Shown: positions 1-46,147 of the stretch, in pieces | How the letters are laid out: each line of letters opens with the position of its first letter | How positions within the stretch are numbered: position 1 is the first letter of the stretch | Source: a virus | Length of the DNA stretch: 46,147 nucleotides | Strand: one strand, 5' to 3' | IMG/VR virus record: IMGVR_UViG_3300008262_000290 | Coordinates: 1 to 46,147 of that record | Notes under the pieces: model-generated | Databases searched by the model: none | What the model was told of the DNA's origin: nothing | What the model saw: only the letters and a program-made list of their open reading frames with translations | Position numbers and translations under genes: made by a program

Positions 1-336
1 GAACTTTCACGCCTTTGCGTACACCCTGAAACCCAACGAGCAGAATATAATATCACTTCTTGGTTTGTTTCAAGAGCGATTAGACAGTTACGGAAGGATA
101 CTGAAGTTAAAGCAGTCATCTCTTACGCTGATAGTGATTTTCATTCTGGTACAATCTATCGCGCTTGTAACTTTAAGTATTGCGGACTCACAGACCCAAA
201 GAAAGATTTCTACTATGCAGACGGAACTAAACACTCTAGAGGCAAAATTAAAGGTGCTGCAGGAGAATGGAAAGAACGCTCCCGCAAACACCGATATGTG
301 ATGATATTTGATAAGAATTTAGAGTTACTGTGGTGA
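1..336 (+). CDS. Mom-like DNA-modification protein, 3' part
   Basis: The open frame runs from base 1 without a start, so the N-terminus lies outside the window; 111 codons remain. The visible part reads LSRLCVHPE, then VKAVISYAD, then GTIYRACNFKYCG, and ends with a basic stretch containing RSRKHRYVMIFDK. This pattern matches the phage Mu Mom family (GNAT-fold proteins that convert adenine to a carbamoylmethyl-type modified base), which protects phage DNA from restriction. Seen: the motifs and the stop. Known: the Mom role. Inferred: DNA modification in this phage. The gene converges on gp53 and their 3' ends overlap by 12 bases. Another phage GNAT-like acetyltransferase is the main alternative. 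Confidence 0.7.
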   Translation, partial: ELSRLCVHPETQRAEYNITSWFVSRAIRQLRKDTEVKAVISYADSDFHSGTIYRACNFKYCGLTDPKKDFYYADGTKHSRGKIKGAAGEWKERSRKHRYVMIFDKNLELLW

Positions 337-975
337 AGTGTTTCTAGTATTTTCAGTAGCAGCAAGTTGCTTATTGATATATTGAGAAGACTTTTCATAC
401 TTCATAATTCTTCTCATATCACTAAGATAGAGTTGTAGGTAGTCTGGTTTTAATAGATAGACCTGTCTCTTTTGCTCATTTAGTCTTACTTCATACTCAT
501 AGTTAGTAACACCACCAACAGGATTTAAATTTGCTGTTGGTATATTTGGATTTGGAATTGAGAAATTTGAATCTACAACTTTACCTTTAGGAAGAATAAG
601 CCTTCCAGAAGAATCTTTCACTTCAGTTGTTTCATAGAATCTAATTGTATTCAGATTACTACCATACTTATTTTCTGCATACTTATAAAGTTCGTAATCT
701 GAAAGTGGCCACTGGTCTCTAACATTTACAATACCAGCGGTTAAAAGAACAACCCAATCATAAGATACGTCACCATAAAGTCTATTGGCGACAGTTTCTG
801 GTCTTTCTCCTTGTTGGATTTGGTATTTGTTGAATAGAGTAAAAACATTCTGTAAGTCATCACGAAGTTTGACTCTTCTAAAAAGATTCTTTACTCTTAC
901 ATATTCGGTAGATGAAGTTCTATCTTTAAATGGGGACTGATAGAATAAGTCTGGTAGTTCTCTAAAGTAACTCAT
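325..975 (-). CDS. 53: baseplate wedge protein gp53
   Basis: A 216-residue protein, close to T4 gp53 (196 aa), a wedge subunit that finishes the wedge and lets wedges join around the hub. The N-terminal MSYFRELPDL, the central GERPETVANRLYGD and the DVSYDWVVLLTAGIVNVRDQ motif are typical of gp53. The GERPE...A..LYG stretch resembles a LysM-like segment found in this family. The gene is last in a minus-strand late operon; its start sits one base after the gp48 stop. Its 3' end overlaps the convergent Mom-like gene by 12 bases. Identification rests on family recognition from sequence alone. Confidence 0.85.
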   Translation of the reverse strand: MSYFRELPDLFYQSPFKDRTSSTEYVRVKNLFRRVKLRDDLQNVFTLFNKYQIQQGERPETVANRLYGDVSYDWVVLLTAGIVNVRDQWPLSDYELYKYAENKYGSNLNTIRFYETTEVKDSSGRLILPKGKVVDSNFSIPNPNIPTANLNPVGGVTNYEYEVRLNEQKRQVYLLKPDYLQLYLSDMRRIMKYEKSSQYINKQLAATENTRNTSPQ

Positions 976-976
976 T

Positions 977-2053
977 TTAGTAACCTACAGCATGACCTTG
1001 GTTCACTGGATCTTCACCTGGAGCATATGGACCACTATATTGCTCCTCGTTATAATCTTCAAAGTATATTGGATTAAGTTCTTTAAATGATAAAGACATT
1101 GTTATATGAGTTGGTGTTCCATCCCAGAAGGTTGAATAAGTTCCAGAACCTGTGTAGTTCACTTGTAGATCTACCAGAGCCATTGGTTTAAACTTATTCA
1201 ATATTGGGTGGTTTTTACCACCTTTCATATAAGTCAGTTGGAAAAGATCTGGAGCGGAAATGAAGACACCTTGAATCTTAGAGTTTCCACTTGCGTTTTT
1301 CTTAGCACTCATTCTTGCTTTCAGGGTACGAATAATAAGAATGACTTGTTCCGCTTCTTTCTTATTTCTTGGAAAGAATTCAAAGCTAAACTGGAAATTT
1401 CTAAGACCAACACCATCAAATAATAGTTCCAGGTTTGGATTAAATACTTGACCAGTTGCTCTTGAAATTAATTCATTAGCACTTACGTTACCACCTAAGA
1501 CACCAATTGCGGTAGAGGAAACAACATTCTGTATGGCTTTCAATGCTTGTGAATCAGCTCCAATTCCACTTACTCCATCCGTCAACGCCTTTAGGGCAGC
1601 ATTTAATGCTGCTGTTGGATTATCTTGAAATTGATTACCAAAACCAATACCAAAGGCTTCTGCTGGATTTAATTTTCCCTCTCCCCAACTAATTTGTGTG
1701 GTATCACCTATTTGTTCTGGTATTGGTAGATAAATTGTATGAAGTATTCCTTTCGTTCTTTTAGTTTCTTCTACTTTTGAAGATATCGTAGGTAATTGAA
1801 AGTTTGCCTTCTCTTTTATTTTTACAGTTGGATTTTCTACATTCTGATCTGTTGGAACATCAAAAAGAGAATCTAAGTTAATTGCTGGAGACTCATATTT
1901 GATTATCTCAATTCTCAAATAATCAGAGTCGTTATCGATTCTAGCATATGGATACCTTAAAACCTTGTCCTTTTGAGCAGTTGCTTTCTCTCCAGGTTTA
2001 GGTGAATTTGGTTGATTTCCTTGATATGGAATTACATCTAAGGGTATCGCCAT
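977..2053 (-). CDS. 48: baseplate tail-tube cap gp48
   Basis: A 358-residue protein matching T4 gp48 in size (364 aa). gp48 sits on the baseplate hub and, with gp54, starts tail-tube polymerisation. Diagnostic features are the N-terminal RYPYARIDNDSDYLRIEI and the tube-fold region FQFSFEFFPRNKKEAEQV followed by IIRTLKARMS. The C-terminal part, ending near YTGSGTYSTFWDGTPTHI, fits the tube-like beta-barrel. A CTAAATAC late promoter lies directly upstream on the minus strand. It is encoded with gp53 and gp4, as expected for late baseplate and head-completion genes. Confidence 0.85.
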   Translation of the reverse strand: MAIPLDVIPYQGNQPNSPKPGEKATAQKDKVLRYPYARIDNDSDYLRIEIIKYESPAINLDSLFDVPTDQNVENPTVKIKEKANFQLPTISSKVEETKRTKGILHTIYLPIPEQIGDTTQISWGEGKLNPAEAFGIGFGNQFQDNPTAALNAALKALTDGVSGIGADSQALKAIQNVVSSTAIGVLGGNVSANELISRATGQVFNPNLELLFDGVGLRNFQFSFEFFPRNKKEAEQVILIIRTLKARMSAKKNASGNSKIQGVFISAPDLFQLTYMKGGKNHPILNKFKPMALVDLQVNYTGSGTYSTFWDGTPTHITMSLSFKELNPIYFEDYNEEQYSGPYAPGEDPVNQGHAVGY

Positions 2054-2062
2054 TTATGTTTT

Positions 2063-2470
2063 TTAAGTATTTAGTCGAAAATTAGCAAAAGGTATCATCT
2101 GCAAATCTTTCACTTCCGATGGATAGACTTCATACAACCCACCAGCAACTTCATTCCAAGTATATTGTCTGGTCTCACCCCAATGGAAGTTCAGACCACG
2201 AAAACCCCACTGGAATACATCAGTAACAGCAACAAAAGGGTTTTGATCATAGTTCAGTGATGCTGTCTTGGCGCTGTAAACAAAGATATAAATCTTACCT
2301 GCTTCAGGTATCTTAGGTCCTTCATTTAGAACTGCTAAGAGTTCTACCATAATATCATCAGGGTCTTTGATACCAATAATACTATCACTTATCCCACGGA
2401 CTCGGTTTACATTTGTATCCGTATCTGTGGGTCTTTTTGTTGTTTGTTGCTTGACTGTCTTTCTAGGCAT
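2063..2470 (-). CDS. conserved structural-operon protein, unknown function
   Basis: A 135-residue protein between gp4 and gp48. It has a basic, polar N-terminus (MPRKTVKQQTTKRPTDTD) and a compact C-terminal domain with VTDVFQWGFRGLNFHWGETR and YEVYPSEVKDL. I do not recognise a T4 equivalent. Its start codon overlaps the gp4 stop, so the two are probably translationally coupled, and its position implies a virion assembly or structural role. The aromatic-rich FQWGFRGLNFHWGE segment looks like a small beta domain. Placement in a late operon is seen; function is not. Confidence 0.7.
   Translation of the reverse strand: MPRKTVKQQTTKRPTDTDTNVNRVRGISDSIIGIKDPDDIMVELLAVLNEGPKIPEAGKIYIFVYSAKTASLNYDQNPFVAVTDVFQWGFRGLNFHWGETRQYTWNEVAGGLYEVYPSEVKDLQMIPFANFRLNT
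2067..2074 (-). promoter_or_regulatory. late promoter for gp48-gp53
   Basis: On the minus strand this reads CTAAATAC, the cyanophage form of the T4 late promoter (T4 consensus TATAAATA, read by the gp55 late sigma factor). It lies 14 bases before the gp48 ATG and overlaps the last codons of the upstream gene. Confidence 0.6.
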
Positions 2471-2907
2471 TACTTGATACCTAATTCTTTCTCAGTAAAG
2501 ACTCTGAACTCATAACCCCTATCAAGACACCATTCTTTTGCTGCTTCCCACTTTGCCTGGTTTTTAGCATACTCGTATGCCTCACGCAAGTAACCTTGAG
2601 TTTGTCTCTTTGGTTTTGGTGGAGGTGCAGTTTGACGTAGAGGTTTAATCTCAATAATATACTTTTTAATGTTTCCAGTTGATTCTTTTACTTTAATGTA
2701 AAAGTCTGGAAAATATCTATGTGGTTTATTGTCTACTGGAGACTTATACCACACATACATTTCTTCACTACCCCATTCTAATATATTTGGGTTATTATCA
2801 CAGTAACGACAAAACTTTCTTTCCCATAATGATCTATAGATTATATTTGATGGGTCACCTTTGTATTTTTTTGGGTTAGAAGGTTGATACTTTCCCTTAT
2901 ATGCCAT
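2470..2907 (-). CDS. 4: head completion protein gp4
   Basis: A 145-residue protein aligning by eye to T4 gp4 (150 aa): MAYKGKYQPSNPKKYKGDP, VIYRS-type IIYRSLWERKFCRYCD, then HRYFPDFYIK and KYIIEIKP. The WERKF, PDFY and EIKP elements are those of a nuclease-like fold (compare TnsA and Holliday-resolvase-type nucleases). In T4, gp4 acts at the end of DNA packaging to finish heads before tails are joined. It is the first gene of the minus-strand operon, facing a CTAAATAC late promoter in the divergent region. The putative metal-binding D and ExK residues are preserved, so nuclease activity is possible but unproven. Confidence 0.88.
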   Translation of the reverse strand: MAYKGKYQPSNPKKYKGDPSNIIYRSLWERKFCRYCDNNPNILEWGSEEMYVWYKSPVDNKPHRYFPDFYIKVKESTGNIKKYIIEIKPLRQTAPPPKPKRQTQGYLREAYEYAKNQAKWEAAKEWCLDRGYEFRVFTEKELGIK

Positions 2908-2914
2908 CTAAATA
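2908..2914 (+). promoter_or_regulatory. late promoter for gp54
   Basis: CTAAATA on the plus strand, starting right after the gp4 start codon (which is on the other strand). It is the rightward half of a divergent late promoter pair and would start transcripts about 25 bases before the gp54 start. Confidence 0.6.
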
Positions 2915-2939
2915 ACTAATAATGTAAGACTCGTATAAG

Positions 2940-2947
2940 GTATTTAG
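2940..2947 (-). promoter_or_regulatory. late promoter for gp4 operon
   Basis: The complement reads CTAAATAC, 32 bases before the gp4 ATG on the minus strand. It lies just before the gp54 start on the other strand, so the two late transcripts begin within the same 40-base divergent spacer and overlap in opposite senses. Confidence 0.6.
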
Positions 2948-2948
2948 A

Positions 2949-3749
2949 GTGGCAGCACCTAGACCAAGAAGGATATCGGATTTTAAACCAGCACTAACAA
3001 ATCTAGCGCAAACTTCACATTATCAGGTTGTTTTTGGTGGTCTACCATTACCTTTAAGACAACATTTGAATGTCCGTGGAGTTGGTTATAGGTTTATTAC
3101 TGAGACATCAGGACTTCTGTGCTATTCTGCTTCGTTACCTGGAAGTGCTCTTGCTACTGCGAATATTAAGGGAAACTTTATGGGAGTCGTTGAAAATATG
3201 GCTCACACAAGATTGTTTACTGAGATAGGTCTTGAGTTTTATGTTGATAATGAGTATAAAACTCTGAAGTTCTTAGAACATTGGATGGACTTCATTTCTA
3301 ATGGATCCGCACATAGAAAAGCATCTGATGATTATTATTTTAGGATGGAATATCCAGAAGATTATAAATCAAACCAAACAAAAATTATTAAGTTTGATAG
3401 AGATTATAAAGAAGATATAGAATATACTTTCTGGGGTCTTTTTCCAAGAGATCTTTCATCAACAGTAGTGAAATATGATGCATCGGAGATATTAAAAGCA
3501 TCAGTACGCTTTAGTTACGACAGATATATTTGTGGTAGAAGTGATAGTTACTCTATTCACAGAGGAACTGATGATAATAAGAAAAATGATAATTCAAATC
3601 AATCAACTGGTAATGAAGGACAGAGATATGTTCCAGTTTCTGCTGGTGCTGCTCAGGCTGGTGGAGTTAGATTTATTCCTGAAGGTATGACTTATGCTGA
3701 AGCACTTAACAAGGGACAAGTCTACAATAGCCCCTATGGACCTAGATAA
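2949..3749 (+). CDS. 54: baseplate tail-tube initiator gp54
   Basis: A 266-residue protein starting at GTG (AAGG ribosome site at 2937-2940). The N-terminus RPRRISDFKPALTNLAQTSH and the core containing SGLLCYSASLPGSAL and GLEFYVDNEYKTLKFLEHW belong to the tube-protein fold shared by gp19, gp48 and gp54. In T4, gp54 (320 aa) caps the hub and nucleates the inner tube. The C-terminal ~70 residues are polar and low complexity (DDNKKNDNSNQST, then AGAAQAGG) and look like a flexible tail. A late promoter lies upstream. gp54 is preferred over gp19 because of the extra tail and its neighbours gp48 and gp26. Confidence 0.75.
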   Translation: MAAPRPRRISDFKPALTNLAQTSHYQVVFGGLPLPLRQHLNVRGVGYRFITETSGLLCYSASLPGSALATANIKGNFMGVVENMAHTRLFTEIGLEFYVDNEYKTLKFLEHWMDFISNGSAHRKASDDYYFRMEYPEDYKSNQTKIIKFDRDYKEDIEYTFWGLFPRDLSSTVVKYDASEILKASVRFSYDRYICGRSDSYSIHRGTDDNKKNDNSNQSTGNEGQRYVPVSAGAAQAGGVRFIPEGMTYAEALNKGQVYNSPYGPR

Positions 3750-3752
3750 ATA
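3745..3752 (+). promoter_or_regulatory. late promoter for gp26
   Basis: GATAAATA overlaps the gp54 stop codon and lies 26 bases upstream of the gp26 ATG, the usual distance for T4-type late promoters in this window. Confidence 0.6.
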
Positions 3753-3778
3753 TTTTTAACTGAACTTTTTGGGTTGTT

Positions 3779-4495
3779 ATGCCTTTACCAAAAATATCTA
3801 CACCAACCTATGAGTTGGAACTTCCTTCTAATGGAAAGAAAATTAGATATCGCCCTTTTCTTGTAAGAGAAGAAAAGATTCTTATCATCGCAATGGAAAG
3901 CGAAGATGATAAGCAAATCACAAATGCTGTTAAGGAAGTTATTTCTAACTGTATCCTAAGCAGAGGAATTAAAATCGAACAACTGTCTACATTTGATATT
4001 GAATATATCTTTTTGAACATCAGAGGTAAATCTGTTGGCGAAGAAGTGGAAGTTATTGTAACATGTCCAGATGATGGAACTACCCAAGTTCCCGTAACAA
4101 TCAACTTAGATGATATCAAAGTTGAGACTGGAAAGAACCATAATAGAGATATCAAACTTGATAATGATCTTATTCTGAGGATGAAGTATCCATCTATGGA
4201 AGAATTTGTGAAAAATAATTTCAGCACCGAAGAGCTAAACTTAGATAATACTTTTGATCTAATCTCTTCCTGCATTGAGCAAGTCTATTCTGAGGAAGAG
4301 TCTTGGTCAGCATCGGACTGTTCTAAGAAAGAACTTAGAGAATTTCTTGAGCAGTTGAGTTCAAAACAATTCAAAGAGATTGAAACATTCTTTGAGACAA
4401 TGCCAAAATTGTCTCATACTGTTACGGTGATGAATCCAAATACAAAGGTTGAAAATGAAATTGTTCTGGAGGGATTAAATGCTTTTTTCGGGTAA
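3779..4495 (+). CDS. 26: baseplate hub / tail chaperone protein gp26
   Basis: A 238-residue protein of the T4 gp26 family (208 aa in T4), needed for central hub assembly. The start PKISTPTYELELPSNGKKI, the segment RPFLVREEKILIIAMES and the cysteine-bearing VEVIVTCPDDGTTQVPV are typical. The last codons contain T-TTT-TTC followed by GGG and the stop, then a 10-bp stem-loop. A -1 slip there would bypass the stop and fuse gp26 to the following 60-aa frame (see the separate entry). By analogy with lambda G/GT tail chaperones, gp26 and its extended form may chaperone a tape-measure-like protein encoded next. The family call is firm; the chaperone idea is inference. Confidence 0.85.
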   Translation: MPLPKISTPTYELELPSNGKKIRYRPFLVREEKILIIAMESEDDKQITNAVKEVISNCILSRGIKIEQLSTFDIEYIFLNIRGKSVGEEVEVIVTCPDDGTTQVPVTINLDDIKVETGKNHNRDIKLDNDLILRMKYPSMEEFVKNNFSTEELNLDNTFDLISSCIEQVYSEEESWSASDCSKKELREFLEQLSSKQFKEIETFFETMPKLSHTVTVMNPNTKVENEIVLEGLNAFFG

Positions 4496-4525
4496 GTATG
4501 GCTCATGAAGATCTTGAGTCATACT
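4483..4525 (+). promoter_or_regulatory. -1 programmed ribosomal frameshift signal
   Basis: The slippery heptamer T-TTT-TTC is at 4483-4489, in the correct phase (codons GCT TTT TTC). A 5-base spacer (4490-4494) contains GGG and most of the stop. A 10-bp stem follows, pairing 4495-4504 with 4516-4525 with one G-U pair and an 11-base loop. After a -1 slip the frame continues CGG GTA AGT ATG into the 60-aa gene with no stop, giving a product of about 300 residues. Heptamer phase, spacer length and stem placement all match known -1 frameshift sites. Confidence 0.8.
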
Positions 4526-4680
4526 ACAAGATAAATTTTGCCTTGATGCAGCATCATAAATACTCATTGACTGAACTAGAGAATATGATACCTTGGGAAA
4601 GAGAAGTTTATCTCACTTTCCTAAAACAATATATTGAGGAAGAAAATTTAAAACAACAGCAATCTGAACTAAATGGCTGA
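4498..4680 (+). CDS. small hub-assembly protein, probably a gp26 frameshift extension
   Basis: A 60-residue, mainly helical, acidic frame: MAHEDLESYYKINFALMQHH, then SLTELENMIPWEREVYLTF. The MIPWERE motif resembles C-terminal T-domains of tail-assembly chaperones. There is no good ribosome binding site before ATG 4498. The frame is exactly -1 to gp26 and open back to the slippery site, so it is most simply read as the C-terminal extension of a gp26 frameshift product; independent translation by coupling is possible. Its end overlaps the start of the next gene by 8 bases. In T4, gp51 is another hub-assembly factor, but I cannot claim homology. Confidence 0.75.
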   Translation: MAHEDLESYYKINFALMQHHKYSLTELENMIPWEREVYLTFLKQYIEEENLKQQQSELNG

Positions 4681-6085
4681 GTTTTCATCGCCAATCACAA
4701 CTGGTTTAAGAGTAAGAAGAACTAGAGTATCCTCTTTTTCGTTTCTGAATCGTCCCCAAGACCAACAGCCAAGGGAAGATTATGGAACTACGCTTGCGCT
4801 GCAGCAGAATAGACTTGCTTTTGATAATATTAATTCTTCCCTTATAAATCTTAGTAATCAAGTTAGTGCTCTAAGTGCTTCTCTGAATGGTATTGCTGAA
4901 AGAGTAAGAGAAGATTCTGCATTAGATCAGGCAAGAGAATCTCAGAAGATAAGACAGGAAGAAATCTTAGCAGAGCAGAAAATCAGAGAAGGTAAAGAAA
5001 GCGTCGTTGAACGCAAAATGCAGTCTGCTCTTTTGACTCCGATTAAAAAAGTTGGCGATAAAGCAAGATTTACTCTAGGTAGATTATCAAGCTTCTTTAT
5101 GATTCTCCTAGGTGGTTTCCTAGGAAATATGGCGCTATCAACTATTAGTGCCTTGATATCTGGTGATAAAGAAAGACTAGAAGAACTTAAGCAAAAGTTC
5201 TTGAAGAATATTGGTGTTGTAACTGGTATTTTCTTATTGTTTAGTGGTGGATTTAGAACTATACTTGGTTATCTTACCAGACTTACTTCTAAGTTGGGTA
5301 GTTCTATTTTTAGAAACTTATTAATTAGACCTGTTGCTGCACTACTCAATTTAGTTAAAACTGCTGCTGCAGGTATAGCGGCAGGAATAGGTTTAAAACC
5401 AAAAACAAAACCAACTCCAACAAAACCAAAACCATCAGCACCACCAGCAAAAACTTCACCTGGAGGTAAAGCAGGATCTAGTGGAGCTCCACCTGCTTCA
5501 TCTGGTTCTAAAGGAAGTCCTTTTGGTTCATCAGTACTTAAAGGTGGTTTATTCGCTGCAGGTGCGTCTGCAATATACGATACGCTTTTTGGATCATCTG
5601 TTGGTGAAATGATCGCTGGTTCTGGTACAGGTTTTGCTGCTGGCGGTGCTCTATCAGCATTAAACTATGTTCTAGGTCCAAAATTCACAATACCGTTAAC
5701 AATAGCTGGAACATTTGCTATTCCAGCATTGATTGGTCTTGGTAAGGAATTTTATAAGGGAAGCGATATTGGTAAAGATAATCCATTCTTGAATACAGAG
5801 ATTAATTTACTAGATGCGTTTACTGGACAAGGACCATTATTTAAAACACCATCTCCAGAAATAAATGCACCACCAAAAAAATCTAATGATAATCTCCAGT
5901 CATTAAAAAGTTCAGACTCTGGAGGTAATGTAACAGTAATTAATAATGAATCTACTGCTAGTGCAAGAAATGTACCAACACAAGATCTAGGTTCTGCTAA
6001 CTATCTGCCTAGCATTGCTACTTCAGATCCAGATAATTTTCACAAGTATACTTCGTATCGTTACTTTAATACTGGATGGGCATAA
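4673..6085 (+). CDS. hub / tape-measure-like structural protein
   Basis: A 470-residue protein not matched to a T4 gene with certainty. Residues ~35-125 form a charged coiled coil (SSLINLSNQVSALSASLNG onward). Residues ~130-235 hold three hydrophobic stretches (FFMILLGGFLGNMALS; VVTGIFLLFSGGF; VAALLNLVKTAAAGIAAGIG). Next is a lysine-proline-rich linker (KPKTKPTPTKPKP), a glycine/alanine-rich hydrophobic region, and a C-terminal beta strand (GGNVTVINNES). Coiled coil plus hydrophobic segments is typical of tape-measure proteins, and the gene directly follows the frameshifted gp26 pair, as tape-measure genes follow chaperone genes in other tailed phages. It shares a layout with the next gene. 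A gp29-like role is inference. Confidence 0.7.
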   Translation: MAEFSSPITTGLRVRRTRVSSFSFLNRPQDQQPREDYGTTLALQQNRLAFDNINSSLINLSNQVSALSASLNGIAERVREDSALDQARESQKIRQEEILAEQKIREGKESVVERKMQSALLTPIKKVGDKARFTLGRLSSFFMILLGGFLGNMALSTISALISGDKERLEELKQKFLKNIGVVTGIFLLFSGGFRTILGYLTRLTSKLGSSIFRNLLIRPVAALLNLVKTAAAGIAAGIGLKPKTKPTPTKPKPSAPPAKTSPGGKAGSSGAPPASSGSKGSPFGSSVLKGGLFAAGASAIYDTLFGSSVGEMIAGSGTGFAAGGALSALNYVLGPKFTIPLTIAGTFAIPALIGLGKEFYKGSDIGKDNPFLNTEINLLDAFTGQGPLFKTPSPEINAPPKKSNDNLQSLKSSDSGGNVTVINNESTASARNVPTQDLGSANYLPSIATSDPDNFHKYTSYRYFNTGWA

Positions 6086-6090
6086 GTTAA

Positions 6091-7644
6091 ATGGCGTATC
6101 GTTCTTCCATAAATGTAACTAGCATTAATAAGTCTTTATCTGGACTTAACAAAAGTCTTCTTAGGACAAGAGAATCTGCTGCAACTGTTAGAACAACAAT
6201 TATACAGTCTACAACAAATAAGAGAAAATCTTTTTCAGCGAGTATAAAAGCATTTAATCAGAGAAGAGAAGCGACAAGAAGAAAAGAAAGAGAGGATATT
6301 GTAGAGGCATCATCAATTCAGGGTGCAATATCAAGATCTACTAGTGCTGTAGCAAATAGCACAAGAGGTTTCTTGGGTAGAATACTTGATTTTCTTGGAA
6401 CATTACTAGTTGGATGGGCTTTGACCAATCTCCCAAATATCATTAAAATGGCTCAAGCTCTCATTGAGAGGATGAAGACATATTTCCAATATCTCAATAA
6501 TTTTAGAGAGGGTCTTCAAAACTTTTTGATAGGATTTGGTGATATGGTTGGTGAAATTTCTTCTGGTCTTGTTAGATTTGATTTTAATGCTGTAAGAGTA
6601 GCAGTAGACAAAGGAATGAATCAAATGAAGGATTCCTTCGTCCAAATGGATAATTCAATAAATTCTGTAATACTTTTACTTAAGCAGGATGTTAAGAAAT
6701 TACTTGGAATTGAGGATTATGAATTTGATAGAGGTAGTGATGATGGTGGAGGTGGTGGAGTAGATCCTGGAGGAGGTTCAGCACAACTTCCAGATCCAAA
6801 GTCTGCTGAAATGTATCGTATCGCTGCGGCACTCACCACAGAAGGTAGTAGTGACCAGGGATACGCCGACATGCTGCAGGTGGTTGCTAATAGAGTTGCA
6901 CACCCTGGATATGGTACTAACTATACTGATGTTCTTGGTGCTCCCGGACAGTTTCAAGGTGTGTACACTAGAGGTAGTGGAGCATTTAAATCAATACGTA
7001 CTTTAGGGCAAGCATCTGCATGGTCTGGTCAAAGTCAGGCAACTCTATTAAAAGTTATTAGTCTTCTATCCGATCCAAAAAGACAAGCAAGTGCAGCAAA
7101 ATTTGTTGGCGGTGCTCTAGAGTTTAGAGGTAGTCCAGCAACAGTTAGGGCAGTTAATAGTGATAGCGATCCACGAAATAATATTCGGGCAGATGCTAAT
7201 GGAATAATTCCTGGTTCCGTCTGGCGTGGTACAAACCAAGATAACCAGTTCCTTGTGGATCCATCCAAAGATCCGATGCTTAGTGGTCCAGCATCACTTA
7301 ACCTACCAAAACCACAACCACAAGCACCACCACCAAAAAGCCCCCCAAAACGAAATACTGCTATGCCTGATGCGAGTAAAGAGGGTGCTCCCGGAATTCC
7401 TGGAGATCCTAAGTCTCCAAAAATTGGTGAATGGGTAGGTTCATCTAAAAAAGACTATTCATCTCAACTTGCTATGGCTTTGCAAAATGCAAAACCACAA
7501 CCAAGAACAAATACTTTAATTTTAAATAATACTGTAAAGCAAACAGAATATGTTGGTGGAGAAACAAATAGTGGTTCTGTTATTATAGTTGCTGGGGTAA
7601 ATAGTAATAATATAAAAAATAAGTTCCTTTCTAGTGTAGTATAA
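6091..7644 (+). CDS. hub protein with SleB-type cell-wall hydrolase domain
   Basis: A 517-residue protein. The N-terminal 90 residues are basic and helical. A hydrophobic segment (GFLGRILDFLGTLLVGWALT) parallels one in the preceding protein. A glycine-rich linker (DDGGGGGVDPGGG) leads to a globular domain at about 243-390 beginning MYRIAAALTTEGSSDQGYAD, with VVANRVAHPGYGTNYTDVL and APGQFQGVY. The AALTTEG...VVANRV...GQF pattern is that of SleB/CwlJ-type hydrolases (Hydrolase_2), which cut peptidoglycan; the glutamate in TTEG is the likely catalytic residue. The tail is proline-rich and ends with NTLILNNTV. The domain call is good; a role in wall penetration at injection is inferred. Confidence 0.75.
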   Translation: MAYRSSINVTSINKSLSGLNKSLLRTRESAATVRTTIIQSTTNKRKSFSASIKAFNQRREATRRKEREDIVEASSIQGAISRSTSAVANSTRGFLGRILDFLGTLLVGWALTNLPNIIKMAQALIERMKTYFQYLNNFREGLQNFLIGFGDMVGEISSGLVRFDFNAVRVAVDKGMNQMKDSFVQMDNSINSVILLLKQDVKKLLGIEDYEFDRGSDDGGGGGVDPGGGSAQLPDPKSAEMYRIAAALTTEGSSDQGYADMLQVVANRVAHPGYGTNYTDVLGAPGQFQGVYTRGSGAFKSIRTLGQASAWSGQSQATLLKVISLLSDPKRQASAAKFVGGALEFRGSPATVRAVNSDSDPRNNIRADANGIIPGSVWRGTNQDNQFLVDPSKDPMLSGPASLNLPKPQPQAPPPKSPPKRNTAMPDASKEGAPGIPGDPKSPKIGEWVGSSKKDYSSQLAMALQNAKPQPRTNTLILNNTVKQTEYVGGETNSGSVIIVAGVNSNNIKNKFLSSVV

Positions 7645-8934
7645 ATGGCAGCAAGAGACGCATCAATATTCGAACAAATTACCATAGAGTCTGGTGATGG
7701 TACAAGAACCATTGATATGAGACTCGGTGTAGTTGCTATCAAATATTATGAAGATGTTTTTTCACCAACTATCACAGCAGAGATTACCGTATCTAATACG
7801 GGAGGAACAATTCCTGGAAAAGATGGTTCATTGCAGTCAATCTACAGTGGTCTTCCGTTAAGAGGTGGCGAAAGAGTATTCATAAAAATTGCTGGTAACA
7901 GTGATAAAAATAAATCTGGTATTGATCTTGTTGATGAACCATTGTACGTCTCTAAAATTACAAATGTTATCAGAGAAGGTCAAAGAGAAACATTTACATT
8001 AAAGTTAGTATCAAGAGAAGCAATTACTAATGAAACTTCAAGACTATACAAAAAATTTCCAAGAGCTCAAATAACTGATCATATAGAAAACATTATAAAG
8101 GAAGGTTTACAATCTCAAAAAACATTGAAATCTGATGTCGTTAGTAATCAATATAGTTTTATTGGAAACTTGAGAAGACCTTTCGATGTTCTGACTTGGT
8201 TAGCATCAAAGTCTATTCCAGATACCAATGTTCCTGGATACTTTTTCTATGAAACTATAGATGGATACAACTTCAGATCTATCGACAAACTTATTATTGA
8301 TGGAAAAGCAAGTCCAAAAGCAGAATATTATCATCAAGAGGACCAAGATATTGAGAAGTCAACTGATCAAAGGATATTGAGTTATTCTGTTAATAGAAAT
8401 AATGACTTATTAGAAAAACTTAGACTAGGAACGTATGCATCATTCTTTACTGAATATGATCCATATCAAAGTAAGTTTAGTCTTCAGCAAGAAGGAAAGA
8501 GAACAATAACTGATTTTGCTAAGAACGCAACATTCCTTGGTGACGATCCAGATATTCCTAAAATTTTTGGTTCTGGTAACTTCTCTTTTGACACTGTTCC
8601 AAGTAGAATTATCTCATCAGTTCTCGATGTTGGTGTGTTGGAGAAAGATGTGAGCAAACAACCTGGTAATGATGCTAAGTTATATCAAAGAGACGCTTTC
8701 TTTAGATACAATTATTTGTTCATGCAAACACTCAATATGACTGTTCCATTAAATAATAATTTAAGATCTGGTGATGTTATACGATGCAATTTCCTTAAAA
8801 TTTCAGCAAACAGTAATGATTTTGACCCTGAGAATAGTGGTCTATATATGATAAAAGAACTCTGTCATTATTTTGATGGTACACAATCTCTAACATCAAT
8901 GAAGCTACTTAGAGATACATTCAGGGATATTTAA
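7645..8934 (+). CDS. baseplate hub protein, gp27-like
   Basis: A 429-residue protein, close in size to T4 gp27 (391 aa), the trimeric hub torus that holds the gp5 spike. It opens with an ITIESGDGTRTIDMRLGVVA beta domain, then YYEDVFSPTITAEITVSNT, PLRGGERVFIKI and FTLKLVSREAITNETSRLY, typical of hub barrel domains. A middle domain includes RRPFDVLTWLASKS and a C-terminal segment includes NNNLRSGDVIRCNF. It lies directly before the gp5-type OB-fold gene, the expected partner. Cyanophage annotations of this gene vary, so the gp27 equivalence is by fold pattern and position, not close identity. Confidence 0.65.
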   Translation: MAARDASIFEQITIESGDGTRTIDMRLGVVAIKYYEDVFSPTITAEITVSNTGGTIPGKDGSLQSIYSGLPLRGGERVFIKIAGNSDKNKSGIDLVDEPLYVSKITNVIREGQRETFTLKLVSREAITNETSRLYKKFPRAQITDHIENIIKEGLQSQKTLKSDVVSNQYSFIGNLRRPFDVLTWLASKSIPDTNVPGYFFYETIDGYNFRSIDKLIIDGKASPKAEYYHQEDQDIEKSTDQRILSYSVNRNNDLLEKLRLGTYASFFTEYDPYQSKFSLQQEGKRTITDFAKNATFLGDDPDIPKIFGSGNFSFDTVPSRIISSVLDVGVLEKDVSKQPGNDAKLYQRDAFFRYNYLFMQTLNMTVPLNNNLRSGDVIRCNFLKISANSNDFDPENSGLYMIKELCHYFDGTQSLTSMKLLRDTFRDI

Positions 8935-8943
8935 AAGTAACAA

Positions 8944-10995
8944 ATGGAAGATCTTTCACTTAAAACTAATTTTGTAGGCAGAGATGGATTTGTTTGGTGG
9001 ATAGGGCAGATTCCACCTATTGAATCATGGGACCAACAAGCAACTGGTCCAGGTTGGGGCATTAGATATAAAGTCCGCATTATGGGATATCATCCTTATA
9101 GTGAAGCGGAACTAAGTAATGAGGACTTACCATGGGCACATGTGATGCTACCACCAGGTCATGGAACTGGTTCGGCAAATACATTCAAGAGTATTCGTTT
9201 TAACCCTGGTGATACTGTAATTGGTTTCTTTCTAGATGGAGCAGATGGTCAGCATCCAGTTATTATGGGTGCATTCGCCAATTCAATCGACGCTGTAAAG
9301 GATGGTGAGAAACTACCATTCGCACCATTCTCCGGATACAATAAGTATATCAAAGAACCAGCGAAAGGCTCACTATCAAAGAGTGAGTCTGGAGATCAGA
9401 ATGCTGCAACTGCAAAACAACCAATAGGTGTTAGTCCTTCTGATGCTAAAAAGGTAGATCCAAGCAATCCAGCAGCAAAGAGAACTTCTGATGGAAAGGT
9501 GATACGATTACCTTGTGGTACAGAAGGTGAAGATACTAAAGGTAATAAAGGAACAATTACCAAGATCAAAAATGCTATTGAAGGATTTGTTAAGTTTCTC
9601 CAAGACTTAAAGGCACAGTTTGATGAGGGACTTGAGTATTATAGAGACTGGGTAGATAGAGAGATTGATATTAGGGCAGAACAAATAACTACCGCTGCAA
9701 CCAAAATGATCAGTGGTATGATTAATAAGTTATTTAAGAAACTTGAACCAATTCTAAGCAAGGGTCTTGATCTTCTCTATGCTTCTGTATATGCTACAGT
9801 CTTCGCTGCAACTTTAAATCCAGTAGCAGCACACCTTGCTGGAGTAGCGGCACAAACTGCTATGCTTCAACCAGTAAAAATACTTCAAGATCTTATCCCT
9901 TGTATTGTTAATCAAATCTTAGACAAAGTATTTAATCTTGTAAAAGATCTTTTAAAGTCTATTGCTAATAATGTCCTAAACTTTGTCGATTGTGTTGCTG
10001 ATCAAACTGTCGGTGCAATGATCAATGGTATTATTGGTCTTATTGATAATGCATTGCTACCAGCAATTAATGGAATATCTAAGATTCTTCAATTCTTCGA
10101 AGACTTTAGTGTTGAGGGTCTACTACGGAATGGTATTGATGCACTTCTTGGACTTGTTGGTCTTAAGTCTTGTAATAAAAAGAATCAGAAAGACAAGTAT
10201 GGCGCTTGCAAATATAAACTAGGATATGGACCAGTATTTCAAGATGAGCCAGATCTCAAAGGAATTATTGATAATGCTAATACTGCTAAGTCAATATCAA
10301 CAGCAGCAAAGCTTGCTGGTTTCCCATTAGACGGAGTTCAAGATATTGCTGGAGCATATGACTTCATATCTGGAACAGTTAAAGATCCAAACTTTATTGG
10401 TGATCTTGGTTCTTGTTATACTGGACCACCAATTGTTTGTGGACCACCAAAGATCAATATTTTTGGTGGGGGTGGTACAGGAGCAAGTGCTGTTCCTATT
10501 CTTGGTGGTATTATCGGTGAAGATAAGTATAAAACAGGAAGTATTATAAGTGTTAAGGTAACCAATCCAGGAAGTGGATATACCTTCCCACCATTTGTAG
10601 AAGTTGTAGATAGTTGTAACCAAGGATATGGTGCTATTGCTAGAGCTATTGTTAAGAATGGTCAGGTAGATACCATTTATGTTGTGTCTGAGGGTGAGAA
10701 CTATCCAGCAGATAAAGAGATTCCATATGTTGTTGATAGCGTAACAGTTATTGATCCAGGGCAAGACTTTGAAGATGGAGATACTGTAGTTGATGACCAA
10801 GGAAATGAGTATGATGTTCTTATCCAGTCTGGTGCTATCATCAAGGTGACCCCAATAAATAGTAGAGATGTAACTAATATTCCTGTACTTGAGGTCATTT
10901 CAAAGAATGGTTCTGGAGCAATCCTTGCTGCTAACCTAGGAGAAAGACCACCATTTGATGGAGAAGTTAAGCAAGTAATTGATTGTATTACCTAA
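8944..10995 (+). CDS. 5: gp5-type baseplate spike protein, OB-fold, no lysozyme domain
   Basis: A 683-residue protein. Residues ~10-115 look like the gp5/VgrG OB-fold: DGFVWWIGQIPPIESW, YKVRIMGYHPYSEAEL, LPWAHVMLPPG and GDTVIGFFLDGADGQHPVIM. T4 gp5 (575 aa) then has a lysozyme domain and a beta-helix; here the middle (~200-420) is helical with hydrophobic stretches (YASVYATVFAATLNPVAAHL) and no lysozyme motif. The C-terminal ~190 residues carry two beta modules of the VTNPGSGYTFPPFVEVV type. The needle is encoded by the next gene and a hydrolase domain lies in the 6091-7644 protein, so T4 gp5 functions seem spread over three proteins. Confidence 0.8.
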   Translation: MEDLSLKTNFVGRDGFVWWIGQIPPIESWDQQATGPGWGIRYKVRIMGYHPYSEAELSNEDLPWAHVMLPPGHGTGSANTFKSIRFNPGDTVIGFFLDGADGQHPVIMGAFANSIDAVKDGEKLPFAPFSGYNKYIKEPAKGSLSKSESGDQNAATAKQPIGVSPSDAKKVDPSNPAAKRTSDGKVIRLPCGTEGEDTKGNKGTITKIKNAIEGFVKFLQDLKAQFDEGLEYYRDWVDREIDIRAEQITTAATKMISGMINKLFKKLEPILSKGLDLLYASVYATVFAATLNPVAAHLAGVAAQTAMLQPVKILQDLIPCIVNQILDKVFNLVKDLLKSIANNVLNFVDCVADQTVGAMINGIIGLIDNALLPAINGISKILQFFEDFSVEGLLRNGIDALLGLVGLKSCNKKNQKDKYGACKYKLGYGPVFQDEPDLKGIIDNANTAKSISTAAKLAGFPLDGVQDIAGAYDFISGTVKDPNFIGDLGSCYTGPPIVCGPPKINIFGGGGTGASAVPILGGIIGEDKYKTGSIISVKVTNPGSGYTFPPFVEVVDSCNQGYGAIARAIVKNGQVDTIYVVSEGENYPADKEIPYVVDSVTVIDPGQDFEDGDTVVDDQGNEYDVLIQSGAIIKVTPINSRDVTNIPVLEVISKNGSGAILAANLGERPPFDGEVKQVIDCIT

Positions 10996-11541
10996 ATGGC
11001 AAAGCGCCCAGAAGATAAACAAAACTGGTATTTGAGAGAGTGTATCTCTTATAACCCAAAAGTAAGGGAAGAAATATGTAATCCTTCCTTTGGATATTTG
11101 GGAGCTTCCAATTATTTTTTATATACAGTATCCGATAAGAATTTAAAAACTTCTATCGACATTACGGATGCTGGAAAATTTATTCTAAACTCCGACGAAT
11201 CCATTGAAATGGTTGCTGGAGAGCGTTCTGGCGACAAAAGTGAGAACATTCTAATTCACGCTAGACGTGGTAATGTATCAATAACAGCAGATAGAACTGG
11301 AAATATTCGCATATCGGGTAATAATGTAGTAGTTGAGTCTAATGGTGATCTCGAATATGTGGCTGGTAATGATTTTATTGTTGATGCCGCTAACATGAGG
11401 TTTCAAGGGAACAGTATTGAATCTGATGCACTAACAGGAAGTATGGTTCCACCACAGAAACAGTTTTTATTTAAAGTCTTCGCCAACTCCTTTGTTGGTG
11501 GTGGAGTAATACTAAAAGCACTTGGATTATTCATAGGATAA
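10996..11541 (+). CDS. beta-helical spike tip protein
   Basis: A 181-residue protein starting immediately after the gp5-type stop. Residues ~85-145 are short alternating beta repeats (ENILIHARRGNVSITADRTG, NIRISGNNVVVESNGDLEYV, AGNDFIVDAANMRF), the pattern of the triple-stranded beta-helix of gp5C and VgrG needles. The C-terminus has a hydrophobic glycine-rich segment (FVGGGVILKALGLFIG). Inferred role: the membrane-piercing needle below the OB-fold protein. The N-terminal ~50 residues (WYLRECISYNPKVREEICNP) would be the attachment domain. No PAAR-like tip motif was seen. Confidence 0.6.
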   Translation: MAKRPEDKQNWYLRECISYNPKVREEICNPSFGYLGASNYFLYTVSDKNLKTSIDITDAGKFILNSDESIEMVAGERSGDKSENILIHARRGNVSITADRTGNIRISGNNVVVESNGDLEYVAGNDFIVDAANMRFQGNSIESDALTGSMVPPQKQFLFKVFANSFVGGGVILKALGLFIG

Positions 11542-11542
11542 G

Positions 11543-14500
11543 ATGGCAGAAAACATCTGGGTACAAGGACAAGAGTCATATTTTAATGAAGACGCTAAGT
11601 TCTTCAAAGACGTATACATTTACGGAAAACTTTATTATGACTTTGAAGGTCTTGGAGATGATTTAACTCTTGATAATCTTACTGTTAATAACCAAGCAAA
11701 TATAAATGACCTATATGTAGCAGGTCTCTCTACTTTCATAGGAGCATCTCAATTTAATAGCGTAGTTTCTTTTGGAAACACTGCTACTTTCCAAACCGAT
11801 GTTAACATTCTAGGAACACTAGATGTAGATAATATTGATGTTGGAATTGCTACAGTCAGACAACGTTTTGAACTTACTAGTGATGGCGGAACTAATTACT
11901 TAGTTGGTTTTGCTACTGGATCCCGCGCTGGTAATATTGGTATTGGAAGCACGTTACCTGAACAACTACTTGATATTGGTAACTCTATTCGTATTGTTAG
12001 GAATATCTTTGACTCTGCTAACTTTCCTGGTGATAATGGATACTTCCTATCCCGCGATGCTAATGGTATTCGTTGGATTTCTGCACCACCAAATGCTAAG
12101 ACTGATGGATTCTTCGCACGAAATGAAGGTATAAACGTCGGTGTTGGTTCATTTACAACTATTAACTTCATTGGTAATGGTAGTGGTGGAGACGTTGTTA
12201 ATGCTACAGTAAATACTTCAGACTCCAATGTCCTTGATGTTAATATCATAGACCATTGGATAAGAAATGGTGCTGGTATTCACACAACAGTTAATGTTGG
12301 TGTTAATGTAATTTCCCCACAAACACAGCTTGATGTTAACGGAATTGCTTGGTTCAGGGATGAACTGAGAGTATCTGGGGTATCAACATTTACTCAGTTG
12401 GTTAGAATAGATGCTCCACTGAGAGTACATAATAATCTTATTGTAGGTACAGCAACAACAGCAATATACGCAAATAACTCTGGTATTGCTACATATGCAG
12501 ATAGGGCAGGTTTCTCTACAGTAGCAGGAATCTCAACGTTTGCTATCCAGTCTGGTTTCTCTACAGTATCAGGCATTGCTACATACGCTATTCAGTCTGG
12601 CTTCTCTACAGTATCAGGCATCTCTACTTTTGCTATTCAAGCAGGATTTGCTACCGTATCTGGTATATCGACTTTTGCTATTCAAGCAGGTTTCGCAACA
12701 GTAGCAGGAATCTCAACGTTTGCTATTCAGGCAGGATTTGCTACTGTATCTGGTATATCGACTTTTGCTATTCAGTCTGGTTTCTCTACAGTATCAGGTA
12801 TTGCTACCTTTGCTATCCAGTCTGGATTTGCTACAGTAGCAGGTTTCGCAACAAATGCCGCTAGAGCAGGCATTTCTACATTCATTCAAACTACTGAGAC
12901 TCTCACAAACCAAGACTTCTTCATTCCATTTGTTGAAAACTCAACTAGTCAAACAAGTGAGACTGTAAGAGTTGATAGTGGTATTACATATAACCCATCA
13001 ACCAATGCTTTGGGTATTGATGGATCTTTACAGGTTGGATCTGCTGCTACAGTTATTGCTACTAATGCATCTGGTGATATTGGTTTCAACAGCACAACTC
13101 CAACAAGAGCAGTTGACTTCCAAAAAGATGTTCGCTTCCAGCAGGCATTATATGATCTAAATGATAATGTTGGATTTAGAACTGAAAAGTATCAGGTTCC
13201 AAGAAATGTCCTAACAACTGTTGGAGTTGATACGACAGGAAACATTATTGGTGGAAGATTCTATGATGCCGCAAACCTAATACGACTAAACTTAGACTAC
13301 ATTGCTAATGAATCTATTGGTTTCTTAACAAGTACAGACTATAAGAGTCCAGCATTTGCCCTATCTTCGGCAGACTACACTTCCTGTAAGGATGATATTA
13401 AGGATATTCTGAAAGCTATTACCTATGATATCACAAGAGGTGGTAACTCCCGTTGTGTTGGTGCTGGTCAGTCTTATTATAATGGAGCAACTCTACAGCA
13501 CATCACTGGAACTGATATAAACGGTTACAGTATCAAGGAAGCAACTATTGTTGCTATCACGACTGCTGCTCAAGTAGCAAGATATGTTATCAATAACTTA
13601 CCAGCACCAAGATCTTATCAGGGTGTAGGCAATAGTGTTTCTCTCATTCGTGATCTAACATTACAAGACGACCCTGCTGTTGGTTTCAACACTGATCCAG
13701 GCGGTTGTTCTAATGTTGTTTCTGCTATTACTGTTTGTGCAGGTATTGTTACTAATATTATTCAACTTGGTGCATCTGCATTCACCACTATTGGTTTTAC
13801 CACAACAGCACCAAATGGTAAGATTGTTTGGGCTCCTGCAGGTGCTGACTCTAGAAACATTATCTGGGTTTCTAAGTATGGTAACGATGATAATGATGGT
13901 AGAACAGAAGGTTCAGCAAAACTAACTATCGGTTCCGCCGCTGAAGCAGCACAACCTGGCGATACTATTATGGTTCGCTCTGGTGTTTATGCTGAGAACA
14001 ATCCTATTGGTTTAAGAACTGATGTTTCGGTTATTGGTCAAGACTTAAGACTGGTTACTATTTACCCACAAAACAATGATGATGTCTTTTATGTTAGAAG
14101 AGGATGTTTGATTGATAGTTTGAGTTTTGCTTACAGTAAAGATCCTTATGATGATTCTGCACCATTGTCTATTACTGGTGCTGCTGTTGCTTTCCCACCA
14201 CCAGCTGGTATTGGTAGTGCTAGATCTGGTTTCTTGGATCCTGGTCCTTGCAATGAAGGTCCAAGTGGAAGATGGAGATCTCCATATGTTCGTAACTGTA
14301 CGAACTTTATGAGTAACAGTATTGGTATGAAGATAGACGGAGACCATGTTGCTGCTGCCTTTACCGGAACTAATAATCTTGGGCAAGACCTCAAGTGTAT
14401 GGTTTGTGACTCATTTACTCAATATAACCAAAATGGTATTGGCGTTTCTATCACTAACAAAGCATATGCTCAGTTAGTTTCTATTTTTACTATCAACTCT

Positions 14501-15457
14501 AAGATTGGTATCTTTGCTGGTAGTGGTGGACAATGTGACCTAACAAACTCTAACTCCTCATTTGGTGATTATGGTTTGTATGCTGATGGAACCAGTGGTG
14601 ATGAGTTTACTGGAATTACTACTGGGACAACAGTTGCTGCGGAACAAGATACTTATACCTTCTTCGATATGAGAGATGATCTATCGAATATAAGAAAACC
14701 ATTTGATGGTCAGGGTGCTTTCTTCAAGATAAACCTTGACGATTATGTTAATACTGGAGGAAAGAGTGGTATTGTTATGGAACCACTTAGAACTATTAGA
14801 ACAATTAATGTTACCAATGGAGGTTCTGGATATAGTGCATCAGCTCCTCCTAATGTAACTGTATCTGCACCATTTGGTCCTGAAGGAATTCTTGCCGAAC
14901 TATCTGCTAATGTGAGTGCTGCCGGAACTATTAGTTCTATTGATATTATTGCTAGTGGTAGAAACTTCCTTCCCGCAGGTAGTGGATCTAATCAACAGGA
15001 TATTGTTATCACCATTTCTGGTTCTGGTGGAGCAACTGCCGAAGCGATTACGGATCCAATACTTTACACTATAAACACTGCAACAGAACCAACAAATACT
15101 GGTGTTACAACTGTTACTTTCAATGAATTTGTTCCTTATTCTGTTGGTGTTGGTGTGAGTGTTTCACTGAGAAGACTAAGTAGAATCATCACCAGTTCTC
15201 ACTCCTTTGAATATATCGGTGCTGGTACAGACATAAATAGAGCAAACCCCTTCCAGGGTGGTGTGCCTATTCCTGAAAATGAAATAGTTGCTATTAATGG
15301 CGGTCAAATTCCATTCACCAGCACAGATCAAAAAGGAAACTTTAGAATTGGACAAGGACTAACTATTGACCAAACTACCTCTACTATTTCTGGAAGAGAC
15401 TTTAACAGAGCGATACAAGCAAACTTAACACCACTGATACTTGCTTTGGGAGGATAA
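11543..15457 (+). CDS. large tail fibre / baseplate-associated structural protein
   Basis: A 1304-residue protein. The N-terminus (YGKLYYDFEGLGDDLTLDNL then LTVNNQANINDLYVAGLST) is the beta-repeat type seen in cyanophage fibres. Residues ~318-437 hold eight copies of a 15-residue repeat (FAIQSGFSTVSGIST). The middle is helical with YTSCKDDIKDILKAITYDIT. Residues ~775-1000 resemble a right-handed beta-helix (IIWVSKYGNDDNDGRTEGSA, AAQPGDTIMVRSGVYAENNP). A TINVTNGGSGYSASAPPNVT module near 1090 resembles those in the gp5-type and giant fibre proteins. It follows the spike genes, suggesting a baseplate-attached fibre. I could not assign it to T4 gp10, gp12 or gp37. Confidence 0.7.
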   Translation: MAENIWVQGQESYFNEDAKFFKDVYIYGKLYYDFEGLGDDLTLDNLTVNNQANINDLYVAGLSTFIGASQFNSVVSFGNTATFQTDVNILGTLDVDNIDVGIATVRQRFELTSDGGTNYLVGFATGSRAGNIGIGSTLPEQLLDIGNSIRIVRNIFDSANFPGDNGYFLSRDANGIRWISAPPNAKTDGFFARNEGINVGVGSFTTINFIGNGSGGDVVNATVNTSDSNVLDVNIIDHWIRNGAGIHTTVNVGVNVISPQTQLDVNGIAWFRDELRVSGVSTFTQLVRIDAPLRVHNNLIVGTATTAIYANNSGIATYADRAGFSTVAGISTFAIQSGFSTVSGIATYAIQSGFSTVSGISTFAIQAGFATVSGISTFAIQAGFATVAGISTFAIQAGFATVSGISTFAIQSGFSTVSGIATFAIQSGFATVAGFATNAARAGISTFIQTTETLTNQDFFIPFVENSTSQTSETVRVDSGITYNPSTNALGIDGSLQVGSAATVIATNASGDIGFNSTTPTRAVDFQKDVRFQQALYDLNDNVGFRTEKYQVPRNVLTTVGVDTTGNIIGGRFYDAANLIRLNLDYIANESIGFLTSTDYKSPAFALSSADYTSCKDDIKDILKAITYDITRGGNSRCVGAGQSYYNGATLQHITGTDINGYSIKEATIVAITTAAQVARYVINNLPAPRSYQGVGNSVSLIRDLTLQDDPAVGFNTDPGGCSNVVSAITVCAGIVTNIIQLGASAFTTIGFTTTAPNGKIVWAPAGADSRNIIWVSKYGNDDNDGRTEGSAKLTIGSAAEAAQPGDTIMVRSGVYAENNPIGLRTDVSVIGQDLRLVTIYPQNNDDVFYVRRGCLIDSLSFAYSKDPYDDSAPLSITGAAVAFPPPAGIGSARSGFLDPGPCNEGPSGRWRSPYVRNCTNFMSNSIGMKIDGDHVAAAFTGTNNLGQDLKCMVCDSFTQYNQNGIGVSITNKAYAQLVSIFTINSKIGIFAGSGGQCDLTNSNSSFGDYGLYADGTSGDEFTGITTGTTVAAEQDTYTFFDMRDDLSNIRKPFDGQGAFFKINLDDYVNTGGKSGIVMEPLRTIRTINVTNGGSGYSASAPPNVTVSAPFGPEGILAELSANVSAAGTISSIDIIASGRNFLPAGSGSNQQDIVITISGSGGATAEAITDPILYTINTATEPTNTGVTTVTFNEFVPYSVGVGVSVSLRRLSRIITSSHSFEYIGAGTDINRANPFQGGVPIPENEIVAINGGQIPFTSTDQKGNFRIGQGLTIDQTTSTISGRDFNRAIQANLTPLILALGG
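12494..12853 (+). repeat. eight tandem 45-bp coding repeats
   Basis: Eight consecutive 45-base units inside the 1304-aa fibre gene, each encoding 15 residues of the form (F/Y)A(I/D)(Q/R)(S/A)GF(S/A)TV(S/A)GI(S/A)T. Copies differ mainly at S/A positions and by synonymous changes, so they are diverged, not freshly duplicated. The period suits a repeating beta-hairpin or short-turn fibre shaft. Confidence 0.9.
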
Positions 15458-15466
15458 TAAGATAAG

Positions 15467-16126
15467 ATGGCAATCGCACCAGTCAATAAGTTTCTTACAG
15501 TCGCTGTTCCTGTGGCTCCAGGAGAACAGAAAATATACGAGGTCCCTACAGGCACTTCTGCTATTTTACTCTATGCACAAGTATCTAATGTGGGAGTTGG
15601 AACCTATCCGACTACAACTCTGATACACAGAAGAGAAAGTAGAAGTACAGGTAATACAAGAGATATTAGAATTATAAAAAATATTGAAGTTCCACCAAAC
15701 GATGCTGCTATTCTTATTGATGGTCGTTTGGTTTTAGAAAAAACTGCTACAGTTCTAGATAGACTTTATATCACTGGAACACAGACTGGTATTGTAACGA
15801 TTACAAATGTAACTTATGATGAACCAACTGGTGTTTCAACTATTACAACTTTAACAGCACATAACTTTACTGTTGGTTCTGATATCACTATGTCTGGTAT
15901 TGCTATGACCTGCCCATCAGGTTCTGGTATTACCACAACTATTTTCCCAAGTCCACAAAAGTCTTATGTTGTAGACAACATAACTAGTGATGTTGGAGGT
16001 TCGAAAACATTCACAACAACTGTAGGAAGCGCCAATGGAATTATCCATACATATGTAAGCGGCGGTCTTGTTGGTCCACTACAAATGGAATTTATTGGTA
16101 GTTTCCTAGAAAATAGCACCACTTAA
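15467..16126 (+). CDS. virion structural protein, unknown
   Basis: A 219-residue, mostly beta protein: FLTVAVPVAPGEQKIYEVPT, TTLIHRRESRSTGNTRDIRI, IEVPPNDAAILIDGRLVLEK. The middle contains a TITTLTAHNFTVGSDITMSG segment resembling TAHGLTTGTPIKVKGV-type modules in the giant fibre (27532-32781), a common cyanophage fibre motif. It lies ten bases after the 1304-aa fibre stop and seven before the first collagen-like gene. It is probably a fibre connector or collar-like adaptor. I do not recognise a T4 counterpart. Confidence 0.65.
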   Translation: MAIAPVNKFLTVAVPVAPGEQKIYEVPTGTSAILLYAQVSNVGVGTYPTTTLIHRRESRSTGNTRDIRIIKNIEVPPNDAAILIDGRLVLEKTATVLDRLYITGTQTGIVTITNVTYDEPTGVSTITTLTAHNFTVGSDITMSGIAMTCPSGSGITTTIFPSPQKSYVVDNITSDVGGSKTFTTTVGSANGIIHTYVSGGLVGPLQMEFIGSFLENSTT

Positions 16127-16132
16127 TAAGAA

Positions 16133-17998
16133 ATGGCAGATAATACAAGAAAGCCGACACAGCGATATATAAGTGGTAGAGTAAAGATAGCAGGAACTGA
16201 AGCGTTATCTTCAGACCGTCATTTATATGTTCATCCAGGTGAGGTCGAACCCAACTTAGGTTATGTTGGAGAAAAATTAATACCACTTGCTGATAAGTAT
16301 TATCAGTTGATTACCGTTAATAACGGTACAACTTATGATAGATACTGGCAGGAACAGCCTGGTTTACAACCTGGTGGAATAAGTATCTTTGACGAAGGAT
16401 TTCTTGTTGGAACTGCCAATAGTATATCAAAACTAAACTTTGTAGGAACTGGTGTAACTGCCATTGCAAGTGGATCTATTTCTACAATTACAATATCTCC
16501 CAGAGTTACTGTTAGTGCAGAACCACCAAGTGGAGTAAGTCAGGGAGATCTTTGGTGGGATAGTGATGTAGGTGAACTATATCTTTACTATCAGGATGGA
16601 AATAGTGAACAGTGGGTTGAAACATCTGGTGGTAGTGAGACTGTAACTATTAGCGATACTGCTCCAAGTTCTCCAAATATTGGAGACTTATGGTGGGAAA
16701 GTGATACTGGAGATTTAAAAGTATATTATAATGATGGTTCTAGTTCTCAATGGGTATCTGCAAATAGTTCTGATACACTAGTACAAATATCAACATCATC
16801 TCCATCATCACCACAACCAGGCGATCTTTGGTGGAATAGTGAGTCTGGTAACCTTTACGTTTACTATGAAGATGCAGACACATCTCAATGGGTTACGGCA
16901 AGCAATGCTATTGAAGGACCACAAGGATCTACAGGTGCTCAAGGTACTGCTGGACCACAAGGAGCACAAGGTTATCAAGGTGCTCAAGGTGCAGTAGGAG
17001 CACAAGGATCTACAGGTGCTCAAGGTGCTACTGGTGCTCAAGGTTCAGTAGGAGCACAAGGATCTACAGGTGCTCAAGGTGCTCAAGGTACGGCAGGTAC
17101 ATCAGGATCTCAAGGTACTATAGGTGCTCAAGGTGCTCAAGGTGCTCAAGGTCGTCAGGGTGCTGTTGGTGCTCAAGGTGCTACTGGTGCTCAAGGTTCA
17201 GTAGGAGCACAAGGATCTACAGGTGCTCAAGGTACGGCAGGTACATCAGGATCTCAAGGTACTGTAGGTGCTCAAGGTGCACAAGGTTATCAAGGTGTTC
17301 AGGGTGCTGTTGGTGCTCAAGGTGCTCAAGGTGCTACTGGTGCTCAAGGTTCAGTAGGAGCACAAGGATCTACAGGTGCTCAAGGTGCTCAAGGAACCGC
17401 AGGTGCTCAAGGTGCTCAAGGTACGGCAGGTACATCAGGATCTCAAGGTACTATAGGTGCTCAAGGTGCTACTGGTGCTCAAGGTGCTCAAGGAACCGCA
17501 GGTGCATCAGGATCTCAAGGTACTACTGGTGCTCAAGGTGCTCAAGGAACCGCAGGATCTCAAGGTACTATAGGTGCTCAAGGTACTATAGGTGCTCAAG
17601 GTTCAGTAGGAGCACAGGGTGCTCAAGGTCGTCAGGGTGCTACTGGTGCTCAAGGTGCTCAAGGTACGGCAGGTGCTCAAGGATCCGATGGAACAAGACC
17701 TCTAACTGTAACCACAAAATCTTCATCATATGTTTTAGTTGCAGGAGACGCTGGAACTATTATAAGTATAACTGCAGGAGGAGTTACTGTTCCTTCTGAT
17801 ACTTTTACTGCAGGAAATACCGTATTAATTTACAATAACTCCGCTTCTTCACAAACAATCACACAGGGTACTTCTACAACATTAAGACTTCCTGGAACTT
17901 CTGATACTGGCAATAGAACTTTACAGCAAAGAGGTTTGGCAACGGTTTTATGTATAGCAAGTAACGAATTTGTAATTTCTGGTAGCGGATTGTTGTAA
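16133..17998 (+). CDS. collagen-like fibre stalk protein (module 1)
   Basis: A 621-residue protein. Residues 1-125 form an attachment domain (RYISGRVKIAGTEALSSDRH). Residues ~126-260 hold three ~43-residue repeats with GDLWWDSDVGELYLYY, GDLWWESDTGDLKVYY and GDLWWNSESGNLYVYY. Residues ~262-519 form a collagen-like region of about 86 Gly-X-Y triplets, mainly GAQ, GST, GTA and GSQ, with almost no proline. The C-terminal ~95 residues (VTVPSDTFTAGNTVLIYNNS to SGSGLL) form a beta cap shared with the other two stalk genes, likely a trimerisation domain. Role: a trimeric stalk presenting the tip encoded next. Confidence 0.85.
   Translation: MADNTRKPTQRYISGRVKIAGTEALSSDRHLYVHPGEVEPNLGYVGEKLIPLADKYYQLITVNNGTTYDRYWQEQPGLQPGGISIFDEGFLVGTANSISKLNFVGTGVTAIASGSISTITISPRVTVSAEPPSGVSQGDLWWDSDVGELYLYYQDGNSEQWVETSGGSETVTISDTAPSSPNIGDLWWESDTGDLKVYYNDGSSSQWVSANSSDTLVQISTSSPSSPQPGDLWWNSESGNLYVYYEDADTSQWVTASNAIEGPQGSTGAQGTAGPQGAQGYQGAQGAVGAQGSTGAQGATGAQGSVGAQGSTGAQGAQGTAGTSGSQGTIGAQGAQGAQGRQGAVGAQGATGAQGSVGAQGSTGAQGTAGTSGSQGTVGAQGAQGYQGVQGAVGAQGAQGATGAQGSVGAQGSTGAQGAQGTAGAQGAQGTAGTSGSQGTIGAQGATGAQGAQGTAGASGSQGTTGAQGAQGTAGSQGTIGAQGTIGAQGSVGAQGAQGRQGATGAQGAQGTAGAQGSDGTRPLTVTTKSSSYVLVAGDAGTIISITAGGVTVPSDTFTAGNTVLIYNNSASSQTITQGTSTTLRLPGTSDTGNRTLQQRGLATVLCIASNEFVISGSGLL
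16916..17689 (+). repeat. collagen-like Gly-X-Y repeat, ~86 triplets
   Basis: A 774-base tract of 9-base coding units, dominated by variants of GGTGCTCAAGGTGC. Longer blocks (for example GGTTCAGTAGGAGCACAAGG) recur several times, pointing to growth by internal duplication or unequal recombination. Perfect phase is kept throughout. Confidence 0.95.
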
Positions 17999-18001
17999 TT
18001 T

Positions 18002-18862
18002 ATGACTATTGCATCTGTTCCTCATTTACTATCTTCAGAATTAATTCATCACATTACAACCAATCAAGAGAATTTAAATTTACAAACTCTTTTTGGATCA
18101 AGTAAGTATTCAGCAGGTATTAATAAAAGAGTTGTCATTGCTAGTGGAGTTACTATTGGAGCCACGAGCACAGGAAATTATGCTTTAAACATTCCGTCAG
18201 GATTTGGTGGAAGAATACTTTTGGTAAATGAGGGTTCTATTCTTGGTGCTGGTGGTGCCGCAAATAGTGGAACTGGTGGAAATGCTATTAATGCTGGTGC
18301 CTCTAATATTTTCATTGATAATCGTGGCACTATTTCCTCTGGTGGTGGAGGAGGAGGAGTTGGTGGCACTGGTGGTGGAGGATATTATCAATCATCTGGA
18401 GAATCATATTGGGCAAATACTGTTTGTAGCGGAAACAGTATGCCTTGTTATCAATTAAATCCACCACACCCTTGTAACTGTCAAGATGAATGTAGAAGAA
18501 TAAGAGCTTGTGGTGATGGTAGAAACTATACATTATGGGAAAAAGTATGTAAATATTGCTATACAAATACTTACTATACCTCAGGTGGTTCTGGTGGTAA
18601 TGGTGGAAGAGGTGAAGGTTATGATGGTGCTGCTGCATCTGGTTCTTCTGGAAGTGCAGGTGGCACAAATGCTGGTGCTGGTGGAACAGGTGGAACTGGT
18701 GGTTCTTACGGAAACAGTGGTAATACTGGTAACACCGGTGCAAACGGCAACAATGGGTCTGGTGCCGCAGGAACTGCTGGTGGTTTAGCAGGATTTTATA
18801 TCGTTAACAATGGAAATGTTACTTGGGTTGCAAATGGCACAAGAAATGGTAGAATAGGATAA
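18002..18862 (+). CDS. glycine-rich, 8-cysteine fibre tip (module 1)
   Basis: A 286-residue protein directly after stalk gene 1. The N-terminal ~50 residues look like an attachment helix/sheet. Glycine-rich blocks follow (GAGGAANSGTGGNAINAG, SSGGGGGGVGGTGGGG), then a cysteine-rich insert of about 50 residues (residues ~145-195) with eight cysteines (VCSGNSMPC, HPCNCQDEC, RACGDG, VCKYC). More glycine motifs follow (GGSGGNGGRGEG, GNSGNTGNTGANGNNGSG). Glycine-rich blocks joined by variable loops resemble the adhesin gp38 of T2- and S16-like phages, where loops bind receptors. Inferred role: receptor-binding tip, with the cysteine loop folded by disulfides or metal. It is paralogous to the tip at 34448-35626. 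Confidence 0.7.
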   Translation: MTIASVPHLLSSELIHHITTNQENLNLQTLFGSSKYSAGINKRVVIASGVTIGATSTGNYALNIPSGFGGRILLVNEGSILGAGGAANSGTGGNAINAGASNIFIDNRGTISSGGGGGGVGGTGGGGYYQSSGESYWANTVCSGNSMPCYQLNPPHPCNCQDECRRIRACGDGRNYTLWEKVCKYCYTNTYYTSGGSGGNGGRGEGYDGAAASGSSGSAGGTNAGAGGTGGTGGSYGNSGNTGNTGANGNNGSGAAGTAGGLAGFYIVNNGNVTWVANGTRNGRIG

Positions 18863-18864
18863 AT
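18857..18864 (+). promoter_or_regulatory. late promoter
   Basis: GATAAATA overlaps the stop of the glycine-rich tip gene, 24 bases before the next ATG at 18888. Confidence 0.6.
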
Positions 18865-18887
18865 ACTTGTAAATTTATTGATACATA

Positions 18888-19442
18888 ATGAAGTATATAA
18901 TCAAAGAAGTTCTTCCTGGTCAAATCAGGGTTGAGTTTGAAGATAATTCGTGGGCAATCGTGCCTATTGGAGAAAATTTTTCTCTAGAAGATGTTGATGA
19001 CGCAGTATCTTATTATGATCCAGAATTTATACCAGACCCACAAACTTTGATTAATTCGAATGTTTCTGTAGATTTAGAAAGGCAATCTACTAGAAAGGAA
19101 AATTCTGTATTGCCAAATACAATTTTTGAAAAATCTATTCAAACTCAAGCATCAACTAGTGATAATGTTCCAGATGTAGATTTAACACCAATTACAACTG
19201 AATTATATGGCGGTTTACCACTACCAAATTTTCACAAAGACCAAATTATCATATCATATGTAATGGCAGATTACTTTATCAAGAAAAATGATGATTATAG
19301 ATTGAAAGAAGAGTTGGATAAGAAAATTGAGGAATATGTCGTAACAAATAGTATTACTGTTGAAGATGCAATAGAAAGTTTAATTTTTGAAAATGATGAT
19401 TTAATCGTAGAACTTGCAGAGGAGCAATTGAAAAATGAATGA
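18888..19442 (+). CDS. acidic protein of unknown function
   Basis: A 184-residue acidic protein: KYIIKEVLPGQIRVEFEDNS, WAIVPIGENFSLEDVDDAVS, then a polar middle and a helical C-terminus (YRLKEELDKKIEEYVVTNSI). It has its own late promoter. The N-terminal part looks like a small beta domain of the kind found at starts of cyanophage fibre-associated proteins. Its end overlaps the following 51-aa zinc-ribbon gene by 8 bases, so the two are probably co-translated. No function can be named; a fibre chaperone is one option by location only. Confidence 0.7.
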   Translation: MKYIIKEVLPGQIRVEFEDNSWAIVPIGENFSLEDVDDAVSYYDPEFIPDPQTLINSNVSVDLERQSTRKENSVLPNTIFEKSIQTQASTSDNVPDVDLTPITTELYGGLPLPNFHKDQIIISYVMADYFIKKNDDYRLKEELDKKIEEYVVTNSITVEDAIESLIFENDDLIVELAEEQLKNE

Positions 19443-19590
19443 AAAAATTCAGTTAGCTGTTGATAGAATGAAACTTTGCTTACAGTGCGAACATTTCTTC
19501 AAACCAACTAGACAGTGTAAGAAGTGTGGGTGTTTTATGCCGATTAAGGTAAGACTTAGCAATTCTTCGTGTCCTGTTGGGAAATGGTAG
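19435..19590 (+). CDS. small zinc-ribbon protein
   Basis: A 51-residue protein with four-cysteine zinc-ribbon spacing: LCLQCEHF, then RQCKKCGCF, then SSCPVGKW. The CxxC...CxxCxC...CPxGKW pattern also occurs in the 121-aa protein at 35654-36019, so the two are paralogues. It starts inside the end of the upstream gene (8-base overlap, GAGGAG ribosome site nearby). Such mini-ribbons are common next to cyanophage fibre genes; their role is not known to me. Zinc binding is inferred from the cysteines. Confidence 0.75.
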   Translation: MNEKIQLAVDRMKLCLQCEHFFKPTRQCKKCGCFMPIKVRLSNSSCPVGKW

Positions 19591-19689
19591 TTTATTGTTG
19601 ATGATAAAAATCTTAATTAATATTAACTAAAGTGATTGGTTGGCAAAAAAGTTACAGATTTAATGTTGCATTTCTAATTACATGCTAAG

Positions 19690-19697
19690 AATAAATA
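19690..19697 (+). promoter_or_regulatory. late promoter for module 2
   Basis: AATAAATA, 17 bases before the ATG of the second stalk gene, followed by TAAAAACCGT. The same promoter-plus-leader arrangement recurs at 32773-32799. The 124-base gap 19591-19714 holds nothing else I can identify. Confidence 0.65.
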
Positions 19698-19714
19698 TCT
19701 AAAAACCGTAGATA

Positions 19715-20488
19715 ATGGCTGCATTAAATTTTCCTGCTAGTCCTACTTTAAATGATGAGTATAACGCTAATGGTGCTACTTGGCGTTGGAATGGAACTGC
19801 TTGGGTAAGACTTGGTGATCCTGGAGCACAAGGTGCTCAAGGTTCCACAGGTGCTACTGGTGCTCAAGGTGCTCAAGGGACCGCTGGTGCTCAAGGTGCT
19901 GTAGGGGCTCAAGGTGCTCAAGGTTCCACAGGTGCTACTGGTGCTCAAGGTTCCACAGGTGCTACTGGCGCACAAGGTTCAGTAGGAGCACAAGGAACCG
20001 CTGGTGCTCAAGGTGCTACTGGTGCTACTGGTGCTCAGGGTGCTGTAGGTGCTACTGGTGCTCAGGGTGCTGCAGGTGCATCAGGATCTCAAGGTACTAT
20101 AGGTGCTCAAGGTGCTACTGGTGCTCAGGGTGCTGTAGGTGCTACTGGTGCTCAAGGTGCTCAAGGTGTACAGGGTTCACCTGGAACTCTAACTCTTAAT
20201 GAAAAGTCTTCAAATTATACATTAGTAGCATCAGATAATAGTAAAATTATTTCAATTACTGCAGCAATTAGTATCACCGTTCCATCTGGAGTATTTTCTG
20301 CTGGAGATACTGTAACCATAGTAAATAACACAAATGCAACCAGATCAATAGTTCAAGGATCTGGTGTTACTATGTACACTGCAGGAACTTCTACTACAGG
20401 AAATAAATCTTTAATTCAAAGAGGAATTGCTACGGTAATTTGCGTATCTTCCGATACTTTTTTCATTAGTGGAGCTGGTCTTGTATAA
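19715..20488 (+). CDS. collagen-like fibre stalk protein (module 2)
   Basis: A 257-residue protein. A short N-terminal head ([20 protein letters not shown] then [13 protein letters not shown]) is followed by about 40 uninterrupted Gly-X-Y triplets (residues 37-156, mostly GAQ, GAT and GST). A ~95-residue C-terminal beta cap runs from [16 protein letters not shown] to FFISGAGLV. The NG.W.WNGTAW.R head is shared with module 3 and replaces the long head of module 1. The stop overlaps the start of the tip gene (TAATG), so stalk and tip are probably translated together. Confidence 0.85.
19823..20182 (+). repeat. collagen-like Gly-X-Y repeat, 40 triplets
   Basis: A 360-base tract of 9-base units encoding [12 protein letters not shown] and GSP triplets in unbroken phase. 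It shares near-identical blocks with the tracts at 16916 and 22689. Confidence 0.95.
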
Positions 20489-22551
20489 TGGGTCATCCAC
20501 AACAATATACAATATTTAATACTCAACTGAATGATCTTCCGTCGTTGGAGAATTGTATTTATTATTATAATATTAGTAGTGTGTATGGGATATATAACAG
20601 ACCTAATGGAAATATTTTACAAAGTCTTGCACCTGGACATCCCTTTGCTGTAAATGCAGGATCTAGTAATCGTAATGGTTCTAGGTTTGGTCAAACTGAA
20701 ACTCCATATAATTATTATCCAACTTTATCCAGTAATTCTAATGGAGAATATTTGGATATGTCTGTGAATAATAATTGGAATCCTGATACTTCTGGAGTTC
20801 TTGCTGGTTTTGTTGGTCCAGCAATTGGCGCTAAAAACCAAATGAATTGGCCAAATAGTAGTATGACATTTACATTTTGGGTTACTTATGAACACAATAA
20901 TATTGCAAAACAAGCTTTAATGGGAGTAGATACAATTCCAAGTTCTGGTCAAAGATATGTTGGATTTTATTTTGTTTCTGGAAAACTTGTATACACTAGT
21001 TATGATTATACAGCAGGATGGCAAGAAGAACATACATTTGACTATACTTTTTCAACTTCAGTTCTGTATAATATAACTATAACATTCAATTCTTCTGGTG
21101 TAATTAGTTTATATGTGAATGGAACCTTTGAAGATAATTATACTGAGACTGAATCTGTCAATACTCCAGTAGGATCTAGAACTGGATATGGTGTAAGTGC
21201 TGATGTTTATGGTGATGGTGCCTTTAGTGGAAAATACTATAAATCGGCAGCGTGGGCAACACTTTTAAATTCTACTCAAATTACAGAAGTTTATGATGCT
21301 GGACCTGGAGTTAATCCAGATTCTTCGTATTGGATAAGTAGTGTTGGTTATAGTAGTCTTGAGAGAGGTACTGCTGGTGTATATTATGATGGACATTACT
21401 ATGGTTTTGGTGATACAAATAGGGGAAGTGGTGGACATGATGATTGGTTTATCTATAAAATAAATGAATATGGTGCGATTGTTTGGCAAAAATATATTGG
21501 TGCTGGTAATTATGAATATGGTCTTGGAATAGATATTGATTCTAGTGGTAATATTTACATCTTTGGTGCTCAGTCATCGGAATTATACAAACCGTTCTGG
21601 ACAATGCAATTAAGCTCTTCGACTGGAGCAATTCAATGGCAAAGACAAATTACAACAGGATATGCTAATAATGTAGCTTATGATTTAAGATGTGATTCAA
21701 GTGGAAATGTTTATTGGACTGGATACGTCAATTCTCCAGCAACTGCCGGTAATGAACAAATGTATCTTGTAAAATATAATTCTTCAGGAACTTTACAGTG
21801 GACTAAAACATCAGGTACTGGTTACTCTGGAATGGTTGTTTTTGTAGATAGAACAACTGATGATGTTTATGTTGGATTTGGTAATAATGTTTCTCATTTC
21901 AATTCATCGGGAACTCTTCAAAAGACGGTACAGTTTTCTACAATACTTTCCAATAGTGGAATTAGAGGATTATGTGTTGATAGTAGTGGAAATATATTTG
22001 TGGGTGCTATTGATAGTAATAATGATGGATATGTATTGAAAACAAATTCTTCTGGCGTAATTCAATGGCAGATTAAGCATAGCTCTGAAAGTAGAATCTA
22101 TGCTACAGCAATGACTTTGGATGATGATGGCAATCTTTACGTTGGAGGATCTCTTCTACAAACAAGTCCATCAGTTGTTCTCAGGTCTTTTCTTTTTAAA
22201 TATAACCAATCCAATGGAAACATTTCTTGGAAGAGATCTATATCCCATTCAACTAATTTTGTACAAAGTAATTCTCACCATCTTTATGTTGTTAGAAATA
22301 GTATTTACTTTGTTGGTATGAATCAGTCTACTGCTGGAAATTGGGATCATATGGTAGCAAAACTTCCAATAGATGGTTCTTTTACTGGAACGTATGGTGG
22401 ATTTACGTTAGCATCTTATACAACAACTGATTCTACTCCAACTATTACATCTTCAACACCAAGTCTATCCTTTGGAACACTTGGATCATCAAGCACATCA
22501 TCACTTTCAATATCAGATGCTTCTGCTACTCAAATTATTCGGTACTTATAA
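20488..22551 (+). CDS. LamG-like plus beta-propeller fibre tip (module 2)
   Basis: A 687-residue protein after stalk gene 2. Residues ~25-270 look like a concanavalin/LamG jelly-roll: SSMTFTFWVTYEHNNI, RYVGFYFVSGKLVYTSYD, NITITFNSSGVISLYVNGTF. Residues ~275-630 contain about seven repeats with the beta-propeller signature DSSGN(I/V)Y, for example IDIDSSGNIYIFGAQSS with GAIQWQRQ, CDSSGNVYWTGYV with GTLQWTK, and CVDSSGNIFVGA with GVIQWQ. The end is serine/threonine-rich. A lectin-like domain plus a seven-bladed propeller suggests carbohydrate binding at the fibre tip. It is unrelated to the glycine-rich tips of modules 1 and 3. Confidence 0.7.
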   Translation: MGHPQQYTIFNTQLNDLPSLENCIYYYNISSVYGIYNRPNGNILQSLAPGHPFAVNAGSSNRNGSRFGQTETPYNYYPTLSSNSNGEYLDMSVNNNWNPDTSGVLAGFVGPAIGAKNQMNWPNSSMTFTFWVTYEHNNIAKQALMGVDTIPSSGQRYVGFYFVSGKLVYTSYDYTAGWQEEHTFDYTFSTSVLYNITITFNSSGVISLYVNGTFEDNYTETESVNTPVGSRTGYGVSADVYGDGAFSGKYYKSAAWATLLNSTQITEVYDAGPGVNPDSSYWISSVGYSSLERGTAGVYYDGHYYGFGDTNRGSGGHDDWFIYKINEYGAIVWQKYIGAGNYEYGLGIDIDSSGNIYIFGAQSSELYKPFWTMQLSSSTGAIQWQRQITTGYANNVAYDLRCDSSGNVYWTGYVNSPATAGNEQMYLVKYNSSGTLQWTKTSGTGYSGMVVFVDRTTDDVYVGFGNNVSHFNSSGTLQKTVQFSTILSNSGIRGLCVDSSGNIFVGAIDSNNDGYVLKTNSSGVIQWQIKHSSESRIYATAMTLDDDGNLYVGGSLLQTSPSVVLRSFLFKYNQSNGNISWKRSISHSTNFVQSNSHHLYVVRNSIYFVGMNQSTAGNWDHMVAKLPIDGSFTGTYGGFTLASYTTTDSTPTITSSTPSLSFGTLGSSSTSSLSISDASATQIIRYL

Positions 22552-22556
22552 TCTAG

Positions 22557-22564
22557 AATAAATA
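22557..22564 (+). promoter_or_regulatory. late promoter for module 3
   Basis: AATAAATA six bases after the propeller tip stop and 20 bases before the ATG of the third stalk gene. Confidence 0.6.
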
Positions 22565-22583
22565 ATCAAAAAGTTTGTAATAA

Positions 22584-23531
22584 ATGGCGCTAGATTTTCC
22601 ATCCAGCCCTAGTTTAAACGATTATTATGTCGCCAATGGGCGTAGGTGGCAATGGAATGGGACTGCCTGGCAACGAATACCAGACCCTGGAGCACAAGGT
22701 GTTCAAGGTTCCACAGGTACTACTGGTGCTCAAGGTGCTCAAGGTGCCACTGGATCTGGTGCTCAAGGAACCGCTGGTGCTCAAGGAACCGCTGGTGCTC
22801 AAGGATCTACAGGTGCTCAAGGTGCCACTGGATCTGGTGCTCAAGGATCTACAGGTGCTCAAGGTGCTACTGGTGCTCAAGGAACTCAAGGTAGTATAGG
22901 TTCAACAGGTGCTCAAGGTTCTACTGGAGCAACTGGAGCACAGGGTGCAACAGGTTCTACTGGAGCACAAGGAAGTACAGGAGCAACAGGTGCACAGGGT
23001 GCAACAGGTTCTACAGGTGCTCAAGGTGCTCAAGGTTCCACAGGTGCTACTGGTGCTCAAGGAGCACAAGGATCTACAGGTGCTCAAGGTTCCACAGGTG
23101 CTACTGGTGCTCAAGGAGCACAAGGATCTACAGGTGCTCAAGGTTCCACAGGTGCTACTGGTGCTCAAGGTGCTCAAGGTTCCACAGGTGCTACTGGCGC
23201 ACAGGGTGCACAAGGTGTTGCTGGACCATCAACAATTCCTCAAAATTCCCAAACAACAGGATACACTTTGGTATCTGGTGATGTTGGAAAGCATATATCA
23301 ATAACTACTGGTGGAGTTACTGTTCCAAACTCAGTGTTTAATGTTGGAGATGCGGTGTCTATATATAATAATTCTGGTAGTAATCAAACAATTACTCAAG
23401 GAGCATCTACTACTTTACGTTCAGCAGGAACGGCAAATACAGGAAACAGAACATTAGCACAATATGGAGTATGTACAATTTTGTGTGTAGGGTCTAATAC
23501 ATTTGTAATATTTGGAGCAGGATTAACATAA
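22584..23531 (+). CDS. collagen-like fibre stalk protein (module 3)
   Basis: A 315-residue protein with the same short head as module 2 ([27 protein letters not shown]). Its collagen-like region covers residues 36-216, about 59 triplets with two breaks where GATGS runs straight into GAQ. The shared C-terminal beta cap runs from [18 protein letters not shown] to FVIFGAGLT. The breaks may mark kinks in the stalk. The tip gene follows after one base. Stalk length differs between the three modules (86, 40 and 59 triplets), so tips would sit at different distances from the baseplate. Confidence 0.85.
22689..23231 (+). repeat. collagen-like repeat with two interruptions
   Basis: A 543-base tract encoding GAQ, GST, GAT and GTA triplets. 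Two GS-GAQ interruptions break the 3-residue period without shifting the reading frame. Blocks of about 30-50 bases recur (for example GGAGCACAAGGATCTACAGG), so it is recombination-prone. Confidence 0.95.
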
Positions 23532-23532
23532 T

Positions 23533-24384
23533 ATGTCTATTATTCAATCATTTTTTATGGGATCATCTTCATCACCATTGAGTGTTGAAGTTCTTATGAT
23601 GGGTGGTGGTGGTGGAGCATCATCTCTTCTAGCAATTAATCCTATTGCTAGAGATGACGATGTTTATTGGCCAAATTACTATGGAGGCGGCGGGGGTGGT
23701 GCTGGGGGATTATATATTTACTCGGCAACATTAAATCCTGGAAGCAGTTCTACAGTCACAATTGGTGGAGGTGGAAGTGGTTCTGCCGATGGATCTCCAA
23801 CTTCATTTACTGGTGCTTCTAATGCTGTTGGTGGTGGATATGGAGCAGCAAGTGATACTGGTGTAGCCTGGACAGGCCGACCTGGTGGATCTGGAAGTGG
23901 TGGTAGCAGTGGTGGCGCCGGCGGATCCGGAACTTCTGGTCAAGGAAATTCTGGTGGATCATCCACTAGTAACGCGCAATGGGGAGCAGGAGGTGGTGGA
24001 GGAAAAGGTGGTGCTGGTAGTCCAGGACCATATCCTGTCGGTGGTGCTGGAGGACCTGGTTATGATTTAGCAACTTTTAGAGGAGGGACTTCACTAACAG
24101 TTGCTTTTGGAGGGGGTGGTGCCGGATGGAGTAGTGTCGGAAATAATGGTGATGGAACCACGACTCAATCACCTGCTTCTAATACAGGGGGTGGTGCTAG
24201 AAATGCTATCGGAAATTACTTGGGCCCTGCAGGTACTTTCTCTGGTGGATCAGGAAGAGTCATCGTTCGCTATGCTGGATCTACACAAAGAGCAACAGGA
24301 GGAACTGTAACAACAGCGACTGTTGGTGGATCTCCTTATACTATTCACGATTTCACCGCAAATGGTACATTCTCTGTAACTTAA
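23533..24384 (+). CDS. glycine-rich fibre tip (module 3)
   Basis: A 283-residue protein rich in poly-glycine blocks: VEVLMMGGGGGASSLL, YGGGGGGAGGLYIYSA, NPGSSSTVTIGGGGSG, GGSGSGGSSGGAGGSG. It ends in a distinct domain (GGSGRVIVRYAGSTQRA then YTIHDFTANGTFSV) found at the end of many glycine-rich phage tail proteins. It has no cysteines, unlike the tips at 18002 and 34448. The poly-glycine blocks likely pack as a polyglycine-II sandwich carrying variable loops (YWPNYY, TGRPGG, SPGPYPVG) that contact the receptor. Placement right after a collagen stalk supports a tip role. Confidence 0.7.
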   Translation: MSIIQSFFMGSSSSPLSVEVLMMGGGGGASSLLAINPIARDDDVYWPNYYGGGGGGAGGLYIYSATLNPGSSSTVTIGGGGSGSADGSPTSFTGASNAVGGGYGAASDTGVAWTGRPGGSGSGGSSGGAGGSGTSGQGNSGGSSTSNAQWGAGGGGGKGGAGSPGPYPVGGAGGPGYDLATFRGGTSLTVAFGGGGAGWSSVGNNGDGTTTQSPASNTGGGARNAIGNYLGPAGTFSGGSGRVIVRYAGSTQRATGGTVTTATVGGSPYTIHDFTANGTFSVT

Positions 24385-24397
24385 TATAGTAATAATT

Positions 24398-25513
24398 ATG
24401 GCACATTTCGCAGAACTAGATGAAAATAATATAGTACTTCAAGTAACAGTAGTCAATAACTCTGATATTTTGGATGAAAATGGAAATGAGTCAGAAGAGA
24501 TTGGAATTCAATTCAATAAAAACTTATTAGGACAAGATACAAAGTGGGTTCAAACTTCTTATAATTCAAATTTTAGATATAAGTATGCTGGGATAGGTGA
24601 CTTCTATGATGAAGTTCATCAAGTTTTTATTCCACCAGGATATCATTATGATGAAGAATATAATCGAGTTGTTTTAGATGGTTCTTTATATAATGAAGAA
24701 TTTGATGAATTTATTTTACCTCAACCACATCCTTTATGGTGGTATGATCCAGAAAGAAAAAAATGGAGACCACCATTTCCAAAACCAATGACTACTCATC
24801 AATATGAATGGGATGAATCTATTTCAGATTGGAAACAAGTTGAAGGTTCTTTAAAATGTCTATTAATAATGGAAAGAAAGATAAGTATATTTAAAGATCC
24901 ATTTCCTCATCTGACCATAGAAAATTTTTATACTGATGAAGAATTAGAATTGATTTGGGAAGAACTTATTTTTCTAACTAAACCAGGAAAATTGTACGAT
25001 CCTGGATACATTCATGGAGCAGTTCATCCAGAAACAGGAGAGATTTTAACTAAATCTAGGTCTATACAATTAGATATCTCTTATAATGATAAAAATCTTT
25101 CCAATATTATAACGGTAACTCAAAAGTTATTCAATCATGGGTTTTTGAATATCTTTTATGATAGGTTTCCACAACATAAAAAAATTCTAAACACTAATTA
25201 TTGCTACACAAAAGTTAGATATTATCATGATGGAGACTATTATGCTCCCCATACTGATATAAATCATGACTTTTTAGCGTTCAGTTATTTCAATAGAGAA
25301 CCTAGAAAGTTTACGGGTGGTGAATTATTTTTTCCAGAGTATGGTGATTATGAATTTAAATGTATGAACAATAGTTTAATTCTGTTACCATCATATGTTA
25401 CTCATGGAGTTAAGTGGGTAAGTATAGAAGATACAGATTATTATTCTGGAAATGGTAGATATTGTATATCTCATTTCTTTGGTATTGATTATCAAAAAGC
25501 ACATGAAAATTAA
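24398..25513 (+). CDS. structural-domain / 2OG-Fe(II) oxygenase fusion
   Basis: A 371-residue two-part protein. Residues 1-150 match a domain common in cyanophage virion proteins (AHFAELDENNIVLQVTVVNN, WVQTSYNSNFRYKYAGIGDF, QYEWDESISDW). Residues ~155-365 form a prolyl-4-hydroxylase-like oxygenase: DPFPHLTIENFYTDEELELI, YYAPHTDINHDF (H285 and D287), FTGGELFF, then LPSYVTHGVKWV (H336) and GRYCISHFFG (R354). The HxD...H triad and the 2-oxoglutarate-binding arginine are present, so it should be active. The virion-type domain suggests the enzyme acts on, or is carried with, the fibres. It follows the glycine-rich tip and overlaps the sulfotransferase-like gene. Confidence 0.78.
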   Translation: MAHFAELDENNIVLQVTVVNNSDILDENGNESEEIGIQFNKNLLGQDTKWVQTSYNSNFRYKYAGIGDFYDEVHQVFIPPGYHYDEEYNRVVLDGSLYNEEFDEFILPQPHPLWWYDPERKKWRPPFPKPMTTHQYEWDESISDWKQVEGSLKCLLIMERKISIFKDPFPHLTIENFYTDEELELIWEELIFLTKPGKLYDPGYIHGAVHPETGEILTKSRSIQLDISYNDKNLSNIITVTQKLFNHGFLNIFYDRFPQHKKILNTNYCYTKVRYYHDGDYYAPHTDINHDFLAFSYFNREPRKFTGGELFFPEYGDYEFKCMNNSLILLPSYVTHGVKWVSIEDTDYYSGNGRYCISHFFGIDYQKAHEN

Positions 25514-26213
25514 TCAAATTTACCACACATCTCACTGTGGTTCTACTTTAATGGCAACATTATTGGCGAATTCTACAACTGTTTATTGCGAACCATCATG
25601 GTCTTCTAGGTTATTAAATGGTGAGTTGGAACTTGATGATGCCACTATTAAATTTGGAAGTGGATGGTGTCCGTTTTCACATCAACTACCGGGTAAAAAA
25701 GTTTTCTTGTATAGGAAATTAAAACATCATCTGTTTAAAATAAAATCATCAAACTATATTAATCGTATTGTATCTACAAAGTATGAACATCATCTAAAAC
25801 ATTGTCACCCATCTTTAAAGGAATATCAGTTTACAACTGATCTTGAGAAAATTACTTTTATGTGGTTGAATAATGTTCAATGGATAAGTGATATTGGTGA
25901 TGTCTTATGGGTAGAATCAAATAGTTTTTTTGAGAATAAAAAAGAAACTATGGATAAAGTATGTGATCACTTTAATTTAGATAGAGTAAAAAACTATGAA
26001 CTATCTAATGTTTATGTGAAGTCTTTTGGTCTGATAGGGAAAGAAAAATCAATTAATGAAACTGAGATACCAAATTTAGGTACAGTAAAATCTTTATACC
26101 CTTCTTTTGGTATCATTGATGATGACTTATGTGATCTATGTCCTGAAATTAATGATTTAGTTTCATGGATTAAAAAAGAAATACCCAGTATGCAAATTGA
26201 TTTTCTAAATTAA
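25503..26213 (+). CDS. sulfotransferase-like protein
   Basis: A 236-residue protein from ATG 25503, which overlaps the oxygenase stop by 11 bases; the longer frame upstream is unlikely. The N-terminus HTSHCGSTLMATLLANS then VYCEPSW matches the 5'-phosphosulfate-binding loop of sulfotransferases (usually PRSGTTLL..LL..HP....EP). A helical FMWLNNVQWISDIGDVLWVE segment and a C-terminal helix fit the fold. Seen: the loop motif. Inferred: transfer of sulfate to a sugar, or to a residue hydroxylated by the upstream oxygenase. The classical proline-arginine of the loop is replaced by SHC, so substrate or activity may differ. Confidence 0.6.
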   Translation: MKINQIYHTSHCGSTLMATLLANSTTVYCEPSWSSRLLNGELELDDATIKFGSGWCPFSHQLPGKKVFLYRKLKHHLFKIKSSNYINRIVSTKYEHHLKHCHPSLKEYQFTTDLEKITFMWLNNVQWISDIGDVLWVESNSFFENKKETMDKVCDHFNLDRVKNYELSNVYVKSFGLIGKEKSINETEIPNLGTVKSLYPSFGIIDDDLCDLCPEINDLVSWIKKEIPSMQIDFLN

Positions 26214-26226
26214 AAAATTACTAGAC

Positions 26227-26255
26227 TTGACAATCCCCAAATAATCCTTTATAAT
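26227..26255 (+). promoter_or_regulatory. perfect sigma-70 promoter P1
   Basis: TTGACA, a 17-base spacer and TATAAT: an exact consensus host-type promoter, the expected early type in T4-like phages. A 7-bp inverted repeat (GACTTGA at 26224-26230, TCAAGTC at 26258-26264) brackets the whole element. Transcription would start near 26262 and meet the terminator at 26333-26362. Confidence 0.88.
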
Positions 26256-26261
26256 AATCAA

Positions 26262-26362
26262 GTCTTTCAAATCCTTGTATCTTTGGGAATGAAGACCCTC
26301 TCTGTGGTGGGAGAGATGAGTTGGTGGTTACTAGAGAGGGTCTTAGCACCCTCTCTTTTTTT
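26262..26362 (+). ncRNA. candidate ~100-nt RNA / attenuated leader
   Basis: Bounded by a perfect sigma-70 promoter and an intrinsic terminator with no convincing gene between them, this would give an RNA of about 100 nt. It contains three complementary segments: A (26294-26303, GACCCTCTCT), B (26333-26342, AGAGAGGGTC) and C (26348-26356, ACCCTCTCT). A:B and B:C pairing are mutually exclusive, and B:C is the terminator. This is either a small RNA or a leader that switches between antitermination and termination. A frame starting at 26289 crosses the terminator but lacks a ribosome site. Confidence 0.5.
26333..26362 (+). terminator. intrinsic terminator
   Basis: A 9-bp stem AGAGAGGGT / ACCCTCTCT with a 6-base loop, followed by seven T residues. 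It ends the late fibre transcript and the short P1 transcript, just before early promoter P2. Confidence 0.9.
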
Positions 26363-26373
26363 GCCTAGACCCC

Positions 26374-26402
26374 TTGACACCAGGACCCAGACCCCCTATA
26401 AT
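26374..26402 (+). promoter_or_regulatory. perfect sigma-70 promoter P2
   Basis: TTGACA, a 17-base spacer and TATAAT, 25 bases before the ATG at 26428. Direct repeats AGACCCC lie at 26368-26374 and 26390-26396, overlapping the -35 and the end of the spacer, possible repressor contacts. It should drive the two small genes and probably the tRNA cluster. Confidence 0.9.
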
Positions 26403-26427
26403 ACTCAGGTAATCAACGGAACATCCA

Positions 26428-26622
26428 ATGGGAACCGCACAAGAATCTGTCCTGGGCATTGTTATTGATGTCTGCACTCGCTCTTTCCTTCTCATTAGTG
26501 ATGAAGGTAATGAGAAAATGGTAGAGTGTGAAACTGTTCAGGAGTTTATGAATGTCCTGGAAGTTGTTACTGCTAACCTTGAACCTCATCAAATCGAATA
26601 CGCTGATATTGCTGTAGAATAA
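26428..26622 (+). CDS. small early protein, unknown
   Basis: A 64-residue acidic protein (AQESVLGIVIDVCTRSFLLI then SDEGNEKMVECETVQEFMNV) directly behind promoter P2. It looks like a compact alpha/beta domain: beta hairpin, then a helix rich in V and E. CGGA at 26417-26420 precedes the ATG at a workable distance. The next gene starts two bases after the stop, so they are probably one operon. I do not recognise the family. Confidence 0.7.
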   Translation: MGTAQESVLGIVIDVCTRSFLLISDEGNEKMVECETVQEFMNVLEVVTANLEPHQIEYADIAVE

Positions 26623-26624
26623 TA

Positions 26625-26798
26625 ATGGAAGTGTTTACTGTAAAAGAGTGGGAAGAAAACTTTGATGCTCTCCTAGAACGAGTAGAACAAGGAGAGCACA
26701 TTGGTATCATTGGAGAAGATGGTAAGGCAGCAGTTATGATGCCTGCCGATGATGAACTTATACGAATACACACTGAGTTAAACAACGAAGCTCAGTAA
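26625..26798 (+). CDS. Phd/YefM-like antitoxin-type protein
   Basis: A 57-residue protein: MEVFTVKEWEENFDALLERV then EQGEHIGIIGEDGKAAVMMP. This matches the N-terminal DNA-binding half of Phd/YefM antitoxins (tvsEaRenf..LL..V..GE.i.I...Gk..av..P). The C-terminal ~15 residues are too short for a typical toxin-binding tail, and no toxin gene follows: the next element is a tRNA. It may neutralise a host toxin, act as a small repressor of its own operon, or have lost its toxin. The domain call rests on the motif. Confidence 0.7.
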   Translation: MEVFTVKEWEENFDALLERVEQGEHIGIIGEDGKAAVMMPADDELIRIHTELNNEAQ

Positions 26799-26810
26799 GT
26801 TCATCATCTA

Positions 26811-26898
26811 GGAAGTGAGACTTGGTAGTCAGAGGAGTCTTATAAACTCTTTCCGCCAGATTAGCGGCTTTGAGGTGGTTCGAATCCACCCACTTCTA
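26811..26898 (+). tRNA. type II tRNA, anticodon loop reads TAT (identity uncertain)
   Basis: An 88-nt element with acceptor GGAAGTG/CACTTCT, a T-arm with loop TTCGAAT (GGTGG/CCACC), an anticodon stem GGAGT/ACTCT with loop CTTATAA (anticodon TAT), and a long variable arm CCGC/GCGG. A long variable arm belongs to Leu, Ser or Tyr tRNAs, but TAT would read the Ile codon AUA. The D-arm is short (GACT/AGTC around TGGT), so it may be degenerate. No CCA is encoded. Confidence 0.6.
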
Positions 26899-26993
26899 TT
26901 GGTAGTCGTTAGGCAGATAGCCTAAAAAGACGCCAACTTCTACTACGGGTATCTTCCGTAGCGTCGTATGGGAAGGGCAATGTTCTTCCCAAT
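26898..26993 (+). other. structured spacer with three hairpins, cloverleaf-like
   Basis: Between two tRNAs lie three hairpins: TTAGGC/GCCTAA (26909-26925), CTACGG/CCGTAG with a 7-base loop (26943-26961) and GGGAAG/CTTCCC (26970-26990). A possible closing stem ATTGG/CCAAT joins 26898-26902 and 26989-26993, sharing two bases with the third hairpin. It lacks a T-loop consensus, so it is not a standard tRNA; it may be a decayed tRNA or a processing element. Confidence 0.45.
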
Positions 26994-27001
26994 TACATAA
27001 A

Positions 27002-27075
27002 GCAGGTTTAGCAATCTGGTAGAATGCTCAGAACTCATAATTCTGCGAAGGCGAGTTCGATCCTCGCAACCTGCA
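27002..27075 (+). tRNA. tRNA-Met (CAT)
   Basis: A complete 74-nt cloverleaf: acceptor GCAGGTT/AACCTGC, D-stem GCA/TGC with TGG in the loop, anticodon stem CAGAA/TTCTG with loop CTCATAA (anticodon CAT), a 5-base variable loop, T-arm GCGAG/CTCGC with TTCGATC, and discriminator A. CCA is not encoded. CAT could be elongator Met, or Ile if C34 is modified; initiator features are not evident. Confidence 0.9.
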
Positions 27076-27080
27076 CCTAC

Positions 27081-27154
27081 GCCCGCATAATCCAACAGGC
27101 AGAGATAGGGAGCTTAAAACTCCTCCAGTGTCGGTTCGAATCCGACTGTGGGTA
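27081..27154 (+). tRNA. tRNA with anticodon TAA (Leu UUA), short variable loop
   Basis: A 74-nt cloverleaf: acceptor GCCCGCA/TGTGGGT with two G-U pairs, D-stem ATC/GAT, anticodon stem GGGAG/CTCCT with loop CTTAAAA (anticodon TAA, codon UUA), and T-arm GTCGG/CCGAC with TTCGAAT. The variable region is only 5 nt, whereas Leu tRNAs normally have a long arm. No CCA is encoded. Confidence 0.85.
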
Positions 27155-27158
27155 TAAA

Positions 27159-27166
27159 AATAAATA
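27159..27166 (+). promoter_or_regulatory. late promoter
   Basis: AATAAATA five bases after the tRNA-Leu end and 22 bases before the ATG at 27188, marking the return from the tRNA cluster to late genes. Confidence 0.55.
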
Positions 27167-27187
27167 TAAGATACGGGAGTGAAGCCT

Positions 27188-27493
27188 ATGTCTTATAGAA
27201 TAGACACTGCGTACTGCTGGTATAACGAAGGCAGCATGATAGTGAAAATGTATTTCATTAATCAAGTCCCATTCACATTTGATGAGATGCCTGATGGGCA
27301 TTTGGAAGATGATGATCTTAAGAGACTAGCAGATAAAGAAAGATCATTTGAACCAGACGACTTATACAGAAGTTCTTTCTACCTTATAGATGAGGAAGTG
27401 CATCCTTGTATGTTCCCGATAGAACTAGAAAACCCTGAAGATATGCCTGATGAACTAGAATATTATCACGATGAGGAAGATTTGATGGGTTGA
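27188..27493 (+). CDS. acidic protein, unknown
   Basis: A 101-residue acidic protein from ATG 27188, chosen because GGGAG lies at 27175-27179; a GTG at 27179 would place the start inside the ribosome site. The sequence has SYRIDTAYCWYNEGSMIVKM, FINQVPFTFDEMPDGHLEDD and an acidic C-terminus (PDELEYYHDEEDL). It is preceded by a late promoter, and another late promoter overlaps its stop. Family not recognised. Confidence 0.65.
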   Translation: MSYRIDTAYCWYNEGSMIVKMYFINQVPFTFDEMPDGHLEDDDLKRLADKERSFEPDDLYRSSFYLIDEEVHPCMFPIELENPEDMPDELEYYHDEEDLMG

Positions 27494-27499
27494 TAAATA
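27492..27499 (+). promoter_or_regulatory. late promoter for the giant fibre
   Basis: GATAAATA overlapping the stop of the 101-aa gene, 33 bases before the ATG at 27532. Confidence 0.6.
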
Positions 27500-27531
27500 A
27501 AACATAGAAATATATTGGCGTATATAATCCG

Positions 27532-30500
27532 ATGCCTTTAAACAAACTGGAAAATTTCATAAAGAATACTGAAGGGCGTATTCTCTATGTTAACCCAAGT
27601 GACCTTGATGCTACCGATTCTATCGAGAATCAAGGTAATTCGTTAACAAAACCTTTCAAAACGATTCAGAGAGCACTGCTAGAGGCAGCGAGATTCTCAT
27701 ATTTGAGGGGAAGTGATAATGATATTGTAGAGAAAACTACAATTCTTTTATTTCCTGGCGAACACGTCATTGATAATAGACCTGGATATGCTATTAAAGA
27801 TGTAAGTGGAACTGCTACTGCCGTATCTCCAGCTGGTTCAGAGACCGTAGCATCTACAGAATTAACTCTTACATCATCTTCAGTATTTGATCTAACGCAG
27901 CAAGAAAATATTCTTTATAAGTTTAATAGTATTCATGGTGGTGTTGTTGTACCTAGAGGTACTTCAATTGTTGGTTTAGACCTTAGAAAGACTAAGATTC
28001 GTCCTAAGTATGTACCAAACCCAACTGATACTAATGTAGCAGGTTCTTCTATTTTCAGAATCACAGGTGCTTGTTACTTCTGGCAGTTTTCTATCTTTGA
28101 TGGTGACCAGAGTGGTCTAGTATATACTGATGCATCAAACTTTGGTTCTGGTAATCAGTCAAAACCAACATTCTCTCACCACAAACTAACTTGTTTTGAG
28201 TATGCTGATGGTGTGAATATCCCTACTGGATATTCCATTACAGACCTCGACATGTATTATAGCAAGCTTTCGAATGCATTTAATTCGGAAACTGGCAGAA
28301 ATATTGACCAGAAGTGGCCAGCTGAACCACTAGGTTTTGCTAAGAAGCGTTCTGAGTGGGAAATTGTTGGCGCATTTGCTGCTGACCCAGTTAATATCTC
28401 TACCATTATTTCTGGAGATAGTTTCACTCCTGGTAGTGTTATTACAGTTACTACATCTACAGCACATGGTCTTACAACTGGTACACCTATCAAAGTTAAA
28501 GGTGTAAGTGTTGATGACTATAATGTATCAACCACAGTTCAAAGTGTAAGCAGCGAAACTCAGTTTACTTATCTACTACCATTTGTAAGAAACAATCTTC
28601 CTGCTTCTCCTAGTGCTTCTGGAGCAACAGTTACTATCGAGACTGATACTGTTGGTGGTGCTTCTCCATATATCTTTAACTGTTCCTTGCGTTCAGTTTA
28701 TGGTATGAACGGTCTTCATGCCGATGGTGCTAAGGCATCTGGTTTCCGTTCGATGGTTGTTGCTCAGTTTACTGCTGTTTCTCTACAGAAAGACGACAGA
28801 GCATTTGTTAAGTATAATGAGTCTTCTAGAGCGTATGAAGGTATTACGGTTTCTAAAGTAACTGGTGCATCACTTTCAAGTGAATCTTCATCTACAGATT
28901 CTAATAAAGTTTATCACCTAGACTCTGATGCTCTCTATAGAACTGGATGGGAATCTAGTCATATTAAAGGTTCGAACGATGCCTTTATTCAGGTCGTCTC
29001 TGTATTTGCTATTGGTTTTTCATATCACTTTGATGGTAGAACTGGTGCTGACTTCAGTATCACAAACTCTAACTCAAACTTTGGTCAGTTCTCACTGAAC
29101 GCAGAAGGATTTAAGGCAGAAGCATTTGCGAAGGACAATAAAGCATTTATTACTTCTGTTATTACACCAAAAGCAATTGTAGCGACAGAAGAGAGTATTG
29201 ACTGGGTACAACTAGATGTTGGTTTAACAACTTCTGTTGGTATTTCAAGCCATCTATATCTTTATGGTTACAATGATAAGAACATTGCTCCACCAGTTCT
29301 TGTTCAAGGTTATAGAGTTGGTGCTAAACTGAACGATCAACTATCGTTCGTTGGATCTGGAACTACCTACAGTGCAAATATCCTAATGGTTGATAATGCC
29401 ATTAGCACATCTGGTATTACCTCTGCTCTAGGAACATCTAGTTCATTTAAACAATACTCTGTAAGTAGCGTTTCATCTAGCGTTCTGACTATTGGAACAC
29501 ATAACTTACTAACTGGTGAAAAGATTCTACTCATCAGTGATAGTGGAGACCTACCAGAGAATATTAATCCACACACCATTTATTATGTTATTAAAGAGTC
29601 TTCAACTCAAATTAAGATAGCATCTTCAGCAACGAATGCTGAGAATAGTGCATTCATTACACTATATGGTGGAACGAATATTAAAGTTATTAGTAGAGTA
29701 AGTGATAAGGCTGCTGGTGAAATTGGTTCACCTATTCAGTTTGATGCTGCAAATAACAATTGGTTTATTCATTCATCCCATAATAATGCTATCTACACAG
29801 CATTTAATACTCTAGGAACTGGAACTCTTGGTTCTGCATCAAATCCATCATTCTTTAATAGAACAGAAGATCCAAGAAGTCTTGATGAGAAACTCTATAA
29901 GTTTAGAGTTGTAGTTCCAAAAGAGTTTGATAATGCAAAGGATCCAGAAGAAGGATTTGTTATTCAGGAGTCCAGCACTACTGGAGCAAGATCTAACGCT
30001 GACTTTACTGCTACTGGAATTACAACATCTGACTATGATTATAACAGAAACCCAAGATTCATCAGCACCTGCTCAACGAGTTCTTCTACAGTTACTGTTA
30101 TTACAGAACTACCACATAATGTAAGAGTTGGTGAGAAGATTATCATCAGAAATGTAACCAGCACTGGAAACACTGCTGGAACTGTTAATAAGGGATATAA
30201 TGGAGTATTTACTGTTGCTTCTGTAGTTGATGATAAGACATTTACTCACTCAACAGCAGATGTTTATGGTATAACTCATTCTACTGGTTCATTTACAAAT
30301 GATACAAGCAGTAGAACAACTGCTCTTCCAAGATTAGAAAGAAATGATTGGAATGAGAACTTCTATGTTTATAGAAACGAGGTCATCTCTCCATATATTA
30401 AGGATGTTCAAGATGGTGTTTATCACTTGTATGTGTTAAATGCTGGTAATACTGTTGAAACTGAATTCACTGGACATTCCTATAGTCAAAATGTTAAAGA

Positions 30501-32781
30501 TCTATATCCACAGTTGGATAGAGATAATATCAGTGATAATCCAAACTCAAGTAAAACATACGCTAAGAGATCTCCTATTGGCGATGTTGTAACTGATGAT
30601 CTTAAGAAGAGTCTTACAAGAGAAACTGTTGATATTTTACTCCCAGCTCTTGGTATTGGTCTTCCTATCACTGGAGTTACAACTTCATTCCCAAGTGCAA
30701 CTGTTGGAGTTGCAACTTTAACATTCGCTAGAGAGCATGGTTTTAATGGAATTGTAACTTATAGTTCCTTTACTGGTGGTAGTGGATATACCAATGGAAC
30801 TTACTATAATGTAAAACTCTTTAATAATGGAACATCAACTTGGGATGGCGCTACCGCCACTGTAACAGTTGCTGGTAATGCTGTATCCTCTGTAGATATT
30901 ACTGTTGGTGGTTCTGGTTATACAAATGGCGAAGAACTAGACTTTGATACTGGAAGAATTGGTGGTGGAGTAGGCGCTGGTTTAACTGTAACAACTGCTG
31001 GTATTTCAACAGTTATTGGTAATACCGTTCAAATCACAGGTATTGGAACAACTGCTGGTGGATACTATCGTATTACTGGTGTTCCTGCTAAAAATCAAGT
31101 TGCTATTGCTATTACTGATAAGGATCCAAGAATTGTTCAAGGGCAATATCTACTGAACATTGCACCTGAACTAACTGTTTCTTCTTCAGCATTTACTTCA
31201 GCAACTGGTATTACCACCTTTACAATGTCTGAACCTCATGGTTTTGTGGTTGGTAATAGACTCACCGTTAAGAACTCTACAGATCAAAACTTAGGCGACT
31301 ATCTAGTTACTGGTATCACAACCACAACAGTTAGTGCTAAGACGAGTGCATCACTTACTTCTCCTAAGTATCTGTTGAAGCATGGTCTATCTTCCAATGA
31401 TAAGACCTCTGATGTTGATGGTGAGAATCTTGGAGCAAGAGGATTCTTCTTCTACGGAAACGAGACTGCTATTCTTCAGTCTAATATCTCCAATCAGACT
31501 ACACTTCATATTAAAACTACAAACTCTGGTATTTCAACTACCAATAGATTTGAACTTGGTTCATATATCCAAGTTGATGATGAGATTATGAGAGTTGTAA
31601 CCAGCACTCTTGCTGGTTCTGGTAACAATGAAGTCAGTGTTATTCGTGGTGCTTTAGGAACTCTGAAGCAAAACCATTCTGGTGGTGCTCTTATTAAGAA
31701 GATCACACCTAAGGCTATTGAGTTCCGTAGACCTTCATACTTACGTGCTTCTGGACATACATTTGAATATCTTGGTTATGGTCCAGGTAACTATTCAACT
31801 GCACTTCCACAAGTTCAGGTCAAGAGTCTGAGTGATAAGGAAGACTACCTCGCACAAGCACAAGAGAAGAACTGCGGTATCGTTGTTTATACTGGTATGA
31901 ACAGCGTTGGCGACTTCTTCATTGGTAATAAGAAGATTAACTCTGCTACTGGTCAAGAAGAAGTATTTGATATTCCAGTACCAACAATAACTGGTGAAGA
32001 TCCTTCTAGTTTGAGTGTTGTATTTGATGAAGTTATTGTTAAGCAAAGACTTCTAGTTGAAGGTGGAAACTCTGGTACTGTTCTGTCTCAGTTTGATGGT
32101 CCAGTTAAGTTCAACAAAGAAGTTAAAATTAATGATACAACTACTATTTCTGCACCACTAAAAGTAACTGATACTACACAGTCAACTGATTTCAGTACTG
32201 GTGCAGTCACAGTTAGTGGTGGTGTTGGTATTGCGAAGAACTTGAATGTTGGTGGAAATGCTAATGTAACTGGAAACCTAACCGTAAGTGGAAATCTAGT
32301 TATTGATTCTTCATCTACTCTAGTTTCTTCCGCTGGTAGTTTTGGTAACATTAAAATTGCCGTTACTGATGACAATACTATTGATACTCAGTCTGGAAAT
32401 CTAAAACTCAATGCAAATGGTGGAAGCACTCTTGTTGCAATCCAAACTAATACAACAATCACTGGTATCTTGAGCGTAACTGATGATATTACTGCTTTCT
32501 GGTCTTCTGACGAAAGATTGAAGGATAACATCACTAGAATTGATAATCCACTAGAAAAGGTTCTATCAATCAGTGGTAACACATTTGATTGGAATGAAAA
32601 GTCCAACAAGACTGGTCATGATGTTGGTCTTATCGCTCAAGAAATTGAGAAGATTCTACCAGAGGCAGTCACAACTAGAGATAATGGTTACCTTGCGGTT
32701 GACTACCATAAGATTGTTCCTCTACTGGTTGAGGCTATTAAAGAACTTTCTAGAAAGGTTGACGACCAGAATCATAAATAA
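27532..32781 (+). CDS. giant tail fibre with S74 chaperone domain
   Basis: A 1749-residue fibre. The N-terminus (LENFIKNTEGRILYVNPSDL, then SLTKPFKTIQRALLEAARFS) begins a pectate-lyase-like beta-helix (LLFPGEHVIDNRPGYAIKDV). The middle has TAHGLTTGTPIKVKGVSVDD-type modules and GGSGYTNG modules near 1085 and 1130. Residues ~1540-1640 are fibre repeats (VSGGVGIAKNLNVGGNANVT). The last ~95 residues (FWSSDERLKDNITRIDNPLE, HDVGLIAQEIEKILPEAVTT) are a peptidase S74 intramolecular chaperone. This domain trimerises the fibre and cuts itself off; the SDERLKDNI motif contains the catalytic serine and nearby lysine. It is one of the longest proteins likely in the virion. Confidence 0.88.
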   Translation: MPLNKLENFIKNTEGRILYVNPSDLDATDSIENQGNSLTKPFKTIQRALLEAARFSYLRGSDNDIVEKTTILLFPGEHVIDNRPGYAIKDVSGTATAVSPAGSETVASTELTLTSSSVFDLTQQENILYKFNSIHGGVVVPRGTSIVGLDLRKTKIRPKYVPNPTDTNVAGSSIFRITGACYFWQFSIFDGDQSGLVYTDASNFGSGNQSKPTFSHHKLTCFEYADGVNIPTGYSITDLDMYYSKLSNAFNSETGRNIDQKWPAEPLGFAKKRSEWEIVGAFAADPVNISTIISGDSFTPGSVITVTTSTAHGLTTGTPIKVKGVSVDDYNVSTTVQSVSSETQFTYLLPFVRNNLPASPSASGATVTIETDTVGGASPYIFNCSLRSVYGMNGLHADGAKASGFRSMVVAQFTAVSLQKDDRAFVKYNESSRAYEGITVSKVTGASLSSESSSTDSNKVYHLDSDALYRTGWESSHIKGSNDAFIQVVSVFAIGFSYHFDGRTGADFSITNSNSNFGQFSLNAEGFKAEAFAKDNKAFITSVITPKAIVATEESIDWVQLDVGLTTSVGISSHLYLYGYNDKNIAPPVLVQGYRVGAKLNDQLSFVGSGTTYSANILMVDNAISTSGITSALGTSSSFKQYSVSSVSSSVLTIGTHNLLTGEKILLISDSGDLPENINPHTIYYVIKESSTQIKIASSATNAENSAFITLYGGTNIKVISRVSDKAAGEIGSPIQFDAANNNWFIHSSHNNAIYTAFNTLGTGTLGSASNPSFFNRTEDPRSLDEKLYKFRVVVPKEFDNAKDPEEGFVIQESSTTGARSNADFTATGITTSDYDYNRNPRFISTCSTSSSTVTVITELPHNVRVGEKIIIRNVTSTGNTAGTVNKGYNGVFTVASVVDDKTFTHSTADVYGITHSTGSFTNDTSSRTTALPRLERNDWNENFYVYRNEVISPYIKDVQDGVYHLYVLNAGNTVETEFTGHSYSQNVKDLYPQLDRDNISDNPNSSKTYAKRSPIGDVVTDDLKKSLTRETVDILLPALGIGLPITGVTTSFPSATVGVATLTFAREHGFNGIVTYSSFTGGSGYTNGTYYNVKLFNNGTSTWDGATATVTVAGNAVSSVDITVGGSGYTNGEELDFDTGRIGGGVGAGLTVTTAGISTVIGNTVQITGIGTTAGGYYRITGVPAKNQVAIAITDKDPRIVQGQYLLNIAPELTVSSSAFTSATGITTFTMSEPHGFVVGNRLTVKNSTDQNLGDYLVTGITTTTVSAKTSASLTSPKYLLKHGLSSNDKTSDVDGENLGARGFFFYGNETAILQSNISNQTTLHIKTTNSGISTTNRFELGSYIQVDDEIMRVVTSTLAGSGNNEVSVIRGALGTLKQNHSGGALIKKITPKAIEFRRPSYLRASGHTFEYLGYGPGNYSTALPQVQVKSLSDKEDYLAQAQEKNCGIVVYTGMNSVGDFFIGNKKINSATGQEEVFDIPVPTITGEDPSSLSVVFDEVIVKQRLLVEGGNSGTVLSQFDGPVKFNKEVKINDTTTISAPLKVTDTTQSTDFSTGAVTVSGGVGIAKNLNVGGNANVTGNLTVSGNLVIDSSSTLVSSAGSFGNIKIAVTDDNTIDTQSGNLKLNANGGSTLVAIQTNTTITGILSVTDDITAFWSSDERLKDNITRIDNPLEKVLSISGNTFDWNEKSNKTGHDVGLIAQEIEKILPEAVTTRDNGYLAVDYHKIVPLLVEAIKELSRKVDDQNHK
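32773..32780 (+). promoter_or_regulatory. late promoter
   Basis: CATAAATA overlapping the giant fibre stop, followed by TTAAAAACCGT and the next ATG at 32799. Confidence 0.6.
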
Positions 32782-32798
32782 CTTAAAAACCGTCTAAG

Positions 32799-34448
32799 AT
32801 GGCAGATTATAGAAAGTCGTTTAATTTTCGTAATGGCGTCCAGGTTGATTATGATAACTTAGTTGTAAATTCAAACGGTTTGGTTGGAATCGGCACCACG
32901 ATTCCAACTGAAGTTTTGGACGTAAGAGGAACTGCCAAAGTTGTTGGACTAGCAACAGCAGACCAACTTCATAGTAAAACATTAAATGTAAGTGGTGTTA
33001 CAACTTTAACCTCCGCTTCTATTGGTAACCTATCAATCAGTTCTAGCGGTATTGTTACGGCAGTATCTGGTGTAGTTTCATTTTATGGTGATGGTTCAAC
33101 TCTAAGTAACCTTCCAACGTCACAGTGGGTTGATGTTGATGTTGGTTTAGGATTTACTAGCATTTACGCTGCTGGAAATGTTGGCGTAGCAACAACAGAT
33201 CCAAGATATGTATTTCAAATTGGAGGTAATCCAAATACGCAAAATGGTATTGGTATTAACTCAACTGGAAGTATTAAGGCAACTGGTATCATAACAGCAT
33301 CTGACTTCTATGGGACTTTCAGAGGTGGTTTAGTTGGTGATGTTTATTCTACTGGAGTTTCAACATTCACATCACTAAAAGTAGGTACAGTTACTGTTGA
33401 TAGTGGTATCGTTACTGCAACAACATTTGTTGGCGATTTAACTGGAAATGTCGTTGGTATTGCTACAACCGCAAGAGGACTAATTGGAACTCCAAATATT
33501 ACTGTTGGAGTAGTAACTGCATCTAAACTTGTAGTAGATTCTATTGAAGTTACAGCAACACCATCTGGTATCACTACTGTTACCAAACTATTGCACGTTG
33601 GAACTGGTGGAACTTCTTTTGCAGCACTAGACTCTGGAAGAATTGGAGTAGGAACAGCAGAACCAACATCAGACTTCCAAATTAGAAAGTCAAATGCTAC
33701 ATTACTTGAGGTTATCTCTACTGATAGTCAATCTAGAATTAGTATTGGTCAGTCTATAGGTATTGGGAACAGCAATGCTATTTTAAGATTTGGTAACTTA
33801 AGCAAGACTCTAGAGTTAATCAACAATGATACCGGAGATATTAGAACTGTACTCCACAATGGTACTGGTGCTGGTAGCACTGGAAACTTTAAGTGGATTT
33901 ATGGTCAGACTAACTCCGAAAGAATGACCCTAACATGGGATGGTAATCTTGGTATTAACCAGACGATTCCAACCCATAAGTTACATGTTGTTGGTACATC
34001 AACAGTTACGGGCAATGCCTGGTTTGGTGGTAACTTAACTGTTGCTGGTTCTATTAGTGGAACTTTAAATCTAGATCCTATTATAACATCAAACATCTAC
34101 ACCACTTCTGGAGTTAGTACTATCAGTACACTGAAGGTAACTGGAAGTGCAAACTTTAATGGTTCTAGTTTTGTTGGATTAGGAACTAATGTTGGTGTTG
34201 GAACTGACTCTGGATTCCAAGATACTGGTTTAACTGTAAATAATGGTATTCGTGCAAATACATTAACATTGACGGATGGAATGAACGTTGCTAGTGGATA
34301 TGTTACATCATTCTCAGTTCGTTCTACTAGTGGATTTATTAGTAGTGGTGTTGGAACTGAGTTTGTTCAGATAACCTATGGAACATCACCAAGCAGAGTT
34401 ATATTTACTGTACCAGGTGTTGGTTCAACTTCACTTCGATTATTCTAA
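32799..34448 (+). CDS. tail fibre protein
   Basis: A 549-residue beta-repeat protein: DYRKSFNFRNGVQVDYDNLV, VNSNGLVGIGTTIPTEVLDV, then many VSGVTTLTSASIGNLSISSS-type units and recurring GIGTA / GVGT turns. These hexapeptide-like repeats are characteristic of trimeric fibre shafts. It lacks an S74 domain, unlike the previous protein; its C-terminus (PSRVIFTVPGVGSTSLRLF) may join the following glycine-rich protein, whose ATG overlaps this stop. It probably forms a shaft carrying the tip at 34448. Confidence 0.75.
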   Translation: MADYRKSFNFRNGVQVDYDNLVVNSNGLVGIGTTIPTEVLDVRGTAKVVGLATADQLHSKTLNVSGVTTLTSASIGNLSISSSGIVTAVSGVVSFYGDGSTLSNLPTSQWVDVDVGLGFTSIYAAGNVGVATTDPRYVFQIGGNPNTQNGIGINSTGSIKATGIITASDFYGTFRGGLVGDVYSTGVSTFTSLKVGTVTVDSGIVTATTFVGDLTGNVVGIATTARGLIGTPNITVGVVTASKLVVDSIEVTATPSGITTVTKLLHVGTGGTSFAALDSGRIGVGTAEPTSDFQIRKSNATLLEVISTDSQSRISIGQSIGIGNSNAILRFGNLSKTLELINNDTGDIRTVLHNGTGAGSTGNFKWIYGQTNSERMTLTWDGNLGINQTIPTHKLHVVGTSTVTGNAWFGGNLTVAGSISGTLNLDPIITSNIYTTSGVSTISTLKVTGSANFNGSSFVGLGTNVGVGTDSGFQDTGLTVNNGIRANTLTLTDGMNVASGYVTSFSVRSTSGFISSGVGTEFVQITYGTSPSRVIFTVPGVGSTSLRLF

Positions 34449-35626
34449 TGTCTTTAACAAGAACGACAACAAGTGAAACAGGTCCTTTTTATGCTTCTGG
34501 ATCTATATCTTTTAGTTCCCTAAGAACTAACTTTAAGAGGACATCATCAGGAAACATAAAAGCATCTGAACTTAGAAGAAATACGAATGTTAATACAGCA
34601 GAACCAATAGTTCCAGATTGTACTGAAAATAGAACTTCTGGACCCTTGAGTGGTGGAATATCAACATCAAGTAACTTAAAATTATCCCAGTTTAGAAATT
34701 CTATAAAATATTATGATTTAACACAAGGATCTGACACAGATTTAAACTTAAATATTGCAGCATCCTCACTCTGGAATTCAAACTTACAATATAATATTGA
34801 AAAAAGAGTTTATTTATCTGGAACCAGTGGGTCAACAACTACATCAACACCAGCAGCAAGTCTAAATGCTACTGCCGTTTATAATGTATTACTTCTTATC
34901 ACTGGAGTAATACTTGGTGATGGAGGATCTGCAGGAACAGAAACGATAAATGGTGGAGATGGTGGTGATGCTCTCTATATCAACACAAATAGTACCGGAA
35001 CAGTTACTGTAAGGACTTCTGGTGCCTCTGCACAAGTCTACGGCGGCGGCGGTGGCGGCGGAGGTGGTGGAGATGGTGGAACAGGTGGTGGAGGTCAATA
35101 TACTGTCAGTTATACAGAACGAGTAGGAACTGGATATAGTAGAGGTGGTCCTGGTAATTGTGGTTGCCCCGGTGGACAGTATTGTAGCGGCAGACAAGGT
35201 AATGGAGATAACTGCTGTGGTGGAGCATTAGGAACCCCTGGAGAATGTTTCTGCTGTTTCTATGATAGAACAGTATCTTATACTGTTAATACAGACGGTG
35301 GTGCTGGCGGTGATGGCGCAGATGGCGGATTGGGTCAAGGTTACCTACAGTCCAGAACATTTGGTGGAACTGGTGTAGGTGGTTCTGCTGGTGGAACTAA
35401 TGCAGGAGCTGGTGGAAAAGGTGGAGATGGTGGAGATGGTGGAACTTGGGGACAAAATGGTGAAAATGGTGATACTGGAAATACTGGTGTTAACGGAAAC
35501 CGCACAAATGGATTGGCAGGTGCTTCAGGTACATTAGGAGGAACGGCAGGTAGAGCAGTAGCAGGTTCTGGATATACTATTGATACTGCTAATGGAGTTG
35601 ACTCTGCATACCTTGGTCTGAAGTAA
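34448..35626 (+). CDS. glycine-rich, 8-cysteine fibre tip
   Basis: A 392-residue protein. Residues 1-125 form a non-repetitive attachment region (SISFSSLRTNFKRTSSGNIK). Glycine blocks then begin (ILGDGGSAGTETINGGDGGD, YGGGGGGGGGGDGGTGGGG), followed by a cysteine-rich insert at ~235-277 with eight cysteines (GNCGCPGGQYC, DNCCGG, ECFCCF). Glycine blocks resume (GGAGGDGADGGLGQG, GENGDTGNTGVNGNR). The order, the glycine flanks and the number of cysteines parallel the tip at 18002-18862, but the cysteine spacing differs, as expected for a variable receptor-binding loop on a common scaffold. It overlaps the fibre gene upstream by one base. Confidence 0.7.
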   Translation: MSLTRTTTSETGPFYASGSISFSSLRTNFKRTSSGNIKASELRRNTNVNTAEPIVPDCTENRTSGPLSGGISTSSNLKLSQFRNSIKYYDLTQGSDTDLNLNIAASSLWNSNLQYNIEKRVYLSGTSGSTTTSTPAASLNATAVYNVLLLITGVILGDGGSAGTETINGGDGGDALYINTNSTGTVTVRTSGASAQVYGGGGGGGGGGDGGTGGGGQYTVSYTERVGTGYSRGGPGNCGCPGGQYCSGRQGNGDNCCGGALGTPGECFCCFYDRTVSYTVNTDGGAGGDGADGGLGQGYLQSRTFGGTGVGGSAGGTNAGAGGKGGDGGDGGTWGQNGENGDTGNTGVNGNRTNGLAGASGTLGGTAGRAVAGSGYTIDTANGVDSAYLGLK

Positions 35627-35653
35627 GATACATAAACTAGATGATGGTTTGTA

Positions 35654-36019
35654 ATGGAAAACGAGTATCCTTCTTTATCACAACAAGGTAAGAACTTAGC
35701 TTCTTTTGCTCTACAGATAGCAAGAAAAGCATTTGCTGAAGGTACAGCATCTGTTGCCGTGTCTGAAGGTATCCAGAGAGCAAGAATAAACACCTGTAGG
35801 GCTTGTCCTGCCTATGATGATATTCAACACAGATGTAAAGAATGTGGTTGCTTTCTTGCTGCTAAAGTAAAGTTCTCTGCTGCTTCTTGTCCCTTAGGTA
35901 AATGGGAAGAATCAGATAGAAAATGGGCAGAGGATGAATATGAAACTATTGTTGATAGTTTTGATGAGGAAACTAAGCATGAGTTGAGTCATATTAGTGA
36001 CTGGAAAGAAAACACTTGA
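35654..36019 (+). CDS. zinc-ribbon protein
   Basis: A 121-residue protein. The N-terminal ~50 residues are helical (NLASFALQIARKAFAEGTAS). The central segment holds TCRACPAYDD, HRCKECGCFL and SCPLGKWEES, a CxxC...CxxCxC...CPxGKW ribbon like the 51-aa protein at 19435-19590. The C-terminus is acidic. It comes straight after the glycine-rich tip, just as its paralogue follows a fibre-region gene. A link to fibre assembly is possible, but nothing in the sequence proves it. Confidence 0.75.
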   Translation: MENEYPSLSQQGKNLASFALQIARKAFAEGTASVAVSEGIQRARINTCRACPAYDDIQHRCKECGCFLAAKVKFSAASCPLGKWEESDRKWAEDEYETIVDSFDEETKHELSHISDWKENT

Positions 36020-36044
36020 CGAACTCATAAAAACCCTGTAGACT
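36016..36044 (+). promoter_or_regulatory. sigma-70-like promoter
   Basis: TTGACG, a 17-base spacer and TAGACT, overlapping the stop of the zinc-ribbon gene. The first bases of the transcript can form a stem TGTCCC/GGGACA (36050-36055 with 36085-36090). Weaker than the promoters at 26227 and 26374. Confidence 0.5.
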
Positions 36045-36132
36045 ACCTTTGTCCCGGTTGAAGATGAGAGTATGAGCTCTTAAAGGGACAGTTATGAAAC
36101 TGGCACAGGGTTCATCGGTAGAGTCCCCTCCG

Positions 36133-36141
36133 TGCTATAAT
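36133..36141 (+). promoter_or_regulatory. extended -10 promoter for the helicase
   Basis: TGCTATAAT, an extended -10 element with a consensus TATAAT but no clear -35. Transcription near 36148 would leave an 18-base leader before ATG 36166, so this element decides the helicase start. Confidence 0.7.
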
Positions 36142-36165
36142 AAGTCTATCGTCGATGAGGAAGTG

Positions 36166-37335
36166 ATGCAACTCCGTCCCCACCAGCAGGATGCTACTGA
36201 CGCTATGCTGGCGTTTGAGAAGGGTCAAATCATCGTTCCTACGGGCGGTGGTAAGACTATGTGCATGATCAAGGATTCTCTTGATTATCTGAATGCTTAT
36301 GATGCTGGAGTCATTGTTGTAGTTGCTCCTCGTATCCTGCTTGCCGAGCAACTCTCTGCTGAGTTTCTTGAATTTCACACTGATGTTGCTGTGATGCACG
36401 TTCATAGTGGTGAGACTCATCACTTCAGCAGCACTCGCCCTGCTATTATTCACAACTGGTCTAAGCAAGCATATCGCAAGCAACTGATCTTCACTACCTA
36501 TCACTCTCTGCCCCGTCTTCAAGAGGCGGACATCAACGTTGACTGCATTTACTTTGATGAAGCGCACAATTCCGTCCAACGTAACTTTTTCCCTGCTACG
36601 GAGCACTTCTCTTCTACTGCTAACCGCTGCTATTTCTTCACTGCTACTCCTAAGCATTCTCTTACTGTTTCCAAGCCTGGGATGAATGATGTAGAAGTCT
36701 ACGGTAAAGTCATCTGTAATGTTCCTGCTCCTAAGTTGGTTGAGGAAGGTTACATTCTTCCTCCTAAGGTTGTTGTGAAGCAACTTGAGATGGTTCAGGA
36801 CAAACAGATGATTGCTGACCGTGACTCTCAGAATCTTCTGGATACTATTGACGACAATGATCTGGGTAAGATTCTGATCTGTGCTCGTTCTACCAAACAG
36901 ATTATCAAACTGCTGAGTGAGTCTGACTTCCGTAAGGAGTTGACTGAGCGTGGTTATTCCTGCATGTATATCACTGCTAAGACTGGTGGTGTTATTGACG
37001 GTCAGAAAGTCAACCGTGAAGTATTCTTTGATACCCTGAATGCTTGGGGCAAAGATCCTTCCAAGAAGTTTGTGGTTCTTCACCACTCTATTCTGTCTGA
37101 AGGTATCAATGTCTCTGGACTTGAGGCAGTCCTGTTTATGCGTAACATGGACTACATTGGAATCTCTCAGTCTATCGGGCGTGTGATCCGTCTTGGAGGC
37201 GCTCAGAAGACCTTTGGACTCGTCTGTGTGCCTGTCTACGATAAGGTGGGCATCAGCACCGCCAAGAGCGTCCAAGCGGTCGTAGACACCGTTTTCCAAC
37301 AGGGTTTGCCTGCTGTATCTGTTGTGCGTCGCTGA
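36166..37335 (+). CDS. SF2 DEAH-type helicase
   Basis: A 389-residue superfamily 2 helicase. The start MQLRPHQQDATDAML is chosen over ATG 36094 because GAGGA precedes it, RPHQ is the usual N-terminal motif, and an extended -10 promoter lies between the two starts. Motif I is PTGGGKT (~residues 25-31), motif II DEAH (~131-134), motif III TAT, and motif VI QSIGRVIRLGG near the C-terminus. It resembles phage UvsW-type or host RadD-type helicases acting on branched or repair DNA, but at 389 aa it is shorter than T4 UvsW (about 590). The codons are more G/C-rich than those of the neighbours, suggesting strong early expression or a different source. Confidence 0.85.
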   Translation: MQLRPHQQDATDAMLAFEKGQIIVPTGGGKTMCMIKDSLDYLNAYDAGVIVVVAPRILLAEQLSAEFLEFHTDVAVMHVHSGETHHFSSTRPAIIHNWSKQAYRKQLIFTTYHSLPRLQEADINVDCIYFDEAHNSVQRNFFPATEHFSSTANRCYFFTATPKHSLTVSKPGMNDVEVYGKVICNVPAPKLVEEGYILPPKVVVKQLEMVQDKQMIADRDSQNLLDTIDDNDLGKILICARSTKQIIKLLSESDFRKELTERGYSCMYITAKTGGVIDGQKVNREVFFDTLNAWGKDPSKKFVVLHHSILSEGINVSGLEAVLFMRNMDYIGISQSIGRVIRLGGAQKTFGLVCVPVYDKVGISTAKSVQAVVDTVFQQGLPAVSVVRR

Positions 37336-37341
37336 CTTTTC

Positions 37342-37350
37342 TGCTATAAT
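37342..37350 (+). promoter_or_regulatory. extended -10 promoter
   Basis: TGCTATAAT right after the helicase stop, identical to the element at 36133, 23 bases before the ATG at 37374 (ribosome site AGGAA). The -35 is weak (TTGTGC at 37322). Confidence 0.65.
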
Positions 37351-37373
37351 ACCAACACCGAAAGGAAACTACC

Positions 37374-37514
37374 ATGAAGTGCCGAGTTCAACTCTTTGTT
37401 GCTGGTCAAGTCTTCTATGAGGAAGTAATCTGTCGTGACTATCAAGAAGCACGAAAGGTAGCACTTGCCCGTAATCCTAATGCTAAAGTTATTGGCGTTA
37501 CCGCTGTATTCTAA
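37374..37514 (+). CDS. small early protein, unknown
   Basis: A 46-residue basic protein (KCRVQLFVAGQVFYEEVICR then DYQEARKVALARNPNAKVIG). It has a beta-beta-alpha-beta outline, a good ribosome site and an extended -10 promoter. The stop overlaps the ATG of the next gene. No family recognised. Confidence 0.7.
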   Translation: MKCRVQLFVAGQVFYEEVICRDYQEARKVALARNPNAKVIGVTAVF

Positions 37515-37741
37515 TGGGTAAATTTCAAAAACCTTTCATCGATCGTCCTGGTATTCTTGACCCAAAGACAGGAGATCCTGAAGGTTATGTAACCAATGAT
37601 GGAATGTGGGCAGCGGTTCCCATCATTGGTTCTAAAGGTTTTGCTATCATTAACAATGGTTCTGTTGTTCATGAAGCACGAAACTATACTGCCGCCAAGA
37701 GCTACATTCTTAAGGAAATCAAAAAGTCCAAGAAGAAGTAG
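37514..37741 (+). CDS. small basic protein, unknown
   Basis: A 75-residue protein (GKFQKPFIDRPGILDPKTGD, WAAVPIIGSKGFAIINNG) ending in the lysine-rich tail EIKKSKKK. Its start overlaps the preceding stop (TAATG), indicating coupled translation. The basic tail suggests nucleic acid contact, but this is only a guess. Family not recognised. Confidence 0.65.
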   Translation: MGKFQKPFIDRPGILDPKTGDPEGYVTNDGMWAAVPIIGSKGFAIINNGSVVHEARNYTAAKSYILKEIKKSKKK

Positions 37742-37768
37742 TTTAAATACTATAACTGAAAGCAACTC

Positions 37769-37948
37769 ATGAACAAAGAACAAAAACGCAAGGATGCTCT
37801 TGGATTGTTTATTGAAAGTGTATTGAAACCAGACCATGAGTTGAGACAGTGTGCTCACAACCAAAAGTGTTACAATGAGTTACTTGAATGGAGACAAGAA
37901 GTTCTTGAGTATCTAAACTCCCGTAGAGGTGAGGAGTTTAGTACATGA
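37769..37948 (+). CDS. small helical protein, unknown
   Basis: A 59-residue, mostly helical charged protein (NKEQKRKDALGLFIESVLKP then NELLEWRQEVLEYLNSRRGE) with two cysteines. Its stop overlaps the next start as ATGA. It is supported by that overlap and by codon phase; function unknown. Confidence 0.6.
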   Translation: MNKEQKRKDALGLFIESVLKPDHELRQCAHNQKCYNELLEWRQEVLEYLNSRRGEEFST

Positions 37949-38181
37949 ACTATCAACTATTTCTACTGTTTGTTTTCGCAGTGGCTGCGTATTTCATCGT
38001 AACTGATGAGAGCGTTGCCGCTGCTTTTTATTATGTGTATAGGTTAGCAAAAGCATACATTCAGCGTCAGTGGTGGTGGATTACGCACAATCCCCGTAAT
38101 CCTGTGGTAAAATATCTAATGTGGCGTCGTTCTATGAAACTCGCTAAAGAGTTACAGAAATACTTTGATGAAAATAAATAG
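37945..38181 (+). CDS. small membrane protein
   Basis: A 78-residue protein with one N-terminal membrane segment (YQLFLLFVFAVAAYFIV) and a second, shorter hydrophobic stretch (AAAFYYVYRLAKAYI). A basic, tryptophan-rich cytoplasmic part follows (RQWWWITHNPRNPVVKYLMW then RRSMKLAKELQKYF). It could act at the host membrane early in infection, for example in lysis control or superinfection exclusion, but no signature proves either. Confidence 0.65.
   Translation: MNYQLFLLFVFAVAAYFIVTDESVAAAFYYVYRLAKAYIQRQWWWITHNPRNPVVKYLMWRRSMKLAKELQKYFDENK
38173..38180 (+). promoter_or_regulatory. possible late promoter inside the early region
   Basis: AATAAATA over the stop of the membrane protein gene, 20 bases before ATG 38201. 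It matches the late motif but lies among early-type genes, so it may be fortuitous. Confidence 0.35.
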
Positions 38182-38200
38182 ACCATACCAGGAGTAAAGT

Positions 38201-38518
38201 ATGCTCTCTACGCAATATCGTCTTCGTCTTGAAGCAATTTGTGAGAAGATTGTTCTACACGAAGAAGTGAGTTTGGAAGATATGATTTGGGCAGAAAAAC
38301 TTGCTAAGTCTAATCGTTCTGCTGCAACAATACTTCGTCAGGCAAGAAGAAGAGCAGAGAATCCTGATATGGACGATATGGATGACTTTATGAACCAACT
38401 TGATATTGGTGGTTTAGGACATGAGCGATTTGGTCGTCGTGGTTTTGATAGTCCAGACGATCTTCTTGACTGGTTTAAGAGAGACGATGACGAAACTGAT
38501 TGGAGGCAGCGTGACTGA
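38201..38518 (+). CDS. acidic cyanophage protein, unknown
   Basis: A 105-residue protein: a helical first half (LSTQYRLRLEAICEKIVLHE, DMIWAEKLAKSNRSAATILR) and an acidic second half with methionine-aspartate repeats (DMDDMDDFMNQLDIGGL) and DSPDDLLDWFKRDDDETDW. It starts behind AGGAG at 38190. Its stop is within the start of the glutaredoxin-like gene. Family not recognised. Confidence 0.65.
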   Translation: MLSTQYRLRLEAICEKIVLHEEVSLEDMIWAEKLAKSNRSAATILRQARRRAENPDMDDMDDFMNQLDIGGLGHERFGRRGFDSPDDLLDWFKRDDDETDWRQRD

Positions 38519-38753
38519 AACAGCAGTAATTTATTCTAACGGAAGTCAAGAGTGTGAGCGTATTGGTATGCTCTTAAGAGCACTTGGTGGTGAGTTTCTT
38601 GAATATAAGTTGAACCAACACTTCACTCAAAGAGGATTTGAAGCAGAGTTTGGTTCTGATGCTGAATACCCTCAAATTAATATTGGGTTTAAGCATGTTG
38701 GTGGTATGAAAGAAACACTTCAGTATATGAAAGATAACGGTTTGTTTGAATGA
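38511..38753 (+). CDS. glutaredoxin-like protein, single-cysteine
   Basis: An 80-residue thioredoxin-fold protein. GTG 38511 is chosen because GGAGG lies at 38502-38506; an ATG at 38486 would give 8 more residues without a better ribosome site. The start TETAVIYSNGSQECERIGML has the beta-strand and active-site loop of glutaredoxins, with SQEC in place of CxxC. The end AEYPQINIGFKHVGG has the cis-proline strand and glutathione-site glycines. Only the second active-site cysteine remains, so classical dithiol chemistry is unlikely. It probably comes from a ribonucleotide-reductase glutaredoxin. Confidence 0.7.
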   Translation: MTETAVIYSNGSQECERIGMLLRALGGEFLEYKLNQHFTQRGFEAEFGSDAEYPQINIGFKHVGGMKETLQYMKDNGLFE

Positions 38754-38950
38754 CCTACGAAGAGTTTATTCACAAAGGCACTGAGTTCTATATGGAAATG
38801 GTGCGTCTTGTTGATACTAAACTTAAATATCGTATGGACTTTACTGATGAGGAGAAGGAAATAAAAGATCACATTATGGAGTTTCAACATAATGTTAAAA
38901 TCAATGAGTTGAGAGATAAGTTCCAAAAATGCTGGGAGATTGAAGAATGA
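38750..38950 (+). CDS. small helical protein, unknown
   Basis: A 66-residue helical, charged protein (TYEEFIHKGTEFYMEMVRLV, FTDEEKEIKDHIMEFQHNVK). Its start and stop both overlap the neighbouring genes by ATGA, placing it in a coupled chain between the glutaredoxin-like and oxygenase genes. Family not recognised. Confidence 0.65.
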   Translation: MTYEEFIHKGTEFYMEMVRLVDTKLKYRMDFTDEEKEIKDHIMEFQHNVKINELRDKFQKCWEIEE

Positions 38951-39534
38951 ATGACGAAGACAAGAAACTGATAGAAGCATTTCCTGTTCCAGTATCACAT
39001 ATTTCAAACTTCATCAATGATGAAGAAAGGGTAAGATTGTGTGACAAACTAAAAAATGCAAAGTATCATCAACATTCAGCACTGTCTGGTGACGCTTCTT
39101 CTACACACTACTACAAGAAAGAAATCAATAAGGACTTAGGTAAACAGTTACTGAACCGTTTAGAGCAGTCTGTAAATGAGTATGGTAAGATATTTGGTTT
39201 GCCACCTCTTAAGATTTTTAATACCTGGGCAAATATACAGAACTCTAATAGTGTATTGAAGTATCATACGCATCCAAATGCTGAAGTTTCTGGTGCTTTG
39301 TACTTAAATATAACTGAAGAGGGGGGAAAACTAAACTTCTCAACACCAAACCCATATATTTCAAACCAGTTCTACTTGGAGAGAAACTGGTACAACTATG
39401 AAACTTTTTGGATACAACCAAAGAATTGTGACCTAATACTATTTCCTGGTTGGTTGAAACATGGTTCCTTTGATAATAGTATGGATAACCGAATAGTTGT
39501 TAGTTTTAATGCAATATCGCATGTATTTGTATGA
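38947..39534 (+). CDS. 2OG-Fe(II) oxygenase
   Basis: A 195-residue protein of the phage-type 2-oxoglutarate/iron oxygenase family. Features: TWANIQNSNSVLKYHTHPNA then EVSGALYLNITEEGGKLNFS; CDLILFPGWLKHGS, giving the second iron histidine (H172); and NRIVVSFNAISHVFV, with arginine 182 for 2-oxoglutarate. The HxHP...SG.LYL...FP.WL.H...R..(V/S)FN order is typical. Such enzymes are common in cyanophages and may hydroxylate proteins or bases; the substrate is unknown. It is distinct from the oxygenase in the 24398-25513 fusion. Confidence 0.8.
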   Translation: MNDEDKKLIEAFPVPVSHISNFINDEERVRLCDKLKNAKYHQHSALSGDASSTHYYKKEINKDLGKQLLNRLEQSVNEYGKIFGLPPLKIFNTWANIQNSNSVLKYHTHPNAEVSGALYLNITEEGGKLNFSTPNPYISNQFYLERNWYNYETFWIQPKNCDLILFPGWLKHGSFDNSMDNRIVVSFNAISHVFV

Positions 39535-39722
39535 AAAATGTTATAATTTTATCACTCTGTTTTTTACCCCTTTTTACGATATGGTTAGTGATGAAACTCT
39601 CAGTATGGATTGCTACTGTTAATATGGAGCAGAAGTATGTCAGAGATGACGCCAAACGACCACACGGACCTTATGTGGAAGACCCATATGGAGACTCTGA
39701 TGAGGAAGGCGAAGATTATTGA
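39531..39722 (+). CDS. small single-pass membrane protein
   Basis: A 63-residue protein: one N-terminal membrane helix (NVIILSLCFLPLFTIWLVM) then an acidic tail (YVEDPYGDSDEEGEDY). It starts by an ATGA overlap with the oxygenase gene. It overlaps the next gene by 86 bases in another frame, an unusually long overlap; both have plausible starts, so I keep both with reduced confidence. Function unknown. Confidence 0.5.
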   Translation: MKNVIILSLCFLPLFTIWLVMKLSVWIATVNMEQKYVRDDAKRPHGPYVEDPYGDSDEEGEDY

Positions 39723-39855
39723 AACAAAAGAAATAATTGAGCAGGCAATCTGGCAGTGGTATTTTGAGCGTGGTCTTGATGTTCCTAACTGGAAAATGCA
39801 GAAAGATCCTGATTGGTGGACTGATTACTTGAGAGAGCTTGACAATGAAGATTAA
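39637..39855 (+). CDS. small protein, unknown
   Basis: A 72-residue protein from ATG 39637, chosen because GGAG lies at 39626-39629; a start at 39610 has no ribosome site. It has the helical AKIIETKEIIEQAIWQWYFE then GLDVPNWKMQKDPDWWTDYL, rich in tryptophan. The first 86 bases lie inside the upstream membrane-protein gene. Family not recognised. Confidence 0.65.
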   Translation: MSEMTPNDHTDLMWKTHMETLMRKAKIIETKEIIEQAIWQWYFERGLDVPNWKMQKDPDWWTDYLRELDNED

Positions 39856-39867
39856 AGACCCTATAAT
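39839..39867 (+). promoter_or_regulatory. perfect sigma-70 promoter
   Basis: TTGACA, a 17-base spacer and TATAAT, overlapping the end of the upstream gene. The transcript would start near 39874. This forces the downstream start to ATG 39890 rather than the in-frame ATG 39845 within the spacer. Confidence 0.88.
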
Positions 39868-39889
39868 ACCTAGCAAATACTCTATCGTC

Positions 39890-40090
39890 ATGGACTACAA
39901 ACCCTACAGTATGGAATGGAGTCGGAGGAGATATCTTTCCGAAGCAATCCAACAATACTTTGATACTGATGCTCCAGTGGATGTAATCCTGGACGATATT
40001 GTGGATGTGCTTGGACAAAATGTTGCGGAGCATAAGACCCGTGCCGATAAGTTTCAAGAAGTTATTGACGGTTTAAAATCTATTTCTTAA
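39890..40090 (+). CDS. small early protein, unknown
   Basis: A 66-residue protein (DYKPYSMEWSRRRYLSEAIQ then FDTDAPVDVILDDIVDVLGQ), mainly helical. The reading frame is open further upstream (ATG 39845), but a perfect promoter occupies that stretch, so translation should begin at 39890 with a leader of about 16 bases. Family not recognised; the arrangement suggests an early regulatory or takeover role. Confidence 0.75.
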   Translation: MDYKPYSMEWSRRRYLSEAIQQYFDTDAPVDVILDDIVDVLGQNVAEHKTRADKFQEVIDGLKSIS

Positions 40091-40091
40091 T

Positions 40092-40235
40092 ATGACTCCT
40101 GAACAACAAACCCTGCTGGAAACAGTAGCAGAAGAACTTGGTGGAAAACTTTACACCGTTCTTGTAACTGATAAGTATAAAGAGCACAAGAAAATTGTGA
40201 TTGAATATGCTGAACAAAAACGACAAGGTAATTGA
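40092..40235 (+). CDS. tiny protein, unknown
   Basis: A 47-residue protein (TPEQQTLLETVAEELGGKLY then TVLVTDKYKEHKKIVIEYAE) starting one base after the previous stop. It is supported by phase and by its 29-base overlap with the next start. A coupled unit; family not recognised. Confidence 0.55.
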   Translation: MTPEQQTLLETVAEELGGKLYTVLVTDKYKEHKKIVIEYAEQKRQGN

Positions 40236-40386
40236 ACTTCGTCTCTATTCTCCTCACAAGTGTGACTTTATTTGTGAGAGAGAAGACGGCACACATTATC
40301 TTTATGTGAAGCGTGACTGGATTGGTTATTATGAACTCCATCGTAATGGAAAGCAGTGGATTTGTGGTGAAAAGATATGTCTTTGA
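40207..40386 (+). CDS. tiny protein, unknown
   Basis: A 59-residue beta-rich protein from ATG 40207 (LNKNDKVIELRLYSPHKCDF then EDGTHYLYVKRDWIGYYELH) with three cysteines. It overlaps the upstream gene by 29 bases and the downstream gene by 10. Family not recognised. Confidence 0.6.
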   Translation: MLNKNDKVIELRLYSPHKCDFICEREDGTHYLYVKRDWIGYYELHRNGKQWICGEKICL

Positions 40387-40565
40387 CTGAAAAAGATAAA
40401 ATCTTTCGTGATGTTTGGCAATGTGCCTATCAAAGGCGATACAATGCTATGTGTAAAGGTGACTGGGAATTGTATGCTCGTGAACATCAAACAATTCGGA
40501 TGTGCCTTAAAATAGCAAAATGGACTTATTTTGATACAGAAAAAACAAACTACCTAAGACAATGA
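40377..40565 (+). CDS. small basic protein, unknown
   Basis: A 62-residue helical protein (SLTEKDKIFRDVWQCAYQRR, CKGDWELYAREHQTIRMCLK) with three cysteines. Its stop overlaps the next start by ATGA. Family not recognised. Confidence 0.6.
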   Translation: MSLTEKDKIFRDVWQCAYQRRYNAMCKGDWELYAREHQTIRMCLKIAKWTYFDTEKTNYLRQ

Positions 40566-40783
40566 CCGAACTCACACTACTCACATTACTTAATTTTGTT
40601 GCTGGTGACTTCTGTGCTGCGAAAGCACAGGGTATGGATACTCTTAAGTCTGTTCTTATTGCCTATTCCAAAGCAAATGATAAGTTTGGTGGGAATAATG
40701 TGAGGAAAGTTATTAACAAATCTCCTGCGATTGAAGTCACTGCCCTTGCTGTTGTTGCTACTAAATGCCCTAACCTGCTGTGA
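40562..40783 (+). CDS. small protein, unknown
   Basis: A 73-residue, mildly hydrophobic protein (TELTLLTLLNFVAGDFCAAK, LKSVLIAYSKANDKFGGNNV) without a clear membrane helix. It overlaps the upstream gene by ATGA and is followed by a GGAG ribosome site and the 130-aa gene. Family not recognised. Confidence 0.6.
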   Translation: MTELTLLTLLNFVAGDFCAAKAQGMDTLKSVLIAYSKANDKFGGNNVRKVINKSPAIEVTALAVVATKCPNLL

Positions 40784-40798
40784 TTTGGAGAAAATCTA

Positions 40799-41191
40799 AT
40801 GGGAATGTTTGACTGGGTGAAGAGTAGTTATCCCCTACCAGAACCTTTCATGGATATAAACCAAACCAAAGATATTGAGGAAGGTTATAGTGGAACCATG
40901 ACTCACTTCTGGATAGATCCTGCTGGTTATTTGTGGTGTGGTGATTATAAAGGAACTTCTACATTTGAGGTTATTGAAAAAGATGATCCACGATATAATG
41001 ATAAACATCTTTTCTTAAACTATGAGTGGATACCTACAGGAAAGCACGGTAAGTTTGCTGTTCACATTATTACAAAATACATTGAAATATACCCAGAACA
41101 ATGGAAGGGTAAATGGGAAGATTGGCCTAGGTTGAAACTTCACTTCAAACATGGTAAACTACAAGACTATGAGGATGTAACAGGACGATGA
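40799..41191 (+). CDS. cyanophage protein, unknown
   Basis: A 130-residue protein (FDWVKSSYPLPEPFMDINQT, MTHFWIDPAGYLWCGDYKGT, LHFKHGKLQDYEDVTGR), a beta-rich domain with many aromatic residues. It starts behind TTGGAG at 40785. Its stop overlaps the next start by ATGA. The MFDWVKSSYPLPEPF start seems familiar from cyanophage genomes, but I know of no function. Confidence 0.7.
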   Translation: MGMFDWVKSSYPLPEPFMDINQTKDIEEGYSGTMTHFWIDPAGYLWCGDYKGTSTFEVIEKDDPRYNDKHLFLNYEWIPTGKHGKFAVHIITKYIEIYPEQWKGKWEDWPRLKLHFKHGKLQDYEDVTGR

Positions 41192-41466
41192 CTCTATTTC
41201 AATTTAAGCACCATTATGACTTTGGGCATGACTTTTATATTCAGGTTTTAAATCTAAAGAAATGGTCACTGCTTCAACTATCTGTTAGTTGGAATGATTA
41301 TCCATCTTGGCCTTATCTACAAGTCACATTTGGTTCTAATGGTTTGTTCTCCATTCTGTTCTGGGCATATAAGTTTGGACTGGATGTAGATATTCTTTCA
41401 CGCACTTGGAGATGGGATTATAGGGAGGAACTCAATGAGCAAGAAGACTACACTGAACTGGGTTGA
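41188..41466 (+). CDS. small aromatic-rich protein, unknown
   Basis: A 92-residue protein (TLFQFKHHYDFGHDFYIQVL, LQLSVSWNDYPSWPYLQVTF, GLFSILFWAYKFGLDVDILS) rich in aromatic residues, compatible with a small beta barrel. It is coupled to its neighbours by overlaps at both ends (ATGA upstream; 32 bases downstream). Family not recognised. Confidence 0.65.
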   Translation: MTLFQFKHHYDFGHDFYIQVLNLKKWSLLQLSVSWNDYPSWPYLQVTFGSNGLFSILFWAYKFGLDVDILSRTWRWDYREELNEQEDYTELG

Positions 41467-41800
41467 GTATTATTTCGGTCACTGCTTCCAAACTGGTTGG
41501 AGGGAGATGTGGAATAACTTTAAGATGTGGAGAGACCTCATTAGTGGAAACTATAAAGACTATGCTCTACTTCCAACTGATGACCCATATGAAGAGTGTT
41601 ATCAGTGGTTTTGGTGTAGTATCAATATGGATGAAACTTATCCCAAAGAGTTTCTTGAGTACCTGATGGAAATGTGTGACAGAATTGATAGGGGTGAAGA
41701 AAAAGTTTATCCTCTTGATGAAGATTTCTTTGATAGATTGAAACAACTTACTGATGGTGTTGATGTAGATTTGTTTGATGACGAAGATGATGAGGACTAA
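41435..41800 (+). CDS. acidic protein, unknown
   Basis: A 121-residue protein: an aromatic first half (NWVEYYFGHCFQTGWREMW) and an acidic C-terminus (DGVDVDLFDDEDDED). It overlaps the upstream gene by 32 bases. It is the last gene before a hairpin terminator and the inserted homing endonuclease. Strongly acidic small proteins are often inhibitors or DNA mimics in phages; that role is only a possibility here. Confidence 0.6.
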   Translation: MSKKTTLNWVEYYFGHCFQTGWREMWNNFKMWRDLISGNYKDYALLPTDDPYEECYQWFWCSINMDETYPKEFLEYLMEMCDRIDRGEEKVYPLDEDFFDRLKQLTDGVDVDLFDDEDDED

Positions 41801-41836
41801 ATAGTAATGCCTTAACTGACCGCAATCCGTAAGGTT

Positions 41837-41859
41837 GGAGAGGAGAAATCCTCTCCTTT
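41837..41859 (+). terminator. probable intrinsic terminator
   Basis: An 8-bp perfect stem GGAGAGGA/TCCTCTCC with a GAAA tetraloop, then TTTG. The T-run is short, so termination may be partial. It sits just upstream of the late promoter of the homing endonuclease gene. Confidence 0.6.
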
Positions 41860-41863
41860 GTAT

Positions 41864-41871
41864 TATAAATA
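41864..41871 (+). promoter_or_regulatory. perfect late promoter for the homing endonuclease
   Basis: TATAAATA, the exact T4 late consensus, 28 bases before ATG 41900. It is the only exact consensus copy I found in the early-gene half of the window. Confidence 0.75.
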
Positions 41872-41899
41872 CTAATGCGGTTAGTTTAAGAGTAGAACT

Positions 41900-42505
41900 A
41901 TGGTAAATCCATACAGATTTTATACCTATGCATATTTGCGTGAGGATAAAACACCTTATTACATAGGTAAAGGGACTGGATATAGAATATATCAAAAAAG
42001 AGGAAGACCTTGTTATAAACCAAAAGATGAGACCAGAATAATATTTCTCAAACAAAATTTAACCGAAGAAGAAGCATTCAAGCACGAAAAGTATATGATT
42101 GCTGTCTTTGGAAGAAAAGATTTAGGAACAGGTATTTTATATAATAAAACTGATGGTGGTGATGGTGTTTCTGGAAGAATAATAACTATTGGTTCTTTTA
42201 CTGGAAAAACACATTCGGAAGAAGTAAGAAGAAAAATTAGTCAATCAAAAAAGGGAAAACAACTTTCAGAAGAACATAAAAGAAAAGTTGGTGATGCTTT
42301 TAGAGGTAAACCAATAACAGAAGAGCATAAAAGAAAAATAAGTAACTCAAAGTTGGGGAAAAAACATTCAGAAGAAACTAAAATAAAATGTGGAATAAAA
42401 AATAAAGGTAAAAAGTGGTGGAGTGATGGGAAAAAATGTAAATTTATGATAGAGTGTCCTGGTGAGGGGTGGGTTGCTGGTCGTAAAATAAAAAAGGACA
42501 GTTGA
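41900..42505 (+). CDS. GIY-YIG homing endonuclease
   Basis: A 201-residue protein. Residues ~5-95 are the GIY-YIG nuclease domain: [20 protein letters not shown] has the two signature strands (YTYAY for [11 protein letters not shown] for YIG). They are followed by an arginine (GYRIY) and the glutamate in [16 protein letters not shown]. Residues ~98-175 contain NUMOD3-type DNA-binding repeats ([53 protein letters not shown]). The C-terminus is [20 protein letters not shown]. It is free-standing, not in an intron, and carries its own late promoter and terminators, like T4 seg genes. Its A-rich codons differ from the neighbours, fitting mobility. Confidence 0.88.
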
Positions 42506-42520
42506 AGAACCGTCACAAGG

Positions 42521-42545
42521 GCACTTGATTTCAGGTGCTCTTTTT
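42521..42545 (+). terminator. intrinsic terminator
   Basis: Stem GCACTTGA/TCAGGTGC (one G-U pair) with a 2-base loop, then TCTTTTT. It ends the homing endonuclease transcript and overlaps the -35 and spacer of the next promoter. Confidence 0.7.
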
Positions 42546-42553
42546 GGTATTAT
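42525..42553 (+). promoter_or_regulatory. sigma-70 promoter with extended -10
   Basis: TTGATT, a 17-base spacer and TGG-TATTAT. Its -35 lies inside the terminator stem and its -10 just after the T-run, a compact terminator-promoter fusion. It drives the gene block starting at 42586. Confidence 0.6.
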
Positions 42554-42585
42554 ACATTTATAAATCAAACACCCCCCTCCTCAAA

Positions 42586-42987
42586 ATGTATAAGGCATCT
42601 CTCAAGGTTCAGTTTGATACTGAATGGACTTCCACCAGTTACAGCAGCGGTTTTGATGATACTGTGCTTCCTGAAGAGCATTATACTTTTCAGATTCCTG
42701 CTGAAGACCTTAATGTTCATCAACTGTTCCGTTTCTTCGCAACTGTTGCCCGTGCGATGGGTCATAATGACATCAACATTATGAAAGGTGCTTGTGGTCT
42801 TGCATTTAGTGAAGACCGAAGAGAAGAAGATATGCGTAAGGTTGCTGATGAGTTTGAACTGACTTTGGGTGAAGACCTGAGGAAGAAGTTTGATGATATG
42901 CTTGAAGCAGAAAAAGAGTGGGAGCGTATCAAAAAAGGTCCTATGGGAACTGTCCTGTCTGATGAGGAAGATGAAGAAACTACCTGA
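42586..42987 (+). CDS. acidic early protein, unknown
   Basis: A 133-residue protein from ATG 42586; the longer upstream frame runs through promoter sequence and is rejected. It has a beta-rich half (YKASLKVQFDTEWTSTSYSS, HYTFQIPAEDLNVHQLFRFF) and a helical acidic half (FELTLGEDLRKKFDDMLEAE). Its end overlaps the next gene by 17 bases. Family not recognised. Confidence 0.7.
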   Translation: MYKASLKVQFDTEWTSTSYSSGFDDTVLPEEHYTFQIPAEDLNVHQLFRFFATVARAMGHNDINIMKGACGLAFSEDRREEDMRKVADEFELTLGEDLRKKFDDMLEAEKEWERIKKGPMGTVLSDEEDEETT

Positions 42988-43132
42988 TAAACTACAACTT
43001 GATATTATGTGGGCAGTGGCGACCTCAACCAGTATTGAAACTGGTACAAGACCCCATTACGGGTTCGCCCAGATGCTGTATGATGAACTTATGGACATTC
43101 CACCACGGGTAACCCTCAAATGCGAAGAGTGA
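42971..43132 (+). CDS. small protein, unknown
   Basis: A 53-residue protein from ATG 42971 (KKLPDKLQLDIMWAVATSTS then FAQMLYDELMDIPPRVTLKC), chosen because GAGGA precedes it. It overlaps both neighbours (17 bases upstream, 13 downstream). Family not recognised. Confidence 0.6.
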   Translation: MKKLPDKLQLDIMWAVATSTSIETGTRPHYGFAQMLYDELMDIPPRVTLKCEE

Positions 43133-43320
43133 CTGTAAAACCGAAGAGCAGTAAATCCAAAAACAGACTTGCTAATCTTATGGGCAACAACCCCATCTGT
43201 ATTGTAGAGCAAGATAAAGGTGATGGTATGCTGTTTCTCGCATCAGAGAACCAGAAATACTTCTTCTGGGTCAATGTAAGCAACGATTGTCATTGGGAAT
43301 GTGATTGGGAGGTATTATGA
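43120..43320 (+). CDS. small protein, unknown
   Basis: A 66-residue protein with a basic N-terminus (RRVTVKPKSSKSKNRLANLM) and a beta-rich end (GMLFLASENQKYFFWVNVSN, then WECDWEVL). Its ATG lies inside the upstream gene and its stop overlaps the next start by ATGA. Family not recognised. Confidence 0.6.
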   Translation: MRRVTVKPKSSKSKNRLANLMGNNPICIVEQDKGDGMLFLASENQKYFFWVNVSNDCHWECDWEVL

Positions 43321-43478
43321 TTAAACCGATTGACAAAACACACTGGGAAGATCTTTATGCTCGTCTGCATGATGCTTATGTGGAGTGTATGAAGCATGAT
43401 AATCCCACATATGAACAGAAACTCGCACAGGTTCTGGATCATATGATTGTAAACAAACAACATCTTTACATCCGATGA
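43317..43478 (+). CDS. small helical protein, unknown
   Basis: A 53-residue helical protein (IKPIDKTHWEDLYARLHDAY, TYEQKLAQVLDHMIVNKQHL) coupled at both ends by ATGA overlaps. The GGGAGG ribosome site lies in the end of the upstream gene. Family not recognised. Confidence 0.65.
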   Translation: MIKPIDKTHWEDLYARLHDAYVECMKHDNPTYEQKLAQVLDHMIVNKQHLYIR

Positions 43479-43669
43479 CTTACGAAGTTTTAGTAACAGA
43501 AACACAAACTTGTCTTTTGACATTTGATACAGAAGAGGAAGCACTTGCAGTAAGTGAACGAATTAATGGAGTTCTTGAACTGGAAGATTCTGAATATGAT
43601 GAACATATGGAATGGTTTTATAGTATTATACCAGGATGGGATGTTGAAACTGTTGCTGAGGTGCTATGA
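43475..43669 (+). CDS. small protein, unknown
   Basis: A 64-residue alpha/beta protein (TYEVLVTETQTCLLTFDTEE, ALAVSERINGVLELEDSEYD). The EVLVTE...TFDTEEEAL..SERI outline is that of a small SPOR-like or ferredoxin-like domain. Overlaps both neighbours by ATGA. Family not recognised. Confidence 0.65.
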   Translation: MTYEVLVTETQTCLLTFDTEEEALAVSERINGVLELEDSEYDEHMEWFYSIIPGWDVETVAEVL

Positions 43670-43839
43670 ACTACTTGTGTTTGGTTGATGGTGTGGTAGA
43701 ATATGGGAGCACAAGTCTCTCTGACTTCGCACACTATCAGTTGATGTATGCCGAAGAGCACAAGAACGCTAATGTTCAGTATCTTACTCTGACTGATGAA
43801 GAGTATGATGAAATGTTCCCTTATGAGGAAGATGAATGA
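43666..43839 (+). CDS. small acidic protein, unknown
   Basis: A 57-residue acidic protein (NYLCLVDGVVEYGSTSLSDF then LTLTDEEYDEMFPYEEDE) coupled at both ends by ATGA overlaps. Family not recognised. Confidence 0.6.
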   Translation: MNYLCLVDGVVEYGSTSLSDFAHYQLMYAEEHKNANVQYLTLTDEEYDEMFPYEEDE

Positions 43840-44066
43840 CTGAACCTATTCTTCTTTGTAAGGATTGTAAGCATTATCGTAAGGATTGGATTTCTCATAT
43901 TCTCTCTGGAACTTATCATTATGATACTTGTGCCTCTCCAAATACAACACAAAATCCTGTAACTGGTAATGAAAATAGGTTTTGTGATATGTTGAGATCA
44001 GAACGATGGAAAGAACTTGATTATTCTTGTAGACCTGATGGTAGATTTTGGGAGGCACGGAAATGA
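43836..44066 (+). CDS. small cysteine-rich protein, probable zinc ribbon
   Basis: A 76-residue protein with a CxxC knuckle (LLCKDCKHY), then YHYDTCASPN, NRFCDMLRSE and DYSCRPDG, five cysteines in all, suggesting zinc binding. The spacing is unlike the ribbon pair at 19435 and 35654. Coupled upstream by ATGA; its 3' end overlaps the next start by 4 bases. A protein- or nucleic-acid-binding role is possible. Confidence 0.65.
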   Translation: MTEPILLCKDCKHYRKDWISHILSGTYHYDTCASPNTTQNPVTGNENRFCDMLRSERWKELDYSCRPDGRFWEARK

Positions 44067-44674
44067 CAAAGAGTTTCAGGAGAGTTTTAATGAGTGAAGA
44101 TATGCCGTGGGTGATTGGATTGACTGATGAGGAAGTTCAAGAACTTCGTAAGAACAAACAAGAACTCACACAATACGGAAAGGAGAAAATCCGAGAACTT
44201 ATGAATGATAATAAGTTGAGATTTTATGATAAAGGAAAAGAAACTTTCGCAGTTGATGGTAGTTCTTGGGGAAAAATCCAAACTCCAGAAATGAAATTAG
44301 AGCTTAAAGAGATGACTCACGAAGAAATGCTTGAAGTTGCCGCAAAACGAGAAGCAGAAAACAAAGCAGCATTAGAATCACTTGGAATTGATTATGAAAA
44401 TTTTGGACAGAAACCTTGGGATGAATCTATGTTGGAAGAAGTAGAATTAACAGAAAAAGAGAATCAAGTTCTAGAAATCGCAAAGAACTTTATTGGAGAA
44501 CACTCAGATGCAATGAAACAACTTGCAAGAATTGAACATCAAGAACTCGCTGCAGAACTTGCACTTGAACTTCGTTCTTGGGCTCAAAATGAAGAAATGG
44601 TTGACCAATACTTCACTAAACATGGTATAATCTGTAATCAAGCCGCAGACCTTCTTGAACTTCTTGTAAAATGA
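44063..44674 (+). CDS. helical acidic protein, unknown
   Basis: A 203-residue protein from ATG 44063 (GGGAGG at 44050-44055). It is mostly helical and acidic, with DMPWVIGLTDEEVQELRKNK, QTPEMKLELKEMTHEEMLEV, a long heptad-like stretch (EELELTEKEN-type helices), and LNGK-free ends. The C-terminal part (IEHQELAAELALELRSWAQN) is probably a coiled coil. It is the largest protein of this early cluster; a regulator or assembly scaffold would fit, but the family is not recognised. Confidence 0.65.
   Translation: MTKSFRRVLMSEDMPWVIGLTDEEVQELRKNKQELTQYGKEKIRELMNDNKLRFYDKGKETFAVDGSSWGKIQTPEMKLELKEMTHEEMLEVAAKREAENKAALESLGIDYENFGQKPWDESMLEEVELTEKENQVLEIAKNFIGEHSDAMKQLARIEHQELAAELALELRSWAQNEEMVDQYFTKHGIICNQAADLLELLVK
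44601..44631 (+). promoter_or_regulatory. possible sigma-70 promoter
   Basis: TTGACC and TATAAT (with TGG before it) are separated by 19 bases inside the 3' end of the 203-aa gene, 39 bases before ATG 44671. Spacing is longer than ideal. Confidence 0.4.
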
Positions 44675-44970
44675 CTTACAATCTCAACCCAGAAGCAAAA
44701 GCATTCTCATACACTCGTGAAGAGTTGTTTGAGTGTATCACAAAGATTGTCGCACATCCTCATAAAACTATCACAGAACATGACCAATCCCGTGCTCTTG
44801 CGATTATGATGGTGTTTGATGATTACTTCACCAATTACACCGAAAGTGATAACAATGGTGGACATTATGTTTATGAACAAGATGCAATTGACTTTATTTC
44901 TTTTGTAAGATTTAAACTTGGTATTGCTGGATTACCTGATGGTATTGATGTTGATGAGGTATTGAAATGA
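44671..44970 (+). CDS. small protein, unknown
   Basis: A 99-residue helical protein (FSYTREELFECITKIVAHPH, ALAIMMVFDDYFTNYTESDN, DAIDFISFVRFKLGIAGLPD) coupled to both neighbours by ATGA. A possible internal promoter lies just upstream. Family not recognised. Confidence 0.65.
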   Translation: MTYNLNPEAKAFSYTREELFECITKIVAHPHKTITEHDQSRALAIMMVFDDYFTNYTESDNNGGHYVYEQDAIDFISFVRFKLGIAGLPDGIDVDEVLK

Positions 44971-45230
44971 AAATCGCATTTAATGGACATTCTCCCACTG
45001 AAAGAGAAACTGAACTGACTCAAGAAGAACTCGCACTTATCTTTGAGGTGATGAAACAAAAGTTTCTGGATCATATTGAGTATGGTAAGTTTAATTACAG
45101 TTATCAAACTCACGATCAACTTGCTGTTACAAAACTCTGCGACGATCATCAGGTTGATGTAGATTATGAAAAAGACAGAGTTGCTTTCTTTATGGCAATC
45201 GTAGATCAAATGGAGAACCCTTATAAATGA
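44967..45230 (+). CDS. small protein, unknown
   Basis: An 87-residue acidic protein (KIAFNGHSPTERETELTQEE, LALIFEVMKQKFLDHIEYGK). Alternating charged helices; overlaps both neighbours by ATGA. Family not recognised. Confidence 0.65.
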   Translation: MKIAFNGHSPTERETELTQEELALIFEVMKQKFLDHIEYGKFNYSYQTHDQLAVTKLCDDHQVDVDYEKDRVAFFMAIVDQMENPYK

Positions 45231-45415
45231 GTAGATTCACCGAAAACCCTGATGAGATTGTGCTGAAAGATGTTGAGATGTTTCATCTTGAAAGTATGAC
45301 GGAAAATGCTTTATGGATTGGGTGCTATACACAAGATAATAAAATTTATCATCTCAATATTGTAGCAAAAGATAATGAATTAAAATATTTTTGGAGTGAT
45401 GAAACCTGTGACTGA
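45227..45415 (+). CDS. small protein, unknown
   Basis: A 62-residue protein, beta-rich (DEIVLKDVEMFHLESMTENA, LWIGCYTQDNKIYHLNIVAK). Its stop overlaps the next gene start. Family not recognised. Confidence 0.6.
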   Translation: MSRFTENPDEIVLKDVEMFHLESMTENALWIGCYTQDNKIYHLNIVAKDNELKYFWSDETCD

Positions 45416-45671
45416 CGAACAAAAACTTACATTTCTACTTAAAGAACTCAAAATTCTAGCAAGAGAAACTCACTGCTATGATGGTAAAGGTGGTGGAGAT
45501 TATTATGAATATCCACCACATGATTATGAGGTATTTGCTGATGGGGAAAAGTATTCTTTGGTTTCTTTTGCTCGCAGTATTTTAGAGAGTATGGGTGAGA
45601 GTTATGATGATGACTGGGATGCTCCTATTCCTCCTGGTGTTGATCCTTGGAACCTTCGGGGAAGAAGTTAA
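45399..45671 (+). CDS. small protein, unknown
   Basis: A 90-residue protein (VTDEQKLTFLLKELKILARE, KGGGDYYEYPPHDYEVFADG, LVSFARSILESMGESYDDDW) ending in a proline/glycine-rich tail. ATG 45399 is listed; GTG 45408 is equally plausible because GGAG at 45393-45396 is better spaced for it. Family not recognised. Confidence 0.6.
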   Translation: MKPVTDEQKLTFLLKELKILARETHCYDGKGGGDYYEYPPHDYEVFADGEKYSLVSFARSILESMGESYDDDWDAPIPPGVDPWNLRGRS

Positions 45672-45845
45672 ATGAGCAGTAAAACTTATCTCCAATATGT
45701 TGCGATTCCAGCACTTGCGTTTTTCATTTCTGCGATTGTGTCCTATAATCTAACACCAGAGAGGACACCTCAACATACTTCTACTGTGTCTGGGTCTTCT
45801 GGTGATTTAGTATGTACTTCGTCTTGTAAGGTAAAAGACCAATGA
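45672..45845 (+). CDS. small membrane-anchored protein
   Basis: A 57-residue protein with an N-terminal hydrophobic helix (LQYVAIPALAFFISAIVSY) and a polar outside segment with two cysteines (DLVCTSSCKVKDQ). Likely an inner-membrane protein whose cysteines could be disulfide-linked outside. Its stop overlaps the next start by ATGA. Function unknown. Confidence 0.6.
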   Translation: MSSKTYLQYVAIPALAFFISAIVSYNLTPERTPQHTSTVSGSSGDLVCTSSCKVKDQ

Positions 45846-46087
45846 CTAATGACGATAAACAATTTTTGAAAGAATTCCTGCGTGGTGCTGGTTCTATTGG
45901 TATTATTGTAGGTATTATTATTCTTGGTCTTGCCTTTCTTCTACGCAATGGCACAGAACTAAAACCATCTGCTGAAGTTGTTGACACCTACAAAGGATGT
46001 GATATAGTAAGATGGACTGCTTCCAATCTTGCTGAATACAAGTATTTTCTTTACTGTAATAACACTCGTCCCGTTTACGAAAAATGA
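45842..46087 (+). CDS. small membrane protein
   Basis: An 81-residue protein: a short charged N-terminus, one strong membrane helix (SIGIIVGIIILGLAFLL), then a soluble domain (AEVVDTYKGCDIVRWTASNL, AEYKYFLYCNN) with two cysteines. It is coupled to the upstream membrane protein gene, so the two may act together at the host membrane. Function unknown. Confidence 0.65.
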   Translation: MTNDDKQFLKEFLRGAGSIGIIVGIIILGLAFLLRNGTELKPSAEVVDTYKGCDIVRWTASNLAEYKYFLYCNNTRPVYEK

Positions 46088-46147
46088 CTGAAACATTCAA
46101 ACAAACATCAGACGAACCATACGATAGGCACAACTATAAGTTGGTTT
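46084..46147 (+). CDS. small protein, 5' part only
   Basis: Starts with an ATGA overlap after the membrane protein gene (TETFKQTSDEPYDRHNYKLV) and runs off the window end. Polar, helical; nothing further can be said. Confidence 0.45.
   Translation, partial: MTETFKQTSDEPYDRHNYKLV

Follow-up and report, generated by a model that had tools for sequence, protein, structure and literature searches.

A predicted programmed −1 frameshift at the 3' end of a gp26-like tail assembly chaperone gene, widely conserved among relatives of phage T4

The window, a stretch of 46,147 nucleotides of DNA from a T4-like cyanophage (IMG/VR record IMGVR_UViG_3300008262_000290, positions 1 to 46,147), carries on its plus strand a gp26-like gene at 3779-4495. 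The encoded protein of 238 amino acids matches PF12322 (Pfam, E = 4.3e-76) and phrog_150 (PHROG, E = 3.9e-83) and is the putative short tail assembly chaperone (TAC-N, or 'G'). The gene ends in the codons AAT GCT TTT TTC GGG TAA, which bears out the preliminary description of a −1 slippery heptamer, T_TTT_TTC (X_XXY_YYZ), in phase with gp26 at 4483-4489; its assignment draws on sequence and conservation. One sense codon (GGG) separates the heptamer from the stop codon TAA at 4493-4495. The heptamer is followed by the expected spacer of 5 nt (4490-4494) and by a stem-loop, the presumed stimulator, at 4495-4525, which begins on the final base of the gp26 stop codon. The stem formerly described as 10 bp (4495-4504 with 4516-4525) is present and is one pair longer, with 11 bp (4495-4505 with 4515-4525), one of them G-U, enclosing a loop of 9 nt.

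A slip of one base at the heptamer leads, as claimed, into a frame without a stop that reads FF-RVS-MAHED and remains open to 4680. This −1 frame (4489-4680, plus strand) would supply a C-terminal 'T' domain of 63 residues after Phe-Phe, comprising RVS and a further 60 amino acids, and the predicted fusion (TAC-NC, or 'GT') would read ...NAFF-RVS-MAHEDLESYYKINF... with a total length of 300 amino acids. The tryptic peptide VENEIVLEGLNAFFR is predicted to be specific to the frameshift, and a peptide ending in NAFFG to normal termination. If annotated separately, the 60-aa part would form a gp51-like open reading frame ('baseplate hub assembly catalyst') at 4498-4680 on the plus strand, with an ATG at 4498, and it matches phrog_634, the family of that name (E = 4.1e-27). 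A further match of this part lies at the C-terminal end of the gp26 family's own profile, phrog_150, which indicates that fusions in one frame exist within that family.

A tape-measure-like gene had been said to follow. The next gene (4673-6085, plus strand) encodes 470 amino acids, is a relative of P-SSM2_016 and contains four hydrophobic stretches; these and its position make it a plausible candidate tape measure, whereas no Pfam or PHROG match was obtained for it. In Cr30, the annotated tape measure lies two genes further on. Directly after the candidate gene, a protein of 517 amino acids (6091-7644) gave a weak match to Cell Wall Hydrolase (PF07486, E = 4e-4, below Pfam's cut-off) and is possibly a tail-associated hydrolase.

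The bare 7-mer is not rare, occurring 11 times in the window against 17 expected by shuffling, and the case for frameshifting rests on comparison with relatives. Among open reading frames of at least 100 amino acids in the window, an in-phase T_TTT_TTC was found in just two, gp26 and a collagen-like tail fibre gene (19715-20488) in which the heptamer lies at 20458-20464, nine codons before the stop. The latter serves as an internal negative control and was discarded as a frameshift signal, since its −1 frame meets a stop after three codons. Two other in-phase heptamers near gene ends were also rejected: the −1 frame stops at once after A_AAA_AAT at 7614 and closes after 12 codons following A_AAA_AAG at 42490, the latter four codons before the stop of a homing-endonuclease-like ORF (41900-42505, phrog_314). 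What exceeds chance at the end of gp26 is the phase, place and conservation of the heptamer.

Related loci were collected from IMG/VR with four gp26 queries and from phage records. T_TTT_TTN was in phase at the gene end in 186 of 192 loci with a gp26 match; two of the remainder run off the contig and four have no site (L021, T4, D532 and Maynard), the gp26 reading of L021 being cut by a premature stop that is probably an assembly error. The 186 loci represent 156 distinct junctions, which come from related sequences and are not independent events: TTTTTTC in 146, TTTTTTT in nine and TTTTTTG in one. Very small probabilities obtained by counting them as independent were accordingly set aside as evidence. 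The lineages with the heptamer include phages of cyanobacteria, Pelagibacter (L193), Caulobacter (L184), Rhizobium (L186), Acidovorax (L187), Pseudomonas (L185), Aeromonas (L188) and Vibrio (L084, L189 and L194). The stop codon lies one codon past the heptamer in 145 of the 156 junctions and directly after it in ten. In Pelagibacter phage Mosig (L193), L252 and L263 the zero frame continues for about eight codons past the heptamer before a stop is reached, indicating that a stop immediately beside the heptamer is dispensable.

A second, more divergent set consisted of genome contigs, mostly from metagenome bins and probably of phage origin, with gp26 identities of 31-72%. Here T_TTT_TTN was present in 44 of 44 readable junctions, with C, T, A or G as the last base. 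Across the loci examined, unreadable junctions were those of L177, L178 and L273, which run off the contig, and of L248, which has an N at the site. The gp26-bearing contigs L228-L273 have been placed in genome bins under archaea, Planctomycetota, Flavobacteria and other labels and are probably misbinned phage contigs; for L242 the source is a Nonlabens isolate, in whose assembly gp26 lies on a contig of 188 kb.

The most distant relatives found were the Ackermannviridae-like phages. No canonical slippery heptamer was present at the end of the gp26-like gene in L086, Maynard or L209-L226. Both frames are kept in all of these, and ATT TTC AT[TC] TAA is nearly invariant at the junction. Some of L086 and L209-L226 have TAATG, whereas in others a usual start codon is lacking close by. 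These phages may rely on another kind of recoding or initiation. The preliminary description had named relatives that keep both genes without the heptamer as evidence against the frameshift; the Ackermannviridae-like phages are such relatives, whereas all nearer relatives keep the site.

The downstream structure is less uniform. The minimum free energy of 4483-4550 is −19.1 kcal/mol (z = −3.1 against dinucleotide shuffles). Among 52 distinct relatives of the window's type, 97.0% of cells were paired, compared with 29-43% when the partners were slid, and in a second group of 25 relatives a shorter stem is formed in another register (GGTCC/GGACC, GGTTC/GAACC or GATCC/GGATC); both groups were picked for having stems, so that paired percentages are biased upward and the double changes are the stronger point. 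In the window's clade, compensatory changes were evident: stem pair 21-35 is U-A in 41 relatives, G-C in six and A-U in three, and where its 5' side has changed silently the 3' side has followed at the cost of an amino acid replacement (Glu to Ala or Val). In the second group, double changes were found at four of the five pairs. In S-H34 and Cr30 a similar place is occupied by long stems whose sequences are unrelated. The 50 nt past the heptamer have a mean folding energy of −11.2 kcal/mol, against −6.8 kcal/mol for windows of the same genes, and fall among the lowest 5% of folding energies in 78 of 143 junctions. A simple scan found no hairpin of at least 4 bp in 17 of the 143 junctions, and many lineages have no recognisable stem. 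A universal stem was rejected, as the 10-bp stem of the window retains at least eight pairs in only 60 of 144 distinct junctions. An Rfam search returned nothing beyond a weak match without meaning. Structure about 5-9 nt downstream is a property of the window and its clade, with a second register in another clade, and the stem is clade-specific. Of the conservation foreseen for heptamer, spacer and stem, the heptamer proved invariant in the nearer relatives, whereas the stem is confined to particular lineages.

Phage T4 provides a natural control. In T4 and its relatives gp26 and gp51 are divergently oriented, on opposite strands, and a frameshift therefore cannot join them. The G-domain family aligned with the T4 gp26 family (hhalign, E = 3.4e-29), and the profile of the predicted fusion aligned from end to end with that of the gp51 family (hhalign, 99.7%, E = 1.9e-25), the Phe-Phe-Arg junction of the fusion falling near Val-Phe-Lys of gp51. 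The T-domain profile alone matched the gp51 C-terminus (hhalign, E = 5.8e-10) and did not match gp26. The gp26 and gp51 families match one another (E = 1.1e-20), and PF12322 covers residues 1-201 of T4-type gp51 (E = 1e-55). The tail-chaperone-like fusion that had been proposed accordingly has end-to-end homology to a natural fusion in one frame, T4 gp51. Nine T4-type gp26 sequences keep Phe-Phe, all as TTC TTT after G or A, so that the amino acids are kept and the slippery site is gone. The preliminary description was right to note that frameshifting is not known for T4 gp26, for T4 has a separate gene for each chaperone form, gp26 for the short and gp51 for the long one.

Structural comparison was less informative. 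Neither a search of solved structures by sequence, using profiles of gp26 and gp51, nor a Foldseek search of the PDB with gp26 and gp51 models yielded a significant match; the gp26 model scored insignificantly against the HK97 tail assembly chaperone 2ob9 (E = 1.8, probability 0.41). In a viral structure library, the gp26 model matched mostly gp26-like or uncharacterised phage proteins, which places it in a widespread family without naming a function.

Databases annotate two genes at this junction, and gp26 and the 60-aa gp51-like protein could in principle be initiated separately, with the heptamer doing no more than encode Phe-Phe. The ATG at 4498 would suit such an arrangement, as would the overlaps in some relatives, including the schizoT4 phages, in which gp26 overlaps the next ORF as TAATG. 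The codons at the site argue strongly against it. Elsewhere in the same genes, Phe-Phe (n = 159) is written TTCTTT 110 times, TTTTTT 36 times, TTCTTC 11 times and TTTTTC twice, whereas TTTTTC is used in 146 of the 156 junctions at the heptamer. The preceding codon is always NNT (AGT, TCT, GCT, GAT, AAT or GGT in the 156 junctions), its third base being fixed as T while its amino acid varies; across the same genes only 33% of Ala codons end in T. Those T4-type phages with a separate fusion gene keep Phe-Phe and not the slippery codons. All 151 of 151 junctions have a −1 frame that stays open for 47 codons, as the frameshift model leads one to expect, and each other frame is closed in all 151. 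In 21 of the 156 relatives no ATG, GTG or TTG occurs among the first codons of the −1 frame (up to the 17th), ahead of the T-domain core, and in a further 15 GTG or TTG are the sole candidates; where a usual start is lacking, no evident route other than frameshifting leads to a complete T domain. In L082 (syn9), L083 (C48C1) and L195 (ACG-2014d), the gp51-like 'gene' has been annotated from an internal Met in the conserved domain or has been missed, in the syn9 and C48C1 records beginning inside the conserved core, and these annotations are probably wrong. Two separately initiated genes are consequently very improbable.

It is somewhat less improbable, but still unlikely, that both routes are used, the frameshift fusion being accompanied by some independent initiation at 4498 that would yield a free T domain. 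The Met encoded by the ATG at 4498 is retained in the clade of the window (SMAHED), and termination of gp26 a few bases upstream would make re-initiation possible; yet Leu replaces this Met in syn9-like phages and many other lineages, and a free T domain has no evident function. A change of frame by the RNA polymerase rather than the ribosome has also to be weighed, as the run of six T (U) is a possible site of transcriptional slippage and nine relatives have a run of seven. Runs of six bases are, however, short for polymerase slippage. The T run is moreover held in codon phase beside a stop, and the covarying stems lie downstream at spacings typical of ribosomal signals, so that transcriptional slippage is hardly credible as the source of the frame change.

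Programmed −1 ribosomal frameshifting at T_TTT_TTC, through which one gene would supply a tail assembly chaperone in two forms, is therefore regarded as highly probable from the sequence comparisons, and the preliminary model for gp26 is supported by the heptamer, the open −1 frame, the stem covariation and the homology to gp51 alike. Most ribosomes would stop at 4493-4495 and release the short form of 238 amino acids (gp26, TAC-N). Some would slip back by one base, with two Phe tRNAs on TTT TTC, aided by the stem-loop 5 nt downstream and perhaps also by the adjacent stop codon, and would then read the −1 frame to produce the 300-aa form with the T domain (TAC-NC). If the two forms work as lambda gpG and gpGT do, the tape measure would be bound by many copies of the short form and few of the long one, and tube or hub subunits would be brought in by the T domain. 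From the genetic signal and its conservation, the stem covariation in two clades and the homologies of the fusion to gp51 and of gp26 to T4 gp26, we infer slippage itself, together with its rate, the stoichiometry of the products and their role in tail assembly.

In lambda, the tail assembly chaperones gpG and gpGT are made by a −1 frameshift, and T4 has been singled out as departing from a G/GT frameshift that is otherwise near-universal among phages with long tails (PMC5009743). The locus described here would share with lambda the −1 frameshift and the logic of a short and a long chaperone; no sequence similarity was detected, and the window has T_TTT_TTC with a clade-specific stem. The hub assembly chaperones gp26 and gp51 of T4 (PMC3004832) are alike in that gp26 corresponds to gp26 and the fusion to gp51 end to end, and differ in being two divergent genes with no frameshift. 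The T4-like TAC genes treated by Vladimirov, Gautam and Davidson (2022, Virology 566:9-15), as represented in two papers that cite them, concern the same proteins: the PRFect paper (PMC10274946) attributes to them the statement that some T4-like phages have a short gene and a longer fusion gene without frameshifting, and the paper on Pseudomonas phage Adele (PMC12846349) that poly-T slippery signals are known in T4-like TAC-N genes. Adele and its relatives themselves have an invariant poly-T motif at the 3' end of TAC-N and a −1 frame open in all genomes; the motif differs (GTTTTT), and the phages belong to another family. Judging by these citing papers, both halves of the idea, the two-gene solution of T4 and the poly-T signals, are already in print, and the unification of T4 hub assembly with the G/GT scheme put forward in the preliminary description, correct as a model, had been reached by Vladimirov et al. 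What is added here, with the overlap gauged from the same citing papers, is breadth, covarying stems and clean controls.

The frameshift signal at this locus is unusually clear and very widely conserved. Considering the phages of cyanobacteria, Pelagibacter, Caulobacter, Rhizobium, Acidovorax, Pseudomonas, Aeromonas and Vibrio, the T_TTT_TTN frameshift was probably ancestral for gp26/gp51 across the T4 superfamily outside the Ackermannviridae-like group, with stems repeatedly reinvented in new registers and the two genes of T4 arising when the gene was duplicated and its slippery codons were then lost. The heptamer being fixed while the stems change, these phages offer a natural series for examining what a −1 signal requires. 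What would be annotated as a gp51-like 'gene' in hundreds of cyanophage genomes probably represents the end of a frameshift product rather than an independent gene. A large share of the relatives of T4 would use a frameshift of the G/GT type where T4 has two genes instead, and the long-obscure hub proteins gp26 and gp51 may therefore be read as the short and the long chaperone.

Follow-up and report, generated by a model that had tools for sequence, protein, structure and literature searches.

Gene organization at the end of the fibre operon

In the window, that is, the whole 46,147-nt stretch of record IMGVR_UViG_3300008262_000290, the gene at nt 22584-23531 (+) encoded a collagen-like (GXY) fibre protein of 315 aa (Pfam Collagen, E 7.4e-27), and its downstream neighbour at nt 23533-24384 (+) encoded a glycine-rich tip-like protein of 283 aa (Pfam Gly_rich_2, E 6.7e-13; phrog_2295). 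These genes were followed by a frame of 371 aa, open at nt 24398-25513 (+), in which residues 1-81 were similar to phrog_7759 (E 8.8e-35) and the C-terminus comprised a 2OG-Fe(II) domain (phrog_61, E 3.8e-16 over residues 155-340). The last gene of the series, nt 25503-26213 (+), encoded a predicted sulfotransferase-fold (ST) protein of 236 aa. Both this gene and the frame at nt 24398-25513 were accepted as real reading frames. Their overlap, noted in the preliminary description of this DNA, was also observed, except that its size is probably about 11 bases and not 62, with the alignments favouring nt 25503 as the start of the ST gene.

A terminator-like hairpin with a T-run was located 3′ of the ST gene at nt 26333-26356 (+), which fits the earlier proposal that the pair ends the fibre operon. 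This hairpin was flanked by two perfect TTGACA-17-TATAAT promoter-like sites within nt 26227-26402, a region in which no Rfam family was matched and from which a transcript of about 100 nt may be produced. Further downstream, nt 26811-26898 were predicted by ARAGORN to be a tRNA, Ile(tat), while Rfam gave only tRNA-Sec, under the gathering score.

The phrog_7759 gene, the oxygenase gene and the deletion between them

The 371-aa frame had been described as a virion domain fused to an oxygenase, an architecture that did not hold as a natural one when related contigs were compared. DNA alignment and junction mapping revealed that L011 and L012, from other samples, had the sequence of the window apart from 62 additional bases, which carried the stop of the first gene; L005 and L006 likewise had the window sequence with 62 more bases including this stop. 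In the intact contig L011, the first protein (phrog_7759) was 168 aa in length, with a C-terminal end of EGSEGERSWVLDLIDNQSNT followed by the stop, and in the intact contigs the oxygenase started with MERKI, corresponding to nt 24869 of the window. As judged from the phrog_7759 profile and the alignment to L011, the first gene of the window spans nt 24398-24850 (+) and appears truncated by a deletion, the junction of which (nt 24850-24851) lacks 62 bp relative to L011 and L012, comprising the end of this gene and intergenic DNA, and creates the apparent fusion. Two separate genes were present in the other related loci as well, the sole exception being L015, which had a different deletion through which its frame remained open and in phase.

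Four other contigs of the phage in the window (L002, L003, L004 and L008) each possessed a different deletion, of 153, 173, 177 or 211 bp, in the equivalent of window nt 24580-25000, and three of the four shared the left breakpoint of the window. It is highly improbable that the apparent fusion represents a genuine fusion protein of this phage population: the window does have an uninterrupted, in-phase frame, as does L015 by way of another deletion, but otherwise identical contigs hold the intact two-gene form, and each of the five contigs, window included, has its own deletion within a single stretch, several of these deletions shifting the frame or extending into the oxygenase. Because the deletions varied within a single stretch and some were out of frame or removed oxygenase residues, assembly error was regarded as the likelier cause, and the deletion in the window is most likely an assembly artefact, judged from the contigs and not from reads. 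These alignments show that separate genes encode the phrog_7759 protein and the oxygenase, with the fusion in the window resulting from a deletion.

Assignment of the phrog_7759 protein as a virion domain was not confirmed either; PHROG gives this family no function, it is annotated as hypothetical in isolates, and a search for a relative of the protein in the PDB found none.

The oxygenase, 214 aa starting with MERKI, is encoded by nt 24869-25513 (+). Residues H285, D287, H336 and R354 (numbered as in the fusion) were found at the positions previously given, forming the HxD...H iron triad plus the downstream Arg, and this HxD...H...R motif was invariant across 13 aligned sequences. Similarity of the window protein to Pfam 2OG-FeII_Oxy_3 (E 7.6e-5, 24 bits) fell under the cut-off of 27, which was exceeded by the oxygenase of the relative L109 (29.5 bits). 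The dN/dS values of the oxygenase in freshwater pairs were 0.04-0.14 and those of ST were 0.18-0.39, that is, well under 1 for both, indicating that the two genes are under purifying selection.

The ST family and its linkage to oxygenase and APS-kinase-like genes

Sequence and profile searches with the window ST gave no family match in Pfam, NCBIfam, PHROG or PDB, and 50,697 phage records yielded nothing for the five family members tried. The set was widened by pattern scans of viral contigs. Among the 48 members aligned, Pfam Sulfotransfer_1 was matched by nine (best E 6.4e-7), not including the window ST, and Sulfotransfer_3 by eight. No bacterial relative was detected in two scans of genome contigs, in which the use of short peptide patterns makes the absence a weak one; the family is divergent and has so far been met only in viral contigs.

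An earlier AlphaFold2 run on 8 sequences was poor (pLDDT 43), whereas the model obtained with the 48-member alignment had a pLDDT of 95.1 and a pTM of 0.92. With this model, a Foldseek search against the PDB returned 29 matches at E <= 1e-3, all sulfotransferases, and VIA-align gave Z scores of 13.5 to CurM ST and 12.3 to TPST1; small-molecule and glycan sulfotransferases were both among the structural neighbours. The second gene, described earlier as sulfotransferase-like, can accordingly keep this name, though its own sequence has no family match, and its product matches a PAPS-dependent sulfotransferase fold as predicted by modelling. Residues C12-G13-S14-T15, L21, E30, P31, F68 and W121 were invariant in the alignment. 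In the putative PAPS loop, located by motif analogy and not by superposition, CGST was invariant and the usual Lys/Arg position varied. E30 could be the catalytic base, going by motif spacing to TPST; the roles proposed for E30 and the CGST loop are thus by analogy of motifs.

With the ST genes clustered at 90% identity, clusters that are not independent of one another, 49 of 52 had a 2OG gene within about 900 bp, in agreement with the earlier view of the oxygenase and the sulfotransferase-fold gene as a pair, and 21 of the 52 had an APS-kinase-like gene in the scanned neighbourhood. Because the loci had been fetched largely via ST itself and 2OG genes were called by similarity to nine seeds plus the motif, the evidence for linkage is taken from the contrast between ST and other genes and not from the raw rate: at the gene level, 46 of 50 ST genes adjoined a 2OG gene, versus 78 of 398 (20%) other genes of the same loci. 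The genes usually ran in the order 2OG, ST and, in loci that had one, APS kinase, and the ends of neighbouring genes often overlapped. L075 had ST without 2OG, L118 was cut by the contig end, and in L126 another gene lay between ST and 2OG; an oxygenase without ST was found in L025, L028, L030 and L031. Distances among ST proteins correlated with those among the 2OG proteins (Mantel r 0.74, with 0 of 2000 permutations as high), a correlation owed in part to the common ancestry of the phages.

Two APS-kinase-like proteins were scanned against Pfam. APS_kinase was the top match of one (39.6 bits, E 6.7e-10; cut-off 21.1), the best PDB matches of which were also APS kinases, and the third best of the other (27.0 bits, E 5.2e-6), for which generic AAA scored slightly better; resemblance to the two scanned proteins was the sole basis for assigning the remaining genes of this kind. 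No APS kinase was found in the record of the window or in nine related records, which are mostly fragments. Many uncultured phages from water carry an ST gene beside an oxygenase gene, sometimes together with a putative gene for synthesis of the sulfate donor.

Some of the islands contained additional genes. Cytidylyltransferase-like genes were present in L108 and L140, and carbamoyltransferase-like genes in L108 and, by eye only, in L126. L024 possessed a second sulfotransferase-like gene at nt 13406-14224 (GLPRSGNTLLSSIL; phrog_27463), which belongs to another family and has downstream of it an apparent 2OG gene, recognized by eye.

That the second gene encodes a sulfotransferase fold lacking sulfotransferase activity, for instance a P-loop transferase of another kind or a protein with a binding role, is considered improbable. 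The divergent PAPS loop, with CGST and no conserved Lys/Arg, and the lack of a significant family match for the window's own ST would agree with such a protein, but some members do match Sulfotransfer_1, the best structural matches are sulfotransferases, and the APS-kinase-like gene is linked in two-fifths of the clusters.

Genomic contexts, candidate substrates and comparison with known systems

Genomic contexts were obtained by reading gene lists, not as a per-cluster count by a fixed rule. The tip, phrog_7759, 2OG and ST genes occurred together in all 11 listed freshwater loci, which are not all independent, some being of the same phage. A collagen HMM match was present in 10 of the 11; the exception, L018, extends some 5 kb beyond the tip match on the upstream side, and the collagen gene there is absent, divergent or missed. 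In other clusters, tail-fibre-like genes preceded the pair and endolysin genes came after it, and in podovirus-like contigs the pair lay beside head-tail adaptor and scaffolding genes. In marine contigs, the pair was situated in a replication block, flanked by genes for a late-promoter regulator (phrog_254) and a helicase loader (phrog_269) and away from any fibre gene. UvsY was considered for the 93-aa gene of these contigs and rejected, as PHROG points to the late-promoter regulator. The association with fibre genes suggested by the preliminary description stands for the position at the fibre end in the clade of the window. An obligatory link is refuted, since the pair travels without fibre genes in the marine contigs, the very result that the description had named as refuting; the fibre link is common but not required.

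We propose a phage tailoring module consisting of separate genes, usually adjacent or overlapping, in which the 2OG-Fe(II) oxygenase would hydroxylate a substrate and the divergent ST would then sulfate the new hydroxyl group with PAPS as donor. In other phages the APS-kinase-like gene would plausibly raise the PAPS supply, and in the phage of the window PAPS may be supplied by the host. Such a hydroxylate-then-sulfate module, with the fusion in the window being a deletion and likely an artefact, is judged reasonably probable. The most economical reading is that a single substrate is first hydroxylated and then sulfated. The linkage and order of the genes, their purifying selection, the active-site residues of the oxygenase and the predicted ST fold are what the analysis shows, and catalytic activity, PAPS use and a common substrate acted upon in that order are inferred.

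Collagen-type hydroxylation of the stalk, already viewed as unlikely in the preliminary description, was also judged unlikely here and rejected for reasons of composition, the 315 residues of the last stalk protein including 7 Pro and 1 Lys. Fibre proteins are nevertheless candidates in the clade of the window. Modification by the module, without the fusion, of a fibre or tip protein belonging to the phage itself, so as to alter adsorption, would account for the constant position of the pair after the tip and phrog_7759 genes in that clade and for its occurrence near tail-fibre-like genes, upstream of endolysin genes, in many other clusters; this is rather doubtful, however, given the marine pairs in the replication block, the podovirus-like contigs with head-tail adaptor and scaffolding neighbours, and a stalk nearly free of Pro and Lys. 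The more specific idea that the ST family, with 2OG oxygenases and sometimes its own APS kinase, installs hydroxyl-sulfate groups on virion tail fibres is unlikely, and we know of no phage adhesin with a hydroxyl-sulfate post-translational modification. Somewhat better placed, though still tentative, is the modification of a host surface glycan, a lipid or a small metabolite during infection, such as would block superinfection or adjust sulfur metabolism. The persistence of the pair in phages that lack a neighbouring fibre gene, the small-molecule and glycan sulfotransferases among the structural neighbours, and the cytidylyltransferase- and carbamoyltransferase-like genes of some islands are consistent with such a target, whereas the frequent position at the fibre end would be left unexplained by it unless this is merely a cargo site. 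For the marine contexts, a host glycan or a small molecule is at least as suitable a target as a fibre protein.

The proposed module gives an unannotated gene family of uncultured aquatic phages a testable chemistry and raises the possibility that phages use sulfation as a strategy. With the comparison of contigs, a misleading fusion can be struck from the record.

Sulfotransferase genes have been reported in OM43 phages, which are aquatic like those carrying ST; they were assigned to Sulfotransfer_3 with a function stated as unclear (PMC10580990). Those proteins fall into PF13469, whereas most members of the family described here escape annotation. In the literature searched, most subscription papers being outside its scope, we found no account of ST genes being linked with 2OG and APS kinase genes.

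The window oxygenase has the HxD...H...R motif in common with prolyl 4-hydroxylase-like 2OG-Fe(II) oxygenases, and prolyl 4-hydroxylases were the best PDB matches of its profile, although weak ones (2jig, E 0.006); unlike the case in those enzymes, the stalk protein adjoining it is nearly devoid of proline. With the PAPS-dependent sulfotransferases (Sulfotransfer_1/3; CurM ST, TPST, SULT), ST shares the predicted fold over most of its length (VIA-align Z 11-13.5 over about 170-195 aligned residues, with rmsd 3-4 A and about 8-16% identity), the conserved E30-P31 and the P-loop-like CGST motif, but it differs from them in its divergent PAPS loop and in having no bacterial relative in the scans made. 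RaxST of Xanthomonas and NodH/NodPQ of Sinorhizobium are bacterial sulfotransferase systems in which donor supply is encoded by dedicated genes. To our knowledge, neither has a 2OG oxygenase partner, and their likeness to the ST module is one of description, not of sequence, namely a sulfotransferase accompanied by dedicated genes for supplying its donor.

Follow-up and report, generated by a model that had tools for sequence, protein, structure and literature searches.

A movable promoter-to-terminator unit of T4-like cyanophages is best read as the gene for a trans-acting small RNA

What is transcribed, and to what end, when a consensus promoter is followed after about 100 nt by an intrinsic terminator? 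A 46,147-nucleotide stretch of viral DNA (IMG/VR record IMGVR_UViG_3300008262_000290; hereafter, the window) poses this question, and a first-pass annotation made from the letters alone had left two answers standing: a phage small RNA, or a riboswitch-like or attenuated leader with mutually exclusive hairpins. As far as we know, virulent phages have yielded few small RNAs, and cyanophages fewer still. The source of the window is a T4-like cyanophage; a tail protein encoded at 7645-8934 has matches in 539 phage records, most of them from Synechococcus phages and other cyanophages, with the best match (46.7%) in S-SRM01, a freshwater Synechococcus phage isolate. Judging from the sequences of the unit and its relatives, we favor reading it as a movable small RNA of early type that acts in trans, rather than as a riboswitch. 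The features of the unit and of the gene that follows are listed here.

26227-26255, plus strand: sigma-70 promoter with perfect -35 and -10 boxes and a 17-nt spacer; of 51 distinct copies in the family, 50 match the consensus at 11 or all 12 positions
26262-26362, plus strand: small RNA of about 100 nt, its putative 5' end placed from the -10 box and its 3' end from the terminator
26262-26296, plus strand: hairpin P1, 26262-26269 paired with 26290-26296 and, inside, 26272-26275 with 26285-26288 (minimum free energy and consensus fold)
26298-26315, plus strand: hairpin P2, CUCUCU-GUGGUG-GGAGAG, with an invariant loop and compensatory changes in relatives
26320-26328, plus strand: single-stranded invariant GUUGGUGGU, proposed contact site
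26333-26362, plus strand: intrinsic terminator with a 9-bp stem and 7 T, drifting in sequence with compensatory changes
26374-26402, plus strand: separate perfect promoter of the DUF7294 gene, outside the RNA unit and kept in relatives that lack the RNA there
26428-26622, plus strand: downstream gene, DUF7294 (PF23966), a neighbor only

RESULTS

Promoter and terminator of the unit

The unit carries the sequence signals of independent transcription, a promoter and a terminator of its own. The perfect sigma-70 promoter named in the first-pass annotation holds in both position and letters, with 12 of 12 consensus matches (-35 TTGACA at 26227-26232, -10 TATAAT at 26250-26255, 17 nt apart). Only three 12-of-12 sites with a spacing of 16 to 18 nt were found in the window, all on the plus strand (26227, 26374, and 39839). 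Among 51 distinct upstream regions from the family, the promoter matches at 12 of 12 positions in 40 and at 11 in 10, and it is lost in one (the L116 copy described below). The three complementary segments A (26294-26303), B (26333-26342), and C (26348-26356) were found where they had been placed, and B and C form the exact intrinsic terminator claimed for them: 9 pairs, a 6-nt loop, and a run of seven T (26356-26362), with compensatory changes in relatives. Our script called two strong terminators in the window, at 26333 and 42517. The terminator-like hairpin at 42517-42550 is nearly identical to one at about 2415-2450 in S-SRM01 (L318), and both immediately precede the start of a gene. The RNA promoter is flanked by an 8-nt inverted repeat, AGACTTGA / TCAAGTCT (window 26223-26265), which overlaps the -35 box and the start site.

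Relatives of the RNA in other phages

Six IMG/VR contigs bear an identical RNA unit; these sister contigs are useless for covariation because their sequence is identical. When 32 whole records (S-SRM01 and 31 viral contigs) were searched by BLAST with the unit, nine gave strong matches (E below 1e-25), five of them sisters and four of them records that carry the unit at different genomic places. An impression from DUF7294 loci that the unit was private to the window's phage was thereby overturned. BLAST of whole records also detected a second, diverged copy of the RNA in three sister contigs; this copy (L116, G001:16809-16918, and its counterparts in G002 and G003) has an intact fold and has lost its promoter. 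At L151, the sequence just downstream is the same as at the L116 copy, but the promoter is intact.

Alignment of the copies revealed a conserved core, from which we built the search pattern TGAAGACC-N-TGAGTTGGTGGT. This pattern matches at least 119 IMG/VR viral-contig stretches, of which three (L146, L188, and L222) are look-alikes that differ in the inner sequence, leaving at least 116 true members. In bacterial and archaeal genomes (84,980 species, one genome each), four core-pattern matches were found, none with the inner sequence; these (L234 to L237) were likewise discarded as look-alikes. A scan with a second pattern returned 52 stretches, including six diverged copies of which four are distinct (L272, L298, and L309, which are identical; L304; L307; and L314); most of the others are look-alikes in coding DNA, and three (L184, L217, and L315) match the covariance model away from the pattern site. 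Further search matches with other surroundings (L089 to L092) were set aside.

The covariance model, R1, scores the window RNA at 116 bits and finds the RNA in S-SRM01 at 10967-11078 (76.4 bits, E 9e-17), in an unannotated gap before glutaredoxin. Of the ten phage records that we searched in full with the model, no other gave a convincing match. Among 21 model-searched records, several of which are fragments, 12 carry a match with an E value under 1e-16; within this set the family is common without being universal. We rejected a weak model match (21.6 bits) in Gly-rich coding DNA at 18289-18399, similarities in ACG-2014f and ACG-2014g that are limited to the terminator, and a similarity in Nostoc phage N1 (E 0.7) that lies inside an annotated gene.

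Conservation is concentrated in the RNA. Mean identity is about 0.28 at positions more than 80 nt upstream of the core, begins to climb at the promoter, and reaches 0.9 to 1.0 in the core, where the value of 1.0 at the two search anchors holds by construction. Look-alikes were excluded, as were sites too near a contig end; the alignment required 38 nt upstream and the profile 160 nt.

A conserved secondary structure

The RNA family has a conserved secondary structure. In order, the consensus consists of P1 (outer stem GUCUUC/GAAGAC, inner stem UCC/GGA), P2 (CCUCUCU/GGAGAGG around the loop GUGGUG), a single strand with the invariant GUUGGUGGU, and the terminator hairpin. Compensatory changes occur in both the outer and the inner stem of P1, and the pairing probability of P2 in the window RNA is 0.89. 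In alignment A2, which holds the first 53 distinct sequences aligned with MAFFT and unfitted to the model, 99.4% of cells pair and five pairs show two-sided changes, and none of 500 shuffles equaled the covariation score or the percentage paired. Alignment A4 (32 sequences) adds the diverged copies and was fitted to the model, which favors structure; here 99.5% of cells pair and 8 of 24 pairs show two-sided changes, with 0 of 500 shuffles equal in score, percentage paired, or two-sided count. As a control on A4, sliding the partners by 1 to 3 columns reduced pairing to 53 to 71%. Unconstrained folding yielded P1, P2, and the terminator in 65 of 67 sequence strings, and the two failures are one RNA with an altered base in P1. 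The minimum free energy of the window RNA (-30.9, z -0.84) was equaled in stability by 38 of 200 shuffles; stability alone would thus not suffice, and it is conservation that proves the structure.

GUUGGUGGU is present in 53 of 53 A2 sequences, an invariance partly due to the search design, and in 32 of 32 A4 sequences including the isolate. Both GUUGGUGGU and GUGGUG are kept in the S-SRM01 copy, which was discovered by the model rather than by the pattern.

Genomic position of the unit

We compared the next gene at 65 distinct sites of the family. It is glutaredoxin at 59 of them, DUF7294 at two (in L229 and in the window's phage), and another gene at four (L116, L138, L151, and L202). This next gene usually has a promoter of its own, of sigma-70 type at DUF7294 and a TATAAAT box at glutaredoxin. 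The box, which we take to be the T4-type late promoter motif, lies shortly upstream of glutaredoxin at all 59 such sites.

In the window, the promoter at 26374-26402, overlooked in the first-pass annotation, lies just 3' of the terminator and drives the DUF7294 gene, which is followed by a small Phd/YefM-like gene and tRNA genes. Searching with the DUF7294 protein as query retrieved 80 loci, six of which belong to the same phage as the window. The other relatives generally keep the promoter and gene despite different upstream sequence, with homology generally beginning between 26357 and 26427. The RNA unit is therefore dispensable for the DUF7294 gene, which makes an attenuator role at that gene unlikely. 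Upstream of the unit lies a same-strand open reading frame of 253 amino acids (25452-26213); a tie between this gene and the RNA was dismissed, since its two diverged relatives (L099 and L101) have no RNA downstream.

DISCUSSION

Leader, peptide, insulator, or small RNA

The unit might be an attenuated leader, with occasional read-through into the next gene set by exclusive hairpins or by a ligand. Like attenuators and riboswitches, it has a hairpin followed by an intrinsic terminator, and the finding of glutaredoxin as the next gene at 59 of 65 sites also fits a role in cis. The pairing of A with B, which the first-pass annotation had taken for an antiterminator-like hairpin, can be drawn in the window sequence, where 26292-26303 and 26333-26344 would form 12 perfect pairs, but it is not conserved: relatives keep P1 and P2, which contain segment A. 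On A2, 87.6% of A:B cells pair, a figure matched by 394 of 500 shuffles, and one pair shows a two-sided change; the covariation seen for the terminator (B:C) is absent for A:B. Forcing A:B in the window RNA costs 3.3 kcal/mol relative to the minimum, and nascent window RNA is predicted to form it only while the 3' arm of the terminator is incomplete, up to about 26352, so that A:B is possible as a transient state in this sequence. When 51 distinct RNAs were folded at the nascent stage, 47 retained P2, three formed a short partial A:B, and the window alone formed the 12-pair hairpin; exclusive hairpins are thus not a feature of the family. The unit also precedes at least two different genes, mostly self-promoted (sigma-70 type at DUF7294, the late-type box at glutaredoxin), rather than holding a fixed leader position before one promoterless regulated gene. 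We therefore regard the leader reading of the first-pass annotation as quite improbable.

That the RNA is a messenger for a very short peptide, starting for example RTG AGT TGG TGG, is the least credible of the rival explanations. That string is invariant in the pattern-found set, and the window has an open reading frame from ATG 26290 that includes Trp-Trp and stays open beyond the terminator; against this, the frames from the conserved ATG vary in frame and length (10 to 60 codons, or 4 to 66), the S-SRM01 copy has lost the start codon, and the compensatory changes track base pairs. The family has no conserved coding frame, in keeping with the earlier statement that no credible gene lies inside the unit, and no minus-strand open reading frame of at least 60 amino acids covers it in the window. 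It is very unlikely, too, that a promoter and a terminator came to be adjacent by accident, or as a mere insulator, between late tail genes and early genes. The unit does sit at the border of a variable cassette, and its fold z-score is unremarkable, but conservation is highest in the core that separates promoter from terminator, which contradicts this explanation. An unlikely but weightier alternative is a stand-alone RNA that serves as a decoy, its repeated GGUGG motifs binding and occupying the ribosome or an RNA-binding protein of host or phage instead of pairing with a message. In its favor, the two unpaired sites share a similar GGUG core, one of them in an invariant hairpin loop, and phage mRNA gives no target signal. 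No protein partner is known, however, and neither the window nor S-SRM01 retains the short likeness of GAGGUGA to the anti-Shine-Dalgarno complement.

Proposed mode of action

The other reading offered by the first-pass annotation, a phage small RNA, is borne out by homologues that conserve promoter, fold, and terminator without a conserved reading frame. Our favored explanation, which we hold to be reasonably probable, is that the unit constitutes a stand-alone gene whose product is a non-coding phage small RNA that acts in trans, most likely by pairing with host messages. Host RNA polymerase would transcribe it from the consensus sigma-70 promoter, and, given that promoter, probably early in infection; the intrinsic terminator would release the RNA. 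From these sequence features we infer transcription, timing, and action in trans. The fold is predicted to leave two G-rich sites unpaired and exposed, GUGGUG in the loop of P2 and the strand GUUGGUGGU, and these GGUG sites are the obvious candidate contact points. Their most likely partners would be C-rich (ACCACC-type) segments in host messages, and the pairing may alter the translation or stability of those messages. Such base pairing with host mRNA is a guess from the anatomy of the RNA, and our preference for it over occupation of a protein is a judgement.

Phage targets are unsupported, since complementarity at phage gene starts in the window and S-SRM01 (home-made open reading frame calls) showed no excess over 100 letter-shuffled controls; the fraction of controls with equally many strong sites was 0.11 for the window and 0.22 for S-SRM01. 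Positions 26290-26303 are perfectly antisense over 14 nt to 6505-6518, within the gene at 6091-7644; we judged this match to be at chance level and discarded it. More tentatively, with the balance somewhat against it, the RNA may be a widespread RNA-only early gene of freshwater cyanophages, a locus-moving cassette that would reprogram a conserved host target through its GGUGG-type sites.

Relation to known RNAs

None of 4227 Rfam families scored at or above its gathering cut-off for the window RNA or six relatives, which gave weak matches only. The literature covered on cyanophage small and non-coding RNAs, S-SRM01, and Kyanoviridae, which included few subscription papers, holds no published description of this RNA, and the main text of the S-SRM01 paper makes no mention of a small RNA, promoter, terminator, or glutaredoxin (PMC8557907). 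On these two grounds, within that literature, we class it as a new RNA family within a known kind, the phage small RNAs.

Phage-encoded trans-acting small RNAs named in the covered part of one source are 24B_1, VpdS, and IpeX (PMC12197685). Like the window RNA, these are short non-coding RNAs encoded by a phage genome; they belong, as described there, to phages of enteric bacteria and Vibrio, whereas the window RNA belongs to T4-like cyanophages, with no Rfam relation found. The same portion describes CfrI, an antisense RNA of cyanophage S-PM2 linked to psbA (PMC12197685). CfrI too is a non-coding cyanophage RNA, but by that account it lies antisense at psbA, whereas the window RNA is not at psbA, overlaps no likely opposite-strand gene, and has same-strand neighbors. 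Structured cyanophage RNAs are also reported in S-CREM1, namely wcaG, manA, glnA, and abiF (PMC9964418, covered in part); these are Rfam families, and none matches the window RNA. With PhotoRC-II, they and CfrI make up the cyanophage RNAs named in the covered parts of these sources (PMC9964418 and PMC12197685).

The RNA is compact and conserved, and occurs both in scores of uncultured phages and in a cultivated pair, S-SRM01 and its Synechococcus host, so that its expression, target, and fitness effect are directly testable. Its recognition also illustrates that the unaided reading of a single window can lead to an RNA family absent from Rfam.

Other observations at the locus

The DUF7294 promoter is strikingly conserved, and many relatives (L015 to L088) have an inverted repeat, CCCCCTATAATATGGGGG, around its -10 box, which may be an operator. 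Immediately 3' of DUF7294, the Phd/YefM-like antitoxin gene (PHROG 375; 26625-26798) is apparently retained in S-SRM01. Compared with the close relatives L020 and L022, in which the flanks are nearly adjacent, the window holds a cassette of about 6.8 kb (19592-26370) that contains tail and repeat proteins, a 2OG-oxygenase-like gene, the 253-amino-acid gene, and the RNA unit. Elsewhere in the window, two long open frames on opposite strands, 36094-37335 (plus) and 36112-37299 (minus), occupy the same 1.2 kb, and one of them is presumably spurious.
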